DNA from: Verrucomicrobiales bacterium
GTDB lineage: Bacteria; Verrucomicrobiota; Verrucomicrobiia; Limisphaerales; UBA11320
Direction: 5' to 3'
Assembly: GCA_016793885.1 (NCBI GenBank)
Contig: JAEUHE010000046.1
Location: forward strand, 1 to 33,882
DNA length: 33,882 bases
Translations under genes and position numbers: made by a program
Shown: positions 1-33,882 of the stretch, piece by piece
Layout: each line of letters starts with the position of its first letter
How positions within the stretch are numbered: the stretch's first letter is position 1
Notes under the pieces: model-generated
What the model was told of the DNA's origin: nothing
The model's input: the letters and a program-made list of their open reading frames with translations, nothing else
The model's database searches: none

Positions 1-181
1 CCGCCTGAAGCCCAATCCATGCAGTCGTTCAGCACGCGTTTGCTTGATCTTTTTGCGAAATCCTTCGTTGTTCGTCGCTTACGTATTTCGCTCAATACGC
101 TCGCTCCTCACGCCTCGGTTTTCGCAAAAACCTGCTGCGCAACCGCATGCCGCCCTACCGCATGGATTGGGCTGAAGGCGG
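1..181. repeat. Long imperfect palindrome (three nested inverted repeats)
   Basis: Three concentric inverted repeats share one centre near position 91. The outer arms 1-22 and 160-181 match at 20 of 22 positions, the middle arms 50-60 and 120-130 are a perfect 11-bp match, and the inner hairpin 82-87/94-99 has a perfect 6-bp stem with a 6-nt loop. Bases between the outer and middle arms also pair partly. The element may extend left of the window. A 70-aa ORF inside it (19-231) shows no protein family features and I do not call it. It looks like an interspersed palindromic repeat rather than a gene. Confidence 0.7.
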
Positions 182-382
182 AACTCCGTATAAGGGACCA
201 GGGAGCCCGATGGACTTTGGATCAATCTTAGTCCCACCCGGAAACGACCACACCCTCATGCCCTCCACGCCGCCCATTTTCTGCTGGCCTTGCCCGAGGC
301 TTCCCCCCTAAGTAGATGTTCATCGCACGAGCCGCCGATCCTTCGCGATGGTCTTCGGGGCTCCTGCCCATTGCCTCATCAC

Positions 383-1678
383 ATGAATAGCCCTCTGAAT
401 AGGCGGAGTTTCTTGGGTGGTCTGGCCGCCGGGTTTGCGGTCACACCGAGCCTGCTCGCCTCGGGAAGCAATCGTCCCGTGCCTCGTTCTCGCCCGAGAA
501 TCGCGGCACTGACGACCATCTACCATAAATACTCTCATTCCCAACATATCATCGATCGCTTTCTCGATGGTTATGGATGGAAGAGCGGACACCATCGCCC
601 GGAGATGGACATCGTTTCCCTGTATGTCCAGCAGGTGGGTGACAATGACCTGAGTCGTGAGCGCGCAAGCCGCCACTCCCAGATGAAGATCTATCCGACG
701 ATCGCCGAGGCACTGACCTGCGGGGGGAGTAACTTGGCGGTCGATGGGGTCCTGCTCATTGGTGAGCATGGCAAGTACCCGGTGAACGAGAAGGGCCAGA
801 CCCTCTACCCGCGCTACGAATATTTCCAGCAGATCGTGGACGTTTACCGTCGTTCGGGAAAGACCGCTCCGGTGTTCAATGACAAACACCTTTCTTGGAA
901 CTGGGACCACGCCCTCGAGATGGTGGAGACCTCGCGTCGCATGGGTTTCGGCCTGATGGCCGGATCGTCACTTCCGGTAACCTGGCGTCAGCCGTCTGCC
1001 GACCTGCCTCGTGGCGCGCGAGTTGAGGAGGTGGTGGGGATCTGGAGCGGGTGGCTCGACGGGGGTGACTTCCACGTGCTGGAAGCCATGCAATGCCTGA
1101 TGGAGCGTCGTCGCGGCGGCGAGACTGGTGTTCGCGCCGTGGAGGCCCTGCGCGGAGAACGCTTTTGGAAGGCGCTGGAGGCCGGATCCTGGGAAGCAGG
1201 AGGGTGGGATCGAAAATTGCTGGATTCGGCGTTGTCACGCAGCAACCAGCTGAACCCGTCTCGCGAGACCTACAGCAATGTCTTTCCGTCGACGGCCGAT
1301 TTAAAGCGGCTGGCACCTGATTCCTACGCTTATCGCATCGAATACCTGGATGGCTTGCGCGCCACCGTCGTTCAACTTCGCGGGAAGGTCGTGGGGGATT
1401 GCAATGTCGCCGCTCGACTGCACGGTGGGGAAGTCTTCTCGCTGCAGTTTTACCTGCCGTACTACACAATGAGGAATTTTTTCAGCCCGCTGGTTCATCA
1501 CATCGAGGCCCTCTTTAACACCGGTCGCTCTCCCTATCCGATCGAGCGCACGTTGCTGACCACCGGGCTTACGGCGGCGGGAATCGAATCCCTCTTCCAG
1601 CAGCAGCGCCGTTTGGAGACCCCGCACTTGCACATCCGGTATCAACCCACTCGCGAGTCCACCTACTGGAGAAGCTAA
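383..1678 (+). CDS. Tat-exported protein of unknown function, paralog 1
   Basis: A 431-aa protein from the ATG at 383. This start is preferred over an upstream in-frame start at 290 because it puts a twin-arginine signal (NRRSFLGG, followed by a hydrophobic stretch and LLASG) right at the N-terminus. It is therefore probably exported folded by the Tat system. The mature part begins with a beta-strand-like IAALTTIY, and shares blocks such as IYPTIAEAL, IGEHG, VFNDKHLSW, GSSLPVTWR and EAMQC(L/M)ERRRGGE with the next gene. These blocks are spread along the whole length. I do not recognise a characterised family. The alternation of strands and DGVLLIGEHG-type segments suggests a Rossmann-like alpha/beta fold, but no nucleotide-binding glycine motif is visible. 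Two bases separate it from the next gene, so the pair is surely co-transcribed. Confidence 0.85.
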   Translation: MNSPLNRRSFLGGLAAGFAVTPSLLASGSNRPVPRSRPRIAALTTIYHKYSHSQHIIDRFLDGYGWKSGHHRPEMDIVSLYVQQVGDNDLSRERASRHSQMKIYPTIAEALTCGGSNLAVDGVLLIGEHGKYPVNEKGQTLYPRYEYFQQIVDVYRRSGKTAPVFNDKHLSWNWDHALEMVETSRRMGFGLMAGSSLPVTWRQPSADLPRGARVEEVVGIWSGWLDGGDFHVLEAMQCLMERRRGGETGVRAVEALRGERFWKALEAGSWEAGGWDRKLLDSALSRSNQLNPSRETYSNVFPSTADLKRLAPDSYAYRIEYLDGLRATVVQLRGKVVGDCNVAARLHGGEVFSLQFYLPYYTMRNFFSPLVHHIEALFNTGRSPYPIERTLLTTGLTAAGIESLFQQQRRLETPHLHIRYQPTRESTYWRS

Positions 1679-1680
1679 CC

Positions 1681-2940
1681 ATGAATCGACGACATTTCCT
1701 TCACAGCTTGGGTGCGGCCGGCTTGGCAGTCGGCGTTGCTCCGGTCTGCGGTGCGACGGTATCAAACAAGCCACTTCGGGTGGCGATTGTTACCACGGTC
1801 TGGACCTATCTCTCCCATGCCCAACACATGGGCGATCGCTTTCTGGTCGGCTACCCGCGTCATGGTTCGTGGCATCTACCTCCTCTCAAGGTGGTGTCCC
1901 TGTACGTCGACCAGCGTCCGGCTGGCGACCTGAGCGCGCAGCGCGCCCGCGAACATGGGTTTTCGATCTACCCCACCATTGCCGAAGCCCTGCGCTGCGG
2001 GGGATCGCGTCTGGCGGTGGATGCGGTGGTGATTATTGGCGAGCACGGGGACTATCCACGGAATGCCAAGGGACAGATTCTGTATCCCCGGTATGAGTTT
2101 TTTCAGGAAGCCGTGCGAGTCTTCGAACAGGACGGTCGAGCGGTCCCGGTCTTCAACGACAAGCACCTTTCCTATAGCTGGGAGAAGGCCCGGCGGATGG
2201 TCGCCGATTCCAAGCGCTTGAAGTTCCCCTTCCTGGCTGGCTCGTCGCTGCCGGTCACGTGGCGGCTCCCCGCGGTCGAGATTCCCTATGGTGCCCGCAT
2301 CAAGGAAGCGCTGATGGTGGGAGTAGGGGGATCGGATCCCATGGACTATCATGCCTTGGAGGCGATGCAGTGCATGGTGGAGCGACGTCGGGGCGGGGAG
2401 AGTGGCATCCGCTCCGTCCAGATGCTGGAGGGCGATGCGGTCTGGCGGGCGGGAGAGCAGGGGCGCTGGTCTCGTCGGCTCCTGCAGGCGGCGTTGTCCC
2501 GCTCGGATTCTTTGCAGGGAGATTCCGACCTCGATTCGCGCCCTCAGGACTTGGCCTCGAACGGGAAGCTTGCCGGGTTGGTCAAGAATCCGGCTGCCTA
2601 CTTGATCGAACGGAACGATGGGCTGCGCACCACACTGCTTATGTTGAACGGCGCGTTGCAGGACTTCAACTTCGCCGCGGAGTTGCCGAATGGAGAGATC
2701 GTTTCGACCCAGTTCTTCTTGCCGCCTACCCCGAACGTGACGTACTCGGCCTGCTTGGTGGCTCAAATCGAGGAGATGATTGTCAAGGGACGCGCACCCT
2801 ATCCGGTGGAGCGCACCCAGATTTCCAGCGCGATGCTCGATCGCTGTTTGGACTCGAAGGTGTCGGGATATGCACGGATCGAGACTCCCGAACTCAACAT
2901 TCGCTATCGGGCTCCACGGGAATCTCGGTTTGGGGGCTGA
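1681..2940 (+). CDS. Tat-exported protein of unknown function, paralog 2
   Basis: A 419-aa protein that starts two bases after the stop of its paralog, with a GGAG ribosome binding site at 1668-1671 placed 9 nt before the ATG. The N-terminus MNRRHFLHSLGAAGLAVG is a typical Tat signal ending near VCGA. It is collinear with the upstream gene over its full length, with conserved AQHMGDRF, SLYVDQ, IYPTIAEAL, VPVFNDKHLS, AGSSLPVTWR, EAMQCMVERRRGGESG and a C-terminal ETPELNIRYR, so the pair arose by tandem duplication of the whole gene. Function is unknown. Conserved His, Asp and Lys in FNDKHLS and the EHG segment could form an active or ligand site, but that is speculation. Confidence 0.87.
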   Translation: MNRRHFLHSLGAAGLAVGVAPVCGATVSNKPLRVAIVTTVWTYLSHAQHMGDRFLVGYPRHGSWHLPPLKVVSLYVDQRPAGDLSAQRAREHGFSIYPTIAEALRCGGSRLAVDAVVIIGEHGDYPRNAKGQILYPRYEFFQEAVRVFEQDGRAVPVFNDKHLSYSWEKARRMVADSKRLKFPFLAGSSLPVTWRLPAVEIPYGARIKEALMVGVGGSDPMDYHALEAMQCMVERRRGGESGIRSVQMLEGDAVWRAGEQGRWSRRLLQAALSRSDSLQGDSDLDSRPQDLASNGKLAGLVKNPAAYLIERNDGLRTTLLMLNGALQDFNFAAELPNGEIVSTQFFLPPTPNVTYSACLVAQIEEMIVKGRAPYPVERTQISSAMLDRCLDSKVSGYARIETPELNIRYRAPRESRFGG

Positions 2941-2994
2941 GTTCGTGGAGTGGGCGGTTAGAAGTGCGTGAGGCTTGGAAAGGAAAAGTCACCC

Positions 2995-3168
2995 AGGTAG
3001 GGCGAGACTCCGTCGAGTCCTTGAATGCTCCAGGCTCAGCTGCACGCCGAGGGTGATCCCCGATGAGGGCCTCACCACGTGGATGCTCCCTCTGCGGTTC
3101 TCGCGGACGCTCCCTCACCCCTTTGAAACGTTGGGCATTCATCGGCTCGACGGAGTCTCTCCCTACCT
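2995..3168. repeat. Inverted repeat, 23-bp arms
   Basis: The arms 2995-3017 and 3146-3168 are reverse complements at 22 of 23 positions. Pairing continues inward less perfectly (TGAATGC on one side, GCATTCA on the other). The roughly 130-bp centre has no convincing ORF. The element fills most of the 267-bp gap between the paralog pair and the aminotransferase, and is best read as an interspersed palindromic repeat that could fold in RNA. Confidence 0.65.
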
Positions 3169-3207
3169 TGTTGGAGGTTGGTGGCCTCAGCTCCCGATCT
3201 TTGACTC

Positions 3208-4419
3208 TTGCAGCTTCCCGTGAAACCTGGCATCACGAGCCCCCATTTCGTTTTGCCTGTGGCTGACTTACTCTATTCCGATCCCGAACGGTTTTGGGCT
3301 CGACTGCGGGATGAACACTTCCTGCTCGCGCCATCCCGAGTCTTTCTCAATCCTGGCAGCCTGGGCGTCATGCCGCGGTCGGTGCTCCAGGCGGTGACTG
3401 ATTCGCTGACGCGCGGGGCGGAGTATCGCAGCGATGTCATGCATCGCTGGGGCTATGAGGCTTTGGAAGCGGAACGATCCGAGATGTCGGAATTCTTGGG
3501 CTGTCGCCTCGAAGAGCTGGCGTTCACCCACAACTGTACCGAGGCGATGAGCTACATCGCGAACGGTTTAGAACTCCAAGCGGGGGATGAGGTGCTCACA
3601 ACCAATCAGGAGCATCCCGGAGGCAGTGCGTGCTGGAAACTGCGTCAGGCACGCCATGGGATCGTTGTTCGCGAGGTGGAGATTCCGCTGACTCCCCAGG
3701 GCCCGGAGGAGTTGGTAGACCGAATTCTTTCCGCGATATCGCCTCGGACGCGGGTGCTGAGCTTCAGCGGCGTGACCAGCCCCACCGGATTGGTTTTGCC
3801 GGCCAAGGAGATCTGTCGTGGCGCCCGTGAACGAGGGCTGATCGTGGTTCTCGATGGGGCACATATGGACGGTCAGGTGCCGGTGAATCTCCGCGACTTG
3901 GGATGCGATTATTTTGCCGGCAGCCCGCATAAATGGCTGTTCGCCCCCCCAGGCTGTGGCTTGCTCTTCGGGCGGGACACCCTTCTGGACGCCTTGTGGC
4001 CGTCGGTGGTCTCGGCGGGTTGGGACAATAAGGCCGGGCTGCATGCCGCCCGCTTCATGATGACCGGCACCAATAATCGATCGACGATTGATGGCATGAT
4101 CGCGGGACTGCGTTTCCTGAGGAACCTGGGCGAGTCCGTCACCTTTGCTCGCATGCATCAGTTGGCTCGTTTGACCCGCGGTCTCGCCGCCAGTCGGGAC
4201 TACCTCGAGGTGATCACTCCGGACGACTCACGCCTGTTTCAGGCCATGGTCTCCATCCGATTCAAAACGGATCCTGGGGAGTCCTTGTGGTCTGCTTTGG
4301 TGGCGGCCAACATCCATGTGTTGCGCGGTCAGCGCCTTCGCCTCTCGACCCAGGTTCATACGCGGCCCTCCGACATCGAAACATTCTTCGCCGTCTGCGA
4401 CCAGGTGCTCGCTTGCTGA
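3208..4419 (+). CDS. Class V PLP-dependent aminotransferase family protein
   Basis: About 400 aa, matching the fold-type I class V aminotransferase family (isopenicillin-N epimerase and cysteine-desulfurase-like). Visible landmarks are FLNPGSLGVMP near the start, THNCTEAM and NQEHPGG, the PLP-ring Asp in VVLDGAHMDGQ (D216), and the Schiff-base lysine in GSPHKWLFAPPGCG (K242), followed by a C-terminal small domain. The family uses PLP in desulfuration, epimerisation or transamination; the substrate cannot be read here. The start is uncertain: TTG at 3208, GTG at 3220 and GTG at 3259 are all in frame and none has a clear ribosome binding site. The protein has no signal peptide, so it is cytoplasmic. 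It opens a run of closely spaced plus-strand genes; the next gene starts 8 bases after its stop. Confidence 0.9.
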   Translation: MQLPVKPGITSPHFVLPVADLLYSDPERFWARLRDEHFLLAPSRVFLNPGSLGVMPRSVLQAVTDSLTRGAEYRSDVMHRWGYEALEAERSEMSEFLGCRLEELAFTHNCTEAMSYIANGLELQAGDEVLTTNQEHPGGSACWKLRQARHGIVVREVEIPLTPQGPEELVDRILSAISPRTRVLSFSGVTSPTGLVLPAKEICRGARERGLIVVLDGAHMDGQVPVNLRDLGCDYFAGSPHKWLFAPPGCGLLFGRDTLLDALWPSVVSAGWDNKAGLHAARFMMTGTNNRSTIDGMIAGLRFLRNLGESVTFARMHQLARLTRGLAASRDYLEVITPDDSRLFQAMVSIRFKTDPGESLWSALVAANIHVLRGQRLRLSTQVHTRPSDIETFFAVCDQVLAC

Positions 4420-4427
4420 TCCAGCTG

Positions 4428-5444
4428 ATGAAAATTCGCCCGTCCACTCACGAATTCTTTGGTGGCCCCTGGCCTGACGGGTCCCCGGTCCGGTTCGGCC
4501 CGAACTCCGTCACCCGCTGGATGGTAGGGCTCATGATCGCCTCAGGGCTGACCGGGGCGGCCTTTTCCGCCGAGTGGACCATCCGCAACTCCGGCACGCG
4601 GCAAATTTTGAGTGGGGTGGAATGGTACAACGGACTGTTCCTCGCCGTGGGTTCCCAAGCCGGCTTGAAAAGCGCCGCTGGCGCTCCTCTGCAAAACCTC
4701 TTGCTGGCATCCAGAGGAGGGGAGGTCTGGCTGCCTCAATCTCTCCTTGTCAAAAACTCGCTTGCTGACCTCCACGCGGTTGGCACGAACCTGGTTGCGG
4801 TGGGCCACGAGGGGACCGTCTTGATCTCGGGCGGGGGCGGACGATGGGTAACCGGCATGTCCGAGGGACGTGGCACTCTGCACTCCGTGGTTGCGGGCGC
4901 GGGTCGTTGGGTGGCCGTGGGTGCCGGAGGGGTCCTGCAGACCTCTTCGGACGCTCACCGGTGGCAACTGATCTCCGGCCCAACACGATGGAGCCTCATG
5001 CGCGTCGCCCATGGACATGGCGCATTTATAGCGGTGGGTGACCTGGGGACCATCCTGCGCAGCACGAACGGGTTGGATTGGACGCTTCACCCTGGCGGTA
5101 CGCGCAATCTGCTGCTGGGAGTTGCAGCATATAACGGTGGATTCGTGGCGGTGGGCGATCAAGGAACCATTCTGCTGTCGAAGGATGGTTTGAGCTGGCA
5201 GGCGGCGAAATCCAACACTCGAGCCTTGCTCACCAGCGTGACTGATGGTCCTCGGGGGTTGGTTGCGGTGGGAGCGGGCGGAACGGTGGTGAGCAGTGCT
5301 GACGGACAAACTTGGGTGGCCTCTCAGCATCGACCGCATGCCCTGCTTTTAGATGTGGCGAGCGGAGGAGGAAGCTATGTTGCCGTTGGCGACCTGGGTT
5401 GCATTTTGCAGTGGGCGGACCTGAGGGTTCCGTCGCCGCCATGA
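4428..5444 (+). CDS. Exported beta-propeller protein with seven AVG repeats
   Basis: 338 aa from the ATG at 4428; a second ATG at 4521 would place the hydrophobic signal (MVGLMIASGLTGAAFSA) directly at the N-terminus and is an equally good start. After the signal the protein consists of about seven repeats of roughly 40 aa built on the pattern aromatic/hydrophobic-(V/I)AVG-D-x-G-T-I-L-x-S-x-D-G-x-x-W (for example FVAVGDQGTILLSKDGLSW). This resembles BNR/Asp-box or WD40/YVTN-like blades and predicts one seven-bladed propeller. Such proteins usually act as secreted binding or scaffold proteins; no enzymatic residues are evident. It lies 8 bases behind the aminotransferase and 45 bases before the DUF4197-like gene. 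Confidence 0.82.
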   Translation: MKIRPSTHEFFGGPWPDGSPVRFGPNSVTRWMVGLMIASGLTGAAFSAEWTIRNSGTRQILSGVEWYNGLFLAVGSQAGLKSAAGAPLQNLLLASRGGEVWLPQSLLVKNSLADLHAVGTNLVAVGHEGTVLISGGGGRWVTGMSEGRGTLHSVVAGAGRWVAVGAGGVLQTSSDAHRWQLISGPTRWSLMRVAHGHGAFIAVGDLGTILRSTNGLDWTLHPGGTRNLLLGVAAYNGGFVAVGDQGTILLSKDGLSWQAAKSNTRALLTSVTDGPRGLVAVGAGGTVVSSADGQTWVASQHRPHALLLDVASGGGSYVAVGDLGCILQWADLRVPSPP

Positions 5445-5489
5445 TTTGGACTTGAGGCCTCCGCGGCTGGGTGCTATTGCCAGCGGGTG

Positions 5490-6419
5490 ATGCTTCTTCG
5501 CCTGAATCTGATGAATCTTCGGACCGCCTTTGCTCTCGTTGGGTGTTTAGTGATGGCTGCCCACCCTACCGGTGCGCAAACGCCGGTGTCCACGCTCGAT
5601 ACCAAGCCTGCTTTCATGCAGGTGGTGACCAACTTCGTTTATCGTACGAATGCCATTGTGGTGACCAACTACGTCGTCACCACCAATGCCGTCGCTGTTA
5701 CCAATTATTACAACGCCCAAGGGGTTTTCCTTCAGCCGGTCACCAGCATCCCGGGGCTGGTTCCGATTCCTCAGACTCCTGTCCCGGCGGCCGCGCCTGC
5801 GCCTGCTCCTGCTCCAGCCGCTCCGGATCCGGCGGTGGTCAAGGCCGGCCAGCTCCAGGCGGTGCGTGATCTGCTCATACAAGGTTTAGCCACCTCCTCA
5901 AACCAGCTGGCCCTTGCGGGCAGCTTTACCACCAACGTTCAGCAGCAGATCCAGATCCCGCAGGGGTTGACCTCGTTTGATCGACGCAAGAGCCAGTCCC
6001 TGATCACGGCGATGAATTTGACGGCGGAGAAGGCCGCCCCGTCGGTGATCGCGCTGCTGGCCAAGACCGCGGGCCAATTCCAAACCGACGACCCGGCTGC
6101 GGTGATCAAGGGGAATGCCGATGCCGCGACTCGCGGCTTCCTGACCTCGCAGCGGCCGGCGTTGGATCCCCAGATTTTCCTGCTGGTGCAGCAGGCCGCG
6201 GCCGACACCCGGCTTCGAGAGACTTACAACAGTGTGATGCTCAAGGGCGGGGGGTTGCTGGGTGCCGTTCTGGGCTCGGGCCCGGCGGTGGATATCGAGG
6301 CTCATGTTACTCAGGGGCTGCTGCAAGCCATTGTTAACCACTGGGCCGTCCAGGAGAAAACCATTCGAACCGATGCTGCTGCGCGAAAGACCCCGGCGCT
6401 GCAGCAGGCCTTCAAATAG
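5490..6419 (+). CDS. Exported DUF4197-like protein
   Basis: About 309 aa. In-frame starts are GTG 5487, ATG 5490 and ATG 5511; the last gives the most compact signal peptide (MNLRTAFALVGCLVMAAHPTGAQ). After the signal comes a Thr/Asn/Val-rich segment (FVYRTNAIVVTNYVV), then an Ala-Pro linker around residues 95-112. The C-terminal two thirds resemble the DUF4197 family: a helix with LTAEKAAPSVIALL, the DPAAVIKGNADAATRGFL block, and a terminal KTIRTDAAARKTPALQQAF segment. DUF4197 proteins are exported helical proteins of unknown function, so no role can be given. The N-terminal extension and linker are extra relative to the usual family layout as I know it. Confidence 0.78.
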   Translation: MLLRLNLMNLRTAFALVGCLVMAAHPTGAQTPVSTLDTKPAFMQVVTNFVYRTNAIVVTNYVVTTNAVAVTNYYNAQGVFLQPVTSIPGLVPIPQTPVPAAAPAPAPAPAAPDPAVVKAGQLQAVRDLLIQGLATSSNQLALAGSFTTNVQQQIQIPQGLTSFDRRKSQSLITAMNLTAEKAAPSVIALLAKTAGQFQTDDPAAVIKGNADAATRGFLTSQRPALDPQIFLLVQQAAADTRLRETYNSVMLKGGGLLGAVLGSGPAVDIEAHVTQGLLQAIVNHWAVQEKTIRTDAAARKTPALQQAFK

Positions 6420-6423
6420 GGCG

Positions 6424-7557
6424 ATGTCCCGACTTGGCGGGAGTTTACTGTGGGTGGGGCTCGGTCTCGCCTGCGGGCCTTTGCTTATGTCCCAAACGCC
6501 ATCGCCATCCTTGTCGCCATCGCTCGGCATGGCCAATCACGAACGGTGGATGTCGGCGGCCCCGGCAGTGCCGGAGTTCATTGTTCCCGCGACGGTGGAA
6601 GAATGGATCCCGAAGCGGCATGAGATCCGCTCTCGGCTCCTTTCGCTGCTAGGCGAGCTCCCGGCTCGGCCCCGGGTGCCCCAGGTTCGCTTGGTGAGCC
6701 GAGTCCAGCGAGACGGCTTCGTGGAGGAAATGTTCCAGTTCGACAATGGCGCGGGCGCCGTCGTCACCGGCACCTTGCTGCTTCCCGAGAAACGCTCGGG
6801 ACTCGCTCCGGCGGTGCTCTATTGCCATTGGCATGGCGGACACTATGACTCGGGACGCCAGGAGCTTTTCCAGACCAATGCCGTTCCGGAACCACCCGGC
6901 CCAGCTCTCGTTCGGCAGGGTTATGTGGTGCTGGCGATCGATGCCTATTGCTTCGGCGAACGAAACGGCGCCGGCCCCGGTGGGGCGGCGGAGAAGGGCT
7001 CGGGCGGTGAAATGACCGCCTCCAAGTTCCAGCTCTGGATGGGACGTACGCTGTGGGGGATGATGATCAGGGATGATCTCATGGCGTTGGATTATCTGTG
7101 CAGCCGTCCCGAGGTGGATGCTCAGAGAATCGCCGTTACTGGTATCAGCATGGGGGCCACCCGAACCTGGTGGATTACCGCTTTGGACGACCGTCCTAAG
7201 ACCGGCATCGCGGTCGGGTGTTTGACCCGGTATCAAGACCTCATTCAGGCCGAGGGACTCAAGCATCATGGGATTTACTACTTTGTTCCCGGGATGCTTC
7301 GTCACTTTGACACGGAGGCGGTGGTTGCTCTTTCGGCCCCGCGGCCGATGTTGTTTATGACCGGAGATAAGGATCAGGGTTCTCCCGCTTCGGGAATCCG
7401 AACCATTGATGCCAAAGTCCGGCTGATCTATGGGCTGCATGGCCGTGCGGATGCTTTCGTGAATGAGATCTATCCGGGAGTGGGGCATGTCTACACGCCC
7501 GAGATGTGGCGGCGGACCCTGGCTTGGTTGGATCGGGAGCTGAGCCCGAAGTTTTGA
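6424..7557 (+). CDS. Exported alpha/beta hydrolase (esterase-like)
   Basis: 377 aa from the ATG at 6424, four bases after the previous stop; the longer frame from 6262 would overlap that gene and is rejected. A hydrophobic N-terminus (LLWVGLGLACGPLLMS) looks like a signal peptide. The core is an alpha/beta hydrolase of the acetyl-xylan-esterase/dienelactone-hydrolase kind: an oxyanion strand in VLYCHWHGGHY, the nucleophile elbow GISMG (S242), a probable acid in TGDKDQGSP (D315 or D317), and the catalytic His in PGVGHVYT (H355). It probably cleaves ester bonds of a sugar or natural-product substrate in the periplasm; the substrate cannot be inferred. Confidence 0.87.
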   Translation: MSRLGGSLLWVGLGLACGPLLMSQTPSPSLSPSLGMANHERWMSAAPAVPEFIVPATVEEWIPKRHEIRSRLLSLLGELPARPRVPQVRLVSRVQRDGFVEEMFQFDNGAGAVVTGTLLLPEKRSGLAPAVLYCHWHGGHYDSGRQELFQTNAVPEPPGPALVRQGYVVLAIDAYCFGERNGAGPGGAAEKGSGGEMTASKFQLWMGRTLWGMMIRDDLMALDYLCSRPEVDAQRIAVTGISMGATRTWWITALDDRPKTGIAVGCLTRYQDLIQAEGLKHHGIYYFVPGMLRHFDTEAVVALSAPRPMLFMTGDKDQGSPASGIRTIDAKVRLIYGLHGRADAFVNEIYPGVGHVYTPEMWRRTLAWLDRELSPKF

Positions 7558-7596
7558 GTCGCTTGCTGAAGGTGACTTTTCCATACTTTCATCGTG

Positions 7597-8478
7597 ATGA
7601 AGTCAATGACGGGTCATGGATGGGGCGAGCACGCGGTCGATGGTCATAAGATCTCCGTGGAGCTGAGTTCGGTGAATCGCAAACAGAGCGAGATCACGGT
7701 CAATATGCCTCGCGAACTGGATGCCTTGGAATCCCGGATTCGCGATGAAGTCAACCGCAAGGTGGCGCGGGGGCGCGTGCTGGTGAGCATTTCGCTGCAT
7801 GCCATGGAAGGGCAGGAGGCGGCCTCGGTTGCCCTGAACGTTCCGTTGGCGCGCGCCTACACCAAAGCCTTTCGTAAGCTTGCCAAAGACCTCGGGCTTA
7901 ATAGCGAAGTGACCCTGGACCAGGTGCTTCGATCTCCTGGCGTGGTTCAAAACAATCAGGGCCTGGCGGAGCCGGAATCCTATTGGGCTGGGATCAAGGC
8001 CGCCTTGGAGAAGGGTCTTGAACAGTTGGTTCAAATGCGGGAGCGGGAGGGAAAACATCTGCTCAAGGACTTGAGCTCCCGGATTAAATCCATGCGGCAG
8101 GCGGTGGCGCGCGTGCAGAAGCAAGCGCCGCAGGTGCAGGAACGCTATCGTCAAAATCTGCTGGAACGAATCCGGGCTGCCGGTTTGGACAACGCCGATC
8201 TTCAGGACGATCGTCTGCACAAGGAGGTCATCTACTTCGCGGATCGATCGGACATATCCGAAGAGCTGACCCGTTTGCGCGCCCATTTTGATCAGTTTGA
8301 CACAGTAGTCCAGCAGGCGGATCCGGTTGGCCGAACCCTTGACTTTCTGGCGCAGGAATTGAATCGGGAGATCAACACCCTGGGAGCCAAGGCGAACGAC
8401 AGCCAGATTTCCCGAGAAGTGGTGCTGCTGAAGACCGAGTTGGAAAAGTTTCGCGAACAGGTTCAGAACGTCGAATGA
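7597..8478 (+). CDS. yicC: YicC-family endoribonuclease
   Basis: 293 aa from the ATG at 7597 (a GTG directly before it at 7594 is also in frame). The family signature MKSMTGHG at the N-terminus, SSVNRKQSEI nearby, and the C-terminal LDFLAQELNREINTLGAKAND segment identify the YicC/YloC family (YicC_N plus DUF1732), at the usual length. Members are cytoplasmic oligomeric endoribonucleases, implicated in small-RNA turnover in E. coli. It lies 10 bases upstream of gmk, a gene order common across bacteria. Confidence 0.93.
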   Translation: MKSMTGHGWGEHAVDGHKISVELSSVNRKQSEITVNMPRELDALESRIRDEVNRKVARGRVLVSISLHAMEGQEAASVALNVPLARAYTKAFRKLAKDLGLNSEVTLDQVLRSPGVVQNNQGLAEPESYWAGIKAALEKGLEQLVQMREREGKHLLKDLSSRIKSMRQAVARVQKQAPQVQERYRQNLLERIRAAGLDNADLQDDRLHKEVIYFADRSDISEELTRLRAHFDQFDTVVQQADPVGRTLDFLAQELNREINTLGAKANDSQISREVVLLKTELEKFREQVQNVE

Positions 8479-8488
8479 CCATCAGTCG

Positions 8489-9115
8489 ATGAAGACTCAA
8501 GAAGGATCTAGTCCATTGCTCGTGCTGCTCTCCGCTCCCTCGGGGGCTGGCAAGACCACCCTTTGCCAGGAGCTTCTCGCCGCACGACCTGGCTTCACTC
8601 GGGCCATTACCTGCACCACCCGCCAGCCCCGGCCCGGAGAACGAGAGGGCATCGACTATTTCTTCTTGGACCAAGCCACCTTCCGCCGCCGGCTCGAGGC
8701 GGGGGACTTCTTAGAGCATGCGCGGGTCTACGAGAATTACTATGGCACCCTCAAAGCCGAGGTGACGGGGAAACTGCAGCAAGGCCTTGATGTGTTGCTG
8801 ACCGTGGATGTTCAGGGCGCGCGGTCCATTCAGGCCATCGCGGCCGCCGATCCAGTGATGAATGCCGCTCTTGTCTCCGTCTTTCTGACTCCGAAGACCT
8901 TGGGCGAACTGGAGCAACGCTTGCGAAAACGCAACCAGAATGACCCAGCCGACCTTGCCAAACGGCTCGCCGAGGCTCGACGGGAGTTGGCCTGCTGGGA
9001 GGAATTTGCCTATCTCCTCATCAGTACCACCATTCCTGAAGACCTGAGACGCATGCTGGCGATTGTCGATGCCGAGCGGATGCGTCAGTCGCGCTCACTT
9101 CCTCCTGAATCATGA
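8489..9115 (+). CDS. gmk: Guanylate kinase
   Basis: 208 aa. It phosphorylates GMP (and dGMP) to GDP with ATP in the cytoplasm, an essential step of purine nucleotide synthesis. The P-loop is SAPSGAGKTT (residues 15-24), followed by the GMP-binding TCTTRQPRPGEREGIDYFF block and the EHARVYENYYGT and LLTVDVQGA segments typical of bacterial Gmk. The length is normal. Its stop overlaps the ATG of the next gene (ATGA at 9112-9115), so translation is probably coupled. The rpoZ gene that often follows gmk is not present here. Confidence 0.96.
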   Translation: MKTQEGSSPLLVLLSAPSGAGKTTLCQELLAARPGFTRAITCTTRQPRPGEREGIDYFFLDQATFRRRLEAGDFLEHARVYENYYGTLKAEVTGKLQQGLDVLLTVDVQGARSIQAIAAADPVMNAALVSVFLTPKTLGELEQRLRKRNQNDPADLAKRLAEARRELACWEEFAYLLISTTIPEDLRRMLAIVDAERMRQSRSLPPES

Positions 9116-9708
9116 ATACCCCTAAGCTCATCGTGCTCGGCGTCACCGGCTCGATCGCGGCACACAAGGCGGCCGATCTGACCAGCTTGCTCGCCAAGCA
9201 GGGATGCGATGTTCGAGTCGTGATGACCCGAGATGCCCAGCGATTTATTACCCCGCTCCCGTTTAAGACCTTGTCGCGGCATCCGGTCGTCACCGATCTC
9301 TACGATGAAGATGAGGGGTGGCAGCCGACTCATGTCAAGTGGGCGGATGAAGCGGACTTGCTCTTGATAGCCCCGGCCACGGCCAACGTCATTGCCAAGT
9401 TGGCCGCTGGGTTGGCGGATGATGCGTTGACCTGCATCGCCCTGGCATTGCGTCCGGAGGCCAAACTGCTCATCGCCCCTGCCATGAATGGCAAGATGTG
9501 GCAACATCCGGCCACTCAGGACAATGTAGTCCGACTTAAACAACGGGGGGCTGAGTTTGTGGGCCCGGATTCCGGCCTCCTCTCCTGCGGGTATGAAGGG
9601 ATTGGTCGGCTTGAGCCGGTGGAATCGATCGCCGAGACCGCTTTTGCCATGCTGGGTGTCAAGCGGCCTGGAGTGTCCAAGCCCCCTCGATCACGTGGCA
9701 AAGGTTGA
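9112..9708 (+). CDS. coaC: Phosphopantothenoylcysteine decarboxylase, stand-alone CoaC
   Basis: 198 aa, corresponding only to the flavoprotein half of CoaBC/Dfp. It decarboxylates 4'-phosphopantothenoylcysteine to 4'-phosphopantetheine with FMN in coenzyme A synthesis. The nucleotide-binding start VLGVTGSIAAHKAAD, the catalytic His of THVKWADEADL (H74), the APATANVIAKLA block, the substrate-binding PAMNGKMW (N126) and the active cysteine in SGLLSCGYEGIGRL (C159) line up with H75, N125 and C158 of E. coli Dfp. The protein ends just after this domain; no CoaB synthetase domain follows, and the downstream gene is unrelated. Confidence 0.93.
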   Translation: MNTPKLIVLGVTGSIAAHKAADLTSLLAKQGCDVRVVMTRDAQRFITPLPFKTLSRHPVVTDLYDEDEGWQPTHVKWADEADLLLIAPATANVIAKLAAGLADDALTCIALALRPEAKLLIAPAMNGKMWQHPATQDNVVRLKQRGAEFVGPDSGLLSCGYEGIGRLEPVESIAETAFAMLGVKRPGVSKPPRSRGKG

Positions 9709-9721
9709 TTCCGGGTCAACT

Positions 9722-10855
9722 ATGGAAGTCCGCGACCTAGCTTCCTTTCGATGGCTGGCGAGCGGCCGAGATGCTTTTGCAGCGATGCAGGCATCGATCG
9801 TGGCTGCCACGAAGTCGATCCTCCTGGAGACCTATATCTGTTCCGATGGGGTTATCGCGCGGGAGATCCGTGACGCCTTGGTGGCGGCCTGCAGACGGGG
9901 GGTGGAGGTCCAGGTCTTGATCGACGCGTTTGGGTCGATTGAGCTCAAGTCATCGTTTTGGGATCCGCTGGTGGAGGTAGGAGGTCAATTCCGATGGTTT
10001 AACCCTCTCGCCCTCGACCGTTTCGCCTGTCGAAACCATCGTAAGTTGTTGGTCTGTGACCGTGAAGTGGCCTTCGTGGGGGGATATAACCTGAGCGACG
10101 AGTATAACGGGGACGGGGTTGGCCAGGGGTGGCGAGATCTCGGGCTGGAGCTACACGGGGACATCGTTCCTGAGTTGGCTGAGAGCTTTGTCTTCATGTT
10201 CGGACAGGCGAGCGTGAGGCACGATTTGTGGCAGCGCATTCGTCCGTTGGGTCGTGACTCGGTGTCGGCTGGGCGCAATTGGAAACTTCTGCTGAACATC
10301 CCCAGTTTTCGGCGGCATGCGATCAAGCGGACTCTGGTTGAAGATCTAGCCCAGGCGAAATCCATTAGGATGATCGCGGCTTACTTTTTGCCCACTTGGC
10401 GCATTCGGACCACTTTGATGAGACGTGCTCGGGTTGGCGGTCGGGTGCAATTGATTTTGGCCGGCAAGTCGGATGTGCGGTTGGCCCAATTGGCCAGCCA
10501 TCGGTTGTACGAGATGCTGCTGCGGGCGGGGGTAGAGGTTTACGAGTATCAGCCGCAAGTGCTCCATGCCAAGTTGGTGATCATCGACCACGCAGTCTTC
10601 GGAGGCTCCTGCAACATGGACCTTCGTAGCCTCAATGTGAACTATGAGCTGATGGTTCGTGTTTCGGATCCCAAGCTGGCCGAAGAAGCGCATGCTCTGT
10701 TCGAGGCTGACCTGGTCCATTGCCGCCGGATCACCACCGCAGAGTGGCGAGCGAAACGCGGATGGTGGACCCGAGTACAGGAGAGTGTCGCGTATTTTCT
10801 CCTCGCTCGTCTCGATCCTTTCATAGCTCGCTGGCAGATGCGTAGTTTGAGGTAG
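9722..10855 (+). CDS. Cardiolipin synthase-like phospholipase D protein
   Basis: 377 aa from the ATG at 9722, 13 bases after coaC; the open frame from 9557 would run back into coaC and is rejected. Two HKD motifs are intact: NHRKLLVCD (H106, K108, D113) followed by FVGGYNLSDEY, and LHAKLVIID (H282, K284, D289) followed by GGSCNMDLRSL. This two-motif layout without N-terminal membrane helices resembles ClsB-type cardiolipin synthases, which join phosphatidyl groups to make cardiolipin at the inner membrane. Other PLD-superfamily transferases cannot be excluded. It is the last gene of the tightly packed run. Confidence 0.9.
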   Translation: MEVRDLASFRWLASGRDAFAAMQASIVAATKSILLETYICSDGVIAREIRDALVAACRRGVEVQVLIDAFGSIELKSSFWDPLVEVGGQFRWFNPLALDRFACRNHRKLLVCDREVAFVGGYNLSDEYNGDGVGQGWRDLGLELHGDIVPELAESFVFMFGQASVRHDLWQRIRPLGRDSVSAGRNWKLLLNIPSFRRHAIKRTLVEDLAQAKSIRMIAAYFLPTWRIRTTLMRRARVGGRVQLILAGKSDVRLAQLASHRLYEMLLRAGVEVYEYQPQVLHAKLVIIDHAVFGGSCNMDLRSLNVNYELMVRVSDPKLAEEAHALFEADLVHCRRITTAEWRAKRGWWTRVQESVAYFLLARLDPFIARWQMRSLR

Positions 10856-10998
10856 TGGTGTAAGTGGCTTCTAAATAGTTGGTTGCGTGTTTTCTGGGTG
10901 GACTGAATCTCCGTCCCCTGAGTGCCGATGGAAGGAGGAAGATCGGAAGCTCTGAGCGAGGGTAGCATCAGCAGCCTCCGAGAGTTGAAGTCATTGCT

Positions 10999-11190
10999 AT
11001 GAAAACCGCCTTTTGGTTCTTGATCGCCGTTGTTGGGGTGTTGCTGGCCATCACCGTTTCTGAAACTGAGAAGCTCAAGGTCGCCTATAGCGAGCTGGAC
11101 CAGAGCATGGCGCAGAATGCCAAAGTCAACGCCAAGTTGCTCCAGCTTCAACGGAAGAACATCGCCGTTGCACAAACTCCTGCTCCGTAA
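10999..11190 (+). CDS. Small single-span membrane protein with coiled-coil tail
   Basis: 63 aa. Residues 3-20 (TAFWFLIAVVGVLLAITV) form a hydrophobic segment behind one Lys, and the rest is charged and heptad-like (SETEKLKVAYSELDQSM through LLQLQRK), suggesting a membrane anchor or signal followed by a short coiled coil. Codon usage and GC content fit the neighbours. No family is recognised and there is no clear ribosome binding site. It sits alone between the cardiolipin-synthase-like gene and the CheR region. Confidence 0.6.
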   Translation: MKTAFWFLIAVVGVLLAITVSETEKLKVAYSELDQSMAQNAKVNAKLLQLQRKNIAVAQTPAP

Positions 11191-11226
11191 GCAGAATTTC
11201 CTCAAGGTTTTCTTCCGAACGATCGA

Positions 11227-11257
11227 TGTCTCAAGAGTTGCTGAGACACGGCTCAGC
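11227..11257 (+). promoter_or_regulatory. Two mutually exclusive short hairpins
   Basis: TGTCTCA at 11227-11233 pairs with TGAGACA at 11242-11248, and GCTGAG at 11240-11245 pairs with CTCAGC at 11252-11257. The two stems share bases 11242-11245, so only one can form at a time. They lie just before the small ORF at 11278. No U-run follows. Function is unproven. Confidence 0.35.
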
Positions 11258-11277
11258 TAGAATCTCGTGTGATATCC

Positions 11278-11466
11278 ATGCTTATCCAATTTCAAACCCA
11301 GTGGAATCGCAAGATGGGGGACTCTGATCGAAGGGTCGCCGCCTTCCTGTGCCTGGCCCGCTTTCATGATTTGAACGCTCGACGCGCTCAGGAGAAACTC
11401 GCCTCTCCTACCCAGCCCGGTCTGCCTCCAGTGCGGTTGATCCCGCGTCGACGCCCCTCAGCTTGA
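11278..11466 (+). CDS. Possible small basic protein, unknown
   Basis: A 62-aa ORF from the ATG at 11278 (GTG at 11269 is in frame upstream). The middle, RRVAAFLCLARFHDLNARRAQEKL, could be an amphipathic helix, and the C-terminus is Pro/Arg-rich. The composition is plausible for this genome and the stop is close to the CheR-type gene, but there is no ribosome binding site or recognisable family, so it may be a chance ORF. Confidence 0.33.
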   Translation: MLIQFQTQWNRKMGDSDRRVAAFLCLARFHDLNARRAQEKLASPTQPGLPPVRLIPRRRPSA

Positions 11467-11527
11467 GTTGAGTTTAGCCAGGGTGGGTGGAGTGCGCCAG
11501 TTAGCTCTAGTTCTAGATTCAGTGAGA

Positions 11528-11532
11528 AAGGA
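11528..11532 (+). promoter_or_regulatory. Ribosome binding site choosing the CheR start
   Basis: AAGGA lies 7 nt before the ATG at 11540. It supports that ATG over the TTG at 11468 that opens the frame. Confidence 0.6.
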
Positions 11533-11539
11533 TGCTCGG

Positions 11540-12655
11540 ATGAAACCCATTAACGACGACTTGGCCAAGCTTTTGAGGAGAACGATGGGTTTGAACCCCC
11601 AGGCCGTTTCCCCCAGCAGCCTCGAGGAGGCCGTCGCCGCCCGTATGTCGGATCACGGGATCCGGAGCCGGGCCAAATACCTGGCAATCTTGCGGTGCTC
11701 ACGCCAGGAGAGACAGAGCCTGGTTGAGGGCATCCGCCTCCCTTCCGGAGACTTCTTTGCTCACATCGAACCTTTGCGGGCTTTGCAAAGGTGGGTGACG
11801 AACCATTGGCTGGCTCGTCCCTCCAAGAAACCGCTGCGGGTTCTGAGTGTCCCCTGCGCCACCGGGGAAGAACCCTATTCGCTGGCCATCTCCCTCCTGG
11901 AGTCAGGCTTGCAGGCGAGTCAATTCCATATCGATGCTGTCGATATCAATGATCGCGCCCTGAGACACGCGGCTGCGGCCTTCTATCCAGACGGCGCTTT
12001 GCGTCATACGCCGGAACCCATTCGGGATCGTTACTTTCAGAGGGAATTCAGCGGACGCCGCATTTGTGCTTCCGTGCGTTCTCAAGTCGCTTTCCTGAAA
12101 GGTGATCTTCTCGGGAAGCTTCGGCTGTCCGACTCCTACGACATCATCTTTGGACGCAGCCTGATGATGTATTTCGTCGCGCCGGCTCAGCAGCGGATCC
12201 TCAAGCAATTGGAAAGACTGCTCCGCCCGGGAGGCTTGTTGATCGTCGGCCCCACGCAAATCCGGACCAACAAAAAGGCCGAGACGCCCACTTGGTCCAC
12301 CCCGAATTCCGGCGGGTTGATCGGAAGTCAGTCGGTTTTGTCTCCGGTGGGGCTCCAGCTCTCGACTGTCTCGCTGAGCGACGAAGGCCGGGCTCGACTC
12401 CGCGAGGCGGCGAGTCTGGTGGATGCCCACCGTTGCAACGAAGCAGCTGATCTCTGCATTCGCGTGCTGCACGAACATCGGGCCGTCGCTCAGGCGATCT
12501 ACCTGCTCGGTCGGATCGCCCAGGTGGAAGGCCGTCACTTTGAAGCCCGGGAATTCTTTCGCCGGGCTCTTTACCTCCAGCCGCGCCACCGGCAGGCTCA
12601 GGAGCACCTCAAGCAGGTGATTCCGCCCACGCGTCCGCGCCGGGTTCGAGCGTGA
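11540..12655 (+). CDS. CheR-type methyltransferase with C-terminal TPR
   Basis: 371 aa from the ATG at 11540. An N-terminal helical part (about 1-75) is followed by the SAM-dependent methyltransferase domain: LSVPCATGEEPYSLAISL is the classic CheR SAM-binding motif (GEEP at 109-112), followed by the acidic strand VDINDRAL, YDIIFGRSLMMYF and RPGGLLIVGPTQ. The last 85 residues contain TPR-like helices (AVAQAIYLLGRIAQVEGR, then FEAREFFRRALYLQPRH). CheR enzymes methylate glutamates of chemoreceptors. Some expected residues differ: the usual FFRD-type motif reads FFAHIE, and the usual CRN before the (V/L)(L/M)(I/M)YF strand reads GRS. No other chemotaxis gene is nearby, so the target may not be a classical chemoreceptor. 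Confidence 0.85.
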   Translation: MKPINDDLAKLLRRTMGLNPQAVSPSSLEEAVAARMSDHGIRSRAKYLAILRCSRQERQSLVEGIRLPSGDFFAHIEPLRALQRWVTNHWLARPSKKPLRVLSVPCATGEEPYSLAISLLESGLQASQFHIDAVDINDRALRHAAAAFYPDGALRHTPEPIRDRYFQREFSGRRICASVRSQVAFLKGDLLGKLRLSDSYDIIFGRSLMMYFVAPAQQRILKQLERLLRPGGLLIVGPTQIRTNKKAETPTWSTPNSGGLIGSQSVLSPVGLQLSTVSLSDEGRARLREAASLVDAHRCNEAADLCIRVLHEHRAVAQAIYLLGRIAQVEGRHFEAREFFRRALYLQPRHRQAQEHLKQVIPPTRPRRVRA

Positions 12656-12738
12656 GTTCAGGCAGCTCTCGAGTCTTCAAGTCCCGTAGAGGGCTACCGC
12701 CCCCCACCCATTTCGAAGCACACCCGATGGGCAACTCA

Positions 12739-12765
12739 GCCCGCAAACGGTGTCGCAAACGGGCT
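12739..12765 (+). terminator. Possible terminator-like repeat after the CheR-type gene
   Basis: CGCAAACGG occurs twice (12742-12750 and 12754-12762), and GCCCG/CGGGC at the outer edges can pair. No T-run follows, so a terminator role is weakly supported. Confidence 0.25.
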
Positions 12766-12806
12766 TGATTCGTCGGCCGGGTTCCGTTACTGCATGGGAC
12801 ATCACC

Positions 12807-13637
12807 ATGAAAAACACCGTTAGCACCTTCGTTGCCCTGCTCCTGCTGATCACTGCCTCTTGGTCTCGAGCTGCTAGCTCGGATGCCGACATCCAGCTGG
12901 GGATTCAAACCTGGACCCTCCGTCAGCTGAACTTCGACCAGGTGGTCGAGTTTGCCGTGAAGCACGGCGTAAAGACCCTTCAGCTCATCCCGAACCACAT
13001 CGATCCCTACGCGCCTCTCGCCGAGATCCAGCGCAAGAAGGCGATTCTCGACAAGAACGGGCTCAAGGCGTACACCTTTGGCGTCGCGGGAACGTCGCTG
13101 GACCGGGAGAAGAACCGGCAATTGTTTGTCTTCGCCAAGGAGATGGGCATGAAGCTGATCATCGTCGAACCAAGCGACTTCAAGATTTTCGACAACCTGG
13201 AGGAGTTGGCCAAGGAATTCGATATCCGGGTCGCCATTCACAATCACGGGATCCGTTCGATGTATGGGAATCCCGCGGTCGTCAAAAATGTGATCAAGCA
13301 TCGGGATTCCCGCATTGGAGTTTGCCTGGATGTGGGATGGATCACCGCGGCCGGCTTCGACGCCGCTAAAGTGTTTCGGGAGTATGAAGGCCGCGTGTAT
13401 GACATCCATTTGAAGGACAAGAAAGTTGAGGCCGCTTTGGGAGACACGGTTTCCACAGACACTCACATCGGTGAAGGCAGCGCCAACTACAAGGGACTCA
13501 TCGCCGAGCTCAAGAAGTCCGGATGGAAAGGTGTGATGGCGGTCGAGACCGACAGCCAGGCTTTTGCACTGAACCCGGCGGAGTTTGTCGACAAAGCCAA
13601 AACCTTTTTTGTCGGAAACGTCGGTGTCGTCCATTAA
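12807..13637 (+). CDS. Exported sugar phosphate isomerase/epimerase-like TIM barrel
   Basis: 276 aa from the ATG at 12807, chosen because it starts a clear signal peptide (MKNTVSTFVALLLLITASWSRA). The mature protein matches the AP-endonuclease-2/xylose-isomerase-like TIM barrel family: GIQTWTLRQL, LKAYTFGVAG, the probable metal ligands in IIVEPSD (Glu), AIHNHG (His), CLDVGWITAAG (Asp), DIHLKDK (His) and MAVETDS (Glu). Members isomerise or epimerise sugars or related compounds using a divalent metal. Exported members are frequent in Planctomycetes and Verrucomicrobia. The substrate is unknown. The following gene is also exported, but a hairpin lies between them. Confidence 0.87.
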   Translation: MKNTVSTFVALLLLITASWSRAASSDADIQLGIQTWTLRQLNFDQVVEFAVKHGVKTLQLIPNHIDPYAPLAEIQRKKAILDKNGLKAYTFGVAGTSLDREKNRQLFVFAKEMGMKLIIVEPSDFKIFDNLEELAKEFDIRVAIHNHGIRSMYGNPAVVKNVIKHRDSRIGVCLDVGWITAAGFDAAKVFREYEGRVYDIHLKDKKVEAALGDTVSTDTHIGEGSANYKGLIAELKKSGWKGVMAVETDSQAFALNPAEFVDKAKTFFVGNVGVVH

Positions 13638-13651
13638 CTTTTCCTCCCGCG

Positions 13652-13689
13652 GACGCCTCTCCGCTACGGTGCTGATCGATGGAGGCGTC
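13652..13689 (+). terminator. Intergenic hairpin with 8-bp stem
   Basis: GACGCCTC at 13652-13659 pairs perfectly with GAGGCGTC at 13682-13689 across a 22-nt loop. It lies between the TIM-barrel gene and the NHL-propeller gene. No T-run follows, so it may be a mRNA-end structure or attenuator rather than a classical terminator. Confidence 0.4.
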
Positions 13690-13722
13690 TCGGGTTTCTA
13701 AAACCTATTCCTTTTGCCGCCT

Positions 13723-14814
13723 ATGAAGCCAACCACTCGCCTTCCGCGCCGTCGCTTTCTCGCTGCCACTGCCTTTACGCTCGCCATGCCGCAGATACTG
13801 ACGGCGCAGAAGGCCCCAAAGCTGCCGGTGGTCGGCAGTGGCGATCATCGCTACGAAGTCCAGCATGACTGGGTTCAGTTGCCGGCCAAGTATTCCTGGC
13901 AAACCACCCACAATGTGGCGGTGGACAAGCATGACAATCTGTACGTCATTCACGAAGGGCGCGAGAACATCAAGGACCATCCGTCCATCTTTGTGTTCGA
14001 TCGCAAAGGAAAGTTCATCCGCGCTTTCGGAAGCCAGTTCCAAGGAGGCGGCCACGGACTGGAGGTGGTCACTGAGGGGCGTGAGCAGTTCCTCTACGTG
14101 ACCGGCTATCAGCAGTTGAAAAACTTTGCGAAGCTAACTCTGAAGGGCGAGATGATCTGGGAGAAACGGGCACCCATGGAATCAGGGCTTTATCCGGCAG
14201 AGGAGGATTCCAAGCCGAAGAAACGATGGGGACGTGATGCCTTTATGCCCACCAACTACGCCTTCCTGCCCGATGGGGGGTTCTATCTGGCCGATGGCTA
14301 CGGATCCTTCCGCATGCACCGTTACGACAAACAGGGCAAATGGATGTCTATGTTCGGCGGCGTCGGGACGGGACCGGGGGAGTTCAATACATCACATGGC
14401 ATCTGCTATGACAACCGGCCGGGGCGGGAACCATCGATCGCCGTCGCCGATCGAGCGAACAAGCGCCTCCAATGGTTCACCTTGGAAGGGAAACATCTCA
14501 AGACTCTCGATGGGTTTATCCTTCCGGCTAACATGGATATCCACAAGGACGTGATGTTGGTTCCCGACCTAAGCGCGCGGATCACGTTGCTGGACAAGGA
14601 CGATAAAGTCATCGCGCACTTGGGAGAAGACGAGGCCTGGCGAGCCCAGGTTCTGAAGGACGGCATGAAGCTGCGAGGCCAGCCTAAGGGTGAGGGATGG
14701 GTTTCCGGAAAGTTCCTTCACCCGCACGACGCGTGCTTCGATTCTCGTGGCAACATTTTCGTTGCCGAGTGGGTCAACACCGGGCGAATCACCAAGTTGC
14801 GAAAGCTGAGCTAG
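13723..14814 (+). CDS. Tat-exported NHL-type beta-propeller protein
   Basis: 363 aa from the ATG at 13723. The start LPRRRFLAATAFTLAMPQILTAQ is a Tat signal. The mature protein carries NHL/six-bladed propeller repeats: HNVAVDKHDNLYVIHEG, IFVFDRKGKFIRAFGSQF, NYAFLPDGGFYLADGYG, HRYDKQGKWMSMFGGVGTGPGEF, SIAVADRANKRLQWFTLEG, and a final LHPHDACFDSRGNIFVAEW blade. This resembles the peptidylglycine-lyase-like NHL proteins that are common and uncharacterised in Planctomycetes and Verrucomicrobia; it may bind metal or sugar. The stop codon TAG lies at the very edge of the inverted-repeat-bounded block that follows. Confidence 0.87.
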   Translation: MKPTTRLPRRRFLAATAFTLAMPQILTAQKAPKLPVVGSGDHRYEVQHDWVQLPAKYSWQTTHNVAVDKHDNLYVIHEGRENIKDHPSIFVFDRKGKFIRAFGSQFQGGGHGLEVVTEGREQFLYVTGYQQLKNFAKLTLKGEMIWEKRAPMESGLYPAEEDSKPKKRWGRDAFMPTNYAFLPDGGFYLADGYGSFRMHRYDKQGKWMSMFGGVGTGPGEFNTSHGICYDNRPGREPSIAVADRANKRLQWFTLEGKHLKTLDGFILPANMDIHKDVMLVPDLSARITLLDKDDKVIAHLGEDEAWRAQVLKDGMKLRGQPKGEGWVSGKFLHPHDACFDSRGNIFVAEWVNTGRITKLRKLS

Positions 14815-14980
14815 CAGCCTGTCGGACATGTGCCGACCGGACGTAAGTCCGGCTGTGGAGCCTGATCGTGCTGGAGCGGGGCAACGCTGTCGAGTTTTGC
14901 CTGGGTCCCCGCTTCGTCAATATGGATCACGACACACCACTTCTTTTGCCCCCCAATTTGCGTGATTGGGGAGACATCGG

Positions 14981-15175
14981 ATGAAGACTCAGAAGGGGCG
15001 GGAGAATTACAAGCCGAGGCAGCAGACGGTGGAGCCGGTGTTTGGAATCATCAAAAGTGTGCTGGGGTTTCGGAGGTTCATGCTGCGTGGGTTAGGTAAA
15101 GTGAAGCTGGAGTGGACCCTGGTAAGCACGGCCTACGACCTTAAGAGACTGCACCGGATGGTGGGGGCGATCTGA
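14981..15175 (+). pseudogene. Transposase C-terminal fragment (DDE, IS1182/IS5-like)
   Basis: The frame from 14981 encodes only about 64 aa: YKPRQQTVEPVFGIIKSVLG, then FRRFMLRGLGKVKLEWTLV and AYDLKRLHRM. The QTVEPVFGxIK block holds the catalytic Glu region of DDE transposases and is followed by the usual FRR...RG...V..EW.L...AYNLKRL tail. The other two catalytic aspartates and all N-terminal domains are missing, so it is a remnant. The family assignment to IS1182 or IS5-like elements is from memory of the motif. Confidence 0.8.
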
Positions 15176-15242
15176 AAAACAAATGGGGCGGGATCAGTTG
15201 GGGCAAAAGAGAGCACTCCTGACCAGTCAGACGAGGTTTCCT

Positions 15243-15265
15243 CACCCCGACTCCGAGTCGGGGTG
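15243..15265 (-). terminator. Perfect GC-rich hairpin downstream of the sigma factor
   Basis: CACCCCGACTC and GAGTCGGGGTG pair perfectly around a single central base (in practice a 10-bp stem with a 3-nt loop). It lies about 95 bases after the stop of the minus-strand sigma gene. No strong U-run follows on either strand. It could end the sigma factor transcript or belong to the inserted block. Confidence 0.45.
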
Positions 15266-15357
15266 ATTGCTAGCAGGCCGACGCCAAGAAAGCCCTCGAA
15301 CCAAGCAATAGCCCGGGTGGGCACCCCGCTGAACGTCATTGTAAGTCCGACGGTCTG

Positions 15358-16419
15358 CTAGGCGGACAGCATCGGCATTTCACGCTCCTCGATGCGCACG
15401 CGCATCTTGTGCAGGGCGCGTTCTTGGATCTGGCGAATGCGCTCGCGCGTGAGCCCGAACTTGTCGCCGATCTCCTCAAGGGTTCGCTCCTCGTCGCCGC
15501 CTAAGCCGAAGCGGAGCGCGAGGATTTCGCGTTCGCGGTCATTAAGAGTATCGAGCACTTCGTTGACCATGGCATTGTCCGCCTGCAGCCGGGCATCCTC
15601 GAACGGAGTGGTAGCGGTGGGATCCGCGACCACATCTGCCAGCCGATTCGATTCATCATCCCCATTGAGGGGTGCGTCCAGAGAGCTGGGGGACACCAAG
15701 GCTTGTCGATAGTGACGGACCCAACCGGCCTCGAGGCCCAACTCTTCCGCCACTTCGGCATCATTGGGCATGCGGCCAAGCAGCTCTTGAAGGCGGGTTT
15801 CGACGGCCCGGATTTGGACCCTCTTCTCGACGACGTGGGCTGGCAGGCGAATGGTCTTGGATTGGTTCGCTAGCGCACGCCGGATGTTCTGTTTGATCCA
15901 CCAGGCCGCGTAGGTCGACAACTTGGCTCCTTTATCGGGATCAAACCGTTCGACACCCTTAATCAGCCCCATGTTGCCCTCGCTGATCATGTCGAGCAAA
16001 GGCACTCCGAAGCCCTCGTATTCTCGGGCAATCTTCACCACGAGCCGGAGGTTGGCTTTGATCATATGCTCGCGAGCCTCCTCATCGCCGGCTTGGACAC
16101 GTCGCGCCAAGGCGGTCTCCTCCTCAGCTGTCAGGAGCGGCGTCTGACCGATTTCGCGCAGGTAAAGTTCGTAAGCATCACGCCCCGTGTTCGAATAAGT
16201 GGAAACTGGGCCTTCGGGAGCCTTGGTTGCGACGGCTTCCTGGGCTGGTTCCGTCACCACTGACTGAATCGGCCGGGAGCCTGTGATCTCCAGTGGGGAC
16301 ACAGCCTTTCGCGTTGAAGAGCCCTGCGCGTTCTTCCGCATCTGCCGAGGCGGCGGCGGAGGGAGCATGGACCGCGGCGACCTGCCTTTCCGACTGTTGA
16401 TCCGCGAGTTAGATTTCAT
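15358..16419 (-). CDS. RNA polymerase sigma-70 family factor (RpoD/SigA-like)
   Basis: 353 aa from the ATG at 16419. A basic, low-complexity N-terminus of about 80 aa is followed by sigma region 1.2 (DAYELYLREIGQTPLLT), region 2 (MIKANLRLVVKIAREY, GNMGLIKGVERFDPDKG, STYAAWWIKQNIRRALANQ and SKTIRLPAHV), region 3 (RMPNDAEVAEELGL) and region 4 (LDTLNDREREILALRFGL, TLEEIGDKFGLTRERIRQIQ). All core-binding, -10 and -35 recognition regions are present, so this is a complete primary-type or group 2 sigma factor. It lacks the long region 1.1/non-conserved insert of large RpoD proteins. Whether it is the principal sigma cannot be told from this window. It is convergent with the NHL gene and divergent from msrP across 830 bp. 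Confidence 0.93.
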   Translation of the reverse strand: MKSNSRINSRKGRSPRSMLPPPPPRQMRKNAQGSSTRKAVSPLEITGSRPIQSVVTEPAQEAVATKAPEGPVSTYSNTGRDAYELYLREIGQTPLLTAEEETALARRVQAGDEEAREHMIKANLRLVVKIAREYEGFGVPLLDMISEGNMGLIKGVERFDPDKGAKLSTYAAWWIKQNIRRALANQSKTIRLPAHVVEKRVQIRAVETRLQELLGRMPNDAEVAEELGLEAGWVRHYRQALVSPSSLDAPLNGDDESNRLADVVADPTATTPFEDARLQADNAMVNEVLDTLNDREREILALRFGLGGDEERTLEEIGDKFGLTRERIRQIQERALHKMRVRIEEREMPMLSA

Positions 16420-17250
16420 ACGCAATGCTTAATTGATCGTTTGCTGTAACCAGCTTCGTCGGAGCGAGAGCGACTCTTTTCCCATTCGGCTAACCATTTT
16501 CTGCTCGCTCCAACACCTCTTCGACAACATTTATGGTGCCAGGATTCAAAATACGCTCCGATACTCTTGCCCCTTCTCCTTCCGATCCTGCCAGACACCG
16601 AACTTCTGGTGCGGTTCCAGCTCGCCATCTCCTTCATAAACCCGGAAATGCGCCGTTTGTTGCTCTGAACTCTGCCAAATCCTGACTTACCCAAGCCTCG
16701 GCGGATTTTGCCCTGTGGAGGCCTGTCCCTTCTGCCCAAACCGCGACGCGATGGCGATATGCCCGGTTTTGGTGTGTCACATTGGCACATGGTGTCGCAG
16801 GCGTTTTCTCCAAGCGAGGTCTGTCCCCACTTGCGTGTCGGACGGCTTTGGAGGGGCGGCCTGGGGGAGCGGGAGAGGCCTGTCCCCGCTTTGGGTCTTA
16901 GGTTGGGTTGCGTCCGCCAGGAGGGCCCCTAGGTGCTCGATCGGGGCTGTTGGCACTCAACGGCAGTGAGGCCTGTCCCCAGTTGGATCCCCAACGGCAG
17001 TGAGGCCTGTCCCCAGTTGGGCCCTCAGTTGGATCGCGGAAGCGGCGCCGTGCTGGGGAGGGGGGGGGGTCGGAACGGGAGAGGCCTGTCCCCACTTGAT
17101 GGTGCGGTCTTGGTTTCCGGGGTCCGCTCGCCTTTCGGAAGGGTTGATTCGGATGGCATCGCTGTCGGGTTCGCGTCACCCCACCATGGGGGATCGATTG
17201 GGTGGAAATTTTGACTTTCGGTCGGCTACCCGCTGGGGCATGGTTGGCTC
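16420..17250. other. Long divergent intergenic region
   Basis: 831 bases between the sigma factor and msrP starts. No ORF here looks real: the frames that are open, such as a minus-strand 124-aa one at 16416-16790, are Arg/Ser-rich and show no family features. The left part (16430-16700) must hold the sigma gene promoter, but no clear -35/-10 pair is visible. The right part holds the GAGGCCTGTCCCC repeats and a run of ten G at 17060-17069. Confidence 0.7.
16719..17098 (+). repeat. Six dispersed copies of GAGGCCTGTCCCC motif
   Basis: Copies begin at 16719, 16816, 16875, 16968, 17002 and 17081, all in the same orientation. The fuller consensus is GAGGCCTGTCCCC(A/G)(C/G)TTG: 16968-16985 and 17002-17019 are identical, 17081-17098 differs by one base, 16816-16833 has GGT for GGC, and the first copy is truncated after TGTCCC. 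Spacing is irregular (97, 59, 93, 34 and 79 bases). The motif recalls GTCCCC-type REP sequences associated with RAYT transposases, but no such transposase is in the window. Confidence 0.7.
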
Positions 17251-18207
17251 ATGGCACACATCGTCCGCCGTCCCGAGTGGTATCAGCCCGGTCTGCGTAT
17301 CACCCCCGAGTCCTGCTTCTTCAACCGGCGCCATTTTCTGAAACAGCTGGGGTTTTCCAGTGTCGGCCTGATGGGAGCCGGACCTTGGCTGCAGGGTGCA
17401 GAGACGACCGGAGGAGCCAAGCCCTCCTATCCCTTTCCCCGCAACAAGGATTTTAGCCCGGACTGGACGCTTACCAATGAGGACGTTGCCGGGTCCTATA
17501 ATAATTTCTACGAGTTCTCCCTGGATAAGGAGGCGGTCAAGCACCTGACTTCCAAGTTTGTCACCAGCCCTTGGTCAATAGAGATCACCGGGCTTTGCGA
17601 CCATCCCATGACGGTGAACTTGGAGGAGTGGATCAGCAAGAATCCCCTCGAGGAACGCGTCTACCGGTTCCGCTGTGTCGAGGCTTGGGCCATGATCGTC
17701 CCCTGGACCGGCTTCCCACTCGCGAAGTTGATCGAGCAGGCCAAGCCGAAGTCCGAAGCGAAGTTTGTTCGCTTCGAAACAGCTAACCGTCCAGAACAGT
17801 TTCCGGGCTACACAAGTCCTCGGACCGCACGTTATCCTTGGCCTTACTTCGAAGGACTGCGCATGGACGAGGCGATGCATCCGCTCACGTTTATGGCCAC
17901 GGGGATCTACGGCAAGCCCATGCCCAAACAGCATGGAGCCCCGGTGCGACTGGTTGTGCCATGGAAGTATGGTTACAAGAGCATCAAGTCGATCGCCAAG
18001 ATTGAGTTCGTCGCCGCCCAGCCCAAGACTTTCTGGGAAACGCTGAGCGCGGAGGAGTATCCTTTCGAATCGAATGTCAATCCCAAGGTGCCGCACCCTC
18101 GCTGGTCGCAGGCAACCGAACGGATGATTGATACCGGCACCCGGGTGCGGACTCAGCTCTACAATGGCTACGGCAATTTGGTCAGCAAACTCTACCCGAA
18201 TGCCTAA
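17251..18207 (+). CDS. msrP: Protein-methionine-sulfoxide reductase catalytic subunit MsrP
   Basis: 318 aa. It is a molybdopterin enzyme exported by Tat that repairs oxidised methionines in periplasmic proteins. The N-terminus HIVRRPEWYQPGLRITPES followed by FNRRHFLKQLGF is the family's characteristic start and Tat signal. The molybdenum-ligating cysteine is in YRFRCVEAWAMIVPWTG (C142), matching YRxRCVEAW of E. coli MsrP (YedY). RLVVPWKYGYKSIKSI is the conserved cofactor/substrate region. The length is normal. Its usual heme membrane partner MsrQ is not adjacent: the next gene is nnr, 57 bases on. Confidence 0.95.
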   Translation: MAHIVRRPEWYQPGLRITPESCFFNRRHFLKQLGFSSVGLMGAGPWLQGAETTGGAKPSYPFPRNKDFSPDWTLTNEDVAGSYNNFYEFSLDKEAVKHLTSKFVTSPWSIEITGLCDHPMTVNLEEWISKNPLEERVYRFRCVEAWAMIVPWTGFPLAKLIEQAKPKSEAKFVRFETANRPEQFPGYTSPRTARYPWPYFEGLRMDEAMHPLTFMATGIYGKPMPKQHGAPVRLVVPWKYGYKSIKSIAKIEFVAAQPKTFWETLSAEEYPFESNVNPKVPHPRWSQATERMIDTGTRVRTQLYNGYGNLVSKLYPNA

Positions 18208-18264
18208 TCGATGGCTTAAGACCGGGAACGTTTTCCTTCAACGCGCCCTCACGACCTTTCCTCT

Positions 18265-19728
18265 ATGCCCGTTCCGGTTCTGAACGTCAGTCAAATGCGA
18301 TCTTGGGAGCAAGCGAGCTGGAAGGCTGGCCGCTCTCAGCTCGAAGTGATCCGCCGGGTGGGCCATCTGGTAGCCGAGCGGGCCCATAAGATGTTGAAAA
18401 AGGGCGATTCGGTGGTGGCTTTGTATGGACGCGGCAACAATGGGCAGGATGTGCTCCAAGCCTGCCGGCTCTTCGTAGACCATGAGGTTCATCGGATCGA
18501 GGCCATCCATCCGGGCCAGGCGCTGGAGCAGTTCAACTCGATTTGCTCCCTCAAACCGGGGTTGTTGTTGGATGGCATCTTCGGCACCGGATTGAGCCGT
18601 CCCCTCGATCCCGAGTTTCAGAGGCTCATCCACGCCATCAACGAGTCGGGCATTCCCGTGCTGTCTGTTGATCTGCCTTCGGGTTTGGATGCCAACACCG
18701 GCGAGCCGGCGGGTGCTGCGGTTCGAGCCCAAGTGACTCTCACTCTCGGAGCCGCTAAGCAGGGACTCTTGCTCGCTCGGTCATGGCCCTATGTCGGGAG
18801 GCTTGAGGTTGCCCCCAACATCGGGCTGATCGATTGTCCCTATGCGTCGGAAACTCAGTGGATACACGCTGCCGATTTTCGCTCGTTTCCACCGCAGCGC
18901 CCGGTTGGCGGCCATAAGGGAACTTTCGGTCATCTGGCGGTGGTGGCGGGAAGCGTGGGCTATCATGGAGCGGCGGTCTTGGCCGCGCGAGGTGCTCAGC
19001 GCGCTCAACCGGGTCTGATCACTTTGTTCACGCCTGGTGGGATTTACGTTCCCGTGGCCGCCCAACTGCAATCCGTCATGGTGAAACCTTTCGACGCCCC
19101 GGTTAGCTTGCCGCCGCGTTGCTCCGGAATTTTGGTGGGGCCGGGGATGGAAGATCCGTCGCTCGCCCCTCAGTGGGGCCCGTGGATCGCAGAACAATGG
19201 AGGACGGCAGGGCAGGCGATGGTGGTTGACGCGAGTGCGCTGGCTTGGATCCCGCCCGGAGCGCTTTCTCCCGACCGCAGCGCGCTGAGGGTGATCACTC
19301 CCCATCCCGGAGAAGCGGCTCGTTTGCTGGGGTGCTCCACAGAAGAGATTATGAACCGTCGGCTCGAGGTGGTGCGGGAACTCTCGTCCCGATTCGGTGG
19401 CTGCTGGGTTGTTCTGAAAGGCTATCAGACCGTTATTGGTCGCTGTGAAGGCCTGCTTTCCATCAATTCCTCCGGCAACCCGCACTTGGGGCAGGGCGGT
19501 AGTGGCGATGTGCTGGCGGGTTGGATCGCGGGACTCTTGAGTCAGCCGCTACTCCAGCAGGAGGTGGGGCGTACGTTGCGCTATGCCGTTTGGCGTCATG
19601 GGGCCCTAGCCGATGATCTGGAACGAAGCCGTCCGAATTGGACCATCGAGGATCTGGTTCTCTGGCCGACTGTTACCGGCATCGCTCCCGACCCACGCCC
19701 ATCGGTACTTCCCGACATTCTGGAGTAA
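18265..19728 (+). CDS. nnr: Bifunctional NAD(P)H-hydrate repair enzyme Nnr
   Basis: 487 aa with both repair activities. The N-terminal epimerase (YjeF_N, about 1-210) interconverts R and S NAD(P)HX; it shows ALYGRGNNGQDVLQACR, LLDGIFGTGLSRPL and SVDLPSGLDANTGEPAG. The C-terminal ribokinase-like dehydratase (about 215-487) removes water from S-NAD(P)HX using ADP; it shows GHKGTFGHLAVVAGS, VVDASALAW, TPHPGEAARLLG, VVLKGYQTVIG and GNPHLGQGGSGDVLAGW (D415 as the catalytic base). The usual GNNGGDG glycine reads GNNGQDV here, a small departure. It acts in the cytoplasm. A weak hairpin follows. Confidence 0.95.
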   Translation: MPVPVLNVSQMRSWEQASWKAGRSQLEVIRRVGHLVAERAHKMLKKGDSVVALYGRGNNGQDVLQACRLFVDHEVHRIEAIHPGQALEQFNSICSLKPGLLLDGIFGTGLSRPLDPEFQRLIHAINESGIPVLSVDLPSGLDANTGEPAGAAVRAQVTLTLGAAKQGLLLARSWPYVGRLEVAPNIGLIDCPYASETQWIHAADFRSFPPQRPVGGHKGTFGHLAVVAGSVGYHGAAVLAARGAQRAQPGLITLFTPGGIYVPVAAQLQSVMVKPFDAPVSLPPRCSGILVGPGMEDPSLAPQWGPWIAEQWRTAGQAMVVDASALAWIPPGALSPDRSALRVITPHPGEAARLLGCSTEEIMNRRLEVVRELSSRFGGCWVVLKGYQTVIGRCEGLLSINSSGNPHLGQGGSGDVLAGWIAGLLSQPLLQQEVGRTLRYAVWRHGALADDLERSRPNWTIEDLVLWPTVTGIAPDPRPSVLPDILE

Positions 19729-19805
19729 CTGCTCCGCTCGGGCGTCGGAAATCAAGGGGAGACTGATGACCCTCCAGCCGTAGCGGGGGCCTCAATAAGC
19801 TCGGA

Positions 19806-19829
19806 AACCGATAGCCGGTTCTTTCTTTA
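19806..19829 (+). terminator. Weak terminator-like hairpin after nnr
   Basis: AACCG (19806-19810) and CGGTT (19816-19820) flank a 5-nt loop and are followed by CTTTCTTTA. The stem is only 5 bp, so termination would be weak. Confidence 0.35.
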
Positions 19830-19890
19830 GCCCCGTGCCATTTTTCCAGTAGCGCTTTCCGTAAGCCACGTTTAAGATTCTAATTACACC

Positions 19891-20058
19891 ATGCTACCTG
19901 GGGTGGCAGTTCTGTTCGGTTTTGCCGTGCTGTCGAGAGGAGCCTCTTGGGCTCGATCGGATGTGCCTGCGGATTCGAGCTTATTGTTGGACGAAGACCT
20001 TCCTTCGGTGTTCCCAACGGAAATGGGTTATAGAGGTAGCGTAGGAGTTGGCTTATGA
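19891..20058 (+). CDS. Possible 55-aa leader ORF overlapping the giant gene
   Basis: An ORF of 55 aa beginning MLPGVAVLFGFAVLSRGASW, which looks like a signal peptide, then acidic SLLLDEDLPSVFPTEMGYRG. Its stop TGA overlaps the first ATG of the giant gene in the ATGA arrangement (20055-20058). That suggests translational coupling, or an old N-terminal fragment. No ribosome binding site or family is visible, and it may be a chance frame. Confidence 0.33.
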   Translation: MLPGVAVLFGFAVLSRGASWARSDVPADSSLLLDEDLPSVFPTEMGYRGSVGVGL

Positions 20059-23000
20059 ACATGCACGGATCTTGCAGAAGCTGGCGTTGGGTGATTCTTC
20101 CACGGAGGCAGGCTCTGAACCCCAGGGCACGGGAGCAGTTCGGCGTGCGTCGCCTTGCCACTGTCATCCTGATCTTCTGTCTCGCCGGAATCCAAGGCCT
20201 CTCGGCCACCTATGGACTCGACGAACGTAAGGCGGTCGCCCCGTTCCTGAACCGAGCATTCCCGGAGGATCTTTCCGCTGTCAGTGGAAGTTGGTCCACA
20301 GTGAAGGCTTTCCCTAATCTGAGCTTCGAAGATCCAGTCAATCTCACCTTTGCACCTCGGTCGACTCGAATGTATGTCTGCGGTCGGCAAGGACAGATCT
20401 GGTCGTTTGAGAACAACCCGGGGACCAGCGCCAAAACGACCGTTCTCGACATCCGTAGCCGCGTGCAAGGCTACGGCCTCTGCGGATTGCTCGGCATGGC
20501 GTTTCATCCGGAGTTCGGCCTCCCCGGATCACCGAATCGTGGCTATTTTTACGTTCACTATCGCTACTCGACCAATCCTTTTGTGGGCCCCGGGCTAGTC
20601 CCGTCCGGATCGCAGGGGTTCAACCGACTCTCCCGGTTTACCATCCCGGATGGATCGTCCGTGGCGGATCCCGAGTCGGAGCAGATCTTGGTAAGCCAGT
20701 ACTGCCGGCACACCTGGCACAACGGAGGCTCAGTTCTTTTCGGACCGGACGGCTACCTTTATTGGAGTGCTGGGGACGAAGGGGAAGGGGCCGCGTTGAT
20801 CCTTTTCAGCGCCCAGCGGATCAATCGTGGCTTGTTTGGTGGTGTGTTCCGGATCGACGTCGATAAGAATCCCGCTCGTAGCCATCCGATTCGACGTCAA
20901 CCGCTGTCGGCCTCTCCTGATTTGCCGGTGAGCTTCTCCGCCAACTACTACATCCCCAACGACAATCCTTGGCAAGATCCTGACGGGGGCGTTCTGGAAG
21001 AGTATTTCGCGCTCGGTTTCCGCAGCCCGCACCGAATCTCGTTCGATTTTGAGAGCGGGCATCTTTGGCTGGGCGACGTTGGCGCCTCGCTCTACGAGGA
21101 AGTTAACCTGGTGGAGAAGGGCAAGAACTACCAATGGCCGGATCGAGAAGGGACCAGCGATTTTCCCATGGGACCGTTCACGCCTTCCCTCGGAGTACAG
21201 TCTCCTCCCGTCCACCAGTTCAAGCACGAGAATGGCCTGAATTGCATCATTGGTGGCTATGTCTATCGGGGGCCCGAGCATCGAGTAGAACTGGGTGGTA
21301 AATACATTTTTGCGGATAACGGCAGCGGACGGATCTGGGCGATGGACTACGATGGGGTGAACGACCCCCGAGTGACCTACCTCTGCAATATGCCCCCGGG
21401 AGCCTATCACACCGGAATCTCCACTTTTGGCACGGACCACCAAGGGGAGCTATACATGTGTCACCTCGGGAACGGACAGATCTACAAGCTCTCGAGCAGC
21501 ATCTCCGCCGGAACAGTGCCGAAGCTCATCTCCCAAACCGGGTTCCTCTCGGATCCCGCCTCATTTCGCGTCGCAGACACCATGATCCCCTACCAGATGA
21601 ATGTACCCTTCTGGTCGGATGGCGCCATCAAGTCGAGGTGGTTCGCCGTGCCCGGCACGGTCGCCCCGTACGGTGCGAATGAGACCGTGGGCTTCTCCTC
21701 AAATGGCTTCTGGAACTTCCCGGCTGGATCGGTTTTTGTAAAGCATTTCGAGCTGCCCATCGATGAGTCCAATCCCGCGATTCTCAAGCGACTCGAAACC
21801 CGGTTTCTGATCCGGAACACCAACGGGTATGTCTACGGTCTGACCTACAAATGGCGTGCGGATGGGACGGATGCCGACCTGCTCACCACCAGTCTCCAGG
21901 AGGAGATCTCCATCCGCACCTTGGATGGGGGGGAGCGCAAGCAGACTTGGTATTATCCCAGCCGGCAGGAATGCCTGGCCTGTCATAACACGCAAAGTAA
22001 AGGCGTTCTGGGGGTAACCGCCCGCCAGCTCAATCGAGAGTTTCTGTACCCCCAAACCGGAAGGACGGACAATCAGCTCAGGGCGCTCAATCACGTTGGA
22101 CTTTTTTCACCGCCGATCCAGGAATCCGATATTCCTCATTTCCCGACTCTGACCCGCGAGGGTGAGGATGTTGCGACTTTGGAACGCCGCGCGCGCTCAT
22201 ATCTCGATGCGAACTGCAGCTACTGCCACAATCCCGCCGTGGGTGCCGCCTACTTTGACGCCCGCTATGAAACTCCCCTGGTCTCCCAGAACCTCATCAA
22301 CGGGCTCTTCAACAACCCACTCGGCCTGGAATCCCCCTCCATCATCACTCCTGGCAGCACCAGTCGCTCTATTCTCTACCACCGCCTGAGCAGCTTGGAC
22401 ACCGTTCGCATGCCACCGCTGGGGAGGAACGTCGTCGATACCAATGGTGTGCTCCTAATCGCAACCTGGATCGACAGTCTTCCGCCCAGGATTTCGTCGG
22501 TTCCCCGGCAGACACTGTTTGAGGACACTCCCTCCGCTCCCATCCTTTTCACGGTCGAAGATGTGCAAACGCCCGCCTCCGCCCTGATTGTGTCCGTGGC
22601 ATCGTCGGATTCCAGCCTAATACCAGTGGACGGCCTGGCGCTCGGCGGCAGCGGCAGCCAGCGTCAATTGATCATTACCCCAAGCCGCGATCGAAGCGGA
22701 ACGGCGGAAATTTCCTTAACAGTCCGTGACTCCTTCAACACTGAGTCGGTCACTCGGTTCAGCGTCACGGTCCAGCCGGTGAATGATGCACCCACCATCG
22801 CCTTGATTCCCGGCCATATCACCCAGGAAGCTACTCCGATCGGCCCGATCTCGGTTACGATTGCCGATCCCGAGTCGCCTGCCTCGGCTTTGACCGTAAG
22901 CGCTTCGTCCTCCGATTCCCTGCTGGTTCCCCCCTCGGGATTGGTCTTGGATGGAAGCGGCGGGGTACGCGGACTGACCATCACCCCAGCTCCCCTGCGG

Positions 23001-26000
23001 TTCGGCACCGCGGTCATCCGGGTGGTAGTCAGCGATGAGGGCCTCAGCTCGGCGACGGAGTTTCTGTTGCAGGTAAACTCCACCACTCTGGTCCAAACCA
23101 ACGCCGTGTTTTTCGAAGCGGAGGCCGCGGAGCATACTCCCCCCGTTTTGGTTCAACCTGACCCGACGGCATCGGGCGGCGCCTACGCGAGTTCGGCTGT
23201 CGCAGGTCAGGGAGGAATGGAGTTCCCGGTGCTGGCCTTAACCTCGGGCGACTATTCGGTCTGGGCTCGAGTCTGGATTACGGGCCAGGGTTTGGCTGGC
23301 TTCGGGGTGAAGGTGGACTCTGCTCCGGAGGATATCTTCGATTTGCCCATTGAGGACGGAGGGCAGGGAAGATGGCAATGGGTGCCACTCAACGGTCGTG
23401 GAGGCGCCCAGCCGTTCGCGATCAACCCGCGGCTGCTGCGGCTCACGCCGGGAGCTCACACTCTTCGGTTTCGACCGCTGAGCGCCGCAGCGCGGTTGGA
23501 TCGTATTCTTTACTCCGTCGACCGCACGTTTGTTCCAGATGACGCACCCGTTGCGGAAGCTTTCGAGTTGACGACCCTGGAGGACACCCCCGTCGATGTC
23601 ACCCTTCGTGGTGTCGATCCCGAGCGCCGGCCGCTTGCTTATCGTATTCTGGCCCAGCCTCAGCACGGGCGGCTGACCGGAAACCCGCCCCTGGTGTCCT
23701 TCTCTCCCGACCCCGATTTCGCAGGAACCGATTCGTTCAGCTATTGGGTGAACGATGGGCAGCTGGATTCTTCGGTGGCTGTAGTCCGGGTCACTGTGCA
23801 ACCGGTCAACGATCCGCCGACCCTTTCGAGTATTCCGAACGTGGTGGTGGACGAGGACCTCGGTTGGAGTGTGCCATTCGTGGTTGGCGACGTGGAGTCG
23901 GTAGCCGGGGAGTTGGTCCTTTCGGCCAGCAGCAGTAATGAAACTTTGATCCCGAGCACCCAGCTTCGGATCACGGGGGAGGGAGCCGACCGAGTCTTGG
24001 CGGGGGATCCGCTGCCCAATCAGTCGGGGACAGCCCTGATCACCTTGCGAGTGACGGATCCGCAGGGAGGAACTTCGAGTCGTGACTTTACCCTCACCGT
24101 TTCGTCCATCAACGATCTGCCTTCCCTCTCTGCCTTGCCTGATCAGCGTATCCCGGAGGATCACGAGGGCTTGTTGATTCCATTCCGGATATCCGATTTC
24201 GAGACGGCCTCTGCTAGCCTCCAGGTTACCGTGTCCTCGTCGAATCGGGATCTGTTTCTGGGGGGAGATCTGGCGGTGCGGGGTGACTCCGAAGATCGGC
24301 AACTGAGCCTTCGACCCGCACCTCATGCATTTGGTGAGTCTCAGGTGACGGTGGAGGTTCTCGATACCCAGGGCGGCTCGGCCCGGACGGTTTTTCGTGT
24401 GCTTGTGGATCCAGTGAACGATGCTCCGACGGTTGCGCTCATCGAGGACCTCGTGATCGATCAGAACGCGGGTCCGACCGTGGTGCCCTTCGAGGTGGCC
24501 GACGCCGAATCGGCCGCGGACCAACTCCTGGTCTCGGTGTGGTCGAGCAATCCCCGGCTTGTGTCTTCCTCCGGCCTGGTATTGGGAGGATCGGGAGCTT
24601 CCCGCACGCTGACAGTGACCCCGGTTGCGGGACGTTTTGGTGATGCCGAGATTCTCATTCAGGTGGCAGACGAAGCGGGAGCCACCGTCGTCGGCAAGCT
24701 CCGCTGCCGAGTCCGCTCCTCCGCCAACGCCTTCGCGCCGTCCATCACCGAGATTGAGCCGCTGATCCTCCTGGAGGACCACGTCAGCGAGAGCATCTCG
24801 TTCACGGTGCAGGATGCCGCCACCCCACCGGATCAGCTTTCGATTCTGGCGATCGCGGCTAACCCTTCCCTGATTTCGGAGACTGGCCTGGTGATCCAAG
24901 GTACCGGTGCGGAGCGAACTCTCGTGATTACGCCAGCCCGCGACGCCTCTGGAACGACCACTGTCTACATTTCCGCACGCAATCAAGCGGATGGGTTGGC
25001 CGTCCGATCGTTCGAAGTGACGGTACAGCCGGTGAACGATGCACCGCAGGTGGTTGGGTTGCGGGATCTTATTCTGCAAGAGGACGCGGCGAGCGAGGTA
25101 ATTCCCTTCGACGTTCAAGATGTTGATGCTTCCCCGGGAAGCCAGGCCCTCGTGCAGGTTCGGTCCTCGGATGAGGGGCTGGTTCCCGCTTCCGGTTTAC
25201 ACCTGGAGCAAGTGGGCTTGGGCTGGAGTCTGCAGGTGCGACCGGGCGCCAACGCCTCCGGGACTGCGACCGTGACGGTCACCGCCACCGATGCCGAGGG
25301 TGCCCGAGGTGAGTCTCAGTTTCAGGTCTCCGTTCAGCCGGTGAACGATCCGCCGACGCTCGCCGCGATCGAGGATCTCATCACGGGAGAAGATGTCCCA
25401 CTTGCGCCCATTCGGATCCAGGTCACCGACCGTGAAAGTCCGGCGCTGGCGGTTCAGTTGACCGCCTCCTCCAGCAACCCGTCGCTGGTGCAAGACAGCG
25501 GGTTTGAGTTTGCGATCGTGGACGAGAACCCCTACTTGGTGATTCATCCGAACGCGAATCGTTCTGGCAGCGCCACCATCACGGTGAATGCCACCGACCC
25601 CGATGGCGGGGTCACCTCGCTCAGCTTCCTGTTGACTGTGCAGCCGATCAATGACGCGCCGCGGGTCCAGACTGTAGCCAGTCTCACTGTGCCGCTGGGG
25701 ACGGAGGTTCCTCTTGTTGAAGCCGCCGTGGAGGATTTGGAAAGCGACGCCTCCTTGCTGGTGTTGCTCGCCAGTTCTTCGAACCCGGTGTTGCTCCCTG
25801 AAAGCGGGATTGTCCTGGGTGGAAGCGGTTCGCTGCGAACCGTCAGCCTCTCTCCGGCGCCAGGTCGATTCGGGAACGTGGACGTCACCTTGATGGTGCG
25901 GGATCCGGAAGGTCAAAGCTCGAGCAATGTCTTCAGGCTCATTGTCACTCATCCGGATGGTCTGCAACCGCCGTCGATCAGTGGTCTGCGCGATCTGGAG

Positions 26001-28958
26001 ACCATGGAGGATGTGCCGGTGACCCTGTCTGGAATCCTAATCCAAGATCCGGACTCCAGTCTCGATTCATTGAGCATCACCGCGGTTTCGCAGAACTTGG
26101 TCCTGTTGCCTCAGGAGGGCGTTTCCCTGCAAGGCACAGGTGAGGAGCGTTCCTTGGTTCTCAGCCCGGGCCTCAACCAGTACGGGGCGACCCGGCTGCT
26201 CTTCACGGTCCTGGGTCCGAACGGTGGGGTTTCTAGCGCGTGGATCGCTCTCCAGGTGCAGGCGGTGAATGATGCTCCGACCGTGACGGTGCCGGCGCTC
26301 ATTGAGATGGATGAGGACACCCCCAGCACCCCGGTCCTGCTCACTTTCTCGGATGATGCGCTGGTCTCTCAACTGTTGGCCATACGTTGGACCTCAGAGA
26401 ACGGCGAGCTTCTCTCCGATTCATCCCTGGTCTTCACTCCGGGCGGCGGCGGGCTGCAATTGGTGATTCATCCCAATCCTAATGCTGCGGGGTTGGCGAG
26501 AGTGGTTTTGGAGGTTACCGACGGGGAGGGAGCATCGGCCATCCTGCCCATCCAGGTTAACATTCGTCCCGTCAACGATCTGCCATCGATCGGAGAAGTC
26601 GCCACCACCATTCTCACTCCGGAGGACACGGCCAGTACGCCCATTGTGATTCCCGTGGCGGATGTTGAGACAGCGGCCGGCGACTTGCTTCTCTCGCTAG
26701 AAGTGTCAAACCCGGATCTTATCGCTCCGGAGGGTGTCAGTTTCGGCGGCTCAGGAACGGCTCGGACCCTTTCCGTTACGCCGCGTCCGGACGCTTCAGG
26801 GACAGCGGAGCTAACCTTGGTTTTGCGCGACCAGGACGGCGGGGAGGTTCGGCGGCCGCTTGCACTGACGGTAGTGCCGGTGAACGACCCTCCCGTGCTT
26901 CCCGAATTGCCACCCATTGAGATGGTGCTGGGTGAGGCCGGCGCCACCCTTAGCTTTAATCTCTCCGATCTGGAATCGCCGGCTGAAGAAATCTTGGTTT
27001 ACATCACCAGCGACAATTCGTTGCTCGTTCCTCCGGGTAGCACCCAGGTGCACGCGAACGGAACTCAGCGAATTCTGACTATAACCCCCGCGCCTGGCTT
27101 GTTTGGCGTTGCCACCCTCTTGGTTGAGGCTCAGGACCCGCAAGGTGCCTCGAGCCTGCGCGAGGTCCGCTTTACCGTGCGGCATCCAACTGGGAATCAG
27201 CCTCCCGAAATCTCATCGATTGCCGAACAGTCCACCTCCGAGGACGTTCCGCGTTCGGAGATTCAACTGATCGTGAGCGATGTGGAGTCGGCTCCTGAGG
27301 AGTTGACGCTGATCGCCCGGTCGACCAACTCGGAGGTTCTGGCCGATGAAGGAATTCAGATTCTGGGAACGGGCAGTGCTCGCACCTTGAATCTTTCACC
27401 GATCCTGAATCAGTCCGGAATTGCCGGTGTGGTCCTGATACTGCGCGATCCGCACGGCGGCGTGGCTGTCCGTCAGTTCCCGCTTACGGTTTCTGCTGTA
27501 AACGATGCGCCCTCGCTGGAAGCCCTGTCCGATGTGACGGTGGACGAGGATCAGCCCGTGCCTCCGATTCCGTTGCTGCTCAGTGATATCGAGAGCGATG
27601 TGCAATTACTGGCGGTGAGCGTGGGCTTGCCCGAAGGTTCAGGCCTGCGACTGGATCAAATCGCCATCGAGGGGATTGGGGCGGAGAGAGTCTTGAAACT
27701 GACTCCGGATACAAATCAGTATGGAACCTTCGAATTGACGGTTCGGGTTGATGACGGCCGAGGTGGCATTACTCGCCGCAGCTTCGTGCTGACTATACGC
27801 CCGGTCGCCGATGCTCCGCGGATCTCCGAATTGGCTTCGGTGGTCTTGCCTGAGGATTCGTTGTTAGAGGGAATCGAGTTCACAGTGAGCGATCCTGATA
27901 CTCCGCTCAATCAGCTTCAGGTAGAGGTCTCCAGCGACAACTCTGAGTTGCTGCCTGCGGCAAACTTGGTCGTGACGGGAACCGAGGCTTCCCGGCGACT
28001 CCGGCTCGTGCCGGTTGCGGATCGTTCCGGCTCGGCCAACGTAACTATTCTTGTGCGTGATCTGGAAGGAGCCCAGGCCAGCACCCAGTTCACCGTCACT
28101 GTGACCCCGGTCAACGACGCTCCGGAAATCGCTCCGATCGCCAATCTGGAGGGGCTCGAAGACCAGGTGGGACTGGGTGTGGACGTGACGTTATCGGATC
28201 GGGACGATCAGCCCTCGGTGCTCCGAGTGGTGGGGCGTTCCCAGAACCAGGCTCTGCTTCCTGATGCAGGCATCACGGTGACCGGAACTGGCTTGCAGCG
28301 GCGTCTCAACCTCTCGCCTCGTGCCGATCGCTTCGGTCAGGCGCGTGTCTTTGTGAGTGTGTATGATGCGAATGGAGACATCGCGACCACCTTCTTTGAT
28401 GTGACACTGCGACCGGTCAATGATGCCCCCACTCTCGATGCTCCCAAGGACATCACCTTGGCCTTCCTCTCCTCCCCTGCGCGTATCCCGCTCACCGGTT
28501 TGGGGGCGGGTGGCTTCGAGGAAGTGCAGGGACTTTCCTTGTCGGTCAGTTCGGCCAATCCCACGCTCCTGCCCACCCCTGAGATCCAATATGTTGGCGG
28601 TGACAATCGGGCCACGCTCGTGCTCTCTCCCGTCGTGGGCGCGTTTGGTGAATCGCGGGTGACCATTACGGTTCAGGACGATGGCCCCCTGGATCTGGGG
28701 GGAGCTAACACCACGGTTCGATCCTTTTTAGTGAACGTGTTGCGCTTGCCTCGACTCACGGCGGTACGAAGTCCGCGCCCCGCGCTGATCCTGACCTGGC
28801 CAGGTTGGGCGACGGACTACGTTCTCGAGACGCGGCTCGCTACCGAAACGGCTTGGAGCCAGGTTCCCGACCGTGTCTCCAAGGTGGGCGAGGAGTTTCG
28901 CGTCCAGTTGGACATCGCCCGGCCTACCCGCTACTTCCGGCTCAGGCGCATCGAATGA
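20055..28958 (+). CDS. Giant exported GSDH-diheme cytochrome-Ig repeat protein
   Basis: 2967 aa. After a long N-terminus comes a hydrophobic signal (RRLATVILIFCLAGIQGLSA, residues 32-51). Residues about 85-480 are a glucose/sorbosone dehydrogenase (PQQ) propeller: TWHNGGSVLFGPDGYLY with the candidate catalytic H222, FRSPHR (R323, S324) and LWLGDVGASLYEEVNLV. Residues about 490-810 resemble the SO2930-type diheme cytochrome region, with heme motifs CLACH (640-644) and CSYCH (721-725) and a possible Met ligand in RMPPLG (M786). Residues about 812-2897 are about 19 Ig/cadherin-like domains of roughly 102 aa joined by PVNDAP-type linkers, with a carbohydrate-binding-like insert at about 1017-1162 (FFEAEAAEHTPP...). 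The last 70 residues (LTWPGWATDYVLE ... RYFRLRRIE) resemble a C-terminal module common in Verrucomicrobia. It probably oxidises a sugar-like substrate outside the cytoplasm and passes electrons to its own hemes. The GTG at 20145 with GGGAG 9 nt upstream is an alternative start. Confidence 0.92.
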   Translation: MNMHGSCRSWRWVILPRRQALNPRAREQFGVRRLATVILIFCLAGIQGLSATYGLDERKAVAPFLNRAFPEDLSAVSGSWSTVKAFPNLSFEDPVNLTFAPRSTRMYVCGRQGQIWSFENNPGTSAKTTVLDIRSRVQGYGLCGLLGMAFHPEFGLPGSPNRGYFYVHYRYSTNPFVGPGLVPSGSQGFNRLSRFTIPDGSSVADPESEQILVSQYCRHTWHNGGSVLFGPDGYLYWSAGDEGEGAALILFSAQRINRGLFGGVFRIDVDKNPARSHPIRRQPLSASPDLPVSFSANYYIPNDNPWQDPDGGVLEEYFALGFRSPHRISFDFESGHLWLGDVGASLYEEVNLVEKGKNYQWPDREGTSDFPMGPFTPSLGVQSPPVHQFKHENGLNCIIGGYVYRGPEHRVELGGKYIFADNGSGRIWAMDYDGVNDPRVTYLCNMPPGAYHTGISTFGTDHQGELYMCHLGNGQIYKLSSSISAGTVPKLISQTGFLSDPASFRVADTMIPYQMNVPFWSDGAIKSRWFAVPGTVAPYGANETVGFSSNGFWNFPAGSVFVKHFELPIDESNPAILKRLETRFLIRNTNGYVYGLTYKWRADGTDADLLTTSLQEEISIRTLDGGERKQTWYYPSRQECLACHNTQSKGVLGVTARQLNREFLYPQTGRTDNQLRALNHVGLFSPPIQESDIPHFPTLTREGEDVATLERRARSYLDANCSYCHNPAVGAAYFDARYETPLVSQNLINGLFNNPLGLESPSIITPGSTSRSILYHRLSSLDTVRMPPLGRNVVDTNGVLLIATWIDSLPPRISSVPRQTLFEDTPSAPILFTVEDVQTPASALIVSVASSDSSLIPVDGLALGGSGSQRQLIITPSRDRSGTAEISLTVRDSFNTESVTRFSVTVQPVNDAPTIALIPGHITQEATPIGPISVTIADPESPASALTVSASSSDSLLVPPSGLVLDGSGGVRGLTITPAPLRFGTAVIRVVVSDEGLSSATEFLLQVNSTTLVQTNAVFFEAEAAEHTPPVLVQPDPTASGGAYASSAVAGQGGMEFPVLALTSGDYSVWARVWITGQGLAGFGVKVDSAPEDIFDLPIEDGGQGRWQWVPLNGRGGAQPFAINPRLLRLTPGAHTLRFRPLSAAARLDRILYSVDRTFVPDDAPVAEAFELTTLEDTPVDVTLRGVDPERRPLAYRILAQPQHGRLTGNPPLVSFSPDPDFAGTDSFSYWVNDGQLDSSVAVVRVTVQPVNDPPTLSSIPNVVVDEDLGWSVPFVVGDVESVAGELVLSASSSNETLIPSTQLRITGEGADRVLAGDPLPNQSGTALITLRVTDPQGGTSSRDFTLTVSSINDLPSLSALPDQRIPEDHEGLLIPFRISDFETASASLQVTVSSSNRDLFLGGDLAVRGDSEDRQLSLRPAPHAFGESQVTVEVLDTQGGSARTVFRVLVDPVNDAPTVALIEDLVIDQNAGPTVVPFEVADAESAADQLLVSVWSSNPRLVSSSGLVLGGSGASRTLTVTPVAGRFGDAEILIQVADEAGATVVGKLRCRVRSSANAFAPSITEIEPLILLEDHVSESISFTVQDAATPPDQLSILAIAANPSLISETGLVIQGTGAERTLVITPARDASGTTTVYISARNQADGLAVRSFEVTVQPVNDAPQVVGLRDLILQEDAASEVIPFDVQDVDASPGSQALVQVRSSDEGLVPASGLHLEQVGLGWSLQVRPGANASGTATVTVTATDAEGARGESQFQVSVQPVNDPPTLAAIEDLITGEDVPLAPIRIQVTDRESPALAVQLTASSSNPSLVQDSGFEFAIVDENPYLVIHPNANRSGSATITVNATDPDGGVTSLSFLLTVQPINDAPRVQTVASLTVPLGTEVPLVEAAVEDLESDASLLVLLASSSNPVLLPESGIVLGGSGSLRTVSLSPAPGRFGNVDVTLMVRDPEGQSSSNVFRLIVTHPDGLQPPSISGLRDLETMEDVPVTLSGILIQDPDSSLDSLSITAVSQNLVLLPQEGVSLQGTGEERSLVLSPGLNQYGATRLLFTVLGPNGGVSSAWIALQVQAVNDAPTVTVPALIEMDEDTPSTPVLLTFSDDALVSQLLAIRWTSENGELLSDSSLVFTPGGGGLQLVIHPNPNAAGLARVVLEVTDGEGASAILPIQVNIRPVNDLPSIGEVATTILTPEDTASTPIVIPVADVETAAGDLLLSLEVSNPDLIAPEGVSFGGSGTARTLSVTPRPDASGTAELTLVLRDQDGGEVRRPLALTVVPVNDPPVLPELPPIEMVLGEAGATLSFNLSDLESPAEEILVYITSDNSLLVPPGSTQVHANGTQRILTITPAPGLFGVATLLVEAQDPQGASSLREVRFTVRHPTGNQPPEISSIAEQSTSEDVPRSEIQLIVSDVESAPEELTLIARSTNSEVLADEGIQILGTGSARTLNLSPILNQSGIAGVVLILRDPHGGVAVRQFPLTVSAVNDAPSLEALSDVTVDEDQPVPPIPLLLSDIESDVQLLAVSVGLPEGSGLRLDQIAIEGIGAERVLKLTPDTNQYGTFELTVRVDDGRGGITRRSFVLTIRPVADAPRISELASVVLPEDSLLEGIEFTVSDPDTPLNQLQVEVSSDNSELLPAANLVVTGTEASRRLRLVPVADRSGSANVTILVRDLEGAQASTQFTVTVTPVNDAPEIAPIANLEGLEDQVGLGVDVTLSDRDDQPSVLRVVGRSQNQALLPDAGITVTGTGLQRRLNLSPRADRFGQARVFVSVYDANGDIATTFFDVTLRPVNDAPTLDAPKDITLAFLSSPARIPLTGLGAGGFEEVQGLSLSVSSANPTLLPTPEIQYVGGDNRATLVLSPVVGAFGESRVTITVQDDGPLDLGGANTTVRSFLVNVLRLPRLTAVRSPRPALILTWPGWATDYVLETRLATETAWSQVPDRVSKVGEEFRVQLDIARPTRYFRLRRIE
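20131..20147 (+). promoter_or_regulatory. Alternative ribosome binding site and GTG start of the giant gene
   Basis: GGGAG (20131-20135) stands 9 nt before an in-frame GTG at 20145, which would begin VRRLATVILIFCLAG, a normal-length signal peptide. The ATG at 20055 has no such site and would give a 31-residue longer N-terminus. Confidence 0.45.
22492..28745 (+). repeat. Tandem Ig/cadherin-like domain-coding array
   Basis: Linker codons for (P/A/S)-(V/I)-N-D or variants start at 22776, 23802, 24105, 24411, 25029, 25338, 25644, 26262, 26568, 26877, 27495, 27801, 28107 and 28413. From 23802 on, adjacent ones are 303-309 nt apart or twice that. Doubled gaps contain a domain with a different linker (at about 24738, 25971 and 27204). 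A typical domain reads ED near the start, SSN in the middle, GxGxxRxLxxxP, SGTA and VxDxxG. Confidence 0.85.
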
Positions 28959-28987
28959 CCCGACCCGGGCCTAAACCCTACTGAGCG

Positions 28988-29221
28988 CTAGCTCGCCTGC
29001 AGCTTTGACTTGACCCGCCGGGCCATCCAGGCGAGTCCCAGGGTGGAAAATCCCAGGAGAGCGGCGGTCGTCCCGGCTTCGGGCACGTTCTGCACCACTC
29101 GCAGATTATCGTGAGTATTTCGGGGTTTGAGCACGATGCATTGAGGGTCGGACTGGGCCGTTGCGTTGGTGGCGGCTAAGGTGGCGATGCTCAATCCTAG
29201 GATGCACAGACTGCGTTTCAT
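28988..29221 (-). CDS. Small PEP-CTERM-like sorted protein
   Basis: 77 aa. Signal peptide MKRSLCILGLSIATLAATNATAQ, about 24 mature residues with two features only (one Cys, several charges), then VPEAGTTAALLGFSTLGLAWMARRVKSK: a VPEAGTT motif, a hydrophobic helix and a basic tail, which is the three-part layout of PEP-CTERM sorting signals cleaved by exosortases (EpsH family). The mature product would be very small. It is convergent with the giant gene, 29 bases from its stop. The exosortase must be encoded elsewhere. Confidence in the gene is good; the sorting function is inferred from the motif. Confidence 0.8.
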   Translation of the reverse strand: MKRSLCILGLSIATLAATNATAQSDPQCIVLKPRNTHDNLRVVQNVPEAGTTAALLGFSTLGLAWMARRVKSKLQAS

Positions 29222-29411
29222 GTGTGAGTACGGGAGTTGTCGTGTTGGTCCTCGGGATTTCCATGGCGCCAGCCCGCTGGCCAGAGAAGTTCTGCTGGGT
29301 GCGGCCGACGCTCAGTGAGGATTCCCTCGGATGGAGCACTGTGCCATCGAAGTGAGGGATCGGCTAGACGGGGAGTTCCCGGCCGTGGCCTCGGGGAATC
29401 CCCGGTTAGGG

Positions 29412-30857
29412 TTAGGGCTGCTTGCCGGAGTGGGCTCGCAGGAGGAAGGTGGGGAGTTCGCCCTTGCCCTTGATGAGAATGGGGCCTCGGGCTTCGAACT
29501 GAAACAGGCCTCCCAGCTTGAGCTTGGTGGCCTCGCTGACCTGAATCTCACCGGGTTGGCCGTGGGATTCCATGCGGCTTGCCAGGTTCACCGTGTCGCC
29601 CCACAAATCATAGCTGAACTTGCGCCGGCCAATGATCCCGGCGACGACGGGGCCTGAGTGAATACCGACTCGGATGGCGAGTTGCGTGCCGTGGACACGG
29701 TTGAAATCGTGAATGGCTTCCCCCATGGCCAATCCCATGCGGGCGACACGCTCGGCGTGATTGGCGCAGGGAAGGGGCACCCCCCCCACCACCATGTAAC
29801 TGTCGCCAATGGTCTTGATCTTCTCCAGGCCGATGGTTTCCGCGAGACGGTCGAAGGCCGAGAACACCTCGTTGAGCAATTCCACCAGTTTAGGAGCGGG
29901 GGTTTGCTCGCTGAGCTTGGTAAAATTGACTAGATCGGCGAACAGCACGGTGACATCCGGAAAGCTCTCGGCGATGGTTTCCTCGCCCTGCTTGAGGCGT
30001 TCCGCGATGGCGGCGGGCAGAACGTTCAATAACAGGCGCTCGGACTTTTCTCGTTCCGTGCTGAGCTGCTGGAGAAATGCCTGCTCCTGGTCGCGGAGGC
30101 GCTTTTTTTCCAGCCCCGCAGCAATGCGCGTTCGAAGGAGCAGGGGATTGAACGGTTTGGGGAGAAAGTCCTCAGCCCCGAGTTCCACACAGCGAACCAC
30201 ATTGTCCATGTCGGTGGTGCCGCTCAGCACAATGACCGGGATGTTCTGCCAGGCCTCGTTGGCCTTCATCTCTTCCAGAAGCTCATAGCCGTTGATCTCG
30301 GGGAGCAGCAGATCGAGCAAAACCAGATCGATGTTCGAGTGCTTGAGAATGTCCATGGCCTGCGCCCCGTCCTCAGCGATCGAGAGGTTGTAATCCAGGT
30401 TCTGCAGCAGCATCGCGACCAGATCGCGAATCTCGGGTTCATCCTCCACCACCAGCAGGTTGGTGGCTTGGCGGGTGGCCGAAGATTCCGCCAGCATTCG
30501 TTTCTCGGCTTCCGTTTTGTTCGCCGCCAGCCACTTGAGTAGAAAGCGGGTCCCTTTGCTGGGTTGAGCGGGCTGAGGCGCGAGGGTTGCCTGGGCAGGA
30601 GTCACCTGGGTGAGTTCGGCCCGCAACGCATTGGCTCGATCCCGAAGCCCCCGAAACTCAGGCACCAATTGCGGATGACCCAGTGCCTCGGCCTGTGCCA
30701 TGATCTGCTCGGCTAATCCGGCGAGCTCCACCAAGGGAGCTTCCATGAGCAGGCGGCCGCGCGAGAGGAAGAAGGTGTCCTGGTGGGTCGGGGCCGGCGC
30801 GGGCTCGGGGAGGAGAGGTAAGTCTCCCGACGGATTCGATTGGGGTTCAGAGGACAT
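29412..30857 (-). CDS. Response regulator-class III adenylate cyclase fusion
   Basis: 481 aa. A helical N-terminal part (about 30-125) is followed by a receiver domain (about 132-250) with the acidic pocket EDE (138-140), phosphoacceptor D182 in LVLLDLLLPE, S212 and K234 (LPKPF). A linker helix (QEQAFLQQLSTEREKSERLL) leads to a class III cyclase domain (about 300-475): metal-binding D308 (VLFADLVNFT) and D352 (IKTIGDSYMVVGG), base-selecting K348 and D417 (YDLWGDTVNLASR), and transition-state N424 and R428. All residues needed for activity are there and the K/D pair predicts adenylate rather than guanylate cyclase. It probably makes cAMP when a partner histidine kinase phosphorylates D182; no kinase gene is nearby. 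No transmembrane segment is seen, so it is cytosolic. Confidence 0.93.
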   Translation of the reverse strand: MSSEPQSNPSGDLPLLPEPAPAPTHQDTFFLSRGRLLMEAPLVELAGLAEQIMAQAEALGHPQLVPEFRGLRDRANALRAELTQVTPAQATLAPQPAQPSKGTRFLLKWLAANKTEAEKRMLAESSATRQATNLLVVEDEPEIRDLVAMLLQNLDYNLSIAEDGAQAMDILKHSNIDLVLLDLLLPEINGYELLEEMKANEAWQNIPVIVLSGTTDMDNVVRCVELGAEDFLPKPFNPLLLRTRIAAGLEKKRLRDQEQAFLQQLSTEREKSERLLLNVLPAAIAERLKQGEETIAESFPDVTVLFADLVNFTKLSEQTPAPKLVELLNEVFSAFDRLAETIGLEKIKTIGDSYMVVGGVPLPCANHAERVARMGLAMGEAIHDFNRVHGTQLAIRVGIHSGPVVAGIIGRRKFSYDLWGDTVNLASRMESHGQPGEIQVSEATKLKLGGLFQFEARGPILIKGKGELPTFLLRAHSGKQP

Positions 30858-30876
30858 CCTGGTCGAGCTCGTGTTG

Positions 30877-30899
30877 GTTCACCGTCTCCTAGGTGGAAC
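30877..30899 (-). promoter_or_regulatory. Hairpin in the cyclase 5' leader
   Basis: GTTCACC (30877-30883) and GGTGGAAC (30892-30899) pair with one bulged base around an 8-nt loop, 20 bases upstream of the cyclase ATG. Further outer bases (GAGCTC/GAGCT) also pair. It may affect translation or end the upstream transcript; no promoter is recognised. Confidence 0.3.
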
Positions 30900-31010
30900 G
30901 AGTTACCAGCTCGCTATCACCACATCACCAACATCGGCACCCGGCAGCCCCAAGTTGAACTGTCACGCTTCCGCTGTCCCGAAGTGGGGCAACTCACCCG
31001 TGGGGTCGCC

Positions 31011-33230
31011 TCACTTGAGCCATTTTTTCACAGCCAGCGGCTCTTGGGCAGGCGGTTTGCACGCGGTGCCGGTGCACACATAGGCCGTGGGTTTGCCCTC
31101 GTGGGGCTTCAATGTCCGCGCGAAGGCTTCTACCGGACCCGCTGTGCCCAGGATCACTTTTCCCGGCTGATACACGGCGTGGGCGGCCTGGAGCAGGGAT
31201 CGTGTGTGCCGGTCGCCCGGGTCTCCTGCAATGACCACCCGGCGTGGCTCCTCGTGCGCGAAGTCAAATGCCATGAGCATGAAGGCCAACCCCTGCGGCT
31301 GCCGCTTCATGCGCTTGGCGAATAGTGCGAGGCTCTTGTCGGCCGCCGCTCGGAAGTCGGTTCGCTCCGTGATCGCCCCCAGTTTCAGCAGTGAGAGGAT
31401 CGCCACCGAATTGCCGGAGGGCTCCGCACCATCATAGTCCTCCTTCACCCTTAGAATCAGATCTTTGACGTTCGAGGTGCTTTGCCAGAACCCGCCGTCG
31501 GTTCGATCGTAGAACCGCTCGATCATGGATTCCGCCAACGCGATTGCGAATTCCAGATGTCGGGGATCCAGGGTGGCCTGGTACAACTCCAGGGTTCCGC
31601 TCAGCAGAAAGGCGTAGGATTCCTGGAGCTGAACACGGTCGCGCTCGCCGTCGCGCCAGCGGTGGTAGAGCGTTTTGGTGGCGGGGTCCCAGAGTTTCGC
31701 TTGGAGGAAACTTAGGTTTTTCTCTGCCGCCTTCAGGTAGAGGTCATCTCCCAGGACGGCGTAGGCCCGAGCCACGGCACCGAGCATGAGGCCATTCCAG
31801 GATGCGAGTATTTTGTCGTCCAGATGAGGCCGCACTCGCTTGGCACGCCGTTGAAATAACTTTTGCTTGGCGCTGGCCAGCAGTTGCCGTTCCTCCGGAT
31901 TGAGTTTGTCATCCGCGATGCTGAGCACGTTTTGGTGGGGCAGAGCCTCGGGATCGCTGTGATCGTGAAAGTTTCCTTCCTGAGTGATGCCAAAGTAGCG
32001 GGCGGCGATTTTGAATTCGGCCGTCGTCAGCAACTCCTGCAGTTCGGTGCGCGTCCAGCAATAGAACTTTCCTTCCTTGCCCTCGCTGTCGGCGTCCTCG
32101 GCGGAGTAGAAACCTCCGTCGGGGTGGGTCATGTCGCGCAAAATATAGCGCAGGATGTCGCGCACCACGGCGGCAAACTCAGGACGGTCGCCGGCGAGAT
32201 GGGCATCGAGGTAGAGCTGCACGAGCTGGGCATTGTCGTAGAGCATCTTCTCGAAATGTGGCACCAGCCAGCGTTCGTCGACCGAGTAGCGCGAGAATCC
32301 GCCGCCGAGCTGATCGTAGATGCCGCCGGCCGCCATCTTGTCACACGTGTGCAGCACCATGCGGGTCGCCTCGGCATCCTGGAATCGATCGGCGTAGCGG
32401 AGCAGGTAGAGCGGATGGCTGGGGGTGGGAAATTTGGGGGCCTTGCCGAAGCCGCCATTCTTGCTGTCGTAGCCTTCCTTGAGGGAGGCACCTGCCTGGT
32501 GGAGATCGTTGGTTTTTAGGGTGGCGGTGGAGTCGGCTTCGCGTGCCACCAGTTCTTGGAGCTGTCCATGGAGGCTGGTGGCGGACTCGGCAATCTTCTC
32601 ATGCTGATTGGTCCAGGCCTGGTGCACTTGCAGGAGAACATCCTTGAAGCTGGGACGGCCGAATTTCTTTTCGGGCGGCCAGTAGGTGCCGCCGAAGAAC
32701 GGTTTCAGATCCGGGGTGAGAAACACATTGAGCGGCCATCCGCCGCTGCCGGTCATGGCCTGGACGAAGGTCATGTAGATTTTGTCGACATCCGGGCGCT
32801 CCTCCCGATCGACCTTGATGCTGATAAAGTGAGCATTGAGCACGGCGGCGGTATCCTCCTTCTCGAAGGATTCACGTTCCATGACATGGCACCAATGGCA
32901 GGTGGAGTAGCCGATGCTGAGGAAGATTGGTTTTTTCTCGGCGCGAGCTTTGGCGAAAGCCTCTTCACCCCAGGCGTGCCAATCCACGGGATTGTGCTGG
33001 TGCTGGAGCAGGTAGGGAGATTTTTCGCGAGCGAGGCGGTTCGTGTGAGCGGGGGAGTGAGGCGTCGGCATAGAAGTAGGAAGTGACGAGCGGGTGACTT
33101 TGGATGGAGACGCCGGCGAAGGTAGAGGCGAAAGCGATGAGGGCGCGGCGGCCCGAGCCCCGGTAGCCAGGTTGGCATCGATAGCCATCGTGCCGGTCAG
33201 GGCGATGATGAAATGGAATGAAGTGCGCAC
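31011..33230 (-). CDS. DUF255/SPATA20 (YyaL) thioredoxin-domain protein
   Basis: 739 aa from the ATG at 33230, or 686 aa from the ATG at 33071. The family normally begins shortly before [21 protein letters not shown], which favours 33071. The longer form adds a Ser/Pro-rich stretch that begins with a possible weak signal ([16 protein letters not shown]). The N-terminal thioredoxin-like DUF255 domain has the redox motif STCHWCHVM (C111, C114, numbered from the long start), [15 protein letters not shown] and [13 protein letters not shown]. The rest is a six-hairpin-type alpha/alpha barrel with [30 protein letters not shown] and [13 protein letters not shown]. Family function is not settled. The C-terminus has CTGTACKPP, another cysteine pair. 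Confidence 0.92.
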
Positions 33231-33316
33231 CGGTGGGTGAAAGTAGCCTGCGAGACCCAGGAAGCAAGCCCCCCGAAGAAGGGCGGAGGCGGGGAGGAGG
33301 GGAGGTGGGATTGCAC

Positions 33317-33351
33317 ATTGTTCATTTCACATTTCACATTTCACATTTCAC
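33317..33351. repeat. Heptanucleotide tandem repeat, tract 1
   Basis: ATTGTTC followed by four exact copies of ATTTCAC (33324-33351). Confidence 0.9.
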
Positions 33352-33362
33352 ATTGGGGGCCT

Positions 33363-33454
33363 GAACCCGAACGGGTTCCCAGAACTTAGCCGGGCGATCG
33401 TCAGATCCCCGGAAAGCCGTCCCTCTATTTCCTGCACCCCGAAAGGGCGTGCCA
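33363..33454. repeat. Hairpin-ended ~92-bp repeat, copy 1
   Basis: It begins with the palindrome GAACCCGAACGGGTTC and ends with GCACCCCGAAAGGGCGTGC. Between them is TTAGCCGGGCGATCG followed by CAGATCCCCGGA, shared almost exactly with copy 2 at 33529-33622. Confidence 0.85.
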
Positions 33455-33465
33455 GCTCCCCAACA

Positions 33466-33521
33466 GAACAATGTGAAATGAGCAATTCGCAACAACTCCT
33501 CACTCATCACTCGTCACGCCC
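33466..33521. repeat. Heptanucleotide repeat, tract 2
   Basis: GAACAAT, GTGAAAT and GAGCAAT lie head to tail at 33466-33486; after one unrelated heptamer, AACTCCT, CACTCAT and CACTCGT follow in the same 7-base register. Confidence 0.7.
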
Positions 33522-33528
33522 TTGCCCG

Positions 33529-33622
33529 GAACCCGCAGGGGTTCCCAGACATTAGCCGGGCGATCGCAGATCCCCGGATAGGGCGGTTATTTATATTTCG
33601 GAGCACCCCGCAGGGCGTGCCA
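33529..33622. repeat. Hairpin-ended ~94-bp repeat, copy 2
   Basis: It begins with GAACCCGCAGGGGTTCC and ends with GCACCCCGCAGGGCGTGC. The internal TTAGCCGGGCGATCG and CAGATCCCCGGA match copy 1; the stretch between those and the final hairpin differs. Confidence 0.85.
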
Positions 33623-33625
33623 TCT

Positions 33626-33716
33626 GAGCGATGAGTGACCCGAATGAGCAATGAACAATGTCCCCTTCCGCAACTCATAACTCACTCCTACTCATAACTC
33701 ATAACTCATAACTCAG
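33626..33716. repeat. Heptanucleotide repeat, tract 3
   Basis: GAGCGAT and GAGTGAC (33626-33639), GAGCAAT and GAACAAT (33646-33659), AACTCAT and AACTCAC (33672-33685), then AACTCAT twice and AACTCAG (33696-33716). Confidence 0.75.
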
Positions 33717-33747
33717 CAGCCCCTCCCCCCACCCACCCCTGGACCAT

Positions 33748-33882
33748 CTAATTCCCAGCCACTTCCGCCTCGACATAGGAGCCTTTCCGGCGTAACTTCC
33801 TCTCGAGAAAATGGAGATCGAGGAAACCGAGTTCCCCCGAATAGAATTGGTGCCAGTGCGTTGATGTAGCGGGCGTGGGAGT
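33748..33882 (-). CDS. C-terminal end of a gene running off the window
   Basis: On the minus strand an open frame runs from the window edge to a TAG at 33748-33750 and encodes 44 residues: an initial Thr/Pro/Ser stretch, then HWHQFYSGELGFLDLHFLER and KLRRKGSYVEAEVAGN. The composition (Trp, His, alternating hydrophobic and charged residues, a plausible helix LGFLDLHFLERKL) looks like real protein rather than random frame. The family is not recognised. The start and most of the gene lie beyond the window. Confidence 0.55.
   Translation of the reverse strand, partial: TPTPATSTHWHQFYSGELGFLDLHFLERKLRRKGSYVEAEVAGN

Follow-up and report, generated by a model that had tools for sequence, protein, structure and literature searches.

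The window analysed here, a stretch of 33,882 nucleotides from a Verrucomicrobiales bacterium, encodes a protein of 2967 amino acids that we read, with modest confidence, as a Sec-exported oxidoreductase, extracellular or displayed on the surface, in which a three-module redox head stands on a long stalk. From the N-terminus, the chain consists of a signal peptide, a GSDH propeller, a heme region (residues ~486-809), two Ig-like domains, a CBM35-like insert, 17 further Ig-like domains, and a C-terminal domain (Table 1). The propeller, through H222 and R323, would oxidize a small saccharide or an alcohol-like substrate, and its cofactor would be either PQQ taken from the surroundings or a different one. 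Electrons may leave or enter via heme 2, which would exchange them with a partner. Heme 1, whose sixth site is probably open, would act as a ligand-binding or catalytic center for O2, H2O2, or nitrogen oxides and not as a plain relay. The acidic array of 19 Ig-like domains and the CBM35-like module may hold the head off the cell or attach it to a polysaccharide; the C-terminal domain would serve as the lineage's putative module for export or surface sorting.

Table 1. Features of the 2967-residue protein and their positions in the window.
Feature	Residues	Position	Strand	Basis
Whole ORF, one exported chain of 2967 aa		20055..28958	+	ORF reading
Signal-peptide-like segment VRRLATVILIFCLAGIQGLSA	31-52	20145..20210	+	hydrophobicity maximum, codons
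GSDH-type six-bladed propeller	~77-485	20283..21509	+	PF07995; predicted fold
H222, counterpart of catalytic His144 of sGDH	222	20718..20720	+	invariant in 47 homologs
R323, counterpart of Arg228 of sGDH	323	21021..21023	+	invariant in 47 homologs
Cytochrome P460/c'-beta-like beta domain with heme 1	~486-690	21510..22124	+	predicted fold, profile-profile, PF16694
K563, counterpart of the P460 heme-crosslinking Lys, motif FPAGSVFVK	563	21741..21743	+	alignments; Lys in 51/55 members
Heme 1 site CLACH	640-644	21972..21986	+	sequence
Class I cytochrome c domain, PSCyt1/CBB3-like	~700-809	22152..22481	+	profile matches, conservation
Heme 2 site CSYCH	721-725	22215..22229	+	sequence
M786, predicted axial Met of heme 2, invariant	786	22410..22412	+	conservation
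Ig-like domains 1 and 2	809-1009	22479..23081	+	profile from repeats
CBM35-like insert	1010-1161	23082..23537	+	profile of relatives
Ig-like domains 3-19, tandem-95/Big_9 type	1162-2896	23538..28742	+	profiles
C-terminal ~70-aa domain ending RYFRLRRIE	2897-2967	28743..28955	+	genome profile

One exported chain and its appended domains

The ORF is single and uninterrupted, with no internal stop. Its ATG start has an AGGAG 7 nt on its 5' side, and the GTG codon of residue 31 could serve as the start instead. The preliminary description had placed a propeller, two heme sites, and an Ig array in one frame, and this observation is confirmed, while its interpretation is partly supported. A frameshift or a set of separate genes is ruled out by the one reading frame together with dozens of fused homologs, and an artefact of chance or frameshift is excluded because 47 homologs match with H222, R323, and both CxxCH motifs invariant. 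Since the signal peptide (residues 34-52) is the only clearly hydrophobic segment in the hydrophobicity profile of the full chain, no anchor helix is present, which agrees with the earlier view of an exported protein without an anchor.

Three terminator-like stem-loops lie in the upstream intergenic region (19758-19908; 0.4 expected), and the gene is therefore probably transcribed alone. The neighboring genes encode an NAD(P)HX dehydratase, MsrP, an adenylate cyclase, and a DUF255 thioredoxin-like protein, none of them clearly related to the ORF. The gene on the 3' side is convergent (29412-30857, minus strand) and encodes an ordinary adenylate/guanylate cyclase with a receiver domain. An operon context was therefore rejected.

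A profile built from the repeats gave exactly 19 Ig-like domains, where about 19 had been estimated, with two before the insert and 17 behind it. The array matches tandem-95 (NCBIfam NF012211) at 347 bits against a cut-off of 90, and PF17963 at 274 bits against a cut-off of 23.6. Pairwise identity among the domains is mostly 20-45%, and domains 4-19 are very acidic, with a pI of 4.1 and 3 Lys among their 1646 residues. Variant linkers and loss of an ED motif recur at every fourth domain (6-7, 10-11, and 14-15; residues ~1454-2481), and the linker variants are repeated at domains 7, 11, and 15. A four-domain higher-order repeat was considered and rejected, the lag-4 identity not being significant (p about 0.1).

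The insert had been described as carbohydrate-binding-like, and the profile of its 14 relatives agrees: it matches CBM35 enzymes, best a GH31 alpha-glucosidase (E=4.7e-5), with weaker matches to other CBM35/CBM6 enzymes; the Pfam matches of the insert itself are below cut-off. In two genomes of the same genus, the CBM35-like module is found in other genes about 10 kb or less from a GSDH-cytochrome fusion (L075/L096 on G003:C168; L078/L105/L108 on G004:C52).

The C-terminal domain, which was not part of the preliminary description, follows the pattern YxLExxxxL...W.......FYRxR; neither this domain nor 15 relatives are matched by any Pfam or NCBIfam model. With a profile, at least 145 copies were found in the host genome (150 of 345 candidates scored). 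In the 30 best copies, 0-5 residues separate the end of the match from the stop codon. Among 20 weaker copies, 15 end no more than 8 residues from the stop, and most of the others end within 18 residues or past the fetched piece; the position is C-terminal in nearly all of the 50 copies inspected. Within the phylum the domain has a patchy distribution, with 22 of 59 genomes carrying it. In other phyla, the same head carries at the same position a T9SS type A tail (above cut-off) or a choice-of-anchor C domain, and weaker myxosortase- and JDVT-CTERM-like tails also occur behind it. T9SS models gave no match in the C-terminal tail of the 2967-aa protein, and type IX secretion was set aside; a search for SprA had no match anywhere and so carries no information. 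Judged only by its position and number, the ~70-aa domain is a candidate for an unnamed export or surface-sorting module.

The propeller and its cofactor

The assignment of the N-terminal part to a GSDH-type propeller with H222 holds: PF07995 (GSDH) matches at E=2e-22 (80 bits against a cut-off of 25), with the best stretch at residues 91-282, and H222 is invariant. The AlphaFold model (pLDDT 89.6) predicts a propeller fold that resembles Asd, sGDH, and HHIP at Z 33-39. The structural match to 3a9g has a Z of 38.8 and an rmsd of 2.8 A over 328 aligned residues. The protein shares with sGDH and Asd the six-bladed propeller, the catalytic His and Arg, and the GSDH motifs, and the wider pocket motif (H..GG, GxRNPxR, EEV, NYGW, EG) is kept across phyla. 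It differs from them in the fusion to heme domains and a stalk and in the residues that would hold PQQ. In sGDH, Lys377 and Arg406/408 bind the PQQ carboxylates (PMC6881789). By sequence alignment only, no counterparts of Lys377, Arg406, or Arg408 were found in any of the 47 homologs, and across the fusion family neither Lys nor Arg is conserved in the segment matching this region. Furthermore, S324 takes the place of sGDH Asn229.

Genes for PQQ synthesis were searched for as well. No pqqC was found by profile search in the host genome, which is 95.7% complete; as a positive control, the same search detected PqqC above cut-off in 5 of 194 genomes of the phylum. There was also no above-cut-off PqqE in the host genome, a result that is uninformative when taken alone, because radical-SAM proteins match in every control. 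Asd of E. coli is a PQQ enzyme that relies on outside PQQ. AA12 binds PQQ although it lacks Lys377 (PMC6881789). Because of these two precedents, for a site without this lysine and for PQQ that comes from outside, the propeller may still use PQQ, which the sequence comparisons do not secure. The earlier assignment as a PQQ dehydrogenase thus stands for the conserved His and Arg, and is not supported at the carboxylate-binding positions or by the search for pqqC.

These results bear on the reading of the protein as a PQQ-dependent sugar dehydrogenase on an Ig stalk, in which the two hemes would form a plain wire for electron transfer. Membership of the GSDH family, to which Asd of E. coli also belongs, the retained catalytic His/Arg pair, and the fused cytochrome argue for it. 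A known parallel is the fungal AA12 quinohemoprotein of Coprinopsis cinerea, a pyranose dehydrogenase (AA8-AA12-CBM1) whose single exported chain combines a GSDH-fold propeller with a cytochrome and a CBM (PMC4332668). However, the fungal protein is a proven PQQ enzyme with a cytochrome b of another fold and no Ig stalk. We regard this reading as fairly unlikely, given the carboxylate-binding residues missing from the alignment, S324, and the missing pqqC, as well as the placement of heme 1 in a P460-like domain with no conserved second axial ligand.

The nearest solved propeller by profile is not a dehydrogenase but human HHIP (E 3e-53, compared with 8e-33 for 3a9g and 1e-28 for sGDH), with which GGxVYRG...LxGxYxFGD...FGEDxxGE is shared. 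This closeness of a bacterial propeller bears on the origin of the animal protein. In a homolog, L070 (4648-12000), a GSDH-cytochrome-like head is followed by PAS, GAF, and HisKA/histidine-kinase domains, and the head may be a sensor there. The profile relationship to HHIP, the homolog with kinase domains, and the Ig array with its CBM-like insert together suggest a non-enzymatic adhesin or sensor, whose propeller would bind or adhere as in HHIP and whose hemes would sense gas or the redox state. HHIP, however, is a signaling antagonist that has no hemes and has lost the arginine (GLHDP in place of the R323 motif), whereas R323 and the pocket motif are conserved across phyla and both covalent heme sites are invariant in the bacterial family. 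A non-enzymatic function is thus distinctly improbable in our judgment, and the oxidoreductase reading is preferred.

Two different heme domains

The two CxxCH motifs of the preliminary description, CLACH and CSYCH, are present exactly as reported and on the same chain, and domain searches matched both the GSDH and the diheme cytochrome families within residues 85-810. TIGR03806 (NCBIfam, SO2930-type cytochrome) matches residues 489-809 over the full model length at E=3.5e-63, and the spacing of the two CxxCH motifs and the conserved residues of the family are present. The score of 213.7 bits is nevertheless below the curated cut-off of 313.3, and the placement behind a propeller is a second difference from the SO2930 family. 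SO_2930 is listed as outer membrane or extracellular (PMC4837345). Cytochrome c assembly genes are present in the host genome.

The "diheme cytochrome" consists of two different domains, and the first of them looks like a relative of cytochrome P460 and not a plain electron carrier. Residues 482-815, folded alone, gave a predicted model with a pLDDT of 93.8. The 16 structures that match it best are without exception cytochromes P460/c'-beta, at Z 4.7-7.4 (the next row is at 3.8), and these matches span about residues 2-211 of the folded region. A Z below 8 would be weak by itself, and three sequence results lend it support. The P460 signal was derived from VIA-align and from profiles and not from Foldseek, which returned nothing at E<0.001 with the cytochrome domain alone. 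In hhalign, the family of the heme-1 domain aligned with PF16694 relatives at P=90.6 and E=1.3e-6. When the 55 family members were searched singly, 14 matched PF16694 weakly (E 0.019-1) and none reached the gathering cut-off. With the CxxCH removed, the P460 profile score was 27.1, compared with at most 18.3 in 100 column-shuffled controls and 8-15 for unrelated profiles. Similarities to cytochrome P460/c'-beta include the predicted beta fold, the CxxCH behind the beta domain, and the lysine of the FxxGTVxVK motif; the differences are an identity of about 10%, an additional segment before the CxxCH, and the multidomain setting.

The lysine at position 563 is found in 51 of 55 members (93%), three stand-alone cytochromes among them, within the family motif FPxGTVxVK. 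In every hhalign mode, FPAGSVFVK was aligned on FRDGTVIVK of NsP460 with K563 opposite Lys106, the residue that cross-links the heme in NsP460 (PMC11928373). The PDB mutant K106L of NsP460 has Leu at the aligned position, and c'-beta proteins have Phe or Met there (PMC11928373). R528, E581, W600, and H644 are invariant in the heme-1 domain. Near the strand that carries the distal carboxylate of P460 the alignment places E581 and R583, either of which may be its counterpart. In two paralogs of the same genome (L067 and L068, on G000:C25 and G000:C183), the K563 position is Gln or Arg and a third CxxCH is present near the C-terminus.

Among the 55 members, H644, H725, and M786 are the only His or Met residues of the heme region conserved at 85% or more. 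On this pattern of conservation, heme 2 is assigned as a class I His/Met heme, and heme 1, which has no invariant second axial ligand, is probably without a sixth ligand from the protein unless K563 itself serves. A similarity of heme 2 to FoxE was weak (E 0.015) and was set aside. Of the earlier proposal that a diheme cytochrome accepts the electrons, the two heme sites remain; the proposal is too simple, given the predicted P460/c'-beta-like fold of the first domain and its lack of an invariant second axial ligand. A stronger claim would be that the SO2930-type "diheme cytochromes", which are widespread in several bacterial phyla and often fused to GSDH, have a catalytic center in which a true P460-type heme is cross-linked to Lys. 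This is tentative, and we consider it rather unlikely at present.

Distribution of the head and its significance

The head is common and not exceptional. The fusion of GSDH with the SO2930-type cytochrome is abundant: the host genome encodes five others (E 3e-132 to 9e-69) in addition to this one, and these six are all of its strong TIGR03806 matches. When the head was sought in related genomes, 45 of 58 had a match, many as full-length fusions. The fusion is also found on named contigs of Planctomycetota, Myxococcota, Gammaproteobacteria, Bacteroidota, and Krumholzibacteriota, which brings the head to six phyla or more; tails for export or anchoring are often attached to it. In the nearest orthologs (46-48% identity), the Ig array is replaced by DUF1349, joined by Big_7 in two of the three. 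A unique architecture is ruled out for the head; of the copies compared, only this one has the array of 19 Ig-like domains. Since the head recurs with other tails, the Ig array and the CBM35-like insert were added locally to a standard head. In the orthologs L060 and L063, an inserted lectin-like DUF1349 separates the P460-like beta part from the first CxxCH, and L047 and L048 have about 185 inserted residues at this point.

In the literature searched, neither a description of the GSDH and SO2930-cytochrome fusion nor a characterised member was found, and the words fusion, fused, and diheme are absent from a 2025 review of P460. Several results weigh against the proposed oxidoreductase: the residues of the PQQ site are not all kept, PQQ synthesis was not found in the host genome, the P460 matches remain below a Z of 8, no single member reaches PF16694, and two paralogs of the host genome lack the lysine of the K563 position.

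P460 chemistry is known mainly from ammonia and methane oxidizers. Should heme 1 prove P460-like, the name "diheme cytochrome" would conceal an enzyme active site, and P460 chemistry would reach many heterotrophs. If the heme is a true Lys-cross-linked P460 heme, the SO2930-type cytochromes would form a large unrecognized class of exported P460-like oxidoreductases outside the nitrogen oxidizers.
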